Positions 1-64,000 of a stretch of 64,000 nucleotides of DNA are shown one piece after another. Source of the DNA: Aeromicrobium sp. Leaf245 (GTDB taxonomy: Bacteria > Actinomycetota > Actinomycetes > Propionibacteriales > Nocardioidaceae); assembly GCF_942548115.1 (NCBI RefSeq), contig NZ_OW824151.1, positions 1,178,001 through 1,242,000 of the forward strand, in the 5' to 3' direction. The notes beneath the pieces are model-generated. The model saw only the letters and a program-made list of their open reading frames with translations. It was not told the origin of the DNA and made no database searches. Numbering within the stretch: position 1 is the first letter of the stretch; each line of letters opens with the position of its first letter. A program made the position numbers and the translations under genes.

Positions 1-479
1 TCAGCTTCACCGCCCTCGTGATCGTCGGCGACGGTGACGGCCAGGTCGGTGTCGGCTACGGCAAGGCCAAGGAGGTCCCCACGGCGATCTCCAAGGGTGT
101 CGAGGAGGCGAAGAAGAACTTCTTCCGCGTCCCGCGCATCCAGGGCACCATCCCGCACCCGGTGACGGGCGAGAAGGCGGCCGGTGTCGTCTTCCTGCGT
201 CCGGCATCGCCCGGTACCGGCGTCATCGCCGGTGGCCCGGTGCGCGCGGTGCTCGAGGCCGCCGGTGTGCACGACGTGCTGAGCAAGTCGCTCGGTTCCT
301 CGAACTCCATCAACATCGTCCACGCGACGGTGGCGGCCCTCAAGGGCCTGGAGTCGCCCGAGATGGTCGCGCAGCGTCGCGGCCTGTCGGTCGAGGACGT
401 CGCGCCCGCCGCCCTGCTCAAGGCGCAGGCCGAGGGCATCAAGGAGGCGCAGAACGCGCCCGTCGAGGCTGGTGTCTGA
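1..479 (+). CDS. rpsE: 30S ribosomal protein S5 (5' end outside window)
   Basis: Small-subunit ribosomal protein S5, which acts in decoding accuracy. The reading frame is open from the first base of the window (frame of position 3), so the start codon and roughly 40-50 residues lie upstream. The visible part carries the S5 signature around [18 protein letters not shown] and the C-terminal S5 fold with the [15 protein letters not shown] segment. It ends with TGA at 477-479, overlapping the next start (TGATG), as expected for a translationally coupled spc-operon gene. The C-terminal tail is short and alanine/glutamate rich. Confidence 0.97.
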
Positions 480-661
480 TGGCACGTCTCGAGATCACCC
501 AGGTTCGTTCGGCCATCGGTCGCCAGCAGAACCAGCGCCACACGTTGCGGTCGCTGGGTCTCAAGCGCATCGGTGACGTCGTCGTCAAGGAAGACCGTCC
601 GGAGATCCGCGGCATGGCTGAGACCATCCCGCACCTCGTGGACGTCAAGGAGGTTGACTGA
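479..661 (+). CDS. rpmD: 50S ribosomal protein L30
   Basis: Large-subunit protein L30, 60 residues, the usual bacterial length. It begins [14 protein letters not shown] and contains the conserved [12 protein letters not shown] segment and a C-terminal hydrophobic patch ([11 protein letters not shown]). The ATG at 479 overlaps the rpsE stop codon, so translation is probably coupled. The order S5-L30-L15-SecY is the standard spc-operon order. Confidence 0.97.
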
Positions 662-662
662 C

Positions 663-1103
663 ATGGCGCTGAAGCTCCACCACCTGCGCCCCGCCCCCGG
701 TGCCAAGACCGCGAAGACCCGTGTGGGTCGCGGTGAGGGCTCCAAGGGCAAGACCGCCGGCCGCGGCACCAAGGGCACCAAGGCCCGCTACCAGGTGCCG
801 GCCGGTTTCGAGGGTGGCCAGATTCCCCTCCACATGCGCCTGCCCAAGCTGAAGGGGTTCAAGAACCCCTTCCGTGAGGAGTACCAGGTCGTCAACGTCG
901 AGCGGATCGGCACCCTCTTCCCCGAGGGTGGCGCCATCGACGTGGACGCGCTGGTCGAGGCCGGGGCGGTCCGCAAGGGCCACCTGGTCAAGGTGCTCGG
1001 CGAGGGCGACCTCTCGGTCGCCGTCCAGGTCACGGCTCACAAGTTCTCCGGTTCGGCCCGCAGCAAGATCGAGGCCGCCGGCGGCAGCGCGACCGAGCTC
1101 TGA
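663..1103 (+). CDS. rplO: 50S ribosomal protein L15
   Basis: Large-subunit protein L15, 146 residues. I chose ATG 663 ([18 protein letters not shown]) because it matches the family N-terminus and has an AAGGAGG Shine-Dalgarno at 647-653. A longer in-frame extension into rpmD is possible but would overlap a real gene. The glycine/lysine-rich N-terminal arm ([18 protein letters not shown]) and the [19 protein letters not shown] core are typical. It is the last ribosomal gene before a strong hairpin, after which secY has its own leader. Confidence 0.97.
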
Positions 1104-1118
1104 ATGACGCTCTGACGC

Positions 1119-1171
1119 ACGACGGCGAGGCTCTCGGACCCCTCGGGTCCACCCGAGAGCCTCGCCGTCGT
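1119..1171 (+). terminator. Hairpin terminator between rplO and secY
   Basis: A 19-bp perfect stem (1119-1137 with 1153-1171, arm ACGACGGCGAGGCTCTCGG) with a 15-nt loop lies directly after rplO. It is followed by TTCGT rather than a long U tract, as is common in GC-rich actinobacteria. It could end spc-operon transcription or attenuate read-through into secY-adk-map. Confidence 0.7.
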
Positions 1172-1317
1172 TCGTCGTCCGGCACCTCGTGCCGACGCAG
1201 ACGCCGTGCCGGCGCAGGACGACCGTCCTGCAACCACCGGGCAACGGCCGACCTGCGAGAACTGACTGTTAGAGTCGCGGGGGCCCGTACGGGTTCCACG
1301 ATCGAGGAGGACATCAG

Positions 1318-2622
1318 GTGCTCAGCGCCTTCGTGAACGCGTTCAAGACGCCTGACCTGCGGCGCAAGCTGCTGTTCGTCCTCGGCGTCATCGTGCTGTT
1401 CCGTCTCGGCTCGACCCTTCCGGCTCCCGGCATCAACGTCAGCAACGTCCAGCGCTGCGTCGACCTCGCCTCCCAGGGCGAGAACAGCAGCCTGTTCGCG
1501 CTCATCAACGTCTTCTCCGGTGGTGCGCTCCTGCAGCTCACCGTGTTCGCGCTCGGCATCATGCCGTACATCACCGCGAGCATCATCCTGCAGCTGCTCG
1601 TCGTGGTCATCCCCAGGCTCGAGGCCCTCAAGAAGGAGGGCCAGTCCGGTCAGGCGAAGATCACGCAGTACACCCGCTACCTCACGCTGGGTCTGGCCGT
1701 GCTCCAGGCGACCGGCATCGTGGCCCTGGCGCGCAGCGGACAGCTGTTCGGCGGCGTCGACTGCGGCGACCTGCTCTACCGCCAGGACAGCATCCTGGCC
1801 TTCCTGCTCATCGTGCTCGTCATGGTCTCCGGCACCGCCGTCATCATGTGGCTCGGCGAGCTCATCACCGACCGCGGCGTCGGCAACGGCATGTCGATCC
1901 TGATCTTCACGCAGGTCGTCGCCACCTTCCCCGGCGCGATGTGGCTGATCAAGGAGCAGAAGGGCTGGGCGACGTTCTCCGCCGTCGTGGCCGTCGGTCT
2001 CGTGATCGTCGCGGCGGTCATCTTCATCGAGCAGGCCCAGCGGCGCATCCCCGTCCAGTACGCCAAGCGGATGGTCGGGCGTCGCATGTTCGGCGGCTCG
2101 TCGACCTACATCCCGCTGAAGGTCAACCAGGCCGGCATCATCCCGGTGATCTTCGCCTCGAGCCTGCTGTACCTGCCGGCCCTCTACGCCCAGTTCCGTC
2201 CGGACGGCGTGGGCGCGGTCTGGATCAACGACCACTTCGTGCGGGGCGACCACCCGTACTACATGATCACGTACTTCGCGCTGATCGTGTTCTTCGCCTA
2301 CTTCTACGTCGCGATCACCTTCAACCCCGAAGAGGTCGCCGACAACATGAAGAAGTACGGCGGGTTCATCCCGGGCATCCGCGCGGGTCGTCCCACGCAG
2401 GACTACCTCGCGTACGTCCTGAGCCGCATCACGGCGCCCGGCGCGGTGTACCTGGGCATGGTCGCGCTCATCCCGATGATCGCCGTCGCCCTGCTCGGCG
2501 CGAGCCAGAACTTCCCGTTCGGCGGCACGTCGATCCTCATCATCGTGGGCGTCGGCCTCGACACGGTGAAGCAGATCGAGAGCCAGCTCCAGCAGCGCAA
2601 CTACGAAGGGTTCCTGCGGTGA
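1318..2622 (+). CDS. secY: Protein translocase subunit SecY
   Basis: Channel-forming subunit of the SecYEG translocon in the cytoplasmic membrane, 434 residues with about ten hydrophobic segments. The start is GTG 1318, preceded by GAGGAGG at 1304-1310. Family landmarks: the N-terminal LRRKLLFVLGVIVLFRLGS, the plug-region GGALLQLTVFALGIMPYI, the cytosolic loop QAQRRIPVQYAKR, and the C-terminal helices. The 214-bp gap from rplO holds a hairpin, suggesting a separate promoter. The stop overlaps the GTG of adk. Confidence 0.97.
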   Translation: MLSAFVNAFKTPDLRRKLLFVLGVIVLFRLGSTLPAPGINVSNVQRCVDLASQGENSSLFALINVFSGGALLQLTVFALGIMPYITASIILQLLVVVIPRLEALKKEGQSGQAKITQYTRYLTLGLAVLQATGIVALARSGQLFGGVDCGDLLYRQDSILAFLLIVLVMVSGTAVIMWLGELITDRGVGNGMSILIFTQVVATFPGAMWLIKEQKGWATFSAVVAVGLVIVAAVIFIEQAQRRIPVQYAKRMVGRRMFGGSSTYIPLKVNQAGIIPVIFASSLLYLPALYAQFRPDGVGAVWINDHFVRGDHPYYMITYFALIVFFAYFYVAITFNPEEVADNMKKYGGFIPGIRAGRPTQDYLAYVLSRITAPGAVYLGMVALIPMIAVALLGASQNFPFGGTSILIIVGVGLDTVKQIESQLQQRNYEGFLR

Positions 2623-3185
2623 CGCGACTTCTCATCATGGGCCCGCCGGGGGCGGGCAAGGGGACGCAGGCGGCGACGCTCGCCCAGCGCATCAGCGGCG
2701 CCCACATCTCGACCGGTGACATCTTCCGGGCGAACGTGCAGCAGCAGACCGAGCTGGGGAAGACGGCCCAGCGCTACATGGACGCCGGTGAGTACGTGCC
2801 CGACGAGGTCACGAACGCCATGGTGAAGGATCGACTGGCCCAGGACGACGCGCGCGACGCGTTCATCCTGGACGGCTACCCGCGGACGGTCGAGCAGGTC
2901 TCGACCCTCGACACGATCCTCTCCGACCTGGGGTCCCAGCTCGACCACGTGCTGGTGCTGACGGTGGATCACGAGGAGCTGATCGGCCGACTGCTGAAGC
3001 GGGCCGAGACCAGCGGTCGCGCCGACGACACCGAGGACGTCATCCGGCACCGCCAGGAGGTCTACATCGCCGAGACCGCGCCGTTGCTGCCGGTCTACCG
3101 CGAGCGGGGCCTGCTGCGCGAGGTCGACGGGATGGGCACGGTCGACGAGGTCGAGGCGCGCATCGACGCCGCGCTCGGTCTCTGA
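2619..3185 (+). CDS. adk: Adenylate kinase
   Basis: Interconverts ATP + AMP and 2 ADP in the cytosol; 188 residues. The GTG at 2619 overlaps the secY stop (GTGA). The P-loop GPPGAGKGTQ is at residues 8-17, followed by the AMP-binding helix region (STGDIFRANV) and DGYPRTVEQV. The LID is the short non-zinc type (residues about 125-140), as in most actinobacteria, so the protein is shorter than the ~215-residue Gram-negative form. It sits in the usual secY-adk-map array. Confidence 0.96.
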   Translation: MTRLLIMGPPGAGKGTQAATLAQRISGAHISTGDIFRANVQQQTELGKTAQRYMDAGEYVPDEVTNAMVKDRLAQDDARDAFILDGYPRTVEQVSTLDTILSDLGSQLDHVLVLTVDHEELIGRLLKRAETSGRADDTEDVIRHRQEVYIAETAPLLPVYRERGLLREVDGMGTVDEVEARIDAALGL

Positions 3186-3207
3186 CCGCGCGGTCCGGGG
3201 CGCGTCC

Positions 3208-4044
3208 GTGTTCGGCCGGGGCATCGAGCTCAAGAGTCCGGAGCAGGTCGTCGCGATGCGGCGTGCCGGGCTCGTGGTGGCCCATGCACTCGACGCGGTC
3301 AGGTCGGCGATCGCGCCCGGCGTGACCACCGCCGAGCTGGACGCGTTGGCGCACGACACGATCCGAGCGCACGGCGCCACCTCGAACTTCCTGCACTACG
3401 GCGCGGAGCCGGGTGTCCCCGGCTTCCCGGGCGTCATCTGCACCTCGGTCAACGACGAGGTCGTGCACGGCATCCCGGGCCCGCGGGTCCTGCGCGACGG
3501 CGACGTCATCTCCGTCGACTGCGGGGCCATCGTCGACGGCTGGCACGGCGACGCGGCCATCACCGTCGAGGTGGGTGAGGTGCGGCCGGAGGTGCACACG
3601 CTCGTGGTCGAGACCGAACGGGCCCTCTGGGCGGGGATCGCCGCGGGGGCGCCCGGGCGTCGCGTCGGCGACATCAGCCACGCCATCGAGCGCAGCGTCC
3701 GGTCCGCCGGGACGTACGGCATCGCCGACGGCTACACCGGTCACGGCATCGGCACCGCCATGCACCAGGCACCCGACGTGCCGAACGTCGGCCGGCCCGG
3801 CAAGGGCCCGAAGATCGTGCCCGGACTCGTCCTCGCAGTCGAGCCGATGGTGACGCTCGGCTCGCCGGACAACCGCACGACCGAGGACCAGTGGACCGTC
3901 GTGACGGTGGACGGCTCGTGGGCCGCGCACTGGGAGCACACGGTGACGTGGACCGACGAGGGAGCCTGGGTGCTGACCGCGGTCGACGGCGGCCGGGCCC
4001 AGCTCGCGGCGCTCGGGGTCGCGTACGCCGGGGACGACGCATGA
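3208..4044 (+). CDS. map: Type I methionine aminopeptidase
   Basis: Removes the initiator methionine from nascent proteins; pita-bread fold, 278 residues, start GTG 3208. Metal ligands are visible: the two Asp in DCGAIVDGWHGDAAIT, His in YTGHGIGTAMH, Glu in AVEPMVTLG and Glu in WEHTVTW. It follows adk by 22 nt in the conserved secY-adk-map order. In most actinobacteria infA follows map closely; here infA is 13.6 kb downstream, so this gene marks the left edge of an accessory block. Its stop overlaps the ATG of the next gene. Confidence 0.96.
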   Translation: MFGRGIELKSPEQVVAMRRAGLVVAHALDAVRSAIAPGVTTAELDALAHDTIRAHGATSNFLHYGAEPGVPGFPGVICTSVNDEVVHGIPGPRVLRDGDVISVDCGAIVDGWHGDAAITVEVGEVRPEVHTLVVETERALWAGIAAGAPGRRVGDISHAIERSVRSAGTYGIADGYTGHGIGTAMHQAPDVPNVGRPGKGPKIVPGLVLAVEPMVTLGSPDNRTTEDQWTVVTVDGSWAAHWEHTVTWTDEGAWVLTAVDGGRAQLAALGVAYAGDDA

Positions 4045-4427
4045 GCGGCATCCGTCGGCTCGTCCCTGCGCTGCTCACCGGCGCCGTCCTCGTGCTGGTC
4101 GGAGCGTGCTCCGGTGGCTCCGACGGCTCCGACGACCCGGCCGCAGCGGTCGAGACGATGATGCGAGCGCTCGACGCGGGCGACTGCCAGGCCGTCAAGG
4201 ACGTGGTGCTGACTCCCTCGGAGATCGACTGCGGCTTCGTGACGGACCTCGGTGGCATGTTCGCCGACGAGGGCCTCGAGCTCGACGAGGTGGACTTCAC
4301 CGTGGCGGAGTCGTCCGGGGACCAGGCCACGGTCGAGATCGACTGGAACGACGGCGACCCGAGCGAGTCCTACGAGGTCCAGCGGGTCGACGGCACGTGG
4401 AAGGTCCTGTTCGACAGCGCGGCCTGA
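4041..4427 (+). CDS. Small NTF2/DUF4878-like lipoprotein
   Basis: Predicted exported lipoprotein of 128 residues, starting at ATG 4041, which overlaps the map stop. A hydrophobic signal segment ends in the lipobox LVGAC with lipidated Cys23. A Gly/Ser/Asp linker follows. The mature part (AAAVETMMRALDAGDCQAVK ... TVEIDWNDGD ... VQRVDGTWKVLFD) resembles the cystatin/NTF2-like fold of DUF4878-type lipoproteins: one helix, two cysteines (GDC, IDCG) and closing beta strands. The function is unknown. Coupling to map may be only positional. Confidence 0.75.
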   Translation: MSGIRRLVPALLTGAVLVLVGACSGGSDGSDDPAAAVETMMRALDAGDCQAVKDVVLTPSEIDCGFVTDLGGMFADEGLELDEVDFTVAESSGDQATVEIDWNDGDPSESYEVQRVDGTWKVLFDSAA

Positions 4428-4464
4428 GGCACCTCTCGACGAGCGAGCGCCCCGAAGGCCTCAG
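4424..4464. terminator. Short bidirectional hairpin between convergent genes
   Basis: CTGAGGC (4424-4430) pairs with GCCTCAG (4458-4464) and spans both stop codons of the converging lipoprotein and CHAP genes. The loop contains CTCGACGAGCGAGCGCC, a short motif that recurs almost unchanged near 28976. It is weak as a terminator (7-bp stem). Confidence 0.4.
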
Positions 4465-6398
4465 TCGTCGGTGGGCGCCGTGGTGGCCGACGTCGCAGCG
4501 GACTTCGCCGTGACGCCCGCCGTGATGCGCACCGAGGCCAGGCTCCTGGTCGTGAATCCGTCGCGGGTGCCGGTGACGATGACGCGGACCTTCTTGCCGC
4601 GGTCGGCCGCGGTGAGGGTGTAGGTCGTGCGGGTCGCCCCGCGCACGGCTCTGCCGTCGGCGTACCACTGGTAGGTGAACCGCGCCGACGGCGACCACGG
4701 AGCAGTGGTGGCGGTGAGGGTGGAGCCGACGCTCTCCGCGCCGGTGAACTCGGGGCGCGGCGCGGTGGTGAAGCGTCCGGCGGCGACGGGGCCGGTGATG
4801 CGCACCGAGGCCAGGCTCCTGGTGGTGAATCCGTCGCGGGTGCCGGTGACGATGACGCGGACCTTCTTGCCGCGGTCTGCGGCGGTGAGGGTGTAGGTGG
4901 CCGAGGTGGCACCGACGATGGGCTTGCCGTCGGCGTACCACTGGTAGGCCAGCGCGGCGTCGCCCGACCACGGGGCAGTGGTGGCGGTGAGGGTGGAGCC
5001 CACGCTCTCCTCACCGGTGAGCTCGGGGCGCGGCGCCGTGGTGAAGCGTCCGGCGGCGACGGGGCCGGTGATGCGCACCGAGGCCAGGCTCCTGGTGGTG
5101 AACCCGTCGCGGGTGCCGGTGACGATGACGCGGACCTTCTTGCCGCGGTCGGCGGCGGTGAGGGTGTAGGTGGCCGAGGTGGCGCCGGCGATCGGCTTGC
5201 CGTCGGCGTACCACTGGTGCGCGAGGGTGGCCTCGGGTGACCACGGGGCAGTGGTGGCGGTGAGGGTGGAGCCGACGCTCTCCTCACCGGTGAGCTCGGG
5301 GCGGGGCGTGGTGGTGAAGCCGCCCGGAGCCACGGGACCGGTGAGGCGCTCGGACGCCAGGGTGCGGGAGGTGTAGCCGGGGCGCGTGGCCGTCGCGAGG
5401 ACGCGCACCTTCGCCCCGAGCTGATCGGCGTCGACCGTGTGCACGGCCGAGGTCGCCCCGGGGATGGGCTTGCCGTCGGCGTACCACTGGTAGCTGACCT
5501 GGGCGGTGGGCGACCAGGCCGGCGTGCTCGCCACGAGCCGCGAGCCCACCGTCTCCTGACCGGAGAACGTGGGACGGCTCGTCGAGGCGAAGCTGCCGGC
5601 GGTCACGGCGTCGGTGATCCGCGTCGAGGCCAGGCTCTTCGTGGGGTACCCGGACTTCTTGCCGGTGACGATGACCCGCACGGCCTTGCCCAGGTCGCCC
5701 GCGGCGAGGGTGTAGGTCGCGGAGGAGGCGCCGGAGATGGCCTTCCCGTCGGCGTACCACTGGTAGGTGAAGCTCGCGCCCGGCTTCCAGGCGGACGTGG
5801 TGGCGCTCAACCGGCTGCCGACCGTCTCCCCGCCCGTGAACGTCGGGCGGGGCGTGGCGCTGAAGGCGGGCGTGGTGTCGGGGTCGGCGAAGTGGATGAA
5901 CCCGTCGGGCCACCCCGATCCGGACTTGGTGATCCGGCGGTGGTCGAACGTGCGACCCCAGTTGGACTCCGAGACGATGATCTCGGTGGGGGAGGCCACC
6001 TTCTCGACGTAGGCGACGTGGTTGCCGGTCCTGCCCCACCAGGCCACGGAGCCGACCGTCGGTGTCTGGTCGGTGACCGACGCCATCGCCGTGCCCCAGT
6101 CGCGCGCGTTGCCCACGCCCGACTTCGGCCGGACGTTGGGCATCCCGTTGGTGGTGATCAGTCGGTAGGCGACGTAGTTGGTGCAGTTGGTCCCCGTGTA
6201 CATGCGCCAGTAGCTGGTCCTCTGCTTCGTCTCGTAGCCGAAGTGGTCGTAGCCGGCGCGCTTGCAGGAGGCGTACCCCGAGCACAGCAACGACGAGCCG
6301 GCCTGCGCCGAGACGCCCGCGGAGACGATCAGTCCGCCCACCACGGCCAGGGAGGCGGCGAAAGATATCAGCGCGGTCAGCACCCGAGATTGCGACAC
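4461..6398 (-). CDS. Secreted CHAP-domain protein with five Ig-like repeats
   Basis: Predicted secreted cell-wall protein of 645 residues on the minus strand (GTG at 6398). Residues 1-32 form a signal peptide. Residues about 38-172 are a CHAP amidase/endopeptidase domain with catalytic Cys72 (TGTNCTNYVAYR) and His127 (GRTGNHVAYVEK), and WGRTFDHRR downstream. From about residue 179 five 91-residue repeats follow, each with PRPxFTGxExVGSxLxATT, TYQWYADGKxIxGATSATYTL and VRVIVTGxRxGxxTxSLAS. These resemble bacterial Ig-like repeats used for wall or polysaccharide binding. A likely role is peptidoglycan cleavage at the envelope; the substrate is not known. A -10 box ends 7 nt before the start, suggesting a leaderless mRNA. 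Confidence 0.85.
   Translation of the reverse strand: MSQSRVLTALISFAASLAVVGGLIVSAGVSAQAGSSLLCSGYASCKRAGYDHFGYETKQRTSYWRMYTGTNCTNYVAYRLITTNGMPNVRPKSGVGNARDWGTAMASVTDQTPTVGSVAWWGRTGNHVAYVEKVASPTEIIVSESNWGRTFDHRRITKSGSGWPDGFIHFADPDTTPAFSATPRPTFTGGETVGSRLSATTSAWKPGASFTYQWYADGKAISGASSATYTLAAGDLGKAVRVIVTGKKSGYPTKSLASTRITDAVTAGSFASTSRPTFSGQETVGSRLVASTPAWSPTAQVSYQWYADGKPIPGATSAVHTVDADQLGAKVRVLATATRPGYTSRTLASERLTGPVAPGGFTTTPRPELTGEESVGSTLTATTAPWSPEATLAHQWYADGKPIAGATSATYTLTAADRGKKVRVIVTGTRDGFTTRSLASVRITGPVAAGRFTTAPRPELTGEESVGSTLTATTAPWSGDAALAYQWYADGKPIVGATSATYTLTAADRGKKVRVIVTGTRDGFTTRSLASVRITGPVAAGRFTTAPRPEFTGAESVGSTLTATTAPWSPSARFTYQWYADGRAVRGATRTTYTLTAADRGKKVRVIVTGTRDGFTTRSLASVRITAGVTAKSAATSATTAPTDD
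4500..5864. repeat. Five in-phase 273-bp tandem repeats inside the CHAP gene
   Basis: The marker sequence GACGCGGACC and its variants recurs at 4581, 4854, 5127, 5400 and 5673, exactly 273 bp apart each time. These encode 91-residue units. The three units nearest the 3' end of the gene (lowest coordinates) are the most alike; the two nearest the CHAP domain are more diverged. This suggests unit amplification from the C-terminal side. Boundaries are approximate. Confidence 0.9.
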
Positions 6399-6405
6399 GC
6401 CGAGC

Positions 6406-6411
6406 AGCGTA
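6406..6411 (-). promoter_or_regulatory. -10 box (leaderless) for the CHAP gene
   Basis: On the minus strand TACGCT ends 7 nt before the GTG at 6398. This spacing would start the mRNA at or next to the start codon. No Shine-Dalgarno is evident in the intervening GCTCGGC. Confidence 0.5.
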
Positions 6412-6499
6412 CGTGATTTTCGGGACTCGTGGGGCGGAAGTGACGCGGGAGGCCACCGGACTCCCGTCGCTCCAGCCGGTGCCAGGGGGTCCGTTCCCG

Positions 6500-6505
6500 T
6501 AGGTT
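6500..6505 (+). promoter_or_regulatory. -10 box (leaderless) for the TetR gene
   Basis: TAGGTT ends 6 nt before the GTG at 6512. The spacer GAGCCC is too short to hold a normal leader, so transcription probably begins at the start codon. Confidence 0.5.
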
Positions 6506-6511
6506 GAGCCC

Positions 6512-7072
6512 GTGCCCAAGATCACCGGTGGCTCCCTGGAGGAGCACCGCACCCAGACGCGGCAGGCGGTCTTCGACGCGCTCGTCCGGCTCCTGGACCG
6601 CATGTCCTTCGACGCCGTCCGCATGGCCGACCTCGCGGCCGAGGCGGGCGTGGGCCGCACGGCGATCTACAACCACTTCCGCGACAAGGATGCCGTCATC
6701 GTGGGGTTCGCGACCTCCGAGACGAGCAAGTACCTGGAGCGACTGAACGCGGTGCTGGCCGACGCAGGGACTCCGCGCGAGCGGCTGCGCGCCTACGTGC
6801 GGCACCACATCGACACCCAGGGCGAGCAGCACTTCGGCTTCGGCCCGGACATCTACGGCCAGCTCGGGCCGGAGTCCCGCCTCGCGATCCGCGACCACGT
6901 CCTCGAGATCGAGGACGTCGTGCGGACGATCCTGGTCGACGGTGTCGCGACGGGCGACTTCCGCGAGGTCGACATCGACCAGGTCATGCGGCTGGTGCAG
7001 GCCTGCCTGCAGCCTCGCAACGTCGACGCCGACACCGTCGTGGACTTCGTGCAGCGGGCCCTCCTCGCCTGA
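6512..7072 (+). CDS. TetR/AcrR-family transcriptional regulator
   Basis: DNA-binding repressor-type protein of 186 residues, start GTG 6512. The N-terminal helix-turn-helix is clear (RQAVFDALVRLLDR ... MADLAAEAGVGRTAIYNHF, residues about 13-57), with the typical TetR YNHFRDKDAVI. The C-terminal ligand/dimer domain (residues 65-186) is not assignable to a ligand. It lies 124 bp upstream of the heme locus on the same strand, but the iron box between them suggests the heme genes answer mainly to a DtxR-like regulator. The target may be its own promoter or a neighbour. Confidence 0.85.
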   Translation: MPKITGGSLEEHRTQTRQAVFDALVRLLDRMSFDAVRMADLAAEAGVGRTAIYNHFRDKDAVIVGFATSETSKYLERLNAVLADAGTPRERLRAYVRHHIDTQGEQHFGFGPDIYGQLGPESRLAIRDHVLEIEDVVRTILVDGVATGDFREVDIDQVMRLVQACLQPRNVDADTVVDFVQRALLA

Positions 7073-7147
7073 GGCGTCGCGATCGTCCGTCGATGTGACC
7101 CGCGTCATGTCGCCGGATGCGGACACCTTGTCATCATTGTGGTCTAC

Positions 7148-7181
7148 TTAGGCTCGCCTAGCCTACCTTAGGCAAGCCTAA
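7148..7181 (+). promoter_or_regulatory. Tandem DtxR/IdeR-like iron boxes upstream of htaA
   Basis: Two inverted repeats lie just before the heme locus: TTAGGCTCGCCTAG (7148-7161) and TTAGGCAAGCCTAA (7168-7181), with centres 20 bp apart (two helical turns). The 19-mer at 7148-7166 matches the DtxR/IdeR consensus (TTAGGTTAGSCTAACCTWA) at about 15 of 19 positions. The site ends 15 bp before the ATG at 7197, so bound repressor would block initiation. Iron-dependent repression of the heme operon is the expected outcome. Confidence 0.85.
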
Positions 7182-7196
7182 ACACAGTGAGGTCCG

Positions 7197-10100
7197 ATGC
7201 GCCCCCGACCGTCTCGACGCGGCTCCGTCCGTGCCGTCCTGCCCCTGCTCCTGAGCGTCCTGCTCCCGGCGGCCCTCCTCGCGCCGACGAGTGCTGCGGC
7301 GGCCGAGGTCTCACTCGCCGCGACGGTGAAGGAGTCGACTCCGACGCGGCTCGCGATCGACGTCGCGGGCGAGGGGTACTCGCGCGAGGCGCCGGGCATC
7401 TACGTCGGCATCGCGCCCCGTGGTGGTGCGAGCGTGGTCGACGCGAGCGCCTACGTCCACACGGAGTTCGTCCGTCCGGTCCAGATCGGTGACGGGGGTC
7501 GCTTCTCCCAGACGCTCGAGCTCGGCGCCGACGAGATCGCGCGGCTCGACGCCTCGAAGACGTACGCCGTCTACACGTTCAAGGCGCACGGCCAGGCGGC
7601 GTCCGACCCGTCGCAGAACGCCGAGGTCCCCGTCGACCTCGACTTCACGACCCTCGTCGAGACCGAGGAGCCCGCCGAGCCGGAGACGCCGGCCGAGCCG
7701 GAGACGCCGGCCGAGCCGGAGACGCCGACCGAGCCGGAGACGCCGACCGAGCCGGAGACGCCGACCGAGCCGGTCGAGCCCGAGGAGCCCGAGGCGCCTG
7801 CGCCGTCGGTGTCGGTGTCGCGGTCGGAGTTCTCGGCGGAGGGTGCGGCGACGGTGACGGTGGAGGGCAGGAACTTCGATCCTGCGTCGGCGACGGGTGT
7901 GCGTCCGCCGCTGGCGGGCAAGCCTGCTGGCGCCTACGTGGTGGTGGGCAAGTTCGCCGACGTGTGGCAGCCGTCCAAGGGTGCGGGATCCTCGACGCGG
8001 GTGAACTCGTCGCAGAAGTGGGCGGTCTCGGCAGCCGACATGGGGGCGATCGGTGGTGCCGGAGGCGGTGCGGTCGAGCTGCGTCCCGACGGGTCGTTCA
8101 CGGCGGAGCTGACGGTCGACAAGGCTGCGCTGGACGCCAAGGCCACGGCCGAGTCGTTGAGGAACTACGGGATCTACACCTACGCGGGCTCGGGTGCGTC
8201 CGTCGCGGCCTACGAGACCGCCACCCCGATCACGTTCACGAAGCCTGCGCCGTCGGTGTCGGTGTCGCGGTCGGAGTTCTCGGCCGAGGGTGCGGCGACG
8301 GTGACGGTGGAGGGCAGGAACTTCGATCCTGCGTCGGCGACGGGTGTGCGTCCGCCGCTGGCGGGCAAGCCTGCTGGCGCCTACGTGGTGGTGGGCAAGT
8401 TCGCCGACGTGTGGCAGCCGTCCAAGGGTGCGGGATCCTCGACGCGGGTGAACTCGTCGCAGAAGTGGGCGGTCTCGGCAGCCGACATGGGGGCGATCGG
8501 TGGTGCCGGAGGCGGTGCGGTCGAGCTGCGTCCCGACGGGTCGTTCACGGCGGAGCTGACGGTCGACAAGGCTGCGCTGGACGCCAAGGCCACGGCCGAG
8601 TCGTTGAGGAACTACGGGATCTACACGTACGCGGGCTCGGGTGCGTCCGTCGCGGCCTACGAGACCGCCACCCCGATCACGTTCACCGACCCCGGTGTCC
8701 TCACCCCGACGCTCGACGTGGAGGTCGTCGAGCAGGTCGAGGGCAGCCTGAAGGTCGACGTCGAGGGCTTCGGCTACGCCACGACGGGGCCGGGCGTCTA
8801 CCTCGGCATCTCCGAGTCCGGGGGCGCCAGCCCCACGGACGTCGGCGCCTACCGGGGCGCGGTCCTCGTCCCGAGCACGACCATGGGCGTGGGGGGCACC
8901 TTCGCGCGGACGCTGACCCTCGACGCCGACGACATCGAGACGCTCGACCCTACGAAGCAGTACTCGGTGTACTCGCTGAAGGCGCACGGGCAGGCGGCCA
9001 CCGATCCGTCCCAGACGGTCGAGGCGCCCCTCGACATCGACGTCGCCGTCCTCAAGCCTGCGTCCGAGCCTCAGGGTGCGCAGCTGGAGGTGGAGGTCGT
9101 CGAGCAGAAGAAGGGCAGCCTGAAGGTCGACGTCGCGGGCTCCGGCTACGCGACGACCTCCCCGGGCGTCTACGTCGGGATCTCCGAGTCCGGTGGCGCC
9201 AGCGCCACGGACGCCGGTGCCTACCGCGGCGCGATCTGGGTCCAGGCCTCCTCCATGGGCGAGGGCGGCACGTTCGAGCGGACGATCGAGCTCGACGCAG
9301 CCGCGATCGCGACCCTCGACCCGACCGAGGACTACTCGGTCTACTCGCTCAAGGCGCACGGCGTGCCCGACCCCGGCGCGACGCAGAGCGTCGAGAAGGC
9401 GATCGACCTCGACGTCGCGCTGCTGCAGGGCGACGACGAGCCGGTCGATCCTGGGCCGAACGGTCCGACACTGGACGTGTCGGTGGCGGAGCAGAGGAAG
9501 GGCAGCCTGAAGGTCGCCGTGAAGGGTTCCGGATACGCGGTCGCCTCGCCCGGTGTCTACGTCGCGATCGCTCCGGTCGGTGGTGGGAGCACCTCCGACG
9601 CGAGTGCGTACGTCGGCACGGAGTGGGTGCAGCACACGCAGATGGGTGCGGGTGGCACGTTCACGGTGACGTTGGCCCCGTCGGCCTCGGAGATCGCGAC
9701 GCTGGACCCGACGAAGGAGTACGCGGTCTACTCGTTGAAGGCGCATGGTCAGGCTGCGTCCGACCCGTCGCAGACGGTGGAGGTGCCGATCGACCTCGAC
9801 GTCGCCCTCCTGAAGGGCGGCGTCGTGACCCCGCCGACGCCGACCGACCCCGACCCCGGCACCGGTCCTGGTGCCGGCCCGGGTGCAGGGGGCGGGGTCG
9901 ACGCGCCGAGGACGAGCGGGTCGCTGCGCTGGGGCGTGAAGGCAGCGTTCCGCAGCTACGTGACCGGCCCCATCGCCAACGGCCGGGTCTCGGTGTCGCG
10001 GGGGGCCTCGGCCTCGGGCGGGAGCTACCGCTTCTTCCAGAAGTCGACCGCCGCGTCCGGAGCCGATGCTCGTGGTGCGACGCGCTACGGCGGCACCGTG

Positions 10101-11468
10101 CGCTTCACGGGTCACGCCGGTGCGCTGGACCTGTCCGTCACCGACCCCACGGTCACCGTCCGTGCAGGCCGGGTCGGGACCCTCTCGGCCGTGATGGCGG
10201 GCCGGCGCATCGACGTCGGATCGGTCGACCTGGCGCGCGCCTCGAGGACGACGAAGGCCGGAGCGGTCACGTACTCGGGTGCGCCCGTGCGCCTCACCGC
10301 CGCCGGTGCCCGCGCCTTCCAGGGGTTCTACTCCGCCGGTGAGGCGATGGACCCGGTGACGTTCACGATCGGCAGCGACGGAGGTGCGGCGTCCGGTGGT
10401 GGCACCGTGGCCGCTGCCGTGAGCACGACCGGCTTCGTCCCTCCGGCGTCCCCGCCGGCCTCGACGGGCGTCACGCTCGACCTGGCCGACGGCGACACCG
10501 TCCGCGCAGGCGACCGCCTGACGGCGAGCGCGTCCGGGTTCCGGCCCGGGGAGACCGACATCGCCGTCGTGGTCTACTCCACGCCGGTCGTGCTGGAGCG
10601 CTCGCTCAGCGCCGACGCGCAGGGCCGTGCCACGTGGAGCGGCGTCCTGCCGGGTGATCTCGAGCCGGGGGAGCACACCCTGACCTTCCAGGGCTCGATC
10701 AGCCGCGGGGCCGTGTTCACCGTGGCCGACGCCGAGGAGGCCGAGCGGTGCGAGGTGGCCGACGCCACCCTCACCTGGGGCGTGAAGGAGTCTTTCCGGT
10801 CCTACGTGTCCGGGTCCATCGCGAACGGCGACTGGACCACCTCGGGCGACGCGTCCTACGAGACGCCCGAGTTCGGCTTCTCGGGCGGCTCCGGCTCGTT
10901 CGACGCCGCCACGACCGAGGGTGACGTGGCCTTCGACGGCGCGATCCGCTTCTCGGGCCACTCCGGTGCGCTCGAGGTCGTGCTCGAGGACCCGGTGGTC
11001 CGGTTCACCGACGCCGACACCGCGGTGCTGCTGCTCGACATGACCGCAGGCGACCGCGCGGCGGCCGAGGCCGGCGGCGACGCAGCTCCCACGACGACCG
11101 AGGACGTGCCGTTCGTGGAGCTCGACCTGTCCGGGGCCGAGGTCGAGCGCACCGACGACGGGACCGGGTACACCGTGACCGACGCACCCGCGGTGCTCAC
11201 CGAGCAGGGACACGGGGTCTTCGGCACCTACGAGGCGGGCACGGCCTTCGACCCGATCGACCTCACCGTCACCACGGCCGCGGACTGCGCCGGGACGGCG
11301 GGCGAGGCGTCCGCGGCCCCGACGGACACCACCGAGGCGGCGGGCCTCGCCGGCACCGCGTCCGACAGCGGGGTCCCGGCCTGGTGGGTCGCCGTGGCCG
11401 CGGCGCTCGCGCTCGTCGTCGGCTTCGGCATGGCGAGCCTGCGCCGTCGCTCGGGCGGTCTGCGGTGA
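7197..11468 (+). CDS. htaA: Surface heme-binding protein with two HtaA domains
   Basis: Predicted cell-surface hemophore/receptor of 1423 residues. A signal peptide spans residues 1-36. Then: one ~120-residue type-A repeat (GIYVGIAPRGGA ... VYTFKAHGQAA); a Pro/Glu/Thr linker (about 155-200) with repeated AEPETP/TEPETP; two nearly identical 149-residue type-B repeats (201-349 and 350-498); three more type-A repeats (about 501, 628 and 757); HtaA domains at about 906-1065 and 1188-1360; and a C-terminal membrane helix (about 1392-1413) with RRR stop-transfer. Both HtaA domains keep FRSYV and F[TS]GH[AS]GAL, whose Tyr and His match the heme contacts known from corynebacterial HtaA. There is no LPXTG. 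The stop overlaps hmuT, as in corynebacterial htaA-hmuTUV operons. Confidence 0.9.
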   Translation: MRPRPSRRGSVRAVLPLLLSVLLPAALLAPTSAAAAEVSLAATVKESTPTRLAIDVAGEGYSREAPGIYVGIAPRGGASVVDASAYVHTEFVRPVQIGDGGRFSQTLELGADEIARLDASKTYAVYTFKAHGQAASDPSQNAEVPVDLDFTTLVETEEPAEPETPAEPETPAEPETPTEPETPTEPETPTEPVEPEEPEAPAPSVSVSRSEFSAEGAATVTVEGRNFDPASATGVRPPLAGKPAGAYVVVGKFADVWQPSKGAGSSTRVNSSQKWAVSAADMGAIGGAGGGAVELRPDGSFTAELTVDKAALDAKATAESLRNYGIYTYAGSGASVAAYETATPITFTKPAPSVSVSRSEFSAEGAATVTVEGRNFDPASATGVRPPLAGKPAGAYVVVGKFADVWQPSKGAGSSTRVNSSQKWAVSAADMGAIGGAGGGAVELRPDGSFTAELTVDKAALDAKATAESLRNYGIYTYAGSGASVAAYETATPITFTDPGVLTPTLDVEVVEQVEGSLKVDVEGFGYATTGPGVYLGISESGGASPTDVGAYRGAVLVPSTTMGVGGTFARTLTLDADDIETLDPTKQYSVYSLKAHGQAATDPSQTVEAPLDIDVAVLKPASEPQGAQLEVEVVEQKKGSLKVDVAGSGYATTSPGVYVGISESGGASATDAGAYRGAIWVQASSMGEGGTFERTIELDAAAIATLDPTEDYSVYSLKAHGVPDPGATQSVEKAIDLDVALLQGDDEPVDPGPNGPTLDVSVAEQRKGSLKVAVKGSGYAVASPGVYVAIAPVGGGSTSDASAYVGTEWVQHTQMGAGGTFTVTLAPSASEIATLDPTKEYAVYSLKAHGQAASDPSQTVEVPIDLDVALLKGGVVTPPTPTDPDPGTGPGAGPGAGGGVDAPRTSGSLRWGVKAAFRSYVTGPIANGRVSVSRGASASGGSYRFFQKSTAASGADARGATRYGGTVRFTGHAGALDLSVTDPTVTVRAGRVGTLSAVMAGRRIDVGSVDLARASRTTKAGAVTYSGAPVRLTAAGARAFQGFYSAGEAMDPVTFTIGSDGGAASGGGTVAAAVSTTGFVPPASPPASTGVTLDLADGDTVRAGDRLTASASGFRPGETDIAVVVYSTPVVLERSLSADAQGRATWSGVLPGDLEPGEHTLTFQGSISRGAVFTVADAEEAERCEVADATLTWGVKESFRSYVSGSIANGDWTTSGDASYETPEFGFSGGSGSFDAATTEGDVAFDGAIRFSGHSGALEVVLEDPVVRFTDADTAVLLLDMTAGDRAAAEAGGDAAPTTTEDVPFVELDLSGAEVERTDDGTGYTVTDAPAVLTEQGHGVFGTYEAGTAFDPIDLTVTTAADCAGTAGEASAAPTDTTEAAGLAGTASDSGVPAWWVAVAAALALVVGFGMASLRRRSGGLR
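7797..8690 (+). repeat. Near-perfect 447-bp direct tandem duplication inside htaA
   Basis: Copy 1 (7797-8243) and copy 2 (8244-8690) differ at only two sites that I can see, both silent: GCG/GCC in the FSAEG codon region and ACC/ACG in IYTY. Each copy encodes 149 residues (APSVSVSRSEF ... ATPITFT). Such low divergence indicates a recent duplication or ongoing homogenisation. Confidence 0.95.
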
Positions 11469-12628
11469 CCGCGACCGTCCGAGGCCGCGGTGCGCGGACG
11501 GCTGCCCGACGGGCGCCCCGCACGATCCGCGCGCTCCCGGTGGCGGTACTCGCCGTGGCAGCGCTCGCGCTGTCCGCCGGGTGCGCGGGACCGGGAGTGG
11601 CCGACTCCGAGGGCGCGGCAGGCGCGGCCGGCACGGTCCCGCTCGCGCAGGTCCAGCCCGTCGACGACCCGAAGGGCTGGCAGGGACCGAGCACGGCCGT
11701 CCTCGCCGACCGCACCGTCGAACCGGTGGTCGAGGACCCCGAGCAGACCCTTCCTGCGACGGTGGTCTCGCACGACCGCGCCGGCGAGCGCGAGGTCGAG
11801 GTGACCGACACCGACCGGGTGCTCGCCCTCGACATCTCCGGCACGCTCGCCGCGACGGTGTGGGGCCTCGGCCTCGGCGACCGGCTCGTCGGTCGTGACG
11901 TCTCGACGACCTTCCCCGGCACCGAGGACCTGCCCGTCGTCACGAGCGACGGCCACTCCCTCAACGCGGAGGCGGTGCTGCGGTCGCGTCCCACCCTCGT
12001 CGTCACCGACGGGTCGATCGGCCCGCGCGACGTCGTGGAGCAGCTCCGCGATGCCGGGGTCACCGTCGTCTTCGTGGAGAACCAGGCCTCCTTCGACGGT
12101 GCCCAGGACCTCGCCCGCGACGTGGCCGCCGCGCTCGGCGTCCCCGCCGCCGGTGAGCGGCTAGCCGAGCGCATCGCTGCGCAGCTCCACGACGTCCGCG
12201 CCCAGGTCGACCGGCTCGCCCCGGCCGCCGCCGAGGACCGGCTGTCGATGGTCTTCCTCTACCTGCGCGGCTCGGCCGGCGTCTACTACCTGCTCGGTGA
12301 GGACTCCGGCGCGGGGGACCTGGTGCGGGGACTCGGCGGCGTCGACGTCGCCGCCGAGCTCGGCTGGAAGGACATGCAGCCCCTCACCGACGAGGCGGTC
12401 CTCGCGGCCGATCCCGACCTGGTGATCGTGATGTCGCACGGGCTCGAGTCGGTCGGAGGCGTCGACGCGCTCCTCGCCGACAAGACGACGCTCGCGCTCA
12501 CCGCCGCCGGACGGAACCGACGCTTCGTGGACATGGCCGACGGCGACGTGCTGTCGTTCGGTCCGCGGTCGGCCGGCGTCCTCGACGCGCTGGCCCGCGC
12601 CGTGTACGCACCGCGTGGCCCGGCATGA
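11465..12628 (+). CDS. hmuT: Heme ABC transporter substrate-binding lipoprotein
   Basis: Receives heme from surface proteins and delivers it to the HmuU permease; 387 residues, type III (FecB/BtuF-like) binding protein. The GTG at 11465 overlaps the htaA stop. After a basic N-region and hydrophobic stretch comes the lipobox LSAGC (Cys40). The binding domain starts near VLALDISGTLAATVWGLGLG and includes GRDVSTTFPGTEDLPVV and the second lobe (IVMSHGLESVGGVDALL). An acidic linker precedes the domain. It sits in an operon with hmuU and hmuV. Heme is preferred over siderophore because of the HtaA and heme oxygenase neighbours. Confidence 0.9.
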   Translation: MTATVRGRGARTAARRAPRTIRALPVAVLAVAALALSAGCAGPGVADSEGAAGAAGTVPLAQVQPVDDPKGWQGPSTAVLADRTVEPVVEDPEQTLPATVVSHDRAGEREVEVTDTDRVLALDISGTLAATVWGLGLGDRLVGRDVSTTFPGTEDLPVVTSDGHSLNAEAVLRSRPTLVVTDGSIGPRDVVEQLRDAGVTVVFVENQASFDGAQDLARDVAAALGVPAAGERLAERIAAQLHDVRAQVDRLAPAAAEDRLSMVFLYLRGSAGVYYLLGEDSGAGDLVRGLGGVDVAAELGWKDMQPLTDEAVLAADPDLVIVMSHGLESVGGVDALLADKTTLALTAAGRNRRFVDMADGDVLSFGPRSAGVLDALARAVYAPRGPA

Positions 12629-12638
12629 GCGGCACCGG

Positions 12639-13724
12639 ATGACCGCCACGGACGTGCGTGTACGGACTCGTGCGCCGGTGGGGACGGCGCCGCGCAGGCG
12701 GGCTGCGGCCGTGGTCGGTGCCCTGGTCGCGGCGCTGCTCGTCGGCGTCGTGGTCTCGGCCCTCGTCGGACAGCTCGACGTCTCCGCCCGCGCGGTCGTC
12801 GGGACCGTCCTCGACGGCGTCGGTGTGCGCACGTCGTGGCGTCCGGACGAGGACCTCCTCGTCGACGCGCTCTGGTACGTCCGGTTCCCCCGGGTCGCCA
12901 TGTGCGTGGTCGTCGGAGCGGCGCTCGCGGTGGCGGGCGCGATGATGCAGGCCGTCTTCGGCAACCCGCTGGCCGAGCCCGGGGTCGTGGGGGTCTCCGC
13001 AGGAGCCGCCCTCGGGGCCGCCGTGGCGATCGCGACGGGGATCACCGTCGGTGGGGGATGGGCGGTGGCGCTGTTCGCCTTCCTGGGTGGCCTCGCGGCG
13101 ACGGTCTTCGTGTACACGACGGCACGGAGCGCAGGACGCACGGAGGTGGTGACGCTGCTGCTGACCGGCATCGCCGTGAACGCCTTCGCGGGTGCGGGAC
13201 TCGCGCTCGTGCTCTTCGCCGGCGACACCGGCTCGCGCGAGCAGATCGTGTTCTGGCAGCTCGGCTCGATGAACGGGTCCCGCTGGTCGGAGGTGCTCGT
13301 GGTGGCCGTCGTGACGGTGCCCGGCGTGCTGTTCGCCCTCGCCGCGGCCCGCCGCTACGACCTGCTCGCGCTCGGCGAGCGCTCGGCCTCCCACCTCGGT
13401 GTGCGCGTGGAGCGACTCAGGATCGTCTCCATCGCGGTCATGGCGCTGCTGACCGGGGTGGCCGTGGCCTTCACGGGGATCATCGCGTTCGTCGGGCTCG
13501 TCGTGCCGCACGCGCTGCGGATGGTCCTGGGCCCGGCCCACCGGGCTCTGCTCCTCGGGAGCGTCCTCGCCGGTGCCGTGCTCCTGGTCTGGGCCGACGT
13601 GCTGGCGAGGACGCTCGTGACCGGGGCCGACCTGCCGATCGGGTTGCTGACGTCGGTCGTCGGGGGTCCGTTCTTCCTGCACCTCGTGCGGCGCGCCCGC
13701 ACGCGCGCCGGGGGCTGGGCATGA
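12639..13724 (+). CDS. hmuU: Heme ABC transporter permease (FecCD family)
   Basis: Membrane subunit of the heme importer, 361 residues from ATG 12639. An in-frame GTG at 12615 would overlap hmuT by 14 nt and is the alternative; neither has a strong Shine-Dalgarno. FecCD landmarks: R[FV]PRVAMCVVVGAALAVAGAM, the FGNPLAEPGVVGVSAGAALGAA signature, FWQLGSMNGSRWSEV and the EAA-like coupling region GIIAFVGLVVPHALRM. About nine to ten membrane helices are expected. It lies 10 nt after hmuT, and its stop overlaps hmuV (ATGA). Confidence 0.92.
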   Translation: MTATDVRVRTRAPVGTAPRRRAAAVVGALVAALLVGVVVSALVGQLDVSARAVVGTVLDGVGVRTSWRPDEDLLVDALWYVRFPRVAMCVVVGAALAVAGAMMQAVFGNPLAEPGVVGVSAGAALGAAVAIATGITVGGGWAVALFAFLGGLAATVFVYTTARSAGRTEVVTLLLTGIAVNAFAGAGLALVLFAGDTGSREQIVFWQLGSMNGSRWSEVLVVAVVTVPGVLFALAAARRYDLLALGERSASHLGVRVERLRIVSIAVMALLTGVAVAFTGIIAFVGLVVPHALRMVLGPAHRALLLGSVLAGAVLLVWADVLARTLVTGADLPIGLLTSVVGGPFFLHLVRRARTRAGGWA

Positions 13725-14533
13725 CGGCCGACGCGGTCGTGTCCGTGCGGGGGGTCTCGTGCCGCCTGGGTGGGCGCGAGGTGCTCCACGACGTCGACCT
13801 CGACGTGCGTGCCGGCACGCTCGTGGTGGTCGTCGGACCCAACGGCGCGGGGAAGTCCACGCTGCTCTCGGTGGTCTCGGGCGACCTCCCGGCCACCGCG
13901 GGGACCGTGGCGCTCGACGGCCGGCCCCTGTCCGACTGGACCCCCGCCGAGCTCGCGCGACGGCGCGCGGTCCTCGGCCAGTCCCACGACGTGAGCTTCG
14001 GCTTCACGGTGGCCGAGGTCGTCGCGATGGGGCGCTATCCGTGGACGTCTCGCGACGATGTGGCGGCCGACGCCGACCTGGTCGCCTGGGCGCTCGAGCG
14101 CACGGACACCGTGCACCTGGCCGGGCGGTCGTTCCGCCAGCTCTCGGGAGGCGAGCGCGCCCGTGTCTCGCTGGCCCGGGTCCTCGCACAGGACACCGAC
14201 CTGGTGCTGCTCGACGAGCCGACGGCGGCCCTCGACCTCCGGCACCAGGAGGAGGTGCTCGTGCTGGCCCGTCGGCTGGCCCGGGCCGGACGCACCGTGG
14301 TCGTCGTGGCGCACGACCTCTCCCTCGCCTCGGCCCATGCCGACGAGCTGGTGGTGGTGGCCGAGGGCACGGTTGCGGCCCACGGCACGCCGGCCGAGGT
14401 CCTGACGGCCGACCTGGTCGGTCGGACCTACGGACTCCCGGTGGAGGTCCACCGGGTGGGGGACCGGCTCGCCGTCGTGCCGACCGGGGCCACGACGCGT
14501 CCAGATGGTGACATTCCGTCACCACGATCATGA
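13721..14533 (+). CDS. hmuV: Heme ABC transporter ATP-binding protein
   Basis: Cytosolic ATPase of the heme importer, 270 residues. ATG 13721 overlaps the hmuU stop. Walker A is GPNGAGKST (39-47), the Q-loop region is LGQSHDVSFGFTVAEVV, the ABC signature is LSGGERARVSLARVL, Walker B is LVLLDEPTAALDL, and the H-loop is VVVVAHDLSLA. The family is FecE/HmuV. The 3' end contains two palindromes that may act as control sites for the downstream heme oxygenase. Confidence 0.94.
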   Translation: MTADAVVSVRGVSCRLGGREVLHDVDLDVRAGTLVVVVGPNGAGKSTLLSVVSGDLPATAGTVALDGRPLSDWTPAELARRRAVLGQSHDVSFGFTVAEVVAMGRYPWTSRDDVAADADLVAWALERTDTVHLAGRSFRQLSGGERARVSLARVLAQDTDLVLLDEPTAALDLRHQEEVLVLARRLARAGRTVVVVAHDLSLASAHADELVVVAEGTVAAHGTPAEVLTADLVGRTYGLPVEVHRVGDRLAVVPTGATTRPDGDIPSPRS

Positions 14534-14543
14534 CAATGTGTCA
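14507..14543. promoter_or_regulatory. Two palindromes before the heme oxygenase gene
   Basis: GGTGAC-N5-GTCACC (14507-14523) and TGACA-ATG-TGTCA (14531-14543) lie in the last codons of hmuV and just after, 28 bp ahead of the next ATG. They share the GTGAC/GTCAC core. They may be operator half-sites for a regulator other than DtxR; no iron-box match is visible here. Confidence 0.35.
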
Positions 14544-14570
14544 CGATAGATCCCGACGAAAGGGCTCCCC

Positions 14571-15215
14571 ATGACGATCGCCGAACCCGACACCTCCTCG
14601 CTCTCGCGCCTTCTGCGCGAGGGCTCCCGGGCCGAGCACCAGGCCGCCGAGGGCTCGTCGTTCATGACCGAGCTCCTCGCGGGCCGGGTGAACGCCCGCG
14701 GGTACGCCGACTACCTGGCACGCCTGCGTCGGGTCTACGACGCGCTCGAGTCCCTCGGCCGCGCCCTCGCGGGCGACCCCGTCGCCGACGCGGTGCTCGA
14801 TCCGGCGCTCGAGCGCACACCCTCGATCGACGCGGACCAGGCCCACTGGGGCGTCGGCCACGCGGCGACGCCGGCCACCGACGCGTACGTGGCACGCATC
14901 GAGAGCATCGCCGCCTCGCCGGCCCGGTTCGTGGCTCACCACTACACCCGCTACCTCGGCGACCTCTCCGGCGGCCGCATCATCGGACGGCTCCTGGAGC
15001 AGACCTTCGAGCGGCCGGACGGTCTCGCGTTCTACGCCTTCCCCGGCATCCCGAAGCCCAAGCCCTACAAGGACGCCTACCGCGCCCGGCTCGACGGCCT
15101 CGACCTGACGGCGGAGGAGAAGCTCGCCGTGCTGACCGAGGTCAAGACGGTCTTCGGGCTGAACGGCGCGCTCTTCGAGGAGCTCACCGCCGACCTCGAC
15201 GCCTACCGACGCTGA
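14571..15215 (+). CDS. hmuO: Heme oxygenase
   Basis: Cleaves heme to biliverdin, CO and Fe2+ in the cytosol; 214 residues, the size of bacterial HmuO. The start ATG 14571 is preceded by AAAGGG. The proximal heme-ligand His is His23 in SRAEHQAAEGS. The distal helix carries the GDLSGGRIIGR motif, and YAFPGIPKPKPYKDAYR is the usual C-terminal region. It ends the htaA-hmuTUV-hmuO cluster and completes an import-and-degrade pathway for heme iron. The 37-bp gap and palindromes upstream allow a separate promoter. Confidence 0.95.
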   Translation: MTIAEPDTSSLSRLLREGSRAEHQAAEGSSFMTELLAGRVNARGYADYLARLRRVYDALESLGRALAGDPVADAVLDPALERTPSIDADQAHWGVGHAATPATDAYVARIESIAASPARFVAHHYTRYLGDLSGGRIIGRLLEQTFERPDGLAFYAFPGIPKPKPYKDAYRARLDGLDLTAEEKLAVLTEVKTVFGLNGALFEELTADLDAYRR

Positions 15216-15242
15216 GGCGCGTCGCCGAGGACGCGCTCGGTC

Positions 15243-16118
15243 TCAGGCGTGGTGCTCCTGGGTGCAGCACTTGACGCTGCCGCCGGCCTTGAGCAGCTCG
15301 CTCACGTCCACGGGGACGGGCGCGTAGCCGTGGTCGGCCACCTGGCTCGCGAGGCGGGTGGCCTGGGACGGCAGGACCACGTGGTGGCCGTCGCTCACCG
15401 CGTTGAGGCCCAGGACCAGGGCGTCGGCCTCGCTGCACTCGATGGCGTCGGGGAACAGCTGACGCAGGGTCCGGCGGCTGTGGGGCGAGAAGGCCGAGGG
15501 CAGGTAGGCGATGTCGGCCGGAGCCTCGCCGTTCCCGTCGTCGAGCACCGCGAGGGCGGTGTCGAGGTGGTAGAACCGCGGGTCGACCAGCTCCAGGCTC
15601 ACGACGGGCCGGTCGAGTGCGGCGGCCGCCTCCACGTGGGCGTGCAGACTCGTGCGGAAGCCGGTGCCGGCGAGGATCATGGAGGCGAGCACCAGGAAGT
15701 CGCCCTCGCCCTCGTTGGTGTGGGTCGGCTCGACGACCTCGATGCCCTGTTCCCTCAGCAGTCCGGCGTGCAGGACGGCCTCGGCCTGGCGCTCGACGTG
15801 GCGGAACCGGGCGCCGTAGGCGCGTCCGTCGACGACCAGGGCGCCGTTGGCGGCGAACACCATGTCGGGCAGGCCGGCGGCAGGCTCCAGCAGGTCCACG
15901 CGGTGCCCGAGTGCGCGGTACGTCTCGACGAGCGCCTGCCACTGCGCCACGGCGCGGTCGCGGTCGACGTGGATGCCCGGCTGCATCCACGCGTTGATCG
16001 CGTAGGTGACGTCGAAGTGGGTGGGTGCGCACATCAGGTACGAGCGGACGCGGGCGGTGCGCGCGGTGACGCGGTCGAGCGTCGTGCGAGTGGGGGTGCG
16101 GGTGTCGAGCACGGTCAC
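15243..16118 (-). CDS. ddaH: DDAH-family amidinohydrolase (arginine/dimethylarginine type)
   Basis: Hydrolase of the guanidine-modifying superfamily, 291 residues on the minus strand. I chose GTG 16118 because AGGAGG sits 5 nt upstream. Catalytic features: the N-terminal MCAPTHFDVTYAINAWM, substrate-binding DMVFAANGALV, GEGDFLV, the active His in FYHLDTALAVLDD, and the nucleophile Cys in GGSVKCCTQEHHA at the extreme C-terminus. Actinobacterial relatives convert dimethylarginine or arginine-like substrates to citrulline or ornithine products; the exact substrate cannot be read from sequence. It is divergent from an Lrp-type gene that probably controls it. Confidence 0.85.
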   Translation of the reverse strand: MTVLDTRTPTRTTLDRVTARTARVRSYLMCAPTHFDVTYAINAWMQPGIHVDRDRAVAQWQALVETYRALGHRVDLLEPAAGLPDMVFAANGALVVDGRAYGARFRHVERQAEAVLHAGLLREQGIEVVEPTHTNEGEGDFLVLASMILAGTGFRTSLHAHVEAAAALDRPVVSLELVDPRFYHLDTALAVLDDGNGEAPADIAYLPSAFSPHSRRTLRQLFPDAIECSEADALVLGLNAVSDGHHVVLPSQATRLASQVADHGYAPVPVDVSELLKAGGSVKCCTQEHHA

Positions 16119-16271
16119 GAGGGCCTCCTGCGGTGGTCGACGGTGCGTGTTCACGCAACGAATCAAGCCTAGCCGCGGCTCCTCGCGAACGAGGACTTCG
16201 AAACTGCACGTCGGCACGCAGGAATCCGACGAATCCAGCCCGGATGCGGCGATCTGTTGCACGATGAGGGC

Positions 16272-16712
16272 ATGGACGACCTCGATCGCCGCATCATCGA
16301 CCACCTCGTGCGCGACGGACGAGCGGGATACGCCCGCATCGCCGCCGACGTGGGGCTCTCGGCACCCGCGGTGAAGCGCCGCATGGACCGCCTCGTCGAC
16401 GACGGCGTGATCAAGGGCTTCACCGCCGTCGTGGACCCCGACCTGATGGGATGGTCGGTCGAGGCGTACGTGGAGGTGCACTGCCGGGGCACGATCACGC
16501 CCGAGGCGCTCGGCGAGGCGTTCGCGAAGGTGCCGGAGGTCCACGCGGCCGCCACGGTGTCGGGCCAGGCCGACGCGATGCTGCGCATCGTCGCGCGGGA
16601 CGTCCGCGACCTCGAGCGGGCGCTCGAACGGGTCCGCATGGAGGTCGACAACGTCGACCACACCGACACCGCGATCGTGCTCTCCAGGCTGATCGACCGC
16701 TACACCGGTTGA
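16272..16712 (+). CDS. Lrp/AsnC-family transcriptional regulator
   Basis: Amino-acid-responsive DNA-binding protein, 146 residues. I chose ATG 16272 (MDDLDRRIIDHLVRDGRAGY) with GAGG just upstream; a TTG at 16257 would add five residues. The N-terminal winged helix (IAADVGLSAPAVKRRMDRLVDDGVI) is followed by the RAM domain (residues about 65-145) with VHAAATVSGQADAML. It is divergent from the DDAH gene across a 153-bp gap, an arrangement typical of local Lrp control by arginine or a related amino acid. Confidence 0.9.
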   Translation: MDDLDRRIIDHLVRDGRAGYARIAADVGLSAPAVKRRMDRLVDDGVIKGFTAVVDPDLMGWSVEAYVEVHCRGTITPEALGEAFAKVPEVHAAATVSGQADAMLRIVARDVRDLERALERVRMEVDNVDHTDTAIVLSRLIDRYTG

Positions 16713-16723
16713 GGGGCGGCCGA

Positions 16724-17437
16724 TCAGGCGGGTGGGGCGACGCCGAGCAGGCACACCTCGTTGCCCGACGCGTCGGCGCACGCCGTCCACGGCAGTCCTG
16801 GTGCGGGCTGGGGGAGGACGGTGCCGCCGTGGTCGCGGACGAGGTCGAGGGGGGTGGCGTCGTCGGGACCGGGCCGCACGTCGAGGTGCAGCCTCGACTT
16901 CCCGCGGCGGGGTCCGGGCTCCGGGCACAGCTCCAGCAGCGGCCCCGCGCCCGACGGGTGGGCCAGGGCGTGGGGGTCGGCCGTGGGCGCCCACCCGGTG
17001 ACCGCGGCCCAGAAGCGCGCCTCCCGGTCGGGGTCGGCGCAGTCGAGGGGGAGCGCAGCGACCGGGCCGGAGCCGGCGCGGTAGGCGGGGCGGTCCTCCA
17101 TGACGCAGAACGCGTTGCCGTCGGGGTCCGCGAGCACCACCCAGGGGACGTCGCCCTGACCGATGTCGACGCGGCGGGCGCCCAGCCCCACGAGACGCTC
17201 GGCGACAGCGTGCTGCTGCTCGGCGCCCCGCAGGTCGAGGTGGAGCCGCTGGGGGACGTCGGCGGGCGTCGAGGCGGGCGGGAAGCAGAGGTCGAGGAAC
17301 ACCTCCGGCGCGAGGTGCAGGCGCGCCTCGAGGCCGTCGTCGTCCTCGGTCAGCACGTCGGCGCCGAGGGCCTCGGCCCAGAAGTGGCCGAGCGCGCGCG
17401 GATCGGGCGAGTCCCAGACGATGTTCTCGAGCCGCAT
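16724..17437 (-). CDS. VOC (glyoxalase/bleomycin-resistance) superfamily protein
   Basis: 237-residue protein with two VOC-type halves: residues about 1-115 (MRLENIVWDSPDPRALGHFW ... WVVLADPDGNAFCVME) and about 120-237 (DCADPDREARFWAAVTGW ... CADASGNEVCLLG). Each half has the beta-alpha-beta-beta-beta pattern and DP/DA-GNxxC near its end. The start is ATG 17437. The reaction is unknown; related actinobacterial proteins are annotated only as VOC family. It converges with the Lrp gene (11-bp gap) and is divergent from infA. Confidence 0.82.
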   Translation of the reverse strand: MRLENIVWDSPDPRALGHFWAEALGADVLTEDDDGLEARLHLAPEVFLDLCFPPASTPADVPQRLHLDLRGAEQQHAVAERLVGLGARRVDIGQGDVPWVVLADPDGNAFCVMEDRPAYRAGSGPVAALPLDCADPDREARFWAAVTGWAPTADPHALAHPSGAGPLLELCPEPGPRRGKSRLHLDVRPGPDDATPLDLVRDHGGTVLPQPAPGLPWTACADASGNEVCLLGVAPPA

Positions 17438-17475
17438 GGCGCCATCCTGCCCGAGGTGCGGCACCGGGACCCGAT

Positions 17476-17505
17476 TTGAACGAAGGGCCCCCGCCGACGT
17501 AGACT
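17476..17505 (+). promoter_or_regulatory. Promoter for infA and the alpha operon
   Basis: TTGAAC (17476-17481) and TAGACT (17500-17505) with an 18-bp spacer form a good sigma-70/HrdB-type promoter in the 231-bp gap upstream of infA. It implies a ~155-nt untranslated leader. The leader contains GC-rich inverted segments but no structure I can name. Confidence 0.6.
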
Positions 17506-17668
17506 TCCCTGTCGGCCTGATTCGGGCGTCACGACCCCCTGCCCTCGGAGGTTCAGTCCTCAGGGTTCGGTCCTCGCGGTTCGCGCCGCGTGGAACGGCT
17601 CCTCGGAGTCGAGGGTGCCGTCGCGTGCGTCGGCCGACACAGACGATCAAACCGAGAAGCTGAGGTCC

Positions 17669-17890
17669 ATGGCGAAAAAAGAAGGCGTCATCGAGATGGA
17701 GGGTGCTGTCGTCGAGGCACTCCCGAACGCGATGTTCCGGGTCGAGCTGGCCAACGGCCACAAGGTCCTGGCGCACATCAGCGGCAAGATGCGCCAGCAC
17801 TACATCCGCATCCTCCCCGAGGATCGGGTCGTGGTGGAGCTGTCGCCGTACGACCTCAGCCGTGGACGGATCGTCTACCGCTACAAGTGA
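17669..17890 (+). CDS. infA: Translation initiation factor IF-1
   Basis: OB-fold factor that occupies the ribosomal A site during initiation; 73 residues, the standard length. It starts at ATG 17669 ([20 protein letters not shown]) and ends [11 protein letters not shown]. The core [19 protein letters not shown] is conserved. It is the first gene after the accessory block, followed by rpmJ, rpsM, rpsK, rpsD, rpoA and rplQ. Confidence 0.98.
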
Positions 17891-17963
17891 CCCCGGCCCA
17901 GGCCGGAGCACGAGACAACTGCACACCGATACACGTTCAGACTGAAGAAGAGAGAGCTTCTCG

Positions 17964-18077
17964 ATGAAGGTCAACCCGAGCGTGAAGAAGATCTGTGACA
18001 AGTGCAAGGTGATCCGTCGCCACGGCCGCGTCATGGTGATCTGCGAGAACCCCCGGCACAAGCAGCGCCAGGGCTGA
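17964..18077 (+). CDS. rpmJ: 50S ribosomal protein L36
   Basis: 37-residue zinc-ribbon ribosomal protein, [17 protein letters not shown] to NPRHKQRQG. The four zinc ligands are intact (C-x2-C, then C-x4-H), so this is the zinc-binding C+ form. The ATG at 17964 is preceded by AAGAGAGAG. It sits 73 nt after infA, the usual actinobacterial position. Confidence 0.97.
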
Positions 18078-18117
18078 TCGCACTTCTTCACCGCGACACA
18101 CTGAACATCTGATGGCT

Positions 18118-18172
18118 CCCGCGCCTCCTCCCACGAGGCGGACGCGGGTCACCCCCGGCGCAGAGGCCGGGG
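18118..18172 (+). promoter_or_regulatory. Structured leader upstream of rpsM
   Basis: The 185-bp gap between rpmJ and rpsM contains two GC-rich hairpins, one at 18118-18148 (arms CCCGCG/CGCGGG with inner CCTC/GAGG) and one at 18153-18172 (CCCCGGC/GCCGGGG). In E. coli the alpha-operon leader at this position is a binding site for S4, encoded three genes on. Whether this leader does the same is inference. Confidence 0.4.
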
Positions 18173-18262
18173 CCCGGCTCAGGAACCCACCATGGGAGTC
18201 CTGGAGGCAGCCGGGACGCCCCAGGTGACGACACCTCTGCCGAACCGGAAGGAACTGCCACC

Positions 18263-18631
18263 ATGGCACGCCTCGTCGGAGTCGATCTCCCGCGCGACAA
18301 GCGCATCGAGATCGCACTCACCTACATCTTCGGCGTCGGGCGCACCCGCGCCGCCGACACCCTCGCCGCCACCGGCATCAGCCCGGACGTCCGCGTCCAC
18401 GAGCTGAACGACGACCAGCTCGTCGCGCTGCGTGACCACATCGAGGCCAACTACCAGGTCGAGGGCGACCTGCGCCGTGAGGTCACGGCCGACATCCGTC
18501 GCAAGATGGAGATCGGTTCGTACCAGGGCCGTCGCCACCGTGCGCACCTGCCCGTCCGCGGCCAGCGCACCAAGACCAATGCGCGCACCCGCAAGGGCCC
18601 GAAGCGCACCGTCGCCGGAAAGAAGAAGTGA
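18263..18631 (+). CDS. rpsM: 30S ribosomal protein S13
   Basis: S13 of the 30S head, contacting the 50S subunit and P-site tRNA; 122 residues. It starts [19 protein letters not shown] at ATG 18263, with AAGGAA 9-14 nt upstream. The helix-hairpin region [14 protein letters not shown] and the basic tail [19 protein letters not shown] are typical. It begins the rpsM-rpsK-rpsD-rpoA-rplQ run. Confidence 0.98.
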
Positions 18632-18636
18632 TCTAG

Positions 18637-19035
18637 ATGCCTCCTAAGAGTGCAGGCGCCAAGAAGGTGCGCCGCAAGGAGAAGAAGAACGTCGTTCAGG
18701 GCCAGGCCCACATCAAGAGCACGTTCAACAACACGCACGTGACGATCACCGACCCCAGTGGTGGAGTGATCGCGTGGGCCTCCGGCGGAACCGTCGGCTT
18801 CAAGGGCTCGCGCAAGTCCACGCCCTTCGCGGCGGGCATGGCGGCCGAGGCCGCCGGTCGCCAGGCGATGGAGCACGGGATGAAGAAGGTCGACGTCTTC
18901 GTGAAGGGCCCGGGTTCGGGCCGCGAGACGGCGATCCGGTCGCTGAGCGGCGTCGGCCTCGAGGTCGGCACCATCTCCGACGTGACCCCCAGCCCCCACA
19001 ACGGCTGCCGTCCCCCCAAGCACCGTCGTCTCTGA
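18637..19035 (+). CDS. rpsK: 30S ribosomal protein S11
   Basis: S11 of the 30S platform, lining the E-site mRNA path; 132 residues from ATG 18637, five nt after rpsM. It has the [18 protein letters not shown] core, [18 protein letters not shown], and the C-terminal [16 protein letters not shown] signature. The lysine-rich N-terminus ([12 protein letters not shown]) is usual in actinobacteria. Confidence 0.98.
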
Positions 19036-19076
19036 TCCCCGCGATCAGAGTCCGCGAAGAATCCAGGAGTTAGATC

Positions 19077-19685
19077 ATGGCCCGTTACACCGGACCTCTC
19101 ACCAAGAAGTCGCGCCGTCTCGGCGTCGACCTCGTCGGTGGCGACGCCGCGTTCGAGCGTCGTCCCTACCCCCCGGGCATGCACGGTCGTGCCCGCATCA
19201 AGGAGTCGGAGTACCGCACCCAGCTGCAGGAGAAGCAGAAGGCGCGCTACACCTACGGCGTCCTCGAGAAGCAGTTCCGCAAGTACTACGAGAACGCGCA
19301 CCGCAAGCCCGGCAAGACCGGTGACAACCTGCTGAGCCTGCTCGAGAGCCGGCTCGACAACGTCGTCTACCGTGCCGGCCTGGCCCGCACCCGTCGCCAC
19401 GCGCGCCAGCTCGTGACGCACGGACACTTCATCGTCAACGGCGTGAAGACGAACATCCCGTCCTTCCAGGTCAGCAAGCACGACATCATCGATGTCAAGC
19501 CCAAGAGCCTGGAGACGACGCCGTTCATCGTCGCCCGTGAGACGCACGACAAGGACACCGTTCCCGGCTGGCTCGACGTCGATCCCGATCGTGGTCGGAT
19601 CCTGGTGCACCAGCGCCCGGTCCGCGAGCAGATCACCGTCCCCATCCAGGAGCAGCTGATCGTGGAGTTCTACTCCAAGATCTGA
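19077..19685 (+). CDS. rpsD: 30S ribosomal protein S4
   Basis: Primary 16S-binding protein and classical alpha-operon autoregulator; 202 residues. It starts MARYTGPLTKKSRRLGVDL at ATG 19077. It lacks the zinc-ligand cysteines of the C+ paralogue. The S4 RNA-binding domain (RLDNVVYRAGLARTRRHARQ ... VNGVKTNIPSFQV) is intact. It lies 41 nt after rpsK with a Shine-Dalgarno AGGAG. Confidence 0.98.
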   Translation: MARYTGPLTKKSRRLGVDLVGGDAAFERRPYPPGMHGRARIKESEYRTQLQEKQKARYTYGVLEKQFRKYYENAHRKPGKTGDNLLSLLESRLDNVVYRAGLARTRRHARQLVTHGHFIVNGVKTNIPSFQVSKHDIIDVKPKSLETTPFIVARETHDKDTVPGWLDVDPDRGRILVHQRPVREQITVPIQEQLIVEFYSKI

Positions 19686-19704
19686 TCGCCCCCGTTCCAC
19701 TGAG

Positions 19705-19732
19705 CCGGTCCTTCAAATAGCGGGAGGACCGG
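19705..19732 (+). promoter_or_regulatory. Hairpin between rpsD and rpoA
   Basis: CCGGTCCT (19705-19712) pairs with AGGACCGG (19725-19732) across a 12-nt loop, 12 nt before the rpoA ATG and just before its AAGGAAG Shine-Dalgarno. It could attenuate or mark an RNA-processing point to set the RpoA level. No U tract follows. Confidence 0.45.
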
Positions 19733-19744
19733 AAAGGAAGTTCC

Positions 19745-20755
19745 ATGCTCATCGCACAGCGCCCCGTCCTGACCGAAGAGGTCGTCGCCGACAACCGTTC
19801 GCGGTTCGTCATCGAGCCTCTCGAGCCCGGCTTCGGCTACACCCTCGGCAACTCGCTGCGCCGCACGCTCCTCAGCTCCATCCCGGGCGCGTCGGTCACG
19901 TCGATCAAGATCGACGGCATCCAGCACGAGTTCTCCACCGTCCCCGGTGTCACCGAGGACGTCACCGAGATCATCCTCAACCTCAAGAACCTGGTCGTCT
20001 CCTCCGAGCACGACGAGCCGTTCGTCATGGTCCTGCGCAAGCAGGGTGCCGGTGTGGCCACCGCGGCCGACATCGAGGCCCCCGCGGGCGTCGAGGTCCA
20101 CAACCCCGACCTGCACATCGCCACGCTGAACGACAAGGCCAGCCTGGAGATCGAGCTCGTCGTGGAGCGTGGCCGTGGCTACGTCTCGGCGGTGCAGAAC
20201 AAGACCGGCGACGAGGAGATCGGCCGCATGCCGATCGACTCGATCTACAGCCCCGTCCTCAAGGTCACCTACAAGGTCGAGGCCACCCGAGTCGAGCAGC
20301 GCACCGACTTCGACAAGCTGATCATCGACGTCGAGACGAAGTCGTCGATGGCGCCGCGTGACGCGATCGCGTCGGCCGGCTCGACCCTGGTCGAGCTGTT
20401 CGGCCTGGCTCGTGAGCTCAACGTCGAGGCCGAGGGCATCGACATCGGCCCGTCGCCCGTCGACGAGCAGCTCGCCGCCGACCTCGCCCTGCCGATCGAG
20501 GACCTGAACTTCACGGTCCGCTCGTACAACTGCCTCAAGCGCGAGGGCATCCACTCCGTGGGTGAGCTCATCACGCGCTCGGAGCAGGACCTGCTCGACA
20601 TCCGCAACTTCGGCTCGAAGTCGATCGACGAGGTCAAGGCCAAGCTGGCCGAGATGGGCCTGGCCCTCAAGGACAGCCCGGCCGGGTTCGACCCGTCGGC
20701 CGTGCTCGACTCCTACGACGACGACGCCAGCTTCGCCGAGGACGAGCAGTACTGA
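19745..20755 (+). CDS. rpoA: RNA polymerase alpha subunit
   Basis: 336-residue alpha subunit. The N-terminal domain (1-~235) holds the assembly signatures [20 protein letters not shown] and [15 protein letters not shown] linker leads to the C-terminal domain (about 255-315; [40 protein letters not shown]) that binds UP elements and activators. The ATG at 19745 has AAGGAAG upstream. The acidic tail [14 protein letters not shown] is common in this group. Confidence 0.98.
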
Positions 20756-20798
20756 GCTGCTCGCTCATCGACCTGTTCACTGACCTGGAGACAGACAC

Positions 20799-21401
20799 AT
20801 GCCCACGCCCACCAAGGGAGCCCGCCTCGGCGGCAGCCCGTCGCACCAGCGCCTGATCCTGGCCAACCTCGCGACGGCTCTGTTCGAGCACGGCCGGATC
20901 ACCACCACCGAGGCCAAGGCCCGCCGTCTGCGGCCCTACGCCGAGCAGCTCATCACCAAGGCCAAGACCGACACGGTGGCCAACCGCCGCCAGGTCGTCA
21001 AGGTCGTGCGTGACAAGAGCGTCCTGCACACCCTGTTCACCGAGATCGGTCCCGCCATGGCGAGCCGTCCCGGCGGCTACACGCGCATCACGAAGATCGG
21101 TCCGCGCAAGGGCGACAACGCCCCCATGGCCGTCATCGAGATCGTCGAGGCCAAGGAGTTCGCCGCGCAGGCGACCGCTCCTGCCGCTGCACCCGCCGCG
21201 GCTCCGGTCGAGGACGAGACCCCCGCGGTGAACGCGTCCGACGACGCCGAGCAGGTCGAGACCGACGTCGTTGCCGGTGCTCCGGCCACGGAGTCCGAGA
21301 CCGAGCCGGCCACCTCCGAGGACGTCGAGGCTGCGGCCGAGGCCGTCGACGAGACGAGCACCGACGAGGCTGCGACCTCCGAGGGCACCGACAAGGCCTG
21401 A
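20799..21401 (+). CDS. rplQ: 50S ribosomal protein L17 with long acidic extension
   Basis: L17 domain in residues 1-~120 ([55 protein letters not shown]). The remaining ~80 residues are a low-complexity Ala/Glu/Thr/Asp tail, so the protein is 200 residues against the usual 115-130. Long acidic L17 tails occur in several actinobacteria. It ends the alpha operon and is followed by a strong terminator. Confidence 0.97.
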
Positions 21402-21417
21402 TCCAGGCCCGTCGACG

Positions 21418-21451
21418 AACGGCCCCCACCGCGACTGCGGTGGGGGCCGTT
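21418..21451. terminator. Bidirectional terminator after rplQ
   Basis: A perfect 15-bp stem (21418-21432 with 21437-21451; arm AACGGCCCCCACCGC) with loop GACT. It separates rplQ (+) from the converging methyltransferase gene (-), so it can serve both strands. It ends in GTTCGT on the plus strand. Confidence 0.85.
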
Positions 21452-21493
21452 CGTGCGTGGACCTGCTGGGCCGGCGGTGCGGGTGCCTCGACG

Positions 21494-22093
21494 TCAGTGC
21501 TCCCCGCGGCGCACGGTCAGCACGCGGAAGCCCTTGCTGCTGGCCGTGCGCTCGGTGGGCCAGCCCTGGTCGGTGAGCCAGCGCTGCAGGCTGTCGGCAC
21601 CGAGGTTCTTGCCCACCACCAGGCGGGCGTGACCGTCGTCGCTGAGCCGCGCCAGCCAGTGCTGGAGCAGGTCGTGCAGGGCCTGCTTGCCGATGCGGAT
21701 CGGCGGGTTCGACCACAGGGCGTCGAACCGCAGGTCGGCGGGCACCTCGTCGGGAGCGGCCACGTGCACGCGGTCGGCCGCGCCGGCCGCCGCGGCGTTC
21801 AGGCGGGTCAGCTCGCGGGCGCGCTCGTTCACGTCGACCGCCCAGACGGTCGCCGAGGGCGACGCGGCAGCGACCGCACAGCTGATCGGCCCCCACCCGC
21901 ACCCGAGGTCGAGCACCGTGCCGCTGGGCGGACCCGCCGAGTCGAGCAGGATCCGCGTGGCGTGGTCGAGGTGGTCGGCGGAGAAGACTCCGCCACTCGT
22001 GGTGCACGTGAACGTGTGCTGCCAGGCGTCGAAGCGCACGCTCCGGCGGTCGTCGGCCCCGGAGGGCCGGTCGTCGAAGTAGTGCCCGGTCAC
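21494..22093 (-). CDS. Class I SAM methyltransferase, RsmC/RlmG-like
   Basis: 199-residue predicted RNA N2-guanine methyltransferase. The start GTG at 22093 was chosen because the Rsm-type domain begins there (VTGHYFDDRPS) and GAGGA lies upstream; longer starts run into the neighbouring gene. SAM motif I is TVLDLGCGWGPISCAVA, acidic motif II is VWAVDVNERA, and the catalytic NPP motif is in ALWSNPPIRIGK. The GVFSADHLDHAT segment is typical of RsmC-like enzymes. It lies 55 bp downstream of the GH114-like gene on the same strand. Confidence 0.85.
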   Translation of the reverse strand: MTGHYFDDRPSGADDRRSVRFDAWQHTFTCTTSGGVFSADHLDHATRILLDSAGPPSGTVLDLGCGWGPISCAVAAASPSATVWAVDVNERARELTRLNAAAAGAADRVHVAAPDEVPADLRFDALWSNPPIRIGKQALHDLLQHWLARLSDDGHARLVVGKNLGADSLQRWLTDQGWPTERTASSKGFRVLTVRRGEH

Positions 22094-22148
22094 GTGCTCA
22101 TCCTCGCAGCAGGCGTCGGGCAGCACGGTCGGTGCCCGGACGTCGTGG

Positions 22149-23036
22149 TCAGCAGTGCTGGAACACGTGGCCGCGCGCGCCACGAGGCACCACGTCGCGG
22201 TCGCGGAGCGTGATGGGGTGGTCGCCGGCTCGCTGGCGGCAGGCACGCGCGTAGGCCGCCCGACCGTTGTCGGTGTACTCGATCTCGACGACGCCGCGCC
22301 CGTAGAGCCGCGTGTAGTCGCCGCACTCGCGGTACACCTCGCACTCCTCGGCCACCGCGAAGTCGAAGCCGAGGGCGCGGCCGTCGATCTCGGGCGTGTT
22401 CTTCTGCGCGATCGCCAGCCCTGTCGCGTGGGCGGCGCGGACGAGTCCCTTCGCCGTCGACGTCGTCTGTGCCCGGGTGAGGAGGGAGCGCGAGCGGGTC
22501 CAGGCGTCGAGGTTGTCGGCCTCGATCGCGTCGTACCCGGCCTTCGCGCACCCGCGGAACCAGCCGGAGACGATCGAGACGATGGCGGCGCGCTTCGCGG
22601 CGGTGCGCTGGTCCAGCAGCACCTCGTCGGGCCAGCCCGGGTCGCGCACGAGGACGCCCTGGCGCTTCAGCAGCAGGGTCGGGTGGTGCTTCTTCCACCA
22701 GCCGAGCTGTCCGGGCTGCGTCTGGAAGGCGTTGACGTAGCAGACCGAGTACCGGGTGGGATCGGGCTTCTCGGTGCGGTCGCGCACGACCACGGTGACG
22801 TCGGCCGCGGGGCGGTACGAGCCCCCGAGCTGGTAGTCGACGACGGCGTCGCGCGGCAGCGGGACAGGAGCGGTGGCCGACGGTGTCGCCGGCGGGGCGG
22901 CGGGCGCGCCCTGTGCCGAGCAGGCAACCGTCAGGGCGACCACGAGGCAGGCGCCGACGAGGCGGGCACCGACGGGGCGTGGCGCGCGGAGGCGTGTCGA
23001 GGCGCAGCGGCGGGGGGAGGTCGGCACCGTCACCAC
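22149..23036 (-). CDS. GH114-like endo-alpha-1,4-polygalactosaminidase lipoprotein
   Basis: Predicted lipoprotein of 295 residues with an N-terminal basic region and the lipobox VALTVAC, followed by a Pro/Ala/Thr linker. The TIM-barrel domain from residue ~65 shows family motifs: YSVCYVNAFQTQPG, WPDEVLLDQR, GYDAIEADNLDAW, GLAIAQKNTPE and FAVAEECEVYRECGDYT. Glu/Asp in the EADN and EECE positions are the likely acids. Characterised relatives cut galactosamine-rich polysaccharides (for example PelA), so a role in exopolysaccharide or biofilm trimming is likely. The start GTG at 23036 is followed by further in-frame GTGs (23033, 23027); a TATCGT box ends 7 nt before the one at 23027. Confidence 0.78.
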   Translation of the reverse strand: MVTVPTSPRRCASTRLRAPRPVGARLVGACLVVALTVACSAQGAPAAPPATPSATAPVPLPRDAVVDYQLGGSYRPAADVTVVVRDRTEKPDPTRYSVCYVNAFQTQPGQLGWWKKHHPTLLLKRQGVLVRDPGWPDEVLLDQRTAAKRAAIVSIVSGWFRGCAKAGYDAIEADNLDAWTRSRSLLTRAQTTSTAKGLVRAAHATGLAIAQKNTPEIDGRALGFDFAVAEECEVYRECGDYTRLYGRGVVEIEYTDNGRAAYARACRQRAGDHPITLRDRDVVPRGARGHVFQHC

Positions 23037-23068
23037 GATACGGGGCCGCGGGCGCCGCCCGGACGCGT

Positions 23069-23884
23069 TCAGGGGCCCTCGGTGGGCTCGTCGCGACGTC
23101 GGCGTGCCTCGTGGGCTCGGGCGGCCAACCGGTCGTCGGACGGGTACACGACCTCCTCGAGCACCAGCCCGTGGGCCGGCATCACCTTCACGCGGGGGTC
23201 GCGCTCACCGGTCCGCAGCACGTCGCGCGCCCAGGACGGCTCGTACCGACCCCCGCCGACGGCCACGAGCGCACCCATCAGGGCACGCACCATGGAGTGG
23301 CAGAACGCGTCGGCGCGCACCGTGGTGACGAGGAGCCCGTCGCCGGGGGAGCGGGTCGTCGTCAGCTCGAGCAGGGTCCGGATCGTCGTGGCGCCCTCGC
23401 GTCGGCGGCAGAACGCGGCGAAGTCGTGCTCCCCGGTCAGCAGCACCCCGGCTGCGTTCATCGCCTCGACGTCGAGCGGCTTCGGCCACGCGACCACGTG
23501 CGCCCGGGCCAACGGGTCGAGCCGTCCGGGCTGGTCCTGGAGGCGGTAGGCGTAGCGGCGCTCCACCGCGGCGAACCGCGCGTCGAACCCGTCCGGAGCG
23601 GCGGTGACCGCGTGCACGACGACGTCGTCGGGCAGGATCCGGCGGAGCCGACGGGCCAGCTGGTCGGGCTGCACGGTGTCGTCGAGGTCCACGTGGGCCA
23701 CCTGGCCGCGGGCGTGCACCCCGGCATCGGTGCGGCCCGCGCACGTGAGCGAGGGCCGCTCCTCGAGCCTCAGGACGGTGGCGATCGAGGTCTCGACGGT
23801 CTCCTGCACGGTGCGCAGACCGGGCTGGGCGGCCCAGCCCCGGAACCCTGCGCCGTCGTAGGAGAGATCGAGTCGCAGTCGCAC
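23069..23884 (-). CDS. truA: tRNA pseudouridine synthase A
   Basis: Forms pseudouridine at positions 38-40 of the tRNA anticodon arm; 271 residues. The GTG at 23884 gives the canonical N-terminus VRLRLDLSYDGAGFRGWAAQ and follows a -10 box by 6 nt. The catalytic Asp is in TCAGRTDAGVHARGQVAHV. The second half has YAYRLQ, FAAFCRRREG and FCHSMVRALMGALVAVG. In many actinobacteria truA follows rplQ directly; here two genes intervene. The last residues (DEPTEGP) are non-conserved. Confidence 0.96.
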   Translation of the reverse strand: MRLRLDLSYDGAGFRGWAAQPGLRTVQETVETSIATVLRLEERPSLTCAGRTDAGVHARGQVAHVDLDDTVQPDQLARRLRRILPDDVVVHAVTAAPDGFDARFAAVERRYAYRLQDQPGRLDPLARAHVVAWPKPLDVEAMNAAGVLLTGEHDFAAFCRRREGATTIRTLLELTTTRSPGDGLLVTTVRADAFCHSMVRALMGALVAVGGGRYEPSWARDVLRTGERDPRVKVMPAHGLVLEEVVYPSDDRLAARAHEARRRRDEPTEGP

Positions 23885-23890
23885 GCGGCC

Positions 23891-23896
23891 ACGGTA
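23891..23896 (-). promoter_or_regulatory. -10 box (leaderless) for truA
   Basis: On the minus strand TACCGT ends 6 nt before the truA GTG at 23884. It lies only 5 bp from the opposing -10 box of the metallophosphoesterase, so both promoters overlap within a 29-bp gap. Confidence 0.55.
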
Positions 23897-23901
23897 GTGC
23901 C

Positions 23902-23907
23902 TACGGT
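23902..23907 (+). promoter_or_regulatory. -10 box (leaderless) for the metallophosphoesterase
   Basis: TACGGT ends 6 nt before ATG 23914. The spacer GGACCC has no Shine-Dalgarno. Its -35 region must lie inside the 5' end of truA. Confidence 0.55.
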
Positions 23908-23913
23908 GGACCC

Positions 23914-25218
23914 ATGAGGACCGGACCGGTGGTACTGGCGAGCATGGCCCTGCTGGTGGGCGGCTGCTCCGCGGCGCCGGACGAGGACCGTTCCGCACCC
24001 GTGGTCGAGAGTGACGCCGTGCCGGCCGCGAGCACCGGGACGCCGCCCATGGCGGTCGTGCTCACCCCAGCGGCGACCTCGGCCTCGCAGGTCGTCACGT
24101 GGCGCTCGGTGAAGGCGTGGGGCAACCAGCGCGTCGTCGCGCAGCCGGTCGGTGGCGGCACCCAGGTGCGCGCGGCGGCCCGGCGCAAGGCCGCGACGAG
24201 CGTGCGCGACAGCGGCTCGGCCCGCCCGGCGTACACCGCGACGCTGACCGGCCTGGAGCCCGGAACGCGCTACCGCTATCGGGTGGTCAACAACGGTGGC
24301 AGCGCGGGCGACTACCACTTCACGACGTCAGCGGCCGAGCTGGAGCCCTGGACGTTCCTCACCCTGGGCGACACCCAGGTGGCCAACGCCGACCGCCCGG
24401 CCGCCATCGTCAAGGCCGCGGTGAACCGCTTCCCCTCGGCCAACCTCGTGCTGCACGCCGGCGACGTCGTGAACCACCCGTGGGTCCACCAGGAGTGGGT
24501 GGACCTCATGGCCGCGCTCGCCCCGGTGCGGACGAGTCGCAACGTGGTGGCCTCCATCGGCAACCACGAGCAGTGCATCCTCGTGCGGGACTGCCGCTCG
24601 GGCGACGCGCAGGGGTTCCGCACCTACTTCTCGTCGCCGTCCAACGGCGTCTCCGGCCAGCGACCCACCTGGTACCGCTTCGACCAGCAGGGCGTCCGCT
24701 TCGTGGTGCTCGACTCCTTCGGCTCCGACCTCGCGGCCCAGGCCCGCTTCCTGGACGCACAGCTGCAGGACAACCCGAACCGGTGGAGCGTCGTGCTGCT
24801 GCACGCCGGTCCGTTCGCGTCGCGGGCGGACCGCACCAACAGTGCCGTCTTCTCGACGGTCCTGCCCGTCATCGAGAAGCACGACGTCGACCTCGTGCTC
24901 AGCGGTCACGACCACGTCTTCAGCAGCGGGTACCGGGGCGACCCCGACAGCACGGTGTTCGCGACCTCGGTGTCCGGCCCCAAGTTCTACGAGATCTCGC
25001 GCGCCGACTGGGACCGCCGAGGTGCCACCCGTGCGCGGTGGGCCGAGAGGATCAGCACCTACCAGGTCGTCGACGTCGCCGCGGACACGCTGCGGTTCCG
25101 CTCCATCGTCGCCTCCAAGGGGTCGGGCTCGACGCCGTCGATCGCGTACGGCGCGGCCCTCGACGACGTGACGATCACCAAGGACGCCGACGGCGACAAG
25201 TCCGTCACCCGACGCTGA
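23914..25218 (+). CDS. Purple-acid-phosphatase-like metallophosphoesterase lipoprotein
   Basis: Exported phosphoesterase of 434 residues. The signal peptide ends in the lipobox LLVGGC (Cys18). Residues about 45-135 are a fibronectin-III-like domain (PAYTATLTGLEPGTRYRYRVV). The calcineurin-like domain follows with metal motifs LGDTQVANADR (GDxQ), LHAGDVVNHPW (GD), SIGNHEQC (GNHE), VVLLHAGPF and LSGHDHVFSSG (GHDH). An FN3-plus-phosphoesterase layout is typical of bacterial PAP-like enzymes; the substrate is unknown. It is divergent from truA. Confidence 0.88.
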   Translation: MRTGPVVLASMALLVGGCSAAPDEDRSAPVVESDAVPAASTGTPPMAVVLTPAATSASQVVTWRSVKAWGNQRVVAQPVGGGTQVRAAARRKAATSVRDSGSARPAYTATLTGLEPGTRYRYRVVNNGGSAGDYHFTTSAAELEPWTFLTLGDTQVANADRPAAIVKAAVNRFPSANLVLHAGDVVNHPWVHQEWVDLMAALAPVRTSRNVVASIGNHEQCILVRDCRSGDAQGFRTYFSSPSNGVSGQRPTWYRFDQQGVRFVVLDSFGSDLAAQARFLDAQLQDNPNRWSVVLLHAGPFASRADRTNSAVFSTVLPVIEKHDVDLVLSGHDHVFSSGYRGDPDSTVFATSVSGPKFYEISRADWDRRGATRARWAERISTYQVVDVAADTLRFRSIVASKGSGSTPSIAYGAALDDVTITKDADGDKSVTRR

Positions 25219-25224
25219 GAGCGC

Positions 25225-26772
25225 TCAGCCGGCCAGGCGGACGGCGTTGCACGAGGGACGGCTGAGCATCGTGACGTCCATCGTGCCGATCTTGATCCCG
25301 AGCGACGAGAGCAGGGGCGTGAGCAGACCCTCGAGCAGGGGGTTGAGCACCGTCAGGAGGAAGTTCGTGACGGACGAGAGCAGACCGCCCAGCAGACCGT
25401 TGTTGTCGACCTCGACGGCGAAGTTCACGTTGCTGCTGAAGGTGTGGTTGGCGGGCGTGGGAAGGCCCGCGCCGGCGGGATAGGTGAAGGTGTGGCTGCC
25501 CGCGTTCGTCGCAGCCACCACCTCCTTGAGGTGGAGAGGAAGGTCCTTGCGGGGGTTCAGCAGGCTGGCTGCGGTCAGTCGGGCCGACCCCGTGCCTCCG
25601 TACCCGACGACGCGCGCTGCCGTGGTCTGCCCGGCGATGGTCACGCTGGCCGGGCCGGTGCACTGCAAGGACGACAGGGTGGCCGAGCCCTCGCCGACGC
25701 GGACGCCCATGCTGATCTCGGCGTAGGCGAGGAGCGAGGTCCCCACGACTGTCTCGAGGTCGACCCGGGCCTGGGCCGTGCGAGCGGTGACCCCGGCCTT
25801 GCCGCAGGCGATCTGTGGTGGCTCGACGATGACGATCCGGGCGTTGGCGTTGAGCAGGCCGAGCGGGAGGCTGAGACCGAGCTGGTCGATGCGCAAGGCG
25901 CTGGTGCCGTTGGCGGCGACGAAGGACGCCCCGACGAGGTCGAGCGCGTTGACCGACGCCGAGAGGGCGGCGTTGCCGGTGGTGTCGAGTGCGAGGAAGT
26001 TGCTCACGTCGGCCCGCAGACCCGTGGCACGCGCGGCGATCGACTCCAGCAGGGTCGCGCTCACGAGGTCACCCTGCTTGCGGACGACGGAGGCCGCCGC
26101 CAGCGTGAACGTCTGCAGCGAGACGTCGAGCGCTGCGAGCTCCTGCGGTGTGCCGACGCCGAGGGCCGCCGCGAGGTCGACGAGCGGGACCTGCACGTTC
26201 TTGAGGCTCACGAGGCCCGTGTAGCCGACGACGTCGAGACCGTTGACCTTGATGACGCGGTCGAGGATCGGTCCGATGGCGCTGCCGGACGTGCTGAGCG
26301 TGAGCGTCTTGGTGCCGACGGAGAAGCAGACGGCCGCGTCGGACCGTGTCCCGATCGCCGTGCGTGTGGCCGAGCCCGAGTCGTTCCCGATCACGGGGGC
26401 GAAGGCGTAGTCCACGGTCGTGGCCGCGGTGATCCGCACGGCGTCGCAGCCGGTGGTCCCGGAGCCGGCGACGAAGGCACCGGTGGAGCTGAGGTGGCCC
26501 GGCGTCACGACCAGCGGCGACGACGTGCCGACGCGGCGGCCCTGGCGGGCCAGGCTCGCGTTCGCCGCGGCCTGGAGCGTCGACGTGGTGCAGGTCGGCA
26601 GCTTGCGTGCGGCGTCGAGGGCGGCCACGTCGGCGACCGCCTGCATGTCGCGCGCAGCGACGCGCTGCACCCCGAGATCGGTCGCGAACGCGGTGAAGCC
26701 GACCACGATGACCATGATGAGCGCGGTCAGGGGAAGGATGGCGCCCCGCTCGTCACGGCGCTGGCGCCTCAC
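25225..26772 (-). CDS. TadG-like membrane-anchored protein
   Basis: 515 residues; GTG 26772 overlaps the stop of the TadE-like gene (GTGA), so the two are coupled. The N-terminus RDERGAILPLTALIMVIVVGF is the TadG/Flp-pilus-type signal: a short basic, Glu-containing leader then one hydrophobic helix. DLGVQRVAARDMQAVADVAA follows, the TadG_N signature. The long exported remainder is Ala/Val/Thr-rich with few recognisable motifs; two cysteine-containing stretches (CTTSTLQ, SLQCTGPASV) are visible. No pilus ATPase or platform genes are nearby. It may be a minor pseudopilin or an envelope protein. Confidence 0.75.
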   Translation of the reverse strand: MRRQRRDERGAILPLTALIMVIVVGFTAFATDLGVQRVAARDMQAVADVAALDAARKLPTCTTSTLQAAANASLARQGRRVGTSSPLVVTPGHLSSTGAFVAGSGTTGCDAVRITAATTVDYAFAPVIGNDSGSATRTAIGTRSDAAVCFSVGTKTLTLSTSGSAIGPILDRVIKVNGLDVVGYTGLVSLKNVQVPLVDLAAALGVGTPQELAALDVSLQTFTLAAASVVRKQGDLVSATLLESIAARATGLRADVSNFLALDTTGNAALSASVNALDLVGASFVAANGTSALRIDQLGLSLPLGLLNANARIVIVEPPQIACGKAGVTARTAQARVDLETVVGTSLLAYAEISMGVRVGEGSATLSSLQCTGPASVTIAGQTTAARVVGYGGTGSARLTAASLLNPRKDLPLHLKEVVAATNAGSHTFTYPAGAGLPTPANHTFSSNVNFAVEVDNNGLLGGLLSSVTNFLLTVLNPLLEGLLTPLLSSLGIKIGTMDVTMLSRPSCNAVRLAG

Positions 26773-27269
26773 GAGCTCACCTCGCTGGTCGTGGTGTAGC
26801 CGATGGTGGTGGGGAGGGTGATGCCGAGCCCGGGGAAGGACGGGATCAGCGGGTTGGCGCGGTAGTTGTGGCTGATCGCGATCCGGGCGCACTGCACGGT
26901 CGAGCCGGTCGTGCACGCCGTGGTGGAGACGCTGCACGTCCCGACCGTGGCGCCGTTGCGGGTGAGCGTGCCTGTCGAGGTGCAGGTGACGCCGTAGGAG
27001 GAGAGCGAGCGGTTGATCGCCGCTCGGGCTCGATCGGCCGGCACGGTCGACCCCGTGGGGGAGACGGAGACGGCCATGGCGCGGGCGCCCTCGGCGGCGG
27101 CCTGGCTGATGCCTTGGCGGTAGCTCAGCATCCAGCCGTAGCTGATGACACCGAACAGCAGCGCGACGAAGATCGGCAGCACGAGGGCGAACTCGACCGC
27201 AGCAGCACCGTCGTCGCGACGACGGCGCGATCGCCCGTCGTCCGTGCGTGCCTGTCGTGGTCCGACCAT
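26769..27269 (-). CDS. TadE-family pilus-assembly-like protein
   Basis: 166 residues from ATG 27269 (GGGAG 7 nt upstream; a GTG one codon earlier is an alternative). After a basic tract (RSRRRRDDG) comes GAAAVEFALVLPIFVALLF, the TadE signature in which Glu is the conserved +5-like residue of the prepilin-type helix. ISQAAAEGARAMAV is the conserved second block. The exported C-terminal part holds five cysteines that could form disulfides. It is coupled to the TadG-like gene. Confidence 0.82.
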   Translation of the reverse strand: MVGPRQARTDDGRSRRRRDDGAAAVEFALVLPIFVALLFGVISYGWMLSYRQGISQAAAEGARAMAVSVSPTGSTVPADRARAAINRSLSSYGVTCTSTGTLTRNGATVGTCSVSTTACTTGSTVQCARIAISHNYRANPLIPSFPGLGITLPTTIGYTTTSEVSS

Positions 27270-27395
27270 CACGATGCTCCCTCGACCCGTGACCTGTCGG
27301 CTCCGCCCTGTGCAGGACCGACGCGAAAGCTCCCTCCCCGTCCCGGAACTCCCATCCGGCCGAGGCTTTCGTCCTGAAATCTAGCGTGACGAAAG

Positions 27396-27428
27396 GCCCC
27401 CTGTCCCTGGAATCAGGGAACAGGGGGC
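27396..27428. terminator. Hairpin upstream of the TadE gene
   Basis: GCCCCCTGTCCCTG (27396-27409) pairs with CAGGGAACAGGGGGC (27414-27428) with one bulged A and a 4-nt loop. On the minus strand it is followed by CTTTCG. It likely stops citrate-synthase transcription before the TadE/TadG genes. Confidence 0.55.
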
Positions 27429-27432
27429 TGTG

Positions 27433-27537
27433 CTGGTCATCCGCCCGTGGCCCGGAACCCCCGCCGGCTGGTCATCCGCCCGTGGCCCGGAACCCCCGCC
27501 GGCTGGCCATCCGTCCGCGGCCCGGAACCCCGTTGGG
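27433..27537. repeat. Three tandem 35-bp repeats downstream of gltA
   Basis: Units at 27433-27467 and 27468-27502 are identical; 27503-27537 is diverged. Each begins CTGGTCATCCGCCCGTGG. They lie between two terminators in a 317-bp stretch without a gene (27273-27589). The copy number may vary among strains. No function is evident. Confidence 0.9.
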
Positions 27538-27548
27538 CGGAAACGAGA

Positions 27549-27572
27549 GAACCCCCGCCGAGGCGGGGGTTC
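27549..27572 (-). terminator. gltA terminator
   Basis: GAACCCCCGC pairs with GCGGGGGTTC across a 4-nt loop (27549-27572), 18 bp after the gltA stop in the gene direction. It is followed on the minus strand by TCTCTCGTTT, a moderate U-rich run. Confidence 0.8.
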
Positions 27573-27589
27573 ACTCGCGTGGGTGGGCG

Positions 27590-28882
<1,293 letters not shown>

Positions 28883-28975
28883 GATGGGTCTCCTGTGACG
28901 TGCTGAACGGGTCATTGATGTGGCCCCGGACTCATCTCCAACCTAGTGCGGCCTCCCGAGACACGCACGGCTGGG

Positions 28976-29005
28976 TCTCGAGGAGCGAGCGCCGGGAAGC
29001 CTCGA
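28976..29005. repeat. Short dispersed motif, second copy of the one near 4435
   Basis: CTCGAGGAGCGAGCGCC in this segment differs by one base from the motif at 4435-4451. Both are intergenic. The 359-bp region 28883-29241 otherwise holds only this motif and the rplM promoter and leader. Confidence 0.45.
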
Positions 29006-29027
29006 CGTCCGGCCACGCCCACCCGTT

Positions 29028-29057
29028 TTGACCGCGTGCGGCCACGCCGGTTACTCT
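29028..29057 (+). promoter_or_regulatory. Promoter for rplM-rpsI
   Basis: TTGACC (29028-29033) and TACTCT (29052-29057) with an 18-bp spacer, about 180 nt before the rplM start. This is a strong housekeeping-type promoter, suitable for a ribosomal operon, and implies a long leader. Confidence 0.65.
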
Positions 29058-29241
29058 TGGACGTCGTTGTGCCCTGCGTGCGCGATCGCCTCCCGGCGGT
29101 CCTGCGCCGAAGCCCAGGCGGCCTGTGCCCCCGGACTCGACGGCCACGGAGAACGTGTGGTCCGCCCACGGTCCGGACGTGCAGCGACAACGACCCAGAT
29201 CCAGCTAGTGCCACCCAGAACCACAACGAGAAGGTCACGCC

Positions 29242-29685
29242 GTGCCTACGTACAGCCCCAAGCCTGCTGACATCAGCCATCAGTGGCACGTCATCGATGC
29301 TCAGGACGTCGTCCTGGGCCGTCTTGCCGTGTCGGCCGCGCACCTGCTGCGCGGCAAGCACAAGGCGACCTTCGCCCCGCATGTCGACGGTGGTGACTTC
29401 GTCATCATCATCAACGCCGACAAGGTGGCGCTGACCGGCAACAAGCGCACCGACAAGCCGGTCTACCGTCACAGCGGCTACCCGGGCGGGCTCAAGCAGA
29501 TCGCGTACGGCGACCTGCTCGAGAAGGACGCCCGCAAGGCCATCGAGAAGTCCGTGCGCGGCATGCTGCCGAAGAACCGCCTCGGCGACAAGATCATCAA
29601 GAAGCTGAAGGTCTACGCCGGCCCGGAGCACCCGCACGCGCCGCAGCAGCCCCAGCCGTACGAGATCAAGCAGATCTCCCAGTGA
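29242..29685 (+). CDS. rplM: 50S ribosomal protein L13
   Basis: Early-assembly large-subunit protein L13, 147 residues from GTG 29242, with GAGAAGG upstream. The conserved [42 protein letters not shown], and the C-terminal [11 protein letters not shown] and [16 protein letters not shown] are all present. It is coupled to rpsI by GTGA overlap. Confidence 0.98.
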
Positions 29686-30200
29686 GCACCCGAGCAGAAG
29701 AGACGAGCACCGTGGCTGACACCACCGAGACCGACGTCCCCACCACCACCGACGGCGTCTACACCTCCGAGACCTCGCCGTCCGCGGAGATCGCGACGAG
29801 CAAGTCCCTCGTGGCCCCCGGCGCGGCCACCGGCCGCCGCAAGGAGGCGGTCGCCCGCGTGCGCATCGTCCCCGGCTCCGGCCAGTGGACCGTCAACGGC
29901 AAGCCGCTCGAGGACTTCCTCCCGAACAAGCTGCACCAGCAGATCGCCAAGGAGGCCCTGGCGGCCACCGGCCTCGAGGGCAGCTTCGACGTCGTGGCTC
30001 GCGTCACCGGCGGCGGGATGACCGGCCAGGCCGGCGCGCTGCGCCTCGGCGTGGCCCGTGCCCTCAACGCCATCGACGAGGAGGTCAACCGTCCGCTGCT
30101 GAAGAAGGCCGGACTGCTGACCCGCGACGCTCGCATCAAGGAGCGCAAGAAGGCCGGCCTCAAGAAGGCCCGTAAGGCTCCTCAGTACAGCAAGCGCTGA
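29682..30200 (+). CDS. rpsI: 30S ribosomal protein S9
   Basis: S9 of the 30S head, whose C-terminal Lys/Arg tail touches P-site tRNA. It is 172 residues from GTG 29682; GTG 29712 (VADTTETD) is an alternative start. The first ~45 residues are a Thr/Glu-rich extension common in actinobacteria. The core runs [20 protein letters not shown] to the tail [10 protein letters not shown]. glmM follows after 5 nt. Confidence 0.97.
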
Positions 30201-30205
30201 TTCCG

Positions 30206-31552
30206 TTGGGCCGGATCTTCGGCACCGACGGGGTACGAGGCCTCGCCAACCGCGACCTGACCGCCGAGCTCGCGCTCGACCTGTCGGTCGCGGCGGCACA
30301 TGTGCTCGGCGAGGCCGGAGCGTTCGCCGACAGCCGGCCCACGGCGGTCGTGGCCCGCGACCCGCGCGCCTCGGGGGAGTTCCTCGAGGCGGCGATCGTC
30401 GCGGGTCTCGCCTCGGCCGGTGTCGACGTGCACCGGCTCGGCGTCGTGCCCACCCCGGGCGCCGCCTTCCTCACCGCCGAGCTCGACGCCGACATGGGCG
30501 TCATGATCTCCGCGAGCCACAACGCGATGCCCGACAACGGCATCAAGTTCCTCGCGCGCGGTGGACACAAGCTCGACGACGCGATCGAGATCGCGATCGA
30601 GCAGCGCCTGCAGGAGCCGTGGGAGCGCCCGGTCGGGGCCGGCGTCGGACGCATCGGCGACAGCCACGTGGGCGTGAGCTCCTACGTCAAGCACCTGGTG
30701 AGCACCGTCCCCGATCGGCTCGAGGGTCTCAAGGTCGTGCTCGACTGCGCCAACGGCGCCGCCTTCCACGTGGGCCCCACCGCGTTCGCCGAGCTCGGTG
30801 CCGAGGTCGTCACCATCCACGACGAGCCCGACGGTCTCAACATCAACGAGGACTGCGGCTCCACCCACCTCGGTGACCTGCAGGCCGCGGTCGTGCGGCA
30901 CGGCGCCGACGCCGGCTTCGCGTTCGACGGCGACGCCGACCGGTGCCTCGCGGTCGACGCCGAGGGGCGTGTGGTCGACGGCGACCAGATCCTCGCCGTC
31001 CTCGCGCTCGCCCGGCAGCAGGCCGGCACGCTCAAGGACGACACGGTGGTGGCCACCGTCATGAGCAACCTCGGCTTCGTGCAGGCGATGGAGGCGGCGG
31101 GTCTGCGCGTCCTGCAGACCGCGGTGGGCGACCGCTACGTCCTCGAGGCGATGCGTGCCGGCGGCTTCACGCTCGGTGGCGAGCAGTCGGGCCACGTCAT
31201 CATGGCCGACCACGCGACGACCGGCGACGGAGTGCTCACCGCGCTGCACCTCGCGGCGCGCATGCGAGCGACGGGTCGGTCGCTGGCCGACCTCGGGTCG
31301 GTCATGCAGCGGCTCCCGCAGGTGCTGGTCAACGTCCCCGACGTCGACAAGTCGCGGGTCGACACCGATCCCGTGCTCCAGGGCGAGCTGGTCGCGGCCA
31401 ACGGTGCCCTCGACGGTCGCGGCCGCATCCTGCTGCGTTCCTCGGGCACCGAGCCGCTGGTGCGCGTCATGGTCGAGGCCCCGTCGCTCGACGAGGCCAC
31501 GTCGGTGGCCGAGCGACTCGCCGACGTGGTGCGCCACACCCTCGGCGTCTGA
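30206..31552 (+). CDS. glmM: Phosphoglucosamine mutase
   Basis: Converts GlcN-6-P to GlcN-1-P for UDP-GlcNAc and peptidoglycan; 448 residues. The start is the uncommon TTG at 30206, five nt after rpsI, giving [15 protein letters not shown], which matches the family N-terminus. The phosphoserine loop is [15 protein letters not shown] (Ser104), the Mg loop is [10 protein letters not shown], the sugar-specificity loop is GGEQSGHVI, and the phosphate-binding loop is [12 protein letters not shown]. It pairs functionally with glmS, 2.7 kb downstream. The TTG start suggests modest, rpsI-coupled translation. Confidence 0.97.
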
Positions 31553-31572
31553 TCGGCCCGCTCGCGGCGCGG

Positions 31573-31578
31573 TAGCGT
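31573..31578 (+). promoter_or_regulatory. -10 box (leaderless) for the tandem GNAT gene
   Basis: TAGCGT ends 6 nt before GTG 31585, with no Shine-Dalgarno between. It sits in the 32-bp gap after glmM. Confidence 0.5.
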
Positions 31579-31584
31579 CGGCCC

Positions 31585-32550
31585 GTGCAGATCCGTCGGG
31601 TGGACCTCGCAGACGACGAGCAGTACGCCGCGTTCCACGCGGTCTACGCCCGCAGCCACGCCGAACCCTTCGACGAGCCCTGGGGCATCGCGGAGAAGCG
31701 GACCAACCTCACCAGCGACCCCTACGCCGAGCACGTGGTGCTCGCCGGCGTCGTCGACGACGAGGTGGTGGGTGGGGCGTGGGTCTCCTTCCCCCAGCAG
31801 GACAACCGGACGCTCGCGTACCTGCACGTCTTCGTCGACCCTGGACGGCGTCGTGCCGGCCTCGGCAGTGCACTGCTGCGGGCCGTCGAGGATCGGGTGA
31901 GGGCCGAGGGTCGGGTCAACGCCTTCGCCGAGGCGTCGTGGTCGGTGCACGACGAGGCCGGCGCAGGGTCGGTGTTCGCCGCCCTGCACGGCTATCGCGT
32001 CGACCTGCTCGACGCGATCCGCGAGCTGCGCCTCCCGGCCGCGCCGCCTCAGGCGCCGTGGCGTGACGGGTACACCGCGGTCGCGTGGCGTCACTGCCCC
32101 GAGGAGTGGGTCGACCAGTACGCCGTGCTCCGCGCGCTCATCCTGGCGGAGGCCCCGTCGGGCGACGTCGGCATCGGGCCGGAGCACTTCGACGCCGCGC
32201 GGGTGCGCCACGAGGAGGCGCGGTGGCGCGAGCAGGGCCGTGTCGGACAGACGGTGGCGGCGGTCGCCCCCGACGGCACGCTCGCCGGGCACACCCAGCT
32301 CGTGGTGCCGGATCACGGCGAGACCGCCTACCAGTGGGACACCCTCGTGCTCCCGGCCCACCGCGGCCACGGCCTCGGTCTGGCCATGAAGGTGGCGGCC
32401 CTGCACGAGGCGGCCGACCTGCTCGAGGGTCGCACGCGCGTCACCACCTGGAACGCGGCCTCGAACACGCCGATGATCGCCGTCAACGAGGCCATCGGGT
32501 ACCGGCAGGTGGCGTGGGCGGCCGAGCTGGTGAAGGGGCTGGGCGGCTGA
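31585..32550 (+). CDS. Two-domain GNAT N-acetyltransferase
   Basis: 321-residue protein with two GNAT folds. The N-domain (1-~150) has the acetyl-CoA loop VFVDPGRRRAGLGSALL. The C-domain (~165-321) has LVLPAHRGHGLGLAMKVAAL and NAASNTPMIAVNEAIGYR. Mycothiol synthase also has two GNAT domains, but the sequence here does not show enough to call MshD, so the substrate is unknown. It converges with coaA across the 749-bp repeat region. Confidence 0.85.
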   Translation: MQIRRVDLADDEQYAAFHAVYARSHAEPFDEPWGIAEKRTNLTSDPYAEHVVLAGVVDDEVVGGAWVSFPQQDNRTLAYLHVFVDPGRRRAGLGSALLRAVEDRVRAEGRVNAFAEASWSVHDEAGAGSVFAALHGYRVDLLDAIRELRLPAAPPQAPWRDGYTAVAWRHCPEEWVDQYAVLRALILAEAPSGDVGIGPEHFDAARVRHEEARWREQGRVGQTVAAVAPDGTLAGHTQLVVPDHGETAYQWDTLVLPAHRGHGLGLAMKVAALHEAADLLEGRTRVTTWNAASNTPMIAVNEAIGYRQVAWAAELVKGLGG

Positions 32551-32569
32551 TCCTCGGCGTCGGTCGAGT

Positions 32570-32691
32570 CGTCGTCCGGGGCGTCCCGTGCCGTTGCTGC
32601 TGCGTCGTTCCGGATGGGCCTCGACCCGCGGCTGCGTTGCTCCGGCTGGGTCATGCCTTGCGGCTGCGTCGCTGTGGCTGCGAGTCGGGTC
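32570..32691. repeat. Left flank of hairpin element copy 1
   Basis: Degenerate repeats of CTGCGTCGCTGTGGCTGC type (for example near 32598, 32631 and 32663), about 31-35 bp apart. They continue the inverted symmetry of the element outward: the same motif, reversed, is at 33139-33195. No credible coding sequence is present. Confidence 0.6.
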
Positions 32692-33125
32692 GGTCTCCGA
32701 AAGGGCCTCGACCGGCGGAGGGGTCCGGGCTCGGGTGGGCTCTCGGAGCGTGGCTGGGGTGACGCAGGATTCTGCGTTCGTGCGTGAGGGGGCGAAGGAT
32801 GCTGCGTTCGTTACGGGATCCCGTCACCAACGCAGCATCGTTCGGGCTTCAGCACGCGAAGGCAGAATCCTGCGTCCGCCGGGGCGCCGGTGCGCGGGGG
32901 ATGGGCAGAGATTCTTCCTTCGCGTGTGACGGTCCACGAGAAGGGAGAATCCCTGCCCGTGCGGGGCCTCTTCTCGTCGCCACGATGCTTCCTTCGCGTG
33001 GCACGGTCCACGCGAAGGAAGGATCGTGCACTGATCCCGCGCAGAGGGAGAATCGTGGCCGCGCCCCGCAGACCCAGCCGAGCCGAGACCCCTCCCCTGC
33101 TCCGGTCGAGGCCCTTTCGGAGACC
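32692..33125. repeat. Hairpin-rich inverted-repeat element, copy 1
   Basis: A 434-bp non-coding element bounded by perfect 24-bp inverted repeats (32692-32715 starting GGTCTCCGAAAG; 33102-33125). Inside are three strong hairpins. A: 32761-32876, outer 15-bp arms GACGCAGGATTCTGC/GCAGAATCCTGCGTC, with inner palindrome ACGGGATCCCGT. B: 32903-32958, GGGCAG...CTGCCC. C: 32981-33028, CACGAT...ATCGTG with CTTCCTTCGCGTGG/CCACGCGAAGGAAG. A fourth half-arm is at 33030-33070. The same element, inverted, is at 48774-49205. It lies between convergent GNAT and coaA genes. There is no transposase and no obvious target duplication. Confidence 0.93.
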
Positions 33126-33299
33126 GCCCCGCCTCGTAGCCACGGCGACGCAGCCGCAGGAGAACGTGGAGCCACAGCGACGCAGCCGCAGCCGAGAGCC
33201 CGGCCGAGGTGTCGCAGCAGCAGGGAGGTCTCGGCCGGGCCGACTCACCCGCAGGACACGACCGGCCGGCCGCCGCACCCGCAGTCCGGCTCGTCCGGC
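33126..33299. repeat. Right flank of hairpin element copy 1
   Basis: Contains GCGACGCAGCCGCAG at 33146-33160 and 33178-33192 (32 bp apart), then a degenerate continuation up to the coaA stop. It mirrors the left flank in inverse orientation. There is no gene. Confidence 0.6.
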
Positions 33300-34241
33300 T
33301 CACATCTTGCGGAACCGCACCCACTTCACGGAGTGCTCGGCGCTCTTGCGCAGCACCAGGTCGGCGCGGCCGCGGGTGCTCTGGATGTTCTCGCGCAGGT
33401 TGGGCCAGTTGATCGTGTCCCACAGCTCCTCGGCGCGGGCTCGCGCCTCGTCGTCGGTGAGGCTGCTGTAGCGGTGGAAGTAGGAGGCGGGGTCGGCGAA
33501 CGCCGTGCGGCGCAAGGCCAGGAACCGGTCGACGTACCAGCGGCGGATGTCCTTGCTGGAGGCGTCGACGTAGATGGAGAAGTCGAAGTAGTCGCTCACC
33601 GACAGCCCGGGTGACCCGTCGCCGCGTTCCTTCGCCGGAGCGAGGACGTTGAGGCCCTCGACGATGACGATGTCGGGCCGCTCCACCACCACCGTCTCGT
33701 CGGTGCGGTCGTAGGTGAGGTGGGAGTAGACCGGCGCCGAGACCTGCTCGACGCCGGACTTGACGTCGATGACGAAGCGCAGGAGCGCCTTGCGGTCGTA
33801 GGACTCCGGGAAGCCCTTGCGCTGGAGGATGCCCCGACGCTCGAGCTCCTCGTTGGGCCAGAGGAAGCCGTCGGTGGTGACCAGCTGGACGCGCGGGTGG
33901 TCCGGTGACTGGGAGAGCAGAGCGCGCAGGAGCCGGGCGGTCGTGGACTTGCCGACGGCCACGGACCCGGCCACGCCGATGACGAACGGGGTGCGCTGGG
34001 GCTGCGGCTCCCGCAGGAACGACTCGGTGGCCTCCCAGAGCCGGGTCGCGGCACGCACCCGGAGGCTGATCAGCTCGGTGAGGGGCAGGTAGACCTCGCG
34101 CACCTCGTCGATGTCGAGCTCGTCGCCGAGGCCACGCAGACGCTCGACGTCGGCCTCGGTGAGCGGCTGCGGCACGTCGTCGGCGAGGTCGGCCCATGCG
34201 GACCTCTCGATCTCGACGTACGGCGAGAGCTCACGAGCCAT
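33300..34241 (-). CDS. coaA: Type I pantothenate kinase
   Basis: Phosphorylates pantothenate, the first step of CoA synthesis; 313 residues. ATG 34241 gives [19 protein letters not shown], matching actinobacterial CoaA. The P-loop is [34 protein letters not shown] and [13 protein letters not shown] are substrate-binding, and [10 protein letters not shown] and [19 protein letters not shown] complete the family. It is divergent from glmS across a 55-bp gap. Its 3' end faces hairpin element copy 1, which probably terminates it. Confidence 0.97.
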
Positions 34242-34283
34242 GGCCTCATCCTGCCGGTAGCGGGAGCCGGCGGGTTCCCTGGG

Positions 34284-34289
34284 TACCCT
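34284..34289 (+). promoter_or_regulatory. -10 box (leaderless) for glmS
   Basis: TACCCT ends 7 nt before ATG 34297. The spacer is GGAGCGC, which also contains GGAG, so a very short leader cannot be excluded. Confidence 0.5.
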
Positions 34290-34296
34290 GGAGCGC

Positions 34297-36147
34297 ATGT
34301 GTGGAATCGTGGGTTACGTCGGGCACCGCAGCGCCCTGGACGTCGTCATGGGCGGGCTGCGTCGCCTCGAGTACCGCGGCTACGACTCCGGCGGAGTCGC
34401 GCTGGCCGACCCCGAGACCGGTCAGATCGCCTGGGCCAAGAAGGCGGGCAAGCTCGTCAACCTCGACGGGGTGCTCGCCGAGTCGCCGCTGCCGGAGTCC
34501 ACCACGGGCATCGGGCACACCCGTTGGGCCACCCACGGCGCGCCCAACGACCGCAACGCGCACCCGCACCTCAGCGAGGACGGTCGCATCGCGGTCGTGC
34601 ACAACGGGATCATCGAGAACTTCGCCGTGCTCCGGTCCGAGCTGGAGGCCGCCGGGCACGAGATGCAGTCCGACACCGACACCGAGGTCGTGGCCCACCT
34701 GCTCTCCGACGAGCTCGTGCGCACGCCCGCCCTCGACGACGCCGTGCGTGCCGTCTGCAACCGGCTCGAGGGTGCCTTCACGCTCGTCATCACCGACGCG
34801 CAGCAGCCCGACGTCGTCGTCGGCGCGCGGCGCAACTCCCCGCTCGTGGTCGGGCGGGGCGAGGGCGAGAACTTCCTCGGGTCCGACGTCTCGGCCTTCA
34901 TCGAGTACACCCGCGAGGCGGTCGAGCTCGGCCAGGACCAGGTCGTCACCATCACCCGCGACGACATGGTGGTCACCGGCTTCGACGGTACGCCGGCCGA
35001 GACCACCAGCTACCACGTGGACTGGGACGTCTCGGCCGCCGAGAAGGGCGGGTACGACTGGTTCATGCTCAAGGAGATCGACGAGCAGCCGCAGGCCGTC
35101 GCCGAGACCCTGCTCGGCCGCTACAGCCGTGCGGGCCGCCTCCAGCTCGACGAGATGCGCCTCAGCGACGACGAGCTGCGCGACGTCGACAAGATCATCG
35201 TCATCGCCTGCGGCACCGCCTCCTACGCCGGACTCGTGGCCAAGTACGCCATCGAGCACTGGACGCGCATCCCGTGCGAGGTCGAGCTCGCCTCGGAGTT
35301 CCGGTACCGCGACCCGATCATCGACAAGTCCACGCTCGTCGTGGCGATCAGCCAGTCCGGCGAGACCATGGACACGCTCATGGCCATCCGGTACGCCCGC
35401 CAGCAGCGCGCCCGGGTGCTGAGCATCTGCAACACCAACGGCTCCACCATCCCGCGCGAGTCCGACGCGGTCATCTACACCCACGCCGGGCCGGAGGTCG
35501 CCGTCGCGTCCACGAAGGGCTTCCTGTCGCAGGTCGTGGCCTGCTACCTGCTGGGTCTGTACCTGGCCCAGGTCAAGGGCACCAAGTACGGCGACGAGAT
35601 CGACGCCATCATGGGCGCGCTCGAGAAGCTGCCGGCCGGCATCCAGCGGATGCTCGACGAGGGCGACCAGGTGCGCAAGCTCGCCGCGGAGCTGTCGGAC
35701 CGTCGGTCCGTGCTGTTCCTCGGTCGGCACGTCGGCTACCCCGTGGCGCTCGAGGGGGCGCTCAAGCTCAAGGAGCTGGCGTACCTGCACGCGGAGGGCT
35801 TCGCCGCGGGCGAGCTCAAGCACGGCCCGATCGCGCTCATCGAGGACGGCATCCCCGTCTTCGTGGTCGTGCCACCGAAGGCACGCGACCAGCTGCAGGA
35901 GAAGATCGTCAGCAACATCCAGGAGGTCCGCGCCCGCGGCGCCCTCACGATCGTGCTGGCCGAGGACGGCGACGACGACGTCGTGCCCTACGCCGACCAC
36001 CTGATCCGGCTGCCCAAGGTGCCTACGCTGCTCCAGCCCCTCGTGGCCACGGTGCCGCTGCAGATCTTCGCGTGCGAGCTGGCGTCGCTGCTCGGCCACG
36101 ACGTGGACCAGCCGCGGAACCTCGCCAAGTCGGTCACGGTCGAGTAG
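34297..36147 (+). CDS. glmS: Glucosamine-fructose-6-phosphate aminotransferase (isomerizing)
   Basis: Makes GlcN-6-P from fructose-6-P and glutamine, the entry to UDP-GlcNAc; 616 residues. The N-terminal class II glutaminase begins [10 protein letters not shown] with nucleophile Cys2, and has [15 protein letters not shown] and HNGIIENF. Two SIS isomerase domains follow ([42 protein letters not shown]). It ends [13 protein letters not shown] as in the family. acpS follows after 7 nt. It supplies GlmM, encoded upstream. Confidence 0.97.
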
Positions 36148-36154
36148 GTCGACG

Positions 36155-36511
36155 GTGTCCGGCATCTGGGGCGTGGGGGTCGACGTCGTCGACCTCGGCC
36201 GGTTCGAGCGGACCCTCGAGCGCACGCCCGAGCTGCGTTCGCGACTCTTCACCCCCGCCGAGGCCGTGCTCTCCACCGAGCGCCTGGCGGCACGCTTCGC
36301 CGCCAAGGAGGCGTTCGTGAAGGCCCTGCGAGCGCCCGCGGGCATGTCGTGGCAGGACATCGAGGTCGTGCTCGACGAGCACGGCGCTCCGCACCTCTCG
36401 CTCTCCGGGGCGGCCGAGGCCCGGGTGGCCGACCTCGGCATCACGCGCGTGCACGTGTCGCTGTCGCACGACACGTCGGTGGCCACGGCGTTCGTCGTGG
36501 CGGAATCATGA
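36155..36511 (+). CDS. acpS: Holo-[acyl-carrier-protein] synthase
   Basis: Transfers 4'-phosphopantetheine from CoA to ACP; 118 residues from GTG 36155. The family motifs VGVDVVDLGRFERTLER, FTPAEAVL and RLAARFAAKEAFVKAL are present, with VSLSHDTSVATAFVV at the C-terminus. It is coupled to glmS (7-nt gap). Together with coaA upstream it links CoA supply to lipid synthesis. Confidence 0.95.
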   Translation: MSGIWGVGVDVVDLGRFERTLERTPELRSRLFTPAEAVLSTERLAARFAAKEAFVKALRAPAGMSWQDIEVVLDEHGAPHLSLSGAAEARVADLGITRVHVSLSHDTSVATAFVVAES

Positions 36512-36539
36512 CGGGGGTCATGAGCAGGGGCGTGAGCAC

Positions 36540-37973
36540 GTGCTGAGCGGGCACACCGTCGCGCAGGTGCGCGACGCCGAGGAGCGGCTCGCCCGCGAGA
36601 CCGGCTGGGACGCGCTCATGCAGCGCGCCGCCCGCGGACTGGCCGACGCCCTCGACGACGTCCCGGCCGGCGACGTCGTGGTGGTGCTCGTCGGTCCCGG
36701 CAACAACGGCGGCGACGCCCTGTTCGCGGCAGCCCATCTGCTCGACCGCGGCGTGCGCGTGGACCTCGCGCTGCTCGACCCCGGCGCCGTGCACGCCGAG
36801 GGCCTCGCAGCGGCCCGGGCGGCCGGCGCGCAGCACGTCGACGGCCCGGGTGCCCAGCGCTGGTGCCTCGACGCCCTGTTCGGCATCGGTGCCCGTGCCG
36901 GCCTCGAGGGTCGGGCCGCGGACTGGGCCCGGTGGACGCACGAGACGTCTGCCCACGTCGTGGCGGTCGACGTCCCCTCCGGCGTCGACGTCGACACGGG
37001 AGTTGCCCCGGGCGTGCACGTGCGGGCGGACCGCACGGTCACGTTCGGCACGTACAAGGTCTGCTCCCTGGTCGGGCCGGCCGCCGACGCCGGGGGAGGG
37101 GAGCCGCCCCACCTCGTCGACATCGGGCTCGGCCCGCACCTGCCGGGCGCCGCCGTCGAGGCGCTCGAGGTCGGTGACGGCGAGGTGCTGCGACGACACG
37201 TGCCCAGCGGGGAGTCCCACAAGTACGCGCGTGGCGTGGTCGGGGTATCGGCCGGGTCCGACGCCTACGCCGGCGCCGCGCACCTCTGCGTGGCCGGTGC
37301 GCAGTCCGGCCTCGCGGGCATGGTGCGGTTCGTGGGCACCGACGCGCTCGCCGCCCGCGTGGTCGACCGGGCGCCCGAGGTCGTGCACGGACGCGGTCGG
37401 GTGCAGGCCTGGGTGGTCGGCCCGGGGGCCGGCGACGACGTGGGCGATCAGCTCGCCGCGTGCCTCGACGACGGCGTGCCGCTGGTCGTAGACGCCGGTG
37501 CGATCGAGCACCTGCCGCACGACCCCCAGGTGCCGGTGCTGCTCACCCCGCACGCGGGTGAGCTGGCCCGCCTGCTCGACGTCGACCGCGAGACGGTCGA
37601 GGCCGATCCTTGGGCGCACGCCGCCACGGCCGCCGACCGCTGGGGGACCACCGTCCTGCTCAAGGGTGCCCGCACCCTCGTCGTCGCCCCGCGGAACGGT
37701 TCCGGCCAGCGACGGTGCTCCGTCAACCTGTCCGGGACGCCGTGGCTGGGCACAGCGGGGTCCGGCGACGTGCTGGCCGGCTTCGCGGGGTCGCTGCTGG
37801 CCGGCGGGCTCGACCCGTTCGACGCCGGGCGCCTCGCCGCGTTCCTGCACGGAGCGGCGGCCGTGCGGGCGAACCCCGGAGGTCCCGTCGCCGCGTCGGA
37901 GGTCGCCGCGGCCCTGCCCACCACCGTGGCGGCGTTCCTCGACGGCACCCTGGTGGAGGTGCGCCGGTGGTGA
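36540..37973 (+). CDS. nnr: Bifunctional NAD(P)HX epimerase/dehydratase
   Basis: Repairs hydrated NAD(P)H; 477 residues from GTG 36540. The N-terminal YjeF-type epimerase (1-~215) has VLVGPGNNGGDALFAA and VAVDVPSGVDVDTG. The C-terminal ADP-dependent dehydratase (~220-477) has SHKYARGVVGVSAGSDAYAG, LLTPHAGELARLL, VLLKGARTLVV and TAGSGDVLAGFAGSLLA. This is the usual neighbour of acpS and alr in actinobacteria. Its stop overlaps alr. Confidence 0.95.
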   Translation: MLSGHTVAQVRDAEERLARETGWDALMQRAARGLADALDDVPAGDVVVVLVGPGNNGGDALFAAAHLLDRGVRVDLALLDPGAVHAEGLAAARAAGAQHVDGPGAQRWCLDALFGIGARAGLEGRAADWARWTHETSAHVVAVDVPSGVDVDTGVAPGVHVRADRTVTFGTYKVCSLVGPAADAGGGEPPHLVDIGLGPHLPGAAVEALEVGDGEVLRRHVPSGESHKYARGVVGVSAGSDAYAGAAHLCVAGAQSGLAGMVRFVGTDALAARVVDRAPEVVHGRGRVQAWVVGPGAGDDVGDQLAACLDDGVPLVVDAGAIEHLPHDPQVPVLLTPHAGELARLLDVDRETVEADPWAHAATAADRWGTTVLLKGARTLVVAPRNGSGQRRCSVNLSGTPWLGTAGSGDVLAGFAGSLLAGGLDPFDAGRLAAFLHGAAAVRANPGGPVAASEVAAALPTTVAAFLDGTLVEVRRW

Positions 37974-39082
37974 GCCCGCAGGCCGAGGCGGTCGTCGACC
38001 TCGACGCGTACCGCCACAACGTGGCCACCCTCGCGCGGCTCGCTCCGGGAGCGGCGCTCATGGCGGTCGTGAAGGCGGACGCCTACGGCCACGGCATGCT
38101 CCCGGTGGCCCGCGCGGCGCGGGAGGCCGGCGCCTCGTGGCTCGGTGTCGCGACGCCCGAGGAGGCGCTCCGGCTGCGCGAGTCCGGCGACACCGGGCCG
38201 TTGCTCTGCTGGCTCGCGGCACCCGGCGCCTCCTACGCCGCCGCCGTCGAGCGCGACGTCGAGCTCACCGCGTCATCGACCGAGCAGCTCGCCGAGATCC
38301 TGGCCGACGTGCCCACCGGCCGACGTCCGCGCGTGCAGCTGAAGGTCGACACCGGTCTGGCCCGCAACGGCGCCTTCGGTCCGCAGTGGGACGACCTGGT
38401 CGGGGCCGCCGCCTCCGCGCAGGCGTCGGGCCGCGTCGAGGTCACGGGGGTGTGGTCGCACCTCGCCTGTGCCGACGAGCCGAGCCACCGGGCCAACGAC
38501 CTCCAGGAGGAGGTCTTCCGACAGGCCGTCGAGACCGTGCGGGGTGCCGGCCTCGACCCACGCTGGTGCCACCTGGCCAACTCGGCGGCCCTGCTCACCC
38601 GCCCCTCGGCCCACTTCGACCTCGTGCGGCCCGGCATCGCCACCTACGGGATCGCCCCCGACCCCGCCCTCTCCGGGATCGCCGACCTGCGACCGGTGCT
38701 CACGCTGCGGGGCAGGCTCGCCGCCGTGAAGCGCGTGCCGGCGGGCACGTCGGTCTCGTACGGCCACACCTGGACCACGGACCGCGAGACCACCTTGGGG
38801 CTGGTCCCGCTCGGGTACGGCGACGGCGTGCTCCGCACCGCGTCGGGTCGCGCCGAGGTCGGTTTCGCGGGGGGCCGCGCCCCCGTGGTCGGACGCATCT
38901 GCATGGACCAGCTGGTCGTGGACCTGGGCGACCGGGACGCCACCCGCGGCGACGTGGTCACGCTGTTCGGCGCGGAGCCGGGCGCCCCCACCGCGGAGGA
39001 CTGGGGGAGCGCCGCCGGTACGATCGGGTACGAGGTCGTCACCCGACTGGGCGGCCGCATCGAGCGCACCTACCGAGGCTGA
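37970..39082 (+). CDS. alr: Alanine racemase
   Basis: PLP enzyme making D-Ala for peptidoglycan; 370 residues from GTG 37970, which overlaps the nnr stop (a second in-frame GTG lies at 37967). The PLP Lys35 is in LMAVVKADAYGHGM. Catalytic Tyr is probably in GTSVSYGHTW. RVEVTGVWSHLACADEP, LRPVLTLRGRLAAVK and GRICMDQLVVDLGD are family segments. The acpS-nnr-alr-hydrolase-tsaE order is typical of Nocardioidaceae and relatives. Confidence 0.96.
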   Translation: MSPQAEAVVDLDAYRHNVATLARLAPGAALMAVVKADAYGHGMLPVARAAREAGASWLGVATPEEALRLRESGDTGPLLCWLAAPGASYAAAVERDVELTASSTEQLAEILADVPTGRRPRVQLKVDTGLARNGAFGPQWDDLVGAAASAQASGRVEVTGVWSHLACADEPSHRANDLQEEVFRQAVETVRGAGLDPRWCHLANSAALLTRPSAHFDLVRPGIATYGIAPDPALSGIADLRPVLTLRGRLAAVKRVPAGTSVSYGHTWTTDRETTLGLVPLGYGDGVLRTASGRAEVGFAGGRAPVVGRICMDQLVVDLGDRDATRGDVVTLFGAEPGAPTAEDWGSAAGTIGYEVVTRLGGRIERTYRG

Positions 39083-39123
39083 GCCGGACGCACCGTCCGT
39101 CGGCCGGCCCACCGAGGACCGTG

Positions 39124-40191
39124 ATGAGCCACCTTCCCGCCCGTCTGACCGCCCTGGCCGCGACCGCCGGGGCCTTCGTGGCGGCCGGGGTCGCCGCGAA
39201 GGTCGTCGACACCCGCCGGCGCGAGCACCGACGCGAGCAGCGGGGCGAGGACGTGCCGTTCGGCAGCGTGCACAGCACGCCGCGCACCGTCATCGCCTCC
39301 GACGGCGTCGCGCTCAACGTCGAGGTCGACGAGGCACGCACACGCGGCGACGGGACGCCGGCCGGCCGGCACGAGGCGGGCTCCTCGACGCAGGACTCGC
39401 CGCTGACCGTGGTGTTCGTGCACGGCTGGGTCTGCACCCTCGACACGTGGCACTACCAGCGCCTGGCGCTCCGCGGCCTCGTGCGCATGGTGTTCTACGA
39501 CCAGCGCTCGCACGGAGGCTCGGGACGATCGACCCGGCACGGCTCGAGCTTCGAGCAGCTCGCCGACGACCTGCGCACGATCCTCGACGAGGTCGCGCCC
39601 GACGGCCCGGTGGTCCTGGTCGGCCACTCCATGGGCGGCATCACCGTCCAGCAGCTGGCCGCCGAGTCACCCTCGCTGTTCGGTGACCGGGTGGTGGGAG
39701 CGGTGCTGCTCTCGACGAGCGCCGGTCGTCTCGTGCGCCAGAGCCCGGGGCTGCGCCGGCTGCTGCCGCTGCTGCGGGCGGGAAGCCCGCTGCTCGACTG
39801 GGGACGCACCTTCAACAGCTACAGCGTGGTGCGTCGTTGGGCGGTCGGTCCCGACGCGCCGCAGAAGTACGCCGACATGTCCGACGAGATGATCCTGCGG
39901 GCGCACACCTCCGTGCTGCTCGACTTCTACCCCGCGTTCGTCGACCTCGACGTGCGGACCGGGGCCAAGGGTCTCGCGCAGGTGCCGGTCGTCGTGGCCT
40001 GCGGCACGAAGGACCTGCTCACGCCGATCAGCCATGCCCGGCGCCTGGCCGACGCCATCGACGGTGCCGAGCTCGTGACCCTGGAGGACGCCGGACACAT
40101 GATCCCGTTCGAGGAGAACGTGGCCGTCACCCGTGCGATCGAGGACGTGCTCGAGGCCGTCGGTCATCCGGTGCGGGAGCAGGACCGCTGA
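39124..40191 (+). CDS. Alpha/beta hydrolase with N-terminal membrane segment
   Basis: 355-residue protein from ATG 39124 (GAGGA upstream). Residues ~6-24 are a hydrophobic Ala-rich helix, probably an anchor, followed by a basic RRREHRREQRG stretch. The hydrolase fold has oxyanion VVFVHGWVCTLDTWHY, the nucleophile elbow VLVGHSMGGIT, and a C-terminal His in DAGHMIPFEE. Asp in ACGTKDLLTP is the likely triad acid. Substrate unknown. It is conserved between alr and tsaE in this lineage, and its stop overlaps the next ATG. Confidence 0.88.
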   Translation: MSHLPARLTALAATAGAFVAAGVAAKVVDTRRREHRREQRGEDVPFGSVHSTPRTVIASDGVALNVEVDEARTRGDGTPAGRHEAGSSTQDSPLTVVFVHGWVCTLDTWHYQRLALRGLVRMVFYDQRSHGGSGRSTRHGSSFEQLADDLRTILDEVAPDGPVVLVGHSMGGITVQQLAAESPSLFGDRVVGAVLLSTSAGRLVRQSPGLRRLLPLLRAGSPLLDWGRTFNSYSVVRRWAVGPDAPQKYADMSDEMILRAHTSVLLDFYPAFVDLDVRTGAKGLAQVPVVVACGTKDLLTPISHARRLADAIDGAELVTLEDAGHMIPFEENVAVTRAIEDVLEAVGHPVREQDR

Positions 40192-41159
40192 TGCGCGCTC
40201 TCGACGTCATCGACGCCGGTCCCGAGCACGCCGAGGCCGTCGTCGACATCATCCACCGCTCCTTCAGGGTGCGGCCCGACCTCGACCCGCCGTCGACCGC
40301 GCTCGAGGAGACGGTCGAGTCGGTCGCCGAGGTCCTCGGCACGGCCGGCGGGCTGCTGGTGGAGCGTCGTGGCGTACCCATGGGTGCCCTGCTGTTCGAC
40401 GAGTCGCGCCCCGGCAAGCTGGGCCTGCGGCGCGTGGCGGTCGACCCCGAGATCCAGTCGCGCGGCGTCGCCTCGGCCATGGTGGGCGTGGCCGAGGACA
40501 CCGCCGAGGAGCGCGGCAAGGACGGCATCTGGCTGCACGTGCGCGAGGAGCTGCCCGACACGGTGCGGTTCTGGACGCGACGCAAGTACTACCCGGTCGA
40601 CCAGGAGGGTCCGCTCCTGGTGCTGGGCAAGACGCTCTGGCTCGCCCGCGAGGTCCCGACGCCCGAGGTCATGCACCACCTGGCCGCGCGGGTCGCCGAG
40701 CTCGTGCGACCCGGCGACCTGCTGGTCCTCACCGGCGACCTCGGTGCGGGCAAGACCACGTTCACCCAGGGCCTGGGAGCCGCGCTCGACGTCCGCGGAC
40801 CCATCACGTCGCCCACGTTCGTGCTGGCCCGCACGCACCCGTCGCAGTCCGACGGTCCGGCGCTCGTGCACGTCGACGCGTACCGGCTGGGTGGCGCCGA
40901 GGAGGTCGACGACCTCGACCTCGACGCCACGGCCGAGGAGTCGGTGACCGTGGTGGAGTGGGGCGCGGGCATGGCCGAGCAGCTCAACGACAGCTGGCTC
41001 TCGGTGAGCATCGAGGTGCGCGGCGCCCGCCCGATCGACCCGCTCGGCACCCAGCACGACGGCGACCACCCCGACGAGGCGGAGCCGCGCGTGGTCACCA
41101 TCAAGCCGAACGGTCCCCGCTGGGTCGACGTCCCGCTGCGCTCGACCCTGCTCGGCTGA
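40191..41159 (+). CDS. tsaE: GNAT acetyltransferase-TsaE fusion (t6A ATPase)
   Basis: 322 residues; ATG 40191 overlaps the previous stop. Residues 1-~155 form a GNAT domain (LGLRRVAVDPEIQSRGVASAM, WLHVREELPDTVRFWTRRKYY). Residues ~160-322 are TsaE, the ATPase of the TsaBDE complex that makes N6-threonylcarbamoyl-A37 in tRNA: P-loop VLTGDLGAGKTTFTQGLG, PITSPTFVL, HVDAYRLGGAEEVDDLDLD and the catalytic VVEWG. Typical TsaE is ~150-160 residues, so the N-terminal half is an added domain. The acetyl acceptor is unknown. tsaB, rimI and tsaD are downstream. Confidence 0.9.
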   Translation: MRALDVIDAGPEHAEAVVDIIHRSFRVRPDLDPPSTALEETVESVAEVLGTAGGLLVERRGVPMGALLFDESRPGKLGLRRVAVDPEIQSRGVASAMVGVAEDTAEERGKDGIWLHVREELPDTVRFWTRRKYYPVDQEGPLLVLGKTLWLAREVPTPEVMHHLAARVAELVRPGDLLVLTGDLGAGKTTFTQGLGAALDVRGPITSPTFVLARTHPSQSDGPALVHVDAYRLGGAEEVDDLDLDATAEESVTVVEWGAGMAEQLNDSWLSVSIEVRGARPIDPLGTQHDGDHPDEAEPRVVTIKPNGPRWVDVPLRSTLLG

Positions 41160-41455
41160 GGTCCTGCTCGGTCTGCGTCTGCGTCGACGCGGCTTCTCGG
41201 CGGTCTGAGGCTGCGTTCCTCGGAGGCGGGTGACGCACGTGTCGGAGCCGTCAGAGGTAGGTGGCGCACCTATCGAAGGCGTCGGAGGTAGGCCTCGCAC
41301 CCGTCCGGGCCGCGGACCGGTGCGTCACCTACCTCTGACCGCCCGGACCGACGAACGATGCTCTCTGCGTGGGGGACCGGTCCACGAGAATGATCGCTGC
41401 CCGACGCTGCGGGCGTGCCCCGATGGCCCAGTGGAGTGAGGGTAGGCTCACTCGT
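41160..41455. repeat. Intergenic repeat block with 31-bp units and hairpins
   Basis: Between tsaE and tsaB. Units of the GGAGGTAGGTGRCGCAC type start at 41222, 41253 and 41284 (31-bp spacing), and an inverted copy lies at 41321-41339. A 14-bp perfect stem joins 41250-41263 (GTCAGAGGTAGGTG) with 41326-41339. A second hairpin (41356-41396) has CGAT...CGTGG/CCACG...ATCG, the same plan as hairpin C of the large elements. The 24-bp terminal repeats are absent. No coding sequence is seen. Confidence 0.8.
41443..41448 (+). promoter_or_regulatory. -10 box (leaderless) for tsaB
   Basis: TAGGCT ends 7 nt before GTG 41456. GTGAG...CTCAC flanks it, a small inverted repeat that could be an operator. Confidence 0.5.
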
Positions 41456-42097
41456 GTGCTGCTGCTTGCGATCGACACCTCCGGCCCCGCCGTGAGCGTC
41501 GCCGTCCACGACGGCGACGTCGTCGTCGGCCGGGCCGAGGGGGAGGGCACGATGGCGCACGGCGAGCTGCTCGCCCCGGCGATCCGCGACGCCCTCGCCG
41601 AGGCCGGTCGGACGGCGGGCGACCTCACCGACGTCGCCGTCGGTGTGGGGCCCGGACCCTTCACCGGACTGCGCGTCGGCATCGTCACTGCGCGCACCCT
41701 CGCGTCGACCCTCGGGCTCACGGCCCACGGCGTGTGCTCCCTCGACGCCCTGGCCCTCGCCGCTGCGCTCGACCACGAGCACGTCGTGGCCATCGACGCC
41801 CGCCGCAAGGAGGTCTACTGGGCGCGGTACGCGCCCGGTGACGACGGCGTCCTGCGCCGGGTCGACGGCCCGAACGTCGACAAGCCCGCCGAGCTCGCGC
41901 GCCTGCTCCCCGACCTGCCCGTGGTCGGACGAGGGGCCCAGCTGTACGCCGACGTGCTCACGGCGCTCGACGGACCCCTCGACGCGTCGGCCGCGGCCCT
42001 CGCCGACGGCGTGGTGAGCGGCCAGGTCGAGGTCCTGCCCCTGGAGCCGCTCTACCTGCGCCGGCCGGACGCTCGGCCGGCGTCGCCCGTGCGGTGA
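41456..42097 (+). CDS. tsaB: t6A synthesis subunit TsaB
   Basis: Scaffold/partner of TsaD in t6A37 synthesis; 213 residues. I chose GTG 41456 (VLLLAIDTSGPAVSVAVHDG) since the ASKHA fold begins there and a -10 box precedes it; earlier in-frame starts would run into the repeat block. TMAHGELLAPAIRDAL and VGVGPGPFTGLRVGI are the TsaB signatures. The stop overlaps rimI (GTGA). Confidence 0.94.
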   Translation: MLLLAIDTSGPAVSVAVHDGDVVVGRAEGEGTMAHGELLAPAIRDALAEAGRTAGDLTDVAVGVGPGPFTGLRVGIVTARTLASTLGLTAHGVCSLDALALAAALDHEHVVAIDARRKEVYWARYAPGDDGVLRRVDGPNVDKPAELARLLPDLPVVGRGAQLYADVLTALDGPLDASAAALADGVVSGQVEVLPLEPLYLRRPDARPASPVR

Positions 42098-42552
42098 TCC
42101 GTCCCGCGGACGACGGCGACCTCGCGGCCCTCGTCGAGCTCGAGCGCGAGGCCTTCGGCCAGGGAGCCTGGTCGGCGGCCACGCTGCGCGAGGAGCTCGC
42201 CCTGCGGGACCGGATCGTGCTCGTCGACGAGCGCGACGGCGTGACGACCGGCTACGTCGACGTCGGCGTCGTGGCCGACGTCGCCGACCTGCACCGCGTG
42301 GTCGTGGGCGCGGCGCACCGGCGCCACGGCGTCGCGTCGGGCCTGGTGGGCTCGGCGAGCACGGCGGCCGCCGACCGTGGCGCGACGCGCATGCTGCTCG
42401 AGGTCGCCGACGACAACGCCCCTGCGCTCGCCCTGTACGCCGCCCACGGCTTCGAGCCGATCGCACGTCGCCATGGCTACTACGGCCCCGGCCGGGACGC
42501 GCTCGTGCTGGAGGCGGCACTCCCCGCGAGCACGCCGGAGTCGTCGCGATGA
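42094..42552 (+). CDS. rimI: RimI-type GNAT acetyltransferase
   Basis: Protein-N-alpha-acetyltransferase of the RimI family, 152 residues from GTG 42094 overlapping the tsaB stop. The acetyl-CoA loop is VVVGAAHRRHGVASGL, with LLEVADDNAPALALYAAHGF and RRHGYYGPGRDALVL typical of RimI. The N-terminal EREAFGQGAWSAATLREEL matches as well. The tsaB-rimI-tsaD association is widespread; the usual RimI target is S18, but actinobacterial RimI can be broader. Confidence 0.9.
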   Translation: MIRPADDGDLAALVELEREAFGQGAWSAATLREELALRDRIVLVDERDGVTTGYVDVGVVADVADLHRVVVGAAHRRHGVASGLVGSASTAAADRGATRMLLEVADDNAPALALYAAHGFEPIARRHGYYGPGRDALVLEAALPASTPESSR

Positions 42553-43016
42553 TGGAGGAGATCCGGTCGTGGCCGTGGGCCTGGGCGTGGCTGGCGCTCT
42601 TCGCGATCGTGCTGCTGCGCGCCGGCGCCACCTACGGTGTCGGTCGTCTGGTCGCGGCGGGTGTGCTGCGTCGACGCGAGCCCGGCCCCCGGCTGCGCGC
42701 GGCCGCCGACCGCGTGGACCGGTGGGGTCCGCCGGTGGTGACCGCCAGCTTCCTGACGGTCGGCGCGCAGACCGTGGTGAACGCCGGCGCCGGTCTCGCC
42801 GGCATGACCTGGCCGCGCTACCTCGTCGGGCTGGTTCCCGGTGCCGCGCTGTGGGCGACCGTCTGGAGCACGATCGGCGCCGGCGCGTTCCTCGTGGCGC
42901 TGCGCACCGGAAGCGAGCGCGGGGAGGCGGTCGCGGTCGGCTGCGTGGCCCTGGTGCTCGTGGCGGTCGTCGCAGCACTTGCGTCGCGCCGTCGGCGTGG
43001 CAGTCTCGAAGCATGA
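42549..43016 (+). CDS. Small DedA/VTT-like membrane protein
   Basis: 155 residues, ATG 42549 overlapping rimI. Hydrophobic segments near residues 10-38, 60-80, 85-110 and 122-145. RRREPGPRLRAAADRVDRWGPPVVTASFLTVGAQTVVNAGAGL resembles the DedA/VTT core (an arginine-bearing amphipathic turn followed by a conserved glycine-rich segment), but it is shorter than the ~200-residue family. It may have a lipid-handling role. The next stop/start overlap is ATGA. Confidence 0.65.
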   Translation: MMEEIRSWPWAWAWLALFAIVLLRAGATYGVGRLVAAGVLRRREPGPRLRAAADRVDRWGPPVVTASFLTVGAQTVVNAGAGLAGMTWPRYLVGLVPGAALWATVWSTIGAGAFLVALRTGSERGEAVAVGCVALVLVAVVAALASRRRRGSLEA

Positions 43017-43471
43017 CCGACGGACCCATCGATTTCGACGCCCAGGACAACCGCGACGAGTCGGAGGTCCTCGACCAGCTCCAGCCCGACGACACGCTCG
43101 TCGACCGAGGGGTCGACGACGTGCTCGACGAGGGCTACTCCCCACCGGAGAAGTGGAGCGCGGGCGAGGGCTTCGGCACCACGCCCGACGAGGCGCTTGA
43201 GGGCGAGACCCTCGACCAGCGCGTCGCGCAGGAGGTCCCTGACGTCGACCCCTACGCCGACGTGGACCCCGAGATCTACGACGACGAGGTGGGCGACGAG
43301 CGTTCCGGTCGTCTGGTCGCGCCCGACGAGGGACTCGGCGAGGACACCGAGAAGGCCCTGGTCGGCGACGACGTCGGCATCGACGGTGCCGCCGCCAGCG
43401 CCGAGGAGGCCGCCGTGCACGTCGTGGACGACGATCCCGACGACCTGTCCGCCGGCTCGCCCGGGACGTGA
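43013..43471 (+). CDS. DUF5709-type acidic protein
   Basis: 152-residue, very acidic, apparently soluble protein, ATG 43013 overlapping the previous stop. DFDAQDNRDESEVLDQLQPD, DVLDEGYSPPEKWSAGEGFG and GRLVAPDEGLGEDTEKALVG match the DUF5709 family of actinobacteria, which has no known function. It has low complexity and few hydrophobic residues, so it is probably partly disordered. Confidence 0.8.
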   Translation: MTDGPIDFDAQDNRDESEVLDQLQPDDTLVDRGVDDVLDEGYSPPEKWSAGEGFGTTPDEALEGETLDQRVAQEVPDVDPYADVDPEIYDDEVGDERSGRLVAPDEGLGEDTEKALVGDDVGIDGAAASAEEAAVHVVDDDPDDLSAGSPGT

Positions 43472-43513
43472 GAAGCGGGTCCGCGACGACCCCTTCGGTG
43501 CACATCTGTGCAC

Positions 43514-43519
43514 TACGCT
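43514..43519 (+). promoter_or_regulatory. -10 box (leaderless) for the acyltransferase gene
   Basis: TACGCT ends 7 nt before ATG 43527; no Shine-Dalgarno lies between. The gap from the previous gene is 55 bp. Confidence 0.5.
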
Positions 43520-43526
43520 GACCCGC

Positions 43527-44297
43527 ATGCGCGACATCACCTACCCGCCGGTCATCGTGACGGCCAAGACGCTGTTCAAGCTGCTGGGCATGTCGTTCCA
43601 GATGTCCGGCACCGAGCACGTGCCGCGCACCGGGGGAGCGATCCTCGCGGCCAACCACATCGGCTACGTCGACTTCGTCTTCGACGGCCTCGCCACGCAG
43701 CCGTCGGGTCGCCTGGTGCGGTTCATGGCGAAGAAGGAGGCCTTCGACCACCCGGTCGGCGGTCCGCTGATGCGGTCCTTCCACCACATCGAGGTCGACC
43801 GTGACGCCGGACAGGCGTCGTACGACAAGGCCGTCGAGTACGCGCGCTCCGGCGAGATCGTGGGCATCTTCCCCGAGGCGACGATCAGCCGCTCCATGGA
43901 GATCAAGGAGCTCAAGACCGGCGCCGTGCGGATGGCCGCCGAGGCGGGCGTCCCGCTCATCCCCATGGTCACGTGGGGCACACAGCTGCTGAAGACCAAG
44001 GGGCACGAGTCCGACATCTGGGGCCGTGGCAAGACGATCGCGCTGCACGTCGGTGAACCGATCCCGGTCACGGGTGAGGATCCGGTGGCCGAGACGCAGG
44101 TGCTGCGCGAGGCCATGACGGCGCTGCTCGACAAGGCGATCCGCGAGTACCCGGTCTCCCCGGAGGGTCAGTGGTGGGCCCCGGCCCGCTACGGCGGGAC
44201 GGCCCCGACGCCGGAGGAGGCGGCCCGGCTGGACGCCGAGGAGAAGGCGCAGAAGGCCGCCCGTCGCGCCGCGAAGCAGGACGGGCAGTCCTCCTGA
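43527..44297 (+). CDS. PlsC-family 1-acyl-glycerol-3-phosphate acyltransferase
   Basis: 256 residues from ATG 43527 (MRDITYPPVIVTAKTLFKLLG). Acyltransferase motif I is AANHIGYVDFVFDG (H-x4-D), motif II is RFMAKKEAF, motif III is GIFPEATISRS, and motif IV is GVPLIPMVTWG. The Lys/Ala-rich tail is non-conserved. It acts in phospholipid synthesis or remodelling at the inner membrane face. The exact acceptor is uncertain because actinobacteria carry several paralogues. Confidence 0.88.
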   Translation: MRDITYPPVIVTAKTLFKLLGMSFQMSGTEHVPRTGGAILAANHIGYVDFVFDGLATQPSGRLVRFMAKKEAFDHPVGGPLMRSFHHIEVDRDAGQASYDKAVEYARSGEIVGIFPEATISRSMEIKELKTGAVRMAAEAGVPLIPMVTWGTQLLKTKGHESDIWGRGKTIALHVGEPIPVTGEDPVAETQVLREAMTALLDKAIREYPVSPEGQWWAPARYGGTAPTPEEAARLDAEEKAQKAARRAAKQDGQSS

Positions 44298-44362
44298 CCG
44301 CACCTCGCGGTCCTCGGCGTTCGGCCCAGGACCAGGTCGGCCGCGGGCTCCACGGGGTCTGA

Positions 44363-44368
44363 GAGACT
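44363..44368 (+). promoter_or_regulatory. -10-like box for tsaD
   Basis: GAGACT (a weak TANNNT variant) ends 7 nt before GTG 44376. It shares the position seen at other leaderless-type starts in this window. Confidence 0.35.
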
Positions 44369-44375
44369 GGTCGGC

Positions 44376-45419
44376 GTGACTGAACCGATCGTCCTCGGCA
44401 TCGAGTCGTCGTGCGACGAGACCGGCGTCGGCATCGTGCGGGGCACCGACCTGCTGGCGCACGCCGTGGCCTCCAGCGTCGAGGAGCACGTGCGATTCGG
44501 TGGCGTCGTGCCCGAGGTGGCCAGCCGGGCCCACCTCGAGGCGATGGTGCCCACCCTGGAGCAGGCGTACGCCCAGGCGGGCATCGACGTGCGCGACGTC
44601 GACGCCATCGCCGTCACCTGCGGTCCCGGTCTGAGCGGGGCGCTGCTGGTGGGCGTCGCCGCGGCCAAGGCGCTGGCGATCGCGCACGACAAGCCGCTCT
44701 ACGGCGTCAACCACCTGGCCGCCCACGTGGCGGTCGACCAGCTCGAGCACGGTCGCTTCGACCGCCGGGTGGCCGCGCTGCTGGTGAGCGGCGGGCACAC
44801 CGAGATCCTGCTCGTCGACGACATCGCCTCCGACATCACGATGCTCGGCACCACCATCGACGACGCGGCCGGCGAGGCCTTCGACAAGGTGGCGCGGCTG
44901 CTGGGCCTGCCGTACCCCGGCGGGCCGCACATCGACCGTGTGGCGCAGGAGGGCGACGGCGCGGCCATCCGGTTCCCCCGGGGACTCACGGCCGCCAAGG
45001 ACGCCGACCGGTACCGCTACGACTTCTCCTTCTCCGGACTCAAGAGCGCCGTGTCCCGGCACGTCCAGCACGAGCAGCGCATGGGGCGCGACATCGACGT
45101 CGCCGACGTCGCGGCCTCGTTCCAGGACGCCGTGGTCGACGTGCTGACCCGCAAGACCGTGCAGGCGTGCCGCGACCACGACGTCGACACCCTCGTCGTC
45201 GGGGGAGGGGTGGCCGCGAACGGGCGGCTGCGCCAGATGGTGCTCGAGCGGGCGTCGGCGGCCGGGATCGAGGTCCGCATCCCGAAGCCGGGTCTGTGCA
45301 CCGACAACGGCGCGATGGTGGCGGCGCTCGGTGCCGAGGTCGTGTCGCGCGGCATCGCCCCGTCGTCGCTCGACCTCCCCGTCGACTCCAGCCTGCCCGT
45401 CACCCGCGTCGTCGCCTGA
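44376..45419 (+). CDS. tsaD: tRNA N6-adenosine threonylcarbamoyltransferase
   Basis: Catalytic subunit for t6A37; 347 residues from GTG 44376. ASKHA fold with [30 protein letters not shown], the metal-binding histidines in [46 protein letters not shown] and the C-terminal [12 protein letters not shown]. It works with TsaB and TsaE, encoded 3-4 kb upstream. Confidence 0.97.
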
Positions 45420-45471
45420 GCGTCCGCGGCGTGCCTGTGCACGGCTCCCGGCGCGGGGCGGCCGTCTCTGG

Positions 45472-45477
45472 CAGGCT
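45472..45477 (+). promoter_or_regulatory. -10-like box for the ABC ATPase gene
   Basis: CAGGCT ends 6 nt before GTG 45484. It is a one-base variant of the TAGGCT box seen before tsaB. Confidence 0.35.
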
Positions 45478-45483
45478 GGCGCC

Positions 45484-46431
45484 GTGGCAGTCATCGAGGC
45501 ACGAGGGCTCGGCAAGTCCTACGGCACCCGTCGCGCGGTCGACGACCTGAGCTTCACCGTGACGCCCGGCAGCGTCACGGGGTTCCTCGGTCCCAACGGC
45601 TCGGGCAAGTCCACCACGATGCGGCTCATGCTCGGGCTGGACCGGGGTGAGGGCCGCACCACGTTCGACGGCCGCACCTTCGGCGAGCTCGAGCAGCCCA
45701 TGCGCCACGTCGGCGCCCTGCTGGAGGCCAAGCCCTTCCACCCCACGCGCCAGGCCCGCCACCACCTGCAGATGCTGGCGGTCGCGAACCGCATCGAGCG
45801 GCGTCGCGTCGACGAGGTCCTCGAGCTGGTCGGCCTGACCTCGGTCGCGAAGGGCCGACCCAAGAAGTTCAGCCTCGGCATGGGGCAGCGGCTGGGCATC
45901 GCGGCGGCGTTGCTCGGCGACCCGCACACCCTCGTGCTCGACGAGCCCAGCAACGGGCTCGACCCCCAGGGCATCACCTGGCTGCGCCAGCTGCTCCGGC
46001 ACCTCGCCGGCGAGGGCCGCTCCGTCTTCGTCTCCAGCCACCTGCTGCAGGAGATGGCGCTCCTGGCCGACGAGCTCGTGGTCGTGGGTCGCGGGCGCCT
46101 GCTGGCCAACGGTCCCGTGAGCGACTTCGTCGAGCACGGCGGCACGGTCCAGGTGCTGCTGCGCAGCCCCGACCTCCACGTCCTCGCCCCCGTCCTGACC
46201 GCCGCCGGGGCCACGCTCACCCCGGACGCCGACGGAGCCCAGGTCGTCTCCGGTCTCGACGCCGCCCGCATCGGTGACCTCGCGCACGAGCACGGCGTGC
46301 GCGTGCACGAGCTGTCCACCCGGCGGGCCACGCTGGAGGAGGCCTTCCTCGCGGCCACCGGTCTCGACGAGGAGTACCGGGGCGCGATCGCCGACCCGGG
46401 CCACGACCGCGAGGGCGGAGGAGAGCGATGA
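45484..46431 (+). CDS. ABC transporter ATP-binding protein (DrrA/CcmA type)
   Basis: 315 residues from GTG 45484 (VAVIEARGLGKSYGTRRAVDD). Walker A FLGPNGSGKSTTMRLML, signature FSLGMGQRLGIAAALLG, Walker B TLVLDEPSNGLDPQGI, H-loop SVFVSSHLLQEM. The ~90-residue C-terminal extension is common in antibiotic/lipid exporters of the ABC-2 class. It is coupled to the permease gene (ATGA). Substrate unknown. Confidence 0.93.
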   Translation: MAVIEARGLGKSYGTRRAVDDLSFTVTPGSVTGFLGPNGSGKSTTMRLMLGLDRGEGRTTFDGRTFGELEQPMRHVGALLEAKPFHPTRQARHHLQMLAVANRIERRRVDEVLELVGLTSVAKGRPKKFSLGMGQRLGIAAALLGDPHTLVLDEPSNGLDPQGITWLRQLLRHLAGEGRSVFVSSHLLQEMALLADELVVVGRGRLLANGPVSDFVEHGGTVQVLLRSPDLHVLAPVLTAAGATLTPDADGAQVVSGLDAARIGDLAHEHGVRVHELSTRRATLEEAFLAATGLDEEYRGAIADPGHDREGGGER

Positions 46432-47246
46432 TCGACGCCCTGCGCTACGAGGTGGCGCGCCTGCGCACCATCCGGTCCACCTACTGGATCCTCGGGGTGG
46501 CCTTCGCCTTCCAGCTCCTGCTCAGCGTGCTCATCGCCTGGAACCTCCCGGAGACCGGCCCGCTGTCGGGCGGCGACAACACGTTCGCGATCCTCGTGAC
46601 CGTGGGGGCCTCGCTCGGCTTCGCCCCGCTGTTCATCGCCTACGTCATCGGCCTGCTCGGGGTGTTCTCGATGGGTCACGAGTACCGCCACGGCATGATC
46701 CGCGCGACGTTGACCGCCCTGCCGAGCCGCCTCTCGGTCATGCTCGCGAAGATCCTCACGACGGCCGTGCTGTCGCTCGTGGCTGCGCTGGTGTGCGTGG
46801 GGATCGCGGCCCTCAGCGCCCTGGTGTTCGGGGTCGGCATGCCCACGTTCGAGGGGTTGCGCGACATCGCCCTGGGCACCGTCCTCTACACGACCCTGTT
46901 CTCGCTCTCGGGGCTCGCGTTCGCCACGCTGACCCGCAACCAGACGGCGGCCGTGGCCATGCTGCTGCTCATCCCGTCACTCGTCGAGGGCCTCGTGAAG
47001 GCGGTCGTCCTCGCGATCAAGGCCGCCTCCGACGACCCCTCGGGCCGTGGCGGGCTCGTCGAGGTGCTGCGCTTCCTGCCCTACGACGCAGGCGGACAGA
47101 TGTACACGCGCCTCTCCCTGGACAACGCCCTGCAGATCTTCGGCGTCGTCCCGTTCGGTCCGGTCGGGGGCGGTCTGGTCATGGCGGTCTTCGTGGTGGT
47201 GCTGCTCGTGCTGGGCACCGTCGCCTTCGTGCGGCGCGACGCCTGA
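46428..47246 (+). CDS. ABC-2 type permease
   Basis: 272 residues with six predicted membrane helices (for example TYWILGVAFAFQLLLSVLIAW, APLFIAYVIGLLGVF, VLSLVAALVCVGIAALSAL, GGGLVMAVFVVVLLVLGTVAFV). MGHEYRHGMIRATLTALPSR is the typical ABC-2 permease cytosolic loop (EY/RxGT-like). ATG 46428 overlaps the ATPase stop. It forms an exporter with the upstream gene. Confidence 0.9.
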   Translation: MIDALRYEVARLRTIRSTYWILGVAFAFQLLLSVLIAWNLPETGPLSGGDNTFAILVTVGASLGFAPLFIAYVIGLLGVFSMGHEYRHGMIRATLTALPSRLSVMLAKILTTAVLSLVAALVCVGIAALSALVFGVGMPTFEGLRDIALGTVLYTTLFSLSGLAFATLTRNQTAAVAMLLLIPSLVEGLVKAVVLAIKAASDDPSGRGGLVEVLRFLPYDAGGQMYTRLSLDNALQIFGVVPFGPVGGGLVMAVFVVVLLVLGTVAFVRRDA

Positions 47247-47354
47247 CCCAGCCTCCGCGGCGGTTCGGCGCGACGCCCCCAGACGGTCGATGGACGTCCT
47301 CCGGTCGGCCGGAACTCGGGACCTTGCTCCCCTGTCCCCGTGAGCCAGGTCACG

Positions 47355-47360
47355 TAGACT
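47355..47360 (+). promoter_or_regulatory. -10 box (leaderless) for the GAF regulator
   Basis: TAGACT ends 6 nt before ATG 47367. It is the same hexamer as the infA promoter. Confidence 0.55.
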
Positions 47361-47366
47361 TTCTCC

Positions 47367-48680
47367 ATGCCACGCACGTCGGAGCCCAGGGCGCACGAGC
47401 GGCAGCACGACGTCGCCGTACCGGCGGGCTCCGACCCGGACTCCCTGTCGCGCTGGCTCCGCCGCGCGCACGAGGAGTTCCTGACCTCCGGCACCACCGA
47501 CGCGCCGGTGCGTTCGGTCGTGCGCGACTCCTGGAAGCGCAGCGTGGCCGGTGGCCTCGACCCCGAGACCGACCTGCCCCGCATCACGCTCGACGACGAG
47601 GCCCTGCGCGAGATCCGCGAGCACCACCCGCTGGCCCCCGGCCTGCCGGTCATCCGACGGCTGCTCGTCGAGAGCGCCGCCGACGCCGGGCTGCTCGTGG
47701 CGGTCAGCGACGCGGCCGGTCAGCTGCTGTGGGTCGAGGGGTCGTCGGGCCTGCGCTCCCGGGCCGAGGCGATGCACTTCATGCCCGGCGCCGACTGGAG
47801 CGAGACGAGCGCCGGTACCAACGCGCCCGGCACCGCCCTGGCGATCGACCGGCCCGTGCAGATCTTCGGTCCCGAGCACCTCGGGCGCCAGGTCACGCCC
47901 TGGAGCTGTTCGGCGGCTCCCATCCACGACCCCGACACCGGTGCGATCCTCGGTGTCCTCGACGTGACCGGCGGAGCCGAGGTGGCCACCGCGCAGGGGC
48001 TGGGCTTCGTCCGCGCGACGGCTGCGGCCGTGGAGGCGGAGCTGCGGATCGCCCGGCTCCAGCCGAGCGCGTCGCCGCTGCAGGTCTCGAGCGGCTGGTC
48101 CGCCCCCCGGCTCGACGTGCTCGGCGTGCACGGCGCCACCTTGCAGGTCGGTCCGCTCACGTCGCGGCTCAGCGGACGCCACAGCGAGCTCCTGCTGCTG
48201 CTGACGCGGGCGCCCGACGGGCTCACTGCGGCCGAGCTGGGCGTGGCGCTGAGCGACGACGACCAGGCGCCGGTCACCATCCGCGCCGAGCTGTCGCGCC
48301 TGCGCGGGGTGCTCGGGCCTCTCGAGCTGGCGTCGCGGCCCTACCGCCTGCGCACGGCCGTGCGCACCGACGTCGACGAGGTGCGCGACCTGCTGCGCGA
48401 CGGTCGGCTGCGCAGCGCCGTGGCGGCCTACCGCGGACCGGTGCTGCCGGCCTCCACCGCCCCGGCGGTCGAGGAGCTGCGCGACGACCTGCACCTCGAG
48501 CTGGTCTCGGCCCTGCTGGCCAGCGACGACGCCGACGCCGTCCTGTCGTTCGCCGACACCCCGCACGGTCGTGACGACCTCGGGGTCTGGTCGCGGGCGC
48601 TGGAGATCCTCCCGACGACGTCGCCCCGCTACGCGCAGGTCGCGGCCCACGTCGAGAAGCTCGACCGCGCGTTCGGCTGA
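47367..48680 (+). CDS. GAF-domain regulator, AcoR-like without AAA+ domain
   Basis: 437 residues from ATG 47367. Residues ~45-70 (VRSVVRDSWKRSVAGGLDPE) and the GAF domain (~85-235; DAAGQLLWVEGSSGLRSRAE, GADWSETSAGTNAPGTALA, GAILGVLDVTGG) match the N-terminal sensory half of AcoR-type regulators. The sigma-54 AAA+ domain is absent; a C-terminal winged-helix-like part (GLTAAELGVALSD ... IRAELSRLRGVLG) replaces it. It precedes the aldehyde dehydrogenase gene and probably controls it, as in other actinobacteria. Hairpin element copy 2 lies between them. Confidence 0.82.
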   Translation: MPRTSEPRAHERQHDVAVPAGSDPDSLSRWLRRAHEEFLTSGTTDAPVRSVVRDSWKRSVAGGLDPETDLPRITLDDEALREIREHHPLAPGLPVIRRLLVESAADAGLLVAVSDAAGQLLWVEGSSGLRSRAEAMHFMPGADWSETSAGTNAPGTALAIDRPVQIFGPEHLGRQVTPWSCSAAPIHDPDTGAILGVLDVTGGAEVATAQGLGFVRATAAAVEAELRIARLQPSASPLQVSSGWSAPRLDVLGVHGATLQVGPLTSRLSGRHSELLLLLTRAPDGLTAAELGVALSDDDQAPVTIRAELSRLRGVLGPLELASRPYRLRTAVRTDVDEVRDLLRDGRLRSAVAAYRGPVLPASTAPAVEELRDDLHLELVSALLASDDADAVLSFADTPHGRDDLGVWSRALEILPTTSPRYAQVAAHVEKLDRAFG

Positions 48681-48773
48681 GGGGGCGAGCTGCGGCTGGG
48701 TCTCCGCCCGCTGCTGCGTCGCTGTGGCTGGGGCTTCTCGTGCTGCTGCGTCGCTGTGGCTTCGCGTCGAGGT
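48681..48773. repeat. Left flank of hairpin element copy 2
   Basis: Two copies of CTGCTGCGTCGCTGTGGCT (48711-48729 and 48742-48760), 31 bp apart, and a degenerate third just after the regulator stop. It resembles the left flank of copy 1. Confidence 0.65.
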
Positions 48774-49205
48774 GGTCTCCGAAAGGGCCTCGACCGGAAC
48801 GGTGGGTCTCGTCCCGGCTGGGTCTGCGGGGCGCGGCCACGATTCTCCCTCTGCGCGGGATCCACGCACGATTCTTCCTTCTCGTGGACCGTGCCTCGCG
48901 AAGGAAGAATCGTGGCGACGCCCAGGGGCCACGCAGGAGCAGGGATTCTCCCTTCGCGTGGACCGTCACGCGCAAAGGGAGAATCCCTGCCCACCCGACG
49001 CGCGAACCGGCCCCGCGGGACGCAAGATTCTGCCTTCGCGTGCTCAAGCCCGAACGATGCTGCGTTGGTGACGGGATCCCGTAACGAACGCAGCATCCTT
49101 CGACCCCTCACGCACCAACGCAGAACCTTGCGTCCCCCCGAGCCGCCCTCCGAGAACCCAACCCGAGCTCGGACCCCGCCGCCGGTCGAGGCCCTTTCGG
49201 AGACC
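48774..49205. repeat. Hairpin-rich inverted-repeat element, copy 2 (inverted)
   Basis: 432 bp bounded by the same 24-bp inverted repeats (48774-48797 and 49182-49205), identical to those of copy 1. The interior is the reverse complement of copy 1: half-arm (48831-48861), hairpin C' (CACGATTCTTCCTT ... AAGGAAGAATCGTG), B' (GCAGGGATTCTCCC ... GGGAGAATCCCTGC) and A' (49019-49134). The 54 bp at 49049-49102 are the exact reverse complement of 32793-32846. It lies between two co-directional genes, so it is not only a convergent-gene terminator. Confidence 0.93.
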
Positions 49206-49400
49206 GACCCGACTCGCAGCCGCGGCGACGCAGCCGCAGGTCGAGGCCCACCCGCGAGAGCGCAGCCACGGGGAAGCCCCACCCACGGGAGCGCAGCCGC
49301 AGGGAAGGCCCACCCGAAGCGACGCAGCAGTGAGCGAAGACCCACCCGCGGGAACGCAGAGGCAGCCGACGACGCACCCCCCGGAGCGACGCAGCAGCGG
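49206..49400. repeat. Degenerate 31-32-bp array right of element copy 2
   Basis: GCAG-starting units begin at 49230, 49262, 49293, 49324, 49356 and 49391 (spacings 32, 31, 31, 32, 35). The consensus is roughly GCAGCCGCAGGGAAGGCCCACCC followed by GCGGGAGC-like sequence. Units are too diverged to be CRISPR repeats, and there are no distinct spacers. Confidence 0.7.
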
Positions 49401-49417
49401 TCAGGGCAACCACCCCG

Positions 49418-49440
49418 CAACGTCGACACAACGTCGTTGC
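49418..49440. promoter_or_regulatory. Candidate operator upstream of the aldehyde dehydrogenase
   Basis: GCAACG (49418-49423) pairs with CGTTGC (49435-49440), and inside it CAACG-T-CGTTG (49429-49439) is a perfect palindrome. It lies 58 bp before ATG 49498. It is a candidate site for the adjacent GAF regulator. Confidence 0.45.
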
Positions 49441-49497
49441 AACGATCCTGTGACTAGCGTCACGCCCACCTGATCCCACCCCCTCCGAGGAGCCACC

Positions 49498-51021
49498 ATG
49501 AGCGTGTTCGCCCAGCCCGGTACCGACGGTTCCGTCGTCACCTACAAGTCGCGCTACGACCACTGGATCGGCGGCGAGTACAAGGCCCCCGCGAATGGCC
49601 AGTACTTCGAGAACGTCTCGCCGGTCAACGGCAAGGTCTTCTGCGAGATCGCCCGCGGGACCGCCGAGGACATCGAGGCCGCCCTCGACGCCGCCCACGC
49701 CGCCGCACCCGCGTGGGGCAAGACGTCCGTGGCCGAGCGTGCCGTCGTCCTCAACAAGATCGCCGACCGCATCGAGCAGAATCTCGAGATGCTCGCTGTG
49801 GGCGAGACGTGGGACAACGGCAAGCCGGTCCGCGAGACCATGGCCGCCGACCTCCCGCTCGCCGTCGACCACTTCCGGTACTTCGCCGGCGCGATCCGGG
49901 CCCAGGAGGGCCACCTGTCGCAGATCGACGACGACACCGTGGCCTACCACTTCCAGGAGCCGCTGGGCGTCGTCGGCCAGATCATCCCGTGGAACTTCCC
50001 GATCCTCATGGCCGTCTGGAAGCTGGCACCCGCGCTGGCCGCCGGCAACGCCGTGGTCATCAAGCCCGCCGAGCAGACGCCGGCCTCGATCATGCTGCTG
50101 ATGGAGCTGATCGCCGACCTGCTGCCCCCGGGCGTCGTCAACGTGGTCAACGGCTTCGGCACCGAGGCCGGGGCCCCGCTGGCCTCCTCCAGCCGGATCC
50201 GCAAGATCGCCTTCACCGGCGAGACCACCACGGGTCGACTGATCATGCAGATGGCCAGCCAGAACCTCATCCCCGTCACGCTGGAGCTCGGTGGCAAGAG
50301 CCCCAACGTCTTCTTCGAGGACGTCGCGGCCAAGGACGACGCGTTCTACGACAAGGCGCTCGAGGGCTTCACGATGTTCGCCCTGAACCAGGGCGAGGTC
50401 TGCACCTGCCCGAGCCGCGCACTGATCCAGAACTCGATCCTCGAGCAGTTCCTGCCCGCCGCCACCGAGCGGACGAAGCAGATCAAGCAGGGCAACCCGC
50501 TCGACACCGACACGATGATCGGCGCGCAGGCCAGCAACGACCAGCTGGAGAAGATCCTCAGCTACTTCGAGATCGGCGTGCAGGAGGGTGCTCGCATCAT
50601 CACCGGTGGTGAGCGGGTGGACCTCGGCGGCGACCTGTCGGGCGGCTACTACGTGGCGCCGACGATCTTCCAGGGCCACAACAAGATGCGGGTCTTCCAG
50701 GAGGAGATCTTCGGCCCCGTCGTCTCGGTCACCGGGTTCGACGGCTACGACGACGCCATGAGCATCGCCAACGACACGCTCTACGGCCTCGGTGCCGCGG
50801 TGTGGTCGCGCGACACCAACACGGCGTACCGCGCCGGTCGTGACATCCAGGCGGGCCGCGTGTGGACGAACAACTACCACGCGTACCCGGCGCACGCGGC
50901 CTTCGGCGGCTACAAGTCCTCCGGCATCGGCCGCGAGAACCACCTGATGATGCTCGACCACTACCAGCAGACGAAGAACCTGCTGGTGAGCTACTCCAAC
51001 AACGCCCAGGGCTTCTTCTGA
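49498..51021 (+). CDS. NAD-dependent aldehyde dehydrogenase (AcoD/ExaC type)
   Basis: 507 residues from ATG 49498 (GAGGAG upstream). NAD-binding [32 protein letters not shown], catalytic Glu263 in [16 protein letters not shown] and Cys302 in [13 protein letters not shown]. The C-terminal [22 protein letters not shown] matches the acetaldehyde-dehydrogenase II group linked to ethanol or acetoin oxidation. A DUF779 gene follows and an AcoR-like regulator precedes it, the usual module. Confidence 0.95.
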
Positions 51022-51105
51022 GCCGACAGCACTGACGTCTCGAGGTCCGGCCGCAGGGTCGGACCTCGAGGTCGTCCTCCATCCGTCCCACCCGAAGGAG
51101 CCGTC

Positions 51106-51507
51106 ATGACCGTCGAGCGCATCGCGATGACCGAGAAGGCCGCCGACCTCCTGCGCGAGCTCCGGACGTCGCACGGCAAGCCCCTGATGTTCCACCAGTC
51201 GGGCGGCTGCTGCGACGGGTCGGCACCCATGTGCTTCACCCAGGGCTTCTACATCGTGGGGCCCACCGACGTGCACCTCGGCGACCTCGACATCGGTCCC
51301 GAGCCGGGCATCGACGAGGCCGGCGTGGTGCCGGTGCACATCTCGCGCGAGCAGTTCAACTACTGGTCGCACACCCACATCACGATCGACGTGGTGCCCG
51401 GGCGCGGTGCCGGCTTCTCGATCGAGGGGCCCACGGGCAAGCGGTTCATCATCCGCTCGCGCATCTTCACCGAGGAGGAGACCGCAGCCCTGGTGCCGGT
51501 GGTCTGA
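51106..51507 (+). CDS. DUF779 protein
   Basis: 133 residues from ATG 51106 with GAAGGAG upstream. HQSGGCCDGSAPMCF and GPTDVHLGDLDIG are diagnostic of DUF779. The Cys-Cys and downstream Cys could bind metal. DUF779 genes regularly follow AcoD/ExaC-type aldehyde dehydrogenases, but the biochemical role is not established. It is expected to be co-transcribed with the dehydrogenase (84-bp gap). Confidence 0.92.
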   Translation: MTVERIAMTEKAADLLRELRTSHGKPLMFHQSGGCCDGSAPMCFTQGFYIVGPTDVHLGDLDIGPEPGIDEAGVVPVHISREQFNYWSHTHITIDVVPGRGAGFSIEGPTGKRFIIRSRIFTEEETAALVPVV

Positions 51508-51576
51508 GCCGCGGCTCACAGCGCGGATCTCGGCATTGTCGGTGCACGACCTCCACCGACGTGGCACGGTCGGTCG

Positions 51577-53889
51577 GTGACCTGGACGACCGCTGCCCGA
51601 CGACTGGTCGCGCTCGTGATCGTCCCGGTGGCGGTCACGACGTCGGCGCACCTCGGTACCGCGCCTGCCGCGCAGGCGGCCACGGTGGTCCCCGACGGCT
51701 CGACCCAGGCGTCGGCCGCGGCGTCGTGCTGGGAGGTCAAGCAGGTCGAGCCCTCGGCGACCGACGGCGTCTACTGGCTGCTGACCCCGCAGCTGCGGAC
51801 GCCCACGCAGTTCTACTGCGACATGACGACCGACGGCGGTGGCTGGGTGCTCGTCGGTCGGGGTCGCGACGGCTGGCGCTGGGACGGCGACGCCCAGGGC
51901 ACCCCGGCGCAGATCGCGAAGGCGCCGACGGGACCGTCGGCGTTCGCGCCGAAGAAGCTGTCGACGGCGACGGTCGACGCCCTGCTGGGTGGCAAGCGTG
52001 TCGACGCCCTCACCGACGGCATCCGCCTGCGTCGTGCCGCGAACGCCGACGGGACGTCGTGGCAGGACGTGCGTCTGCGGATCCGCTCGCTGGCCTCGTG
52101 GTCGTGGGCCTTCGGCGCCGGCCACCCGCTCACCTCGGCCTCGTTCGACGGAACGTCGTTCTCCGGCGCCACCTCGCGTGACGCCGGCACGACGTCGACG
52201 ACCTCCGCCAACCGCCTGCGTCGGGTCTGGACCTACGAGTCGCAGGCCAACGGCTGGGTTCGTGGGTTCAACCACGGACAGGCCGTCGCCGGGAGCACCG
52301 GGTCCTCGTCCTACCTCTACGCGACGCCGTTCACGCAGGTCTTCGTCCGCCCGCGGCTGCGTCAGTCCGACCTCTCGTTCGCGACCGTCCCCGACACCGG
52401 GACCGGTGCGGTCACCGCGCTGCCCGTGGCCAGGAGCGGCTCGCTGGCCCAGCCGTGGGGCGTCACCGGCACCGGGTCCGGTGGTGCCGGCGAGCTCGGC
52501 ACGGAGGTGCAGGCGTTCGCTCAGGTGGGCAACACGATGTACGTGGGCGGCAACTTCACCACCGTGCGCAACCAGTCGGGCTCCCAGAGCGTCAAGCAGT
52601 CCTACCTCGCCGCCTTCGACGCCACGACGGGTGAGTGGATCTCGTCGTTCCGCCCGAGCCTCGACCGCCAGGTCCGGGCCCTGGCCGCCCTGCCCGACGG
52701 CCGCCTGGCGGTCGGCGGCGACTTCACGTCCGTGAACGGCGTCCTGCGACGCAGCGTGGCCGTCTTCACCACCTCGGGCGCCCTCGACCGGACCTGGACG
52801 GCGGGGGTCGTGCGCCGCACCGGGGACGAGAAGGCGTCCGTGCGCGCGATGGACGTGGCCGGGGGACGCCTCTACCTCGGCGGACGGTTCACCCACGTCG
52901 TGCGAGGGTCGGCGTCGTCGGCCATGCCCTACGTGGCGCGGATCAAGCTCAGCACCGGCAGCGGGGACGGGGCGTGGAAGCCGCGCATCAACGGCACGGT
53001 GGCCGACCTCGACGTCGCAGCGGACGGGAAGCGCGTCTACCTCGCGGGCTACATGACCAAGGCAGCGGGACGGACCGTGCGCAAGGGCCTCGCGCTCAGC
53101 ACGGCCTCGGGCGCAGGCATCGCGTCACCGGCCTGGAAGCCTCGCTACAGCACCACGGGCACGGCGACGTACCAGCAGGCGGTCCGGCAGGTCGGGTCCC
53201 GCGTCTGGCTGGGCGGCTCGCAGCACAGCATGTTCGCGTACGACGCGAGCACCCTGGCGCTGAAGGCCGCGCACCTCACCCGGGCGGGCGGTGACCTGCA
53301 GGCGATCGGCGACAACGGCCGGATCGTGTACGGCGGCTGCCACTGCGGTGACTGGAGCTACACCGGCGCCACGAGCTACGACACGCTGAAGGTCGGGTCC
53401 ACCTCGGTGGCCTGGAAGCAGGCGGGCAAGATCTCGCTGCTCGGTGCCTGGGAGAACGCCACCGGTGCGTTCGTGACGACGTTCGCGCCGCAGTGGAAGT
53501 CGCGCGGCGGGTTCGGCGTGTGGGCGGTGACGGTGGCGAAGGACGGCACGCTGTGGGCGGGCGGGTCGATCCAGACGAGCGTGAAGGACGGCGGGGGCAA
53601 CCAGTTCTCCGGCGGCTTCGCGCGGTTCGCGCAGCGTCCGGCGACGGCCCCGTCGGCGCCCAGCGACGCCAAGGCCGTCGTCGAGGGCTCGTCGGCCACC
53701 GTGTCGTGGAAGGCCGGCTCGACGAGCGGGGTCACCTACGAGGTGCTGCGCAACGACCGGGTGGTCGCCACGACCAGCTCCACGACGGTCTCGGTGCCGG
53801 GCTCCACGTCGACCGACCGGTTCTTCGTGCGGGCCGCCGACGGTCAGGGCAGCTGGTCGGCCTCCACCGCCCTCGCTCGCGCCTCCTGA
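51577..53889 (+). CDS. Secreted fibrinogen-like/beta-propeller protein 1
   Basis: 770 residues from GTG 51577, signal peptide to about residue 34 (APAAQA-A). Residues ~45-265 are a fibrinogen C-terminal-like domain (TPTQFYCDMTTDGGGWVLVGRG). Residues ~305-685 hold propeller-type repeats with FAQVGNTMYVGGNF, YLAAFDATTGEWISSF, VRALAALPDGRLAVGGDF and LYLGGRFTHV. Residues ~690-770 are an FN3-like domain (PSAPSDAKAVVEGSSATVSW). It may bind glycans at the surface. The next gene is a longer paralogue. Confidence 0.85.
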   Translation: MTWTTAARRLVALVIVPVAVTTSAHLGTAPAAQAATVVPDGSTQASAAASCWEVKQVEPSATDGVYWLLTPQLRTPTQFYCDMTTDGGGWVLVGRGRDGWRWDGDAQGTPAQIAKAPTGPSAFAPKKLSTATVDALLGGKRVDALTDGIRLRRAANADGTSWQDVRLRIRSLASWSWAFGAGHPLTSASFDGTSFSGATSRDAGTTSTTSANRLRRVWTYESQANGWVRGFNHGQAVAGSTGSSSYLYATPFTQVFVRPRLRQSDLSFATVPDTGTGAVTALPVARSGSLAQPWGVTGTGSGGAGELGTEVQAFAQVGNTMYVGGNFTTVRNQSGSQSVKQSYLAAFDATTGEWISSFRPSLDRQVRALAALPDGRLAVGGDFTSVNGVLRRSVAVFTTSGALDRTWTAGVVRRTGDEKASVRAMDVAGGRLYLGGRFTHVVRGSASSAMPYVARIKLSTGSGDGAWKPRINGTVADLDVAADGKRVYLAGYMTKAAGRTVRKGLALSTASGAGIASPAWKPRYSTTGTATYQQAVRQVGSRVWLGGSQHSMFAYDASTLALKAAHLTRAGGDLQAIGDNGRIVYGGCHCGDWSYTGATSYDTLKVGSTSVAWKQAGKISLLGAWENATGAFVTTFAPQWKSRGGFGVWAVTVAKDGTLWAGGSIQTSVKDGGGNQFSGGFARFAQRPATAPSAPSDAKAVVEGSSATVSWKAGSTSGVTYEVLRNDRVVATTSSTTVSVPGSTSTDRFFVRAADGQGSWSASTALARAS

Positions 53890-54033
53890 GCGGGTCGACC
53901 CGGGACGTGTGACCCGACCCACCCGAACTCCGGCAGGGCAGTCGCGTCATGGATGCGGGCCGCGGTGCTCCTCCACTCCGTGGGCCGTCGGGGGAACGAC
54001 CGGCTCGCGCCCCGAACCGATCAAGGATCCTCC

Positions 54034-56871
54034 GTGCGTACCAAGACCAGCCTCGCCGCGCTCGCGGCCGCCTTCGCCGTCGTCGTCACCGGGTTGACCG
54101 GCGTCGTGCCCGCCGCCCAGGCGGCCACGGTGGTCCCCGACGGCTCGACCCAGGCGTCGGCGGCCGCCTCGTGCTGGGAGGTCAAGCAGGTCAAGCCCTC
54201 GGCGACCGACGGCGTCTACTGGCTGCTGACCCCGCAGCTGCGGACGCCCACGCAGTTCTACTGCGACATGACGACCGACGGCGGTGGCTGGGTGCTCGTC
54301 GGTCGCGGACGCGACGGCTGGAACTGGGACGGCGACGCCCAGGGCACCCCGGCCCAGATCGCGTCGACCCCGACCGGTCAGTCGGCGTTCGCGCCGAAGA
54401 AGCTGTCCACCGCGACCGTCGACGCCCTGCTGGGCGGCAAGCGTGTCGACGCCCTCACCGACGGCATCCGCCTGCGGCGCGCCGCGACCGTCGACGGCAC
54501 CTCCTGGCAGGACGTGCGGATGCAGATCCGCTCGCTGGCCTCGTGGTCGTGGGCGTTCGGCGCGGGTCACCCGCTCACGTCCGCATCGTTCGACGGCACG
54601 TCCTTCTCCGGCGCCACCTCGCGCGACTTCGGCACCACGTCCACCCTCTCGAGCAACCGCCTGCGCCGGGTCTGGACGTTCGAGTCCAGCACCAACGGCT
54701 GGGTGCGGGGCTTCAACTACGGCAGCGGAGTCACCGGCTCGACGGCCTCGTCGAGCTACCTCTACGCCACGGGCAGCGGGAACGCCACGCCGTTCACCCA
54801 GGTCTTCGTCCGCCCGCGGCTGCGTCAGTCCGACCTCTCGTTCGAGACCGTCCCCGATGCGGGGACCAGTGCCGTCACGGCGCTGCCGGTGGCCAAGAGC
54901 GGCTCGCTGGCCCAGCCGTGGGGCGTCACCGGCACCGGAGCCGGCGGCACCGGTGAGCTCGCGACCGAGGTGCAGGCGTTCGCGCAGATCGGCAACACGA
55001 TGTACGTGGGCGGCAACTTCACCTCCGTGCGCAACCAGAGCGGCACGCAGAGCGAAGGTCAGTCCTACCTCGCCGCGTTCGACGCCACGACCGGCGAGTG
55101 GATCTCGTCCTTCCGCCCCACGTTCGACAACCAGGTCCGGTCGCTCGCGGCCCTGCCCGACGGCCGGCTCGCGGTCGGCGGCGAGTTCACGACCGTCAAC
55201 GGCCAGGGCCGCACCGGCCTCGCGGTCCTCGACGCCACCGGCGCCCTGTCGTCCTCCTGGACCACGGTCGTCGAGAACCGCGGCACCAGCGCCAAGGTCA
55301 GCGTCCGCGGGCTCGACGTGTCCGGCGGACGGCTCTACGTCGGCGGGGTCTTCACCCACCTGGTGCGCGGCACCAACGCCGCCTACGCCCGCAACGCGGG
55401 CCGCATCGACCTCTCCACCGGCAACGGCGACGCAGGCTGGAACCCGAACTTCAACGGCAGCGTCGCGGCCCTCGACGTCTCCGACGACGGTGCGCGCGCC
55501 TACTTCGCGGGCTACATGACCGCCTCGGGTGCCACCACGGTCAAGAAGGGCGTGGCCATCAGCACGGCGGCGGGCGCCGCGGTCACCACCCCGGCCTGGA
55601 ACCCGACCTACAGCACGGGTGGTGCCAGCTACCAGCAGGCCGTCAAGCAGGTCGGGGGCAAGGTGTGGCTGGGCGGCTCGCAGCACAGCATGTTCTCCTA
55701 CGACACCACCGACTTCGCCCTGAAGGACACCGGCATCACGAAGGCCGGCGGTGACCTGCAGGCCATCACGGGCGGTCTCGGCGACAAGGTCGTCTACGGC
55801 GGCTGCCACTGCGGTGACTGGAACTACTCCGGCACCACGAACTACGACAACTTCAACCCGGGCACGACGTCCGTGCAGTGGACCCAGGCGGGCAAGATCT
55901 CGCTGCTGGGTGCCTGGGACAACACCACCGGCGCCTTCGTCACCACCTTCGCGCCGCAGTGGAAGTCCCGCGGCGGGTTCGGCGTCTGGGCAGCCACCGT
56001 CGCCAAGGACGGCACGCTGTGGGCCGGCGGATCGATCCAGACGAGCGTGAAGGACGGCGGGGGCAACCAGTTCTCCGGCGGCTTCGCGCGGTTCGCGCAG
56101 CGTCAGGCGACGGCCCCGTCGGCGCCCAGCGACGCCAAGGCCGTCGTCGAGGGCTCGTCGGCCACGGTCTCGTGGAAGGCCAGCTCGACGAGCGGCGTCA
56201 CCTACGAGGTGCTGCGCAACGACCGGGTGGTCGCCGCGACCAGCTCCACGACGGTCTCGGTGCCGGACTCCACCTCGGCCGACCGGTTCTTCGTGCGGGC
56301 CGCCGACGGCCAGGGCAACTGGTCGGCCTCCACCGGCCTCGTGCAGCCGGCGCAGTCGGCGACCGTCCTGGCCGACGGTGCCACCTGGTCCTACTACTTC
56401 GACAACACCGCACCGGTGGCCACGGACTGGAAGGGCGACTCCTTCGACGCGTCCGGCTGGCGCAGCGGGCCCGCCCCGCTGGGGTGGGGCAGCGGTCCGA
56501 TCGCGACCAACATCGACGTCGCGGCGGGCAGCACGCGCGCCCTCACGTCCTACTACCGGCGCACCTTCGACGTCGCCGACGTCGGCGCCTTCACCCGCTA
56601 CCGACTCACGACACGGGCCGACGACGGCGTGGTCGTCTACGTCAACGGCACCGAGGTGGCTCGGGTCAACCTGCCCACCGGCACGGTCGGTCCGAACACC
56701 TACGCCACGGCCGCGCCGACCACGACCAGCGCGACCAACAACCCGGTGAGCATCGACATCCCGCTCTCGGCGCTGCGCAACGGGTCGAACGTCATCACCG
56801 CCGAGGTGCACTCCAACTACCGGAGCACCCCGACCACCAGCTTCGACGCGAACGTCGTCGCCTCCCGCTGA
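54034..56871 (+). CDS. Secreted fibrinogen-like/beta-propeller protein 2
   Basis: 945 residues from GTG 54034 (AAGGAT upstream), signal peptide to about residue 31. It has the same domain order as the preceding protein, with long stretches of near identity in the fibrinogen N-part and the FN3 domain. In addition, residues ~775-945 form a C-terminal jelly-roll-like domain (DGATWSYYFDNTAPV, YRLTTRADDGVVVYVNG, NVITAEVHSNYRSTPTTSF), as in PA14/CBM-type modules. It lies just upstream of the polysaccharide genes (8-nt gap), which suggests a surface-polysaccharide role. Confidence 0.85.
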   Translation: MRTKTSLAALAAAFAVVVTGLTGVVPAAQAATVVPDGSTQASAAASCWEVKQVKPSATDGVYWLLTPQLRTPTQFYCDMTTDGGGWVLVGRGRDGWNWDGDAQGTPAQIASTPTGQSAFAPKKLSTATVDALLGGKRVDALTDGIRLRRAATVDGTSWQDVRMQIRSLASWSWAFGAGHPLTSASFDGTSFSGATSRDFGTTSTLSSNRLRRVWTFESSTNGWVRGFNYGSGVTGSTASSSYLYATGSGNATPFTQVFVRPRLRQSDLSFETVPDAGTSAVTALPVAKSGSLAQPWGVTGTGAGGTGELATEVQAFAQIGNTMYVGGNFTSVRNQSGTQSEGQSYLAAFDATTGEWISSFRPTFDNQVRSLAALPDGRLAVGGEFTTVNGQGRTGLAVLDATGALSSSWTTVVENRGTSAKVSVRGLDVSGGRLYVGGVFTHLVRGTNAAYARNAGRIDLSTGNGDAGWNPNFNGSVAALDVSDDGARAYFAGYMTASGATTVKKGVAISTAAGAAVTTPAWNPTYSTGGASYQQAVKQVGGKVWLGGSQHSMFSYDTTDFALKDTGITKAGGDLQAITGGLGDKVVYGGCHCGDWNYSGTTNYDNFNPGTTSVQWTQAGKISLLGAWDNTTGAFVTTFAPQWKSRGGFGVWAATVAKDGTLWAGGSIQTSVKDGGGNQFSGGFARFAQRQATAPSAPSDAKAVVEGSSATVSWKASSTSGVTYEVLRNDRVVAATSSTTVSVPDSTSADRFFVRAADGQGNWSASTGLVQPAQSATVLADGATWSYYFDNTAPVATDWKGDSFDASGWRSGPAPLGWGSGPIATNIDVAAGSTRALTSYYRRTFDVADVGAFTRYRLTTRADDGVVVYVNGTEVARVNLPTGTVGPNTYATAAPTTTSATNNPVSIDIPLSALRNGSNVITAEVHSNYRSTPTTSFDANVVASR

Positions 56872-56879
56872 GGATCCCC

Positions 56880-57587
56880 ATGACCGCACTCGACGTCCGC
56901 ACCTCCTGGGACCGGCTCGCCGCAGCCCAGAAGGACGGCACCGGCGTGCCGCTGTACATGCGTGCGGTCAATCGTCGACTGGGGCGCGGCATCGCCGCGG
57001 TGGCGCACCGGTTCGGGGCCACGCCCGACCAGATGACGGCCGTCAGCGCCCTGCTGGTCGTGGCCGCCCTCGCCGTGCTGGTGCTCCCGGCGCCGAGCGT
57101 GCTCACGGGCGTGGCCGTCACCCTGCTGCTGCAGGGTGCGTTCGCGTTCGACGCGGCCGACGGACAGCTCGCGCGGCTGGGTGGCAGCGGGTCGGTGGCG
57201 GGGGAGTGGCTCGACCACACGGTCGACGCCGCCCGGACCCTGGCGCTCCACCTGGCCGTGGCCGTGGCGCTGCTGCGCCACACCGACCTCGACGCGGCAT
57301 GGGCGCTCCTGCCGCTGGGCTTCGCGTTCGTCGCCTCGCTGCGGTTCTTCGCCCAGATCCTCGCCGAGCAGCTCGCGCCCCGCAGGAGCGACCGGGCGGC
57401 GTCGGCCGGTCGGTACTCCTCGATCGTCCAGCTGCCGGCCGACGTCGGGGTGCAGAACCTGGTCTTCCTGCTCTGGCCCCTCACGGGTGCCTTCCTCCTG
57501 GGGTACGGCCTGCTCGCCGCCGCGAACCTGCTCCTGCTCGTCATGACCCTGCGCCGCCGCCTCCGGGCGCTGCGCGCGCTCGGATGA
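56880..57587 (+). CDS. CDP-alcohol phosphatidyltransferase family protein
   Basis: 235 residues from ATG 56880, multi-pass membrane enzyme. The CDP-alcohol motif is complete: FDAADGQLARLGG, then GEWLDHTVD, giving D-x2-D-G-x2-A-R-x8-G-x3-D-x3-D. It starts 8 nt after the fibrinogen-like gene. Such enzymes transfer a phospho-alcohol from a CDP-alcohol onto a lipid or soluble acceptor. With a cytidylyltransferase at the window's right end, it may make an alditol-phosphate linked lipid or polymer. Confidence 0.88.
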   Translation: MTALDVRTSWDRLAAAQKDGTGVPLYMRAVNRRLGRGIAAVAHRFGATPDQMTAVSALLVVAALAVLVLPAPSVLTGVAVTLLLQGAFAFDAADGQLARLGGSGSVAGEWLDHTVDAARTLALHLAVAVALLRHTDLDAAWALLPLGFAFVASLRFFAQILAEQLAPRRSDRAASAGRYSSIVQLPADVGVQNLVFLLWPLTGAFLLGYGLLAAANLLLLVMTLRRRLRALRALG

Positions 57588-57642
57588 GCCCGCTCGGGTC
57601 GAACCGCGGGCCTGCCGCCGGGCTGCGTGCGAGCATGGGGCG

Positions 57643-58944
57643 GTGGCAGCGATGAGGGTGCGCGAGGTGTCGTGGACCGACCTCGTCGGCACCGAGCCGA
57701 CCCGGCGTCTGCCGTCGGACCCCCTGCCGGCCTGGCCGCTCCTCACGATGCTGTGGGGGTTCCCGCTCATGTGGGTCCTCGGACTCACCGTCGTGCCCGG
57801 CGCCGTCACCATGGCCGTCGTCATGCTCGGCTTCATGCTGGTGCGGCGCTACGCCCTCTGGGTCCCCGGCGTGGGAGCGCTCGTCGGACTGTGCCTGTGG
57901 ATGGCGGCGTCGGCGGTGATGATCGACACCGGACCACGCATGCTCGGCTTCGGCTTCCGCCTGGCCATCATGTCCTTCGTCGCGATCGCCTTCGTGTACA
58001 CGGTCGCGGCGCGCACGCGCCTCACCCGGCGTCGGCTCGTGCACGGGCTCACGTTCCTGTGGTTCTTCGTGATCGCCGGCGGAGTGCTCGGCATGATCCT
58101 GCCGGGAACCCGACTCACGACGCCCGTCGGCCTGCTCCTGCCGGCCTCGATCAGCGGCAACTCCTACGTGCGCGACCTGTTCTTCCCGCCGTTCGCCGAG
58201 GTGCAGCACCCCTGGGGTGCACCCGAGCCGTTCGTCCGTCCGTCGGCGCCCTTCCCGTACGCCAACAGCTGGGGCGTCGCCATCCTCGTGCTCACCCCGA
58301 TCGCGCTCGCCTGCTTCATGATGACCCGGTCGTGGCTCCTGCGCTGCGCCATCATCGTCGGTGCGGGCGTCATGATCTTCCCGGCCATGGCCACGTCGAA
58401 CCGCGGCATGTTCGCCGCGCTCGCCCTGGCCGGGGCCTACGTGCTCGTGAGGTACGCGCTGCGCGACCGGGCGGCACCGGTCATCACGCTCACCGTGCTC
58501 GGGCTGGTCGCCGGAGTGGTGCTGGTCTGGCAGGGCCTGTTCACCCAGTTCGAGGTGCGTCAGGAGTACGGCCAGTCCAACGGGGCCCGCTTCACGCTCT
58601 ACGCCGAGACGATCCAGCGCACCCTGGCCTCTCCGCTCCTGGGGTACGGCGCGCCGCGGCCCTCCGCCGAGCAGGCGCTCTCGGTCGGCACGCAGGGCTA
58701 CATCTGGACGCTCATGTTCAGCTTCGGCTTCGTCGGCCTGGCGCTGTTCCTCGCGTTCCTCTGGGGCTCCACCTGGCGCACCCGGTACTGCCGCGACGAC
58801 GTCGACGTGGCCCTGCACGCGACGCTCGTCGTCTCGAGCCTCGCGATCATCGTGTACGGCCTCGACATCATCCAGCTCCTCGCCATCGCGCTCGTGGCGG
58901 CGATCCTGCTGAGACGTCGCTACGGCCTCGACGATGACGACTGA
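57643..58944 (+). CDS. O-antigen ligase/polymerase-like membrane protein
   Basis: 433 residues from GTG 57643, with 10-12 hydrophobic segments and a large periplasmic-side loop (residues ~160-200, PASISGNSYVRDLFFPP). GARFTLYAETIQRTLASPLLGYG is the typical Wzy/WaaL late-loop segment. There is no catalytic motif that separates polymerase from ligase. It is likely the Wzy-type polymerase of the downstream polysaccharide. It overlaps the flippase gene by 11 nt. Confidence 0.8.
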   Translation: MAAMRVREVSWTDLVGTEPTRRLPSDPLPAWPLLTMLWGFPLMWVLGLTVVPGAVTMAVVMLGFMLVRRYALWVPGVGALVGLCLWMAASAVMIDTGPRMLGFGFRLAIMSFVAIAFVYTVAARTRLTRRRLVHGLTFLWFFVIAGGVLGMILPGTRLTTPVGLLLPASISGNSYVRDLFFPPFAEVQHPWGAPEPFVRPSAPFPYANSWGVAILVLTPIALACFMMTRSWLLRCAIIVGAGVMIFPAMATSNRGMFAALALAGAYVLVRYALRDRAAPVITLTVLGLVAGVVLVWQGLFTQFEVRQEYGQSNGARFTLYAETIQRTLASPLLGYGAPRPSAEQALSVGTQGYIWTLMFSFGFVGLALFLAFLWGSTWRTRYCRDDVDVALHATLVVSSLAIIVYGLDIIQLLAIALVAAILLRRRYGLDDDD

Positions 58945-60412
58945 TGGCACCTCCGCTCGGTCGGGCCTCGGCACGGCAGCCGTCGCGAACCTCGTGGGGG
59001 GCGCCCTCGGGGCGATGGTCAACCTCGTGCTGGCCGCGCTGGTCGGCCGGCACCTGGGGACCGAGGGGTCGGGTGTCTACTTCCTGGTCGTCGCCGTCTT
59101 CCTGATCGTCGCCAACAGCGCCGAGCTCGGCGCCGACACGGGGCTGGTGCGGTTCGTCGCGGCCACCCGGGCGCTGGGCCGACCGCAGGACACGCCGCAG
59201 ATCGTCAGGACCGCCGTCGTCCCCGTCCTGGTGGGCGGGGCGTTCGTGGTGGCTCTCGGCATCCCCCTGGCCCTCGCGGTCGCGCCGTCGGGTCTCTCGC
59301 CGGTCGTGGTCGTGGCGGCCGTCCCGCTCACCGTGCTGGCCTCCCTCACGGCCCTGGCGCTGGGCATCACCCGGGGCGCGGGCGATCCGCTCGCGTTCCC
59401 GCTGGTGCAGAACATCCTGCTGCCGGCTGGGCGGATGGTGGCGGTCGGCGTGGCGGTGCTGGCCGGCTGGGGCGTCAGCGAGGTCGTCGCGGCCTGGCTC
59501 CTGCCGGTGCCCCTCGTGCTGGTCGTCGCGACGGCGCTCGCCGCGCGTCACGTCACGGGTGGCGCCCGGCGCGAGGGTCGGTCACGGACGGCCTACCCCG
59601 GTTTCTGGCGGTTCAGTGCCGCTCGTGGTGCGACGGCGTGCGTCGAGATCGTGCTCGAGTGGGTGGACGTGGTGATCGTCGGAGTCTTCGCCTCTCCGGC
59701 CGAGGCCGGCGTGTACGCGGTGGTCACGCGGTGTGCGCGAGCCGGCGAGGTGGTGCAGCAGGCGGCGCGCATCGCCGTGGGCCCGGCCATCAGCGCGGCG
59801 TCGGCCCGGGGCGACCACGCCCTGGTGGGTCGTCTGTACGGCGTCGTCACCGCAGCCATGGTGTGGGCCGCCTGGCCCTTCTACGCCGTCCTGGCGGTGT
59901 TCGCGGAGCCGGTGCTGGGCATCTTCGGCGACGGGTTCGACTCCGGTGCCCCGTCCCTGCGCGTGCTGGCGGCGGCCATGGCGGTCGCCACCGCGGCGGG
60001 CGCGGTGCAGAGCGTGCTCCTCATGGCCGGGCGCAGCAGCTGGCAGCTCGCCGACAAGACCGGCGCGCTCGCCCTCGACGTCGTGCTGCTGCTCGTGCTG
60101 GTCCCGCACTGGGGCATCGAGGGCGCCGCGATCGCCTGGGCGGTCACGATCGTCGTCGACACCGCGGTCGTGGGCTACCAGGTGCAGGTCCTCATGGGCG
60201 TGCGGCCGCCGTGGGGCCCGATCCTGTGGGCTGCGGCCCTTCCCGTGGTCATGGTGCTGGTGCCGAGCGTGCTGGTGGCCGCCACGTGGGGAACCGGTGC
60301 GGCGGTGGCTGCGGCCACGACCGCGACCCTCGCCGTCGTCTACCTGGCCGTCGGAGCCCTGCTGCGCCGACGGCTGGGCCTGCTGGACCTGGTCAGGCTC
60401 CGCGGAGCCTGA
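58934..60412 (+). CDS. Wzx-like oligosaccharide flippase (MOP superfamily)
   Basis: 492 residues from ATG 58934, overlapping the polymerase gene. About 12-14 membrane helices; N-terminal AVANLVGGALGAMVNLVLAALVGRHLGTEGSGVYF is the MOP/polysaccharide-synthase pattern. LEWVDVVIVGVFASPAEAGVYAVVTR and the late YAVLAVFAEPVLGIFGDGF are typical. It would move lipid-linked oligosaccharide across the membrane for the neighbouring polymerase. Confidence 0.88.
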   Translation: MTTDGTSARSGLGTAAVANLVGGALGAMVNLVLAALVGRHLGTEGSGVYFLVVAVFLIVANSAELGADTGLVRFVAATRALGRPQDTPQIVRTAVVPVLVGGAFVVALGIPLALAVAPSGLSPVVVVAAVPLTVLASLTALALGITRGAGDPLAFPLVQNILLPAGRMVAVGVAVLAGWGVSEVVAAWLLPVPLVLVVATALAARHVTGGARREGRSRTAYPGFWRFSAARGATACVEIVLEWVDVVIVGVFASPAEAGVYAVVTRCARAGEVVQQAARIAVGPAISAASARGDHALVGRLYGVVTAAMVWAAWPFYAVLAVFAEPVLGIFGDGFDSGAPSLRVLAAAMAVATAAGAVQSVLLMAGRSSWQLADKTGALALDVVLLLVLVPHWGIEGAAIAWAVTIVVDTAVVGYQVQVLMGVRPPWGPILWAAALPVVMVLVPSVLVAATWGTGAAVAAATTATLAVVYLAVGALLRRRLGLLDLVRLRGA

Positions 60413-60436
60413 GCCGCCCCGTCGCCGTCGGCCCCG

Positions 60437-61693
60437 TCACGGCCGCTCGCCGCGCTGCGGGAGCAGCACGGTGAGCGCGACGTCGACAGCCTGGGCGCGC
60501 AGCAGCCCGCGGAGGCGGCGCGCGGCGAGCGCGTCGTCGTCGACGGAGCGAGCCAGCACGACCTGGTCGCACCGGGTGGCGAGGGTGACCTTGAGCGCGT
60601 CGGACGTGAGCTCGGAGGAGTCGATGACGACCACCTCGCCGCCCCAGGTCGACTGCTTGCGCTGGGTGGGCCACCCGCGGGCCAGCTTGCCCTCGTTGAT
60701 GACGGCGGCGTCGACGTGACGCACGGCCCGACCGCGACGGCGCAGCGCCTCGGCGAGGGCCGTCCCGGGCTGGGTGCCCACCGACCCGTCGACGACGAGC
60801 GTGTAGCCGGTGTCGGCCGGCACCTCGCTCGGGAGCTTGAGCATGAGGGCCGCGATGTCCCACGTGTCCTGCGGCCGCGGGTCACGGGTTCCGTCGAGGA
60901 CGGCCGCCTCGTTGATCGAGCCGAGCCCGCCCACGTCGCCGATGCCGGCGCTCGGGGCGGTGCGACGGGTCAGGGCGACCGGCACCGCGACGAGCAGGCC
61001 TAGGGCCAGCCCGGCGACGCCGAGCGGCAGCACGCCGAGCGAGGACGGGCCCGACGGCGTGGCGGTGGCCCCGAGGATCTGGCCGGGGGTGGTGTCGGCG
61101 GTGGCGAGCTCGGCGGCACGGTCGCCCAGTGACTCGGCCTGGCGCAGGATCGAGGCCTTGGCGGGGGAGCCGGCCGGGTAGCGCTGCGCCGAGCGCTCGA
61201 GCATGGAGACGCGGTCCCAGGTCGCCTCCTGCTGGGCCTGCACCTCGTCGGCCGCGGTCTTGCCGCGCACGCCGAGGAAGGCCTCGGCCACGGCGCGCGA
61301 CCCAGTGGCGGCGGCGTCGGCGGAGGAGGCGGTGTAGGTGATGTTCAGCACGGCGGTGTCGGGCGGGTTCTCCACGCCCACGCCGTCCTTCAGCTCGCCG
61401 CGGGTGGTGCCGAGGTCGTCGGCTGCGGCAGCGAGCACGTCGCCGGAGGTCACGAGCTGCGCGGCCGTGGCGACGTCGAGGGCGGCGGTGGCGCTCGAGC
61501 CCGAGGACGAGGGCACGTCGACCGAGGAGACCCGGACCGACGTGGTGGCCGTGTAGGTCACGGGGAGGACCGCCCAGGCGAGGACGCCGAGCAGCAGGCC
61601 GACGGCGGCGCCGAGGGCGAGGACGCGCCAGCGACGGCGCAACGACCCCGCGAGCTCGCTGAGCTGGACGGGCTGGGGCGGTGCGGGCTGCAT
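60437..61693 (-). CDS. Wzz/BY-kinase-like polysaccharide chain-length protein
   Basis: 418 residues on the minus strand. ATG 61693 is chosen because AAGGAG lies 8 nt upstream. Residues ~30-52 and ~225-248 are membrane helices bracketing a periplasmic Wzz domain (VTYTATTSVRVSSVDVPSS). The cytosolic C-part (~290-418) resembles a BY-kinase/ParA fold, but the P-loop is replaced (VVDGSVGTQPGTALAEAL), so it is probably not an active kinase. VVVIDSSEL sits at the Walker-B-like position. It is convergent with the flippase gene. Confidence 0.8.
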   Translation of the reverse strand: MQPAPPQPVQLSELAGSLRRRWRVLALGAAVGLLLGVLAWAVLPVTYTATTSVRVSSVDVPSSSGSSATAALDVATAAQLVTSGDVLAAAADDLGTTRGELKDGVGVENPPDTAVLNITYTASSADAAATGSRAVAEAFLGVRGKTAADEVQAQQEATWDRVSMLERSAQRYPAGSPAKASILRQAESLGDRAAELATADTTPGQILGATATPSGPSSLGVLPLGVAGLALGLLVAVPVALTRRTAPSAGIGDVGGLGSINEAAVLDGTRDPRPQDTWDIAALMLKLPSEVPADTGYTLVVDGSVGTQPGTALAEALRRRGRAVRHVDAAVINEGKLARGWPTQRKQSTWGGEVVVIDSSELTSDALKVTLATRCDQVVLARSVDDDALAARRLRGLLRAQAVDVALTVLLPQRGERP

Positions 61694-61792
61694 GGGACTT
61701 GCTCCTTGGGACCGGGACATCATGCAAGAGGAGTGCCGAGGCCGGCGTTCATGACGCCGGGGTACCGACGCGTACCCCTGTGACGTGTGTCA

Positions 61793-61820
61793 TTGACCCT
61801 CACGGGTCTGCCGCTAGTAT
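61793..61820 (+). promoter_or_regulatory. Promoter for the sigma-factor gene
   Basis: TTGACC (61793-61798) and TAGTAT (61815-61820) with a 16-bp spacer, about 97 nt before ATG 61917. This is a housekeeping-type promoter, so the sigma gene is not solely autoregulated. The -35 region lies about 100 bp from the divergent Wzz-like gene start. Confidence 0.65.
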
Positions 61821-61916
61821 GGGGCTCGTTGTAACCGCCTGTGTCAAAAAGCGCAGGTGGTCCGGCCGGGAGCTCGTCACCTCGAGCGATGGCCGGGATT
61901 CATCCAGGGGAAATAC

Positions 61917-62771
61917 ATGTCTGAAAACTCGTGCACATCCGTGCGCGCGTCCACCTCGACGTTGGACGACGCGCATCTGCTCGGGCTCGCCAGAGACGGT
62001 CACGACGACGCCTATGCCGAGCTCTTCCGCCGCTACCGACCGGTGGCCCTCCGTCTTGCCAGACGTCTGTCCTCGCACGGCGACGCCGAGGACACCGTGT
62101 CCGAGGCCTTCGCCCAGGTGCTCGGCCAGCTGCGTCGTGGCAACGGTCCCGACCACGCCTTCCGCGCCTACGTCCTCACCTCGGTGCGCCACGAGGCCGG
62201 ACGTCGGGGTCGGCTGCGTCAGCGCGTCCAGCCCACCGACGACCTCGCCAAGATCGACACGGCGGTCCCGTTCGGCAACGGCCAGCTCGACAGCTTCGAG
62301 CGCGACCTCGTCCGCACGGCGTTCGAGTCGCTCCCGGAGCGCTGGCGGACCGTGCTGTGGTACCTCGACGTCGAGGGCCTCAAGCCGCACGAGATCGCCG
62401 AGCGGCTCGACCTCAAGCCCAACAGCGTGTCCGCGCTCGTCTACCGGGCCCGGGCCGGGCTGCGCGAGGCCTACCTCGCCCAGCACGTCTCCGTCGACAC
62501 CGCGTCCGAGACCGAGGAGTGTCGTCGTGTGCGACCCCGCCTGGCCTCGCTCGTGCGGCGCACGGCCGGCATGCGCGAGCAGAAGCGCATCCACGCCCAC
62601 CTCGAGACCTGCCCGGCGTGCATGGCCAGCTACCTCGAGATCGAGGACGTCAACGCGCGGGTGGTCGCCCCCACCGGCACGACCGGGGTCGCCGACGGCC
62701 TGAGCACGATGGCCGGGGCGACGGCGGGGATCGTCACCGCCGCCGCGGTCGTCGCCGCAGCGCGCGCCTGA
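61917..62771 (+). CDS. ECF sigma factor with C-terminal zinc finger and membrane segment
   Basis: 284 residues from ATG 61917 (AGGGG upstream). Sigma region 2 is DAYAELFRRYRPVALRLARRL with DAEDTVSEAFAQV; region 4 is LVRTAFESLPERWRTVLWYLD and LKPHEIAERLDLKPNSVSAL. The extra C-terminal part holds a ZAS-type motif H-x3-C-x2-C (HLETCPAC) and a terminal hydrophobic Ala/Val helix (TAGIVTAAAVVAAARA). This is a sigma/anti-sigma-like fusion that may tether itself to the membrane. It precedes the GH16 gene by 16 nt. Confidence 0.87.
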   Translation: MSENSCTSVRASTSTLDDAHLLGLARDGHDDAYAELFRRYRPVALRLARRLSSHGDAEDTVSEAFAQVLGQLRRGNGPDHAFRAYVLTSVRHEAGRRGRLRQRVQPTDDLAKIDTAVPFGNGQLDSFERDLVRTAFESLPERWRTVLWYLDVEGLKPHEIAERLDLKPNSVSALVYRARAGLREAYLAQHVSVDTASETEECRRVRPRLASLVRRTAGMREQKRIHAHLETCPACMASYLEIEDVNARVVAPTGTTGVADGLSTMAGATAGIVTAAAVVAAARA

Positions 62772-62787
62772 CCGCGTCGTCCCACCG

Positions 62788-63711
62788 GTGAGACGCGGTC
62801 CGCTGGTCCTCGGTGCGGCGGTCGCGGTCGCGGCCGTCGCCGCGGGGGTGCTCGTGGTGCGCGACGACGGGTCAGGCGGCCGGTCGGTCGACGCCTCGGT
62901 GCGCTGCTCCGCCGGCGACGTCGACGCGCTCGACCTGTCCGACCCGGACCAGGGCGAGCCGACCTGGTCCGAGGAGTTCGACGGAGCAGGACAGGGCCGC
63001 GCGGGTCTCGACCCGCAGCGCTGGACCGTGCGCGACGCGACCACCCTGTCGTTCGACCAGGCCAGGATCCGCGCCGACAACGTGTCCGTGGCCGACGGCA
63101 CGCTGCGGATCACCGCGCGCGACGACGCCGCCGGCGACCCGAGCGGCCTCCGCCCGGTCACGACCGGGTACGTCGACACCATCGGCCACTTCTCGCAGCG
63201 GTACGGCCGGTGGGAGGTGCGGGCCCGGCTGCCCGTGGCACCCGGGGAGTCGCGCGGCCTCTGGCCGGCGTTCTGGCTGAGGGCCGACGACCTGCCGGGC
63301 GAGATCGACGTGGTGGAGGCCTGGGGGACGCCTGCGGCGCGCCCGCGCGACGACATGGCGTCGCAGTACGCCTGGACGGTGCACGAGGACACCGATGCCC
63401 CGCAGGGATACCGACGAGTGGGTGGATGGGGCTCGGCCGCCGGGCCGCTGGCCGACGACTTCCACGTCTTCGCCGTCGACTGGGTGCCCGGTTGCCTGCG
63501 CTTCTCCCTCGACGGTCGCACGACCGGTCACGTCGACCTGGACCAGGAGCCGCGCCTGGCCGCAGCCCTCGACGACGAGATGAACATCCGGCTCAACCTC
63601 CAGGTCGGCGGACGGTACTGGGGGCGCCTGGACCCGGAGCAGCCCGGGTCCACCCGCCTCCCGGCCACGCTCGAGGTCGACCACGTCCGGGTCTACCGGC
63701 CGCGCTCCTGA
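62788..63711 (+). CDS. GH16-family glycoside hydrolase
   Basis: 307 residues from GTG 62788. An N-terminal hydrophobic helix (signal or anchor) precedes a GH16 beta-jelly-roll. The catalytic motif is LPGEIDVVEAWG (E-I-D-x-x-E). SEEFDGAGQGRAGLDPQRW, GRWEVRARLPV, WPAFWLRADDLPG and the C-terminal EVDHVRVYRP are typical. It cleaves beta-glucan or galactan-type chains; the substrate is not readable. It is co-directional with the sigma gene (16-nt gap), hence probably co-regulated, and could trim or release the polymer. Confidence 0.9.
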   Translation: MRRGPLVLGAAVAVAAVAAGVLVVRDDGSGGRSVDASVRCSAGDVDALDLSDPDQGEPTWSEEFDGAGQGRAGLDPQRWTVRDATTLSFDQARIRADNVSVADGTLRITARDDAAGDPSGLRPVTTGYVDTIGHFSQRYGRWEVRARLPVAPGESRGLWPAFWLRADDLPGEIDVVEAWGTPAARPRDDMASQYAWTVHEDTDAPQGYRRVGGWGSAAGPLADDFHVFAVDWVPGCLRFSLDGRTTGHVDLDQEPRLAAALDDEMNIRLNLQVGGRYWGRLDPEQPGSTRLPATLEVDHVRVYRPRS

Positions 63712-63737
63712 GGCGTCCTGCGGCTCCGCTGCGGCGA

Positions 63738-63782
63738 CCGTGACGAGCGCCACCAGAACCGGTCCTCCATCCGGCGTCACGG
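63738..63782. terminator. Possible weak terminator after the GH16 gene
   Basis: CCGTGACG (63738-63745) pairs with CGTCACGG (63775-63782) with a 29-nt loop. The loop is too long for a classical terminator. Confidence 0.3.
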
Positions 63783-63839
63783 AACACACCCTCGCTGCTC
63801 CTTCTGGATGAGTGTCACATCCAGGGGATCGGAGACAGG

Positions 63840-64000
63840 GTGACCATCGACCGGAAGACCTATGACGTGGGGTACGCCAGCGGCGTGTTCGACATGTTCC
63901 ACGTGGGCCACCTCAACCTGCTGCGCCGTGCGCGGCACCGTTGCCACCACCTCGTGGTGGGCGTCGCCAGCGACGAGTACGTCGAGCTGCTGAAGGGTCG
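63840..64000 (+). CDS. Cytidylyltransferase-like protein (TagD type), 3' end outside window
   Basis: The frame is open from GTG 63840 (GGAG upstream) to the window end, 53 residues visible. [18 protein letters not shown] contains the nucleotidyl-transferase HxGH motif (HVGH), and [14 protein letters not shown] is the usual next block of glycerol-3-phosphate cytidylyltransferase/PCT proteins. It would make a CDP-alcohol, the substrate class for the CDP-alcohol transferase at 56880. Without the rest of the gene, the substrate and any fused domain are unknown. Confidence 0.82.

Follow-up and report, generated by a model that had tools for sequence, protein, structure and literature searches.

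Palindromic intergenic insertions in Aeromicrobium whose copies resemble one another by lineage more than by place

What kind of element fills the intergenic DNA at positions 32692-33125 of a 64,000-nucleotide stretch of the Aeromicrobium sp. Leaf245 genome (the window), and why does it recur in inverted form within the same stretch? The initial annotation had described a hairpin-rich unit with identical 24-bp ends, present twice, and had left its nature between a MITE-like non-autonomous mobile element and a structured RNA or DNA element. We analyzed the unit in the host genome carrying the window (G000; 3.46 Mb, single contig) and in related genomes, three of which (G005, G028 and G060) also carry it. 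We consider it probable that both copies are members of a non-autonomous, MITE-like family of palindromic insertions that has been homogenized in place by recombination.

Anatomy of the two window copies

The two copies lie where they had been placed, copy 1 at 32692-33125 (434 bp) and copy 2 at 48774-49205 (432 bp), and all four 24-bp arms are identical (GGTCTCCGAAAGGGCCTCGACCGG). Copy 2 has the opposite orientation to copy 1, with 88.4% identity over the whole length, in agreement with the inverted interior described earlier. The exact reverse-complementary stretch reported between the copies also exists, although the longest one is 57 bp, not 54 bp (32793-32849 and 49046-49102). The central palindrome ACGGGATCCCGT is present at 32813-32824 and 49071-49082, and the hairpins are as strong as first supposed: single-strand folding of copy 1 gave z = -15.2, and none of 100 shuffles was equally stable. 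Gene calling found no gene inside either copy, and the GC content of the element is 68%. The features of the two regions are as follows.

31585-32550, + strand: GNAT acetyltransferase gene beside copy 1 (gene calls, Pfam)
32551-33299, no strand: intergenic region with copy 1, between convergent genes (gene calls, Pfam)
32598-32679, + strand: left 32-bp tandem repeats, copy 1 (18-mer matches with a 32-bp period: 32598-32615 and 32630-32647, 4 mismatches each; 32662-32679, 1 mismatch)
32692-32715, + strand: left 24-bp inverted repeat, copy 1
32761-32876, no strand: hairpin 1, copy 1, nested, centre ACGGGATCCCGT (self-inverted match, consensus fold)
32903-32958, no strand: hairpin 2, copy 1, GGGCAGAGATTCTTCCTT... 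(folds)
32981-33028, no strand: hairpin 3, copy 1, CACGATGCTTCCTTCGCGTGG... (self-inverted match, consensus fold)
33102-33125, - strand: right 24-bp inverted repeat, copy 1
33138-33187, - strand: right 32-bp tandem repeats, copy 1 (33138-33155, 33170-33187)
33300-34241, - strand: kinase gene beside copy 1, presumably coaA (gene calls, Pfam)
47367-48680, + strand: gene flanking copy 2
48681-49497, no strand: intergenic region with copy 2, between co-directional genes (gene calls, Pfam)
48712-48761, + strand: left 32-bp tandem repeats, copy 2 (48712-48729, 48744-48761, both exact)
48774-48797, + strand: left 24-bp inverted repeat, copy 2
48867-48914, no strand: hairpin 3, copy 2 (self-inverted match)
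48939-48992, no strand: hairpin 2, copy 2 (self-inverted match)
49019-49138, no strand: hairpin 1, copy 2, ACGGGATCCCGT at 49071-49082
49182-49205, - strand: right 24-bp inverted repeat, copy 2
49218-49235, - strand: right-flank repeat, copy 2 (3 mismatches)
49312-49329 and 49379-49396: weaker right-flank repeats, copy 2 (3 and 4 mismatches)
49498-51021, + strand: aldehyde dehydrogenase gene flanking copy 2

The last ~80 bp before the aldehyde dehydrogenase gene are native sequence common to G005. Hairpin 1 (~115 bp) also occurs alone, without end repeats, at seven G000 loci (L113, L118, L127, L132, L135, L136 and L151); at L113 only the hairpin is found in G000, and the relatives carry an element-bearing region of 686-766 bp.

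The 24-bp repeats had been taken for the ends of the element. They are indeed identical inverted repeats, but conserved sequence also lies outside them: on either side of each copy, tandem 32-bp repeats point inwards, and the whole unit occupies most of the intergenic region. The 18-base word TGCTGCGTCGCTGTGGCT recurs with a period of 32 bases, directed at the core from either side, in up to six consecutive exact copies, and none of its 75 occurrences in mapped loci (at most 2 mismatches) is farther than 355 bp from an end core (at most 3 mismatches). Across 84 aligned G000 ends, the signal among periods of 20-49 peaked at 32 (.423 versus a mean of.315), and information per base drops outwards from.86 to.51,.28 and.19 bits. 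As conservation continues beyond the 24-bp repeats, the initial annotation had seen only the centre of a larger element. A tandem duplication of the repeat-plus-end unit, 107-109 bp long, was observed near positions 1764297, 1972889, 3268897 and 1630593 of G000:C1.

Arrays of this kind could be binding sites for a species-specific protein acting in DNA uptake, segregation or nucleoid organization, with dialects that follow the protein as those of DNA uptake sequences do. The 32-bp spacing, about three helical turns, would suit such a protein; the period is also clear in G060 (.495 versus.339), with a fainter signal at 31-32 in G005 and G028. G005 and G028 share their repeat words, whereas G000 and G060 each have their own. 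However, the number of repeats varies between elements, conservation fades outwards, the end core is missing from G016 and G011, and no candidate protein was found, so that we regard a protein-binding array as highly unlikely.

A structured RNA, the other possibility raised at first, gained no backing from Rfam, with no match at the gathering score, or from wobble pairs, which showed no strand bias: on pairs found in both strand folds, summed over the four genomes, the ratio of G.U to A.C was 51:52. Equal loss to G.U and to A.C implies that what is maintained is the palindrome in DNA, or in both transcripts, rather than the fold of a single RNA. In the union of folds the ratios were 70:35 (G005), 87:61 (G028), 103:89 (G000) and 55:57 (G060), and the lean to G.U in G005 and G028 counts against this strand-neutral reading. 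A one-strand RNA was rejected as a candidate, since the G.U preference of the first consensus fold reflected ascertainment and the two classes were equal on strand-neutral pairs. Compensatory changes were few: 20 G000 copies showed them at 3 of 122 pairs, and a comparison of species consensuses at 2 of 34.

A family of insertions into intergenic gaps

The family extends well beyond the window, to 50 intergenic regions of G000 and to three related genomes. A search of G000 with copy 1 returned 194 matches, 20 of which cover 428-434 of the 434 query bases. The 18-bp end core (at most 2 mismatches) occurs at 85 sites in G000, compared with none for the reversed-order pattern, and at 101, 88 and 102 sites in G005, G028 and G060, respectively; none was found in G016 and G011, the next nearest genomes by the kinase gene. 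As G005 is a second single-contig genome carrying the family, an assembly artefact, a concern of the initial annotation, is spoken against. Among 57 other genomes (36 of the genus; G058, G059 and G061 stand outside this set), the copy 1 query matched two, G005 and G028, and G060 was added later as a third carrier. An exact 23-base core pattern, searched in genomes of 84,980 species in a set that may omit records near the window, was found only in Aeromicrobium sp. CnD17-E and the MAG LacPavin 72_22. Plasmid and phage searches gave no match to the element, the exact end core was not found in IMG/VR, and a literature search, mainly of open-access journals, yielded no paper that we recognized as describing this palindrome family.

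In G000, 58 places were mapped, and the 50 intergenic regions with an end core (at most 2 mismatches) comprise 26 convergent, 21 co-directional and 3 divergent sites, including the divergent site L145, which looks spurious. In G005, 61 gene-to-gene intervals became 58 sites after three elements split by a nested IS30 gene were merged, giving 19 convergent, 30 co-directional and 9 divergent sites. The background of 60 gene pairs in the window is 7 convergent, 46 co-directional and 7 divergent. Along G005:C1, no end core was among the matches listed between ~6400 and 482500 (476 kb), against a total of 101 over 3.63 Mb, which may point to depletion close to the beginning of the record. For annotation and assembly, the practical consequence is that large, repetitive intergenic regions are to be expected in this group.

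Relatives contain the corresponding empty sites. The kinase gene beside copy 1 was found in all 41 genomes of the genus, and 30 loci were fetched, 16 of which (including those of G016 and G011) were left out because of a different neighbour, a partial match or the lack of a GNAT gene in the locus. The convergent gap between the kinase and GNAT genes is 749 bp in G000, 707 bp in G028, 686 bp in G060 and 643 bp in G005, all with the element. Without it, the gap in ten other Aeromicrobium genomes is 6-231 bp:

G027, 6 bp
G014, 8 bp
G012, 15 bp
G029, 16 bp
G025, 61 bp
G034, 94 bp
G008, 99 bp
G015, 112 bp
G003, 124 bp
G020, 231 bp

The same pattern was seen elsewhere in G005. Among the 38 G000 sites not shared with G005, 9 had no usable locus, 8 had one flank and 21 had both flanks. 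Seven of these 21 are near-empty in G005, with 5, 26, 31, 50, 82, 116 and 144 bp. At four others, native intergenic sequence can be aligned next to the insert of G000, flanking it at L122 and L141 and lying on a single side at L119 and L160, leaving ~520-820 bp of extra sequence in G000; at L122 the G005 sequence runs unbroken across the insert point. At six sites G005 has element-like remnants that lack a good end motif (L114, L117, L123, L124 by eye, L130 and L157), and the remaining four (L110, L115, L121 and the site of copy 2) contain something else or are unclear. The elements have thus inserted into short gaps, in many cases behind the end of a gene, and we infer that G000 gained them at these sites rather than that G005 lost them. 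No target-site duplication was recognizable by eye in 12 comparisons, a weak test given old copies and diverged flanks.

The position behind genes also allows a reading that we hold to be quite unlikely, in which the hairpins are useful to the host as bidirectional insulators or terminators that block read-through, and selection keeps both palindrome and place. The convergent share in G000 (26 of 50, versus 7 of 60 window gene pairs) and hairpin pairs that hold on both strands are consistent with it. Yet the region of copy 1 (32400-33400) contains no terminator-like site (0.4 in shuffles), neither copy's intergenic region has a run of 4 T or A, and a GC-rich hairpin followed by a T run, the mark of an intrinsic terminator, was not found. 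The same gene pair stands with only 6-231 bp between its members in the ten other species, and at L122 and L141 a hairpin lies behind the gene in both species, with the insert placed after it (by eye). Moreover, 9 of the 58 G005 sites are divergent, and avoidance of promoters would give the same location bias to any insertion. Nor was the element recognized as a known terminator or REP family, which the initial annotation would have counted against its proposal: no terminator-like site and no Rfam family matched.

Lineage and place compared

Many copies remain at the same place in related species. Both flanking genes match between 12 of the 50 G000 sites and element sites of G005, and 32 of the 58 G005 sites were matched in partial locus sets of G028 and G060. 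For 20 G005 intervals neither flank was in those sets; a search of G060 with 19 of these, one of them being the IS30 gene itself, found 18 query pieces. This added 13 G005 sites with both flanks in G060, where the end motif is kept in 10 and the other three have gaps of 329, 456 and 122 bp. Flanking-gene DNA identity is 96.3% for G005-G028, 93.7% for G005-G060 and 86.6% for G000-G005. Orientation is the same in 28 of 31 same-site core pairs (12/12 for G005-G028, 10/12 for G005-G060 and 6/7 for G028-G060). Between G000 and the other species it is kept in 2 of 7 and flipped in 5; because only two keep it, some sites shared with G000 could be independent insertions.

To compare sequences, we used cores of 350-480 bp, 23 from G000, 34 from G005, 16 from G028 and 23 from G060. 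Mean identity at the same site was.825 (12 G005-G028 pairs),.807 (12 G005-G060),.797 (7 G028-G060) and.741 (7 with G000), against.803,.800,.791 and.735-.742 for other sites of the same species pairs. Within genomes the mean was.816 (G000),.803 (G005),.811 (G028) and.874 (G060). Third codon positions are.906 identical for G005-G028,.847 for G005-G060 and.723 for G000-G005; core identity lies below the third-position value in the first two pairs, indicating that the elements changed faster than silent sites there.

The phylogenetic tree of the cores agrees with these values. Same-site partners are far apart in 37 of 38 pairs, their common node spanning more than 5 tips; all but two of the 23 G000 cores (21) group in a single clade with support.88, and the species label changes 18 times, compared with a mean of 51 and a minimum of 44 in 300 shuffles. 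The G005 and G028 cores are intermixed, and the data from these two genomes alone could reflect a burst shortly before their split followed by fast change.

Similarity between copies is also patchy. The longest runs with at most one mismatch are 149 bp (G000), 113 bp (G005), 258 bp (G028) and 125 bp (G060), whereas 100 column permutations gave mean maxima of 45, 51, 52 and 90 and largest values of 62, 63, 73 and 117, respectively, so that the excess in G060 is slight (125 versus 117); the permutation ignores shared ancestry, and long runs may come partly from recent copies. Of the 24 longest tracts listed, 20 start and stop within the core, mostly with ordinary identity alongside. The copies are therefore more alike by lineage than by place and carry mosaic identical tracts. 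Tracts of this patchy kind would be the mark of gene conversion, with shared ancestry of some copies contributing, and sequence that tracks the genome line over place suggests that copies overwrite one another.

An unlikely alternative to such overwriting is ordinary transposition with turnover, in which newer copies insert in or beside old ones at preferred spots and likeness measures recency, with no conversion. Insertions do differ between species, several sites carry the 107-109 bp duplicated units, and at three G000 sites the counterparts in G005 appear to be arrays of another palindromic family; with 5 of 7 same-site cores flipped, turnover is possible for G000. In contrast, orientation is retained in nearly all same-site pairs among G005, G028 and G060, within-genome identity of only.80-.87 means that most copies are not young, and similarity comes in tracts that mostly end within the core. 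Transposition by itself does not account for the homogenization of copies in place.

Recombination between fixed copies, the reading we prefer, would work as follows. The element consists of nested hairpins framed by the 24-bp inverted repeats, with the inward-pointing 32-bp tandem repeats outside them, and both kinds of repeat would be putative binding sites for a recombinase provided in trans. That recombinase would formerly have copied the element into new gaps. Since then, homologous recombination (gene conversion) between copies may have replaced the sequence of one with that of another, which would keep the family uniform within a genome while it drifts apart between lineages. No host function of the element is assumed.

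Much more tentatively, and with considerable doubt, this process might amount to molecular drive: some fifty fixed palindromes would exchange sequence, and one dialect would sweep the loci of a lineage with place and orientation kept. The palindromes themselves might provoke the exchange, through breakage or template switching at extruded hairpins, and spread without a dedicated transposase. In eukaryotes, dispersed non-coding DNA is well known to evolve in concert; to our knowledge, bacterial examples other than gene families such as rRNA are rare. Four related genomes with dozens of same-place copies and distinct dialects make the rate of exchange and the tract length measurable.

Candidate mobilizers and related palindromic systems

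Among the end pairs listed for G000 and G005, none surrounds a candidate autonomous parent; one pair lies ~4 kb apart in G028. Three G005 end pairs 1.5 kb apart were rejected as parents, as each contains an IS30-family transposase gene nested inside the element. These three genes encode 100% identical proteins (G005:C1:642527-643552, 2337557-2338582 and 2826193-2827218). The gene is absent from G000 and G028, and because G005 has no further match to it outside elements, the element may be a preferred target of this IS30. No element sequence adjoins the 94% relative found in G060 (C4:285054-286076) or either of two distant relatives.

RAYT-driven mobility of the REPIN type was also set aside, with the Y1 transposase domain PF01797 in none of 8 genomes (5 of 14 in the control rings). 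We further considered SbcD as a candidate trigger of palindrome breakage. SbcD (TIGR00619) had no match in G000, G005, G028, G060, G016 and G011; across the 41 genomes of the genus, 26 matched, 13 of them over the cut-off, which leaves 15 without a match and 28 without one over the cut-off. Conversion driven by SbcCD was rejected, as SbcD was found neither in the four carriers nor in G016, G011 and others, and its absence is at most a permissive background. The family shows long palindromes persisting in genomes where SbcD was not found.

The comparison with MITEs holds in part. PMC10969869 describes bacterial MITEs as geneless, intergenic units with terminal inverted repeats of 4-30 bp, strong stem-loops and a gradient from full to broken copies. 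The present element resembles them in its 24-bp inverted repeats, its lack of genes, its intergenic position, its stem-loops and its full and broken copies, and the dispersal of copies and the empty sites also uphold the initial proposal of a MITE-like non-autonomous element. It does not fit in its outer ends, with tandem repeats outside the inverted repeats, in its GC content and in its homogenization in place, and neither a target duplication nor an autonomous partner IS was found. MITEs are typically below 500 bp; the core falls under this length at 434/432 bp, and the extra sequence at sites empty in the relative reaches ~520-820 bp.

REP elements offer a second comparison. They are 21-65 bases long and are targets of other IS, according to PMC1525189, and REP/REPIN elements with RAYT transposases are extragenic and palindromic, with inverted pairs and species-specific words (PMC3116915). 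The present element resembles them in its extragenic position, its palindromes, its inverted pairs, its species-specific words and its service as an IS target; it differs in its 434-bp composite core, which does not correspond to REP units of 21-65 bases in inverted pairs, and in the absence of a Y1 transposase from the 8 genomes tested.

Another palindromic family, consisting of GGTGGTCTCGATAC...CTCGACCAGC arrays, was observed in G005 where G000 has the element: at L278 (~1880-2985), L281 and L297, which lie next to the counterpart genes of the site of copy 2 and of the G000 sites L128 and L120, the last two with one flank only in the locus. GGTCTCGATAC has 12, 13 and 6 matches in L278, L281 and L297, respectively, and no exact match in the window. 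The arrays and the element have the words GGTGGTCTC and CTCGACC in common, which are end words of the 24-bp repeat, and differ in interior and unit length. Such palindromic arrays are probably widespread in actinobacteria. Five other Aeromicrobium genomes (G034, G008, G013, G015 and G003) have short hairpins of the type CGAGTGG(C/T)GC...GC(G/A)CCACTCG 3' of the kinase gene, as judged by eye.
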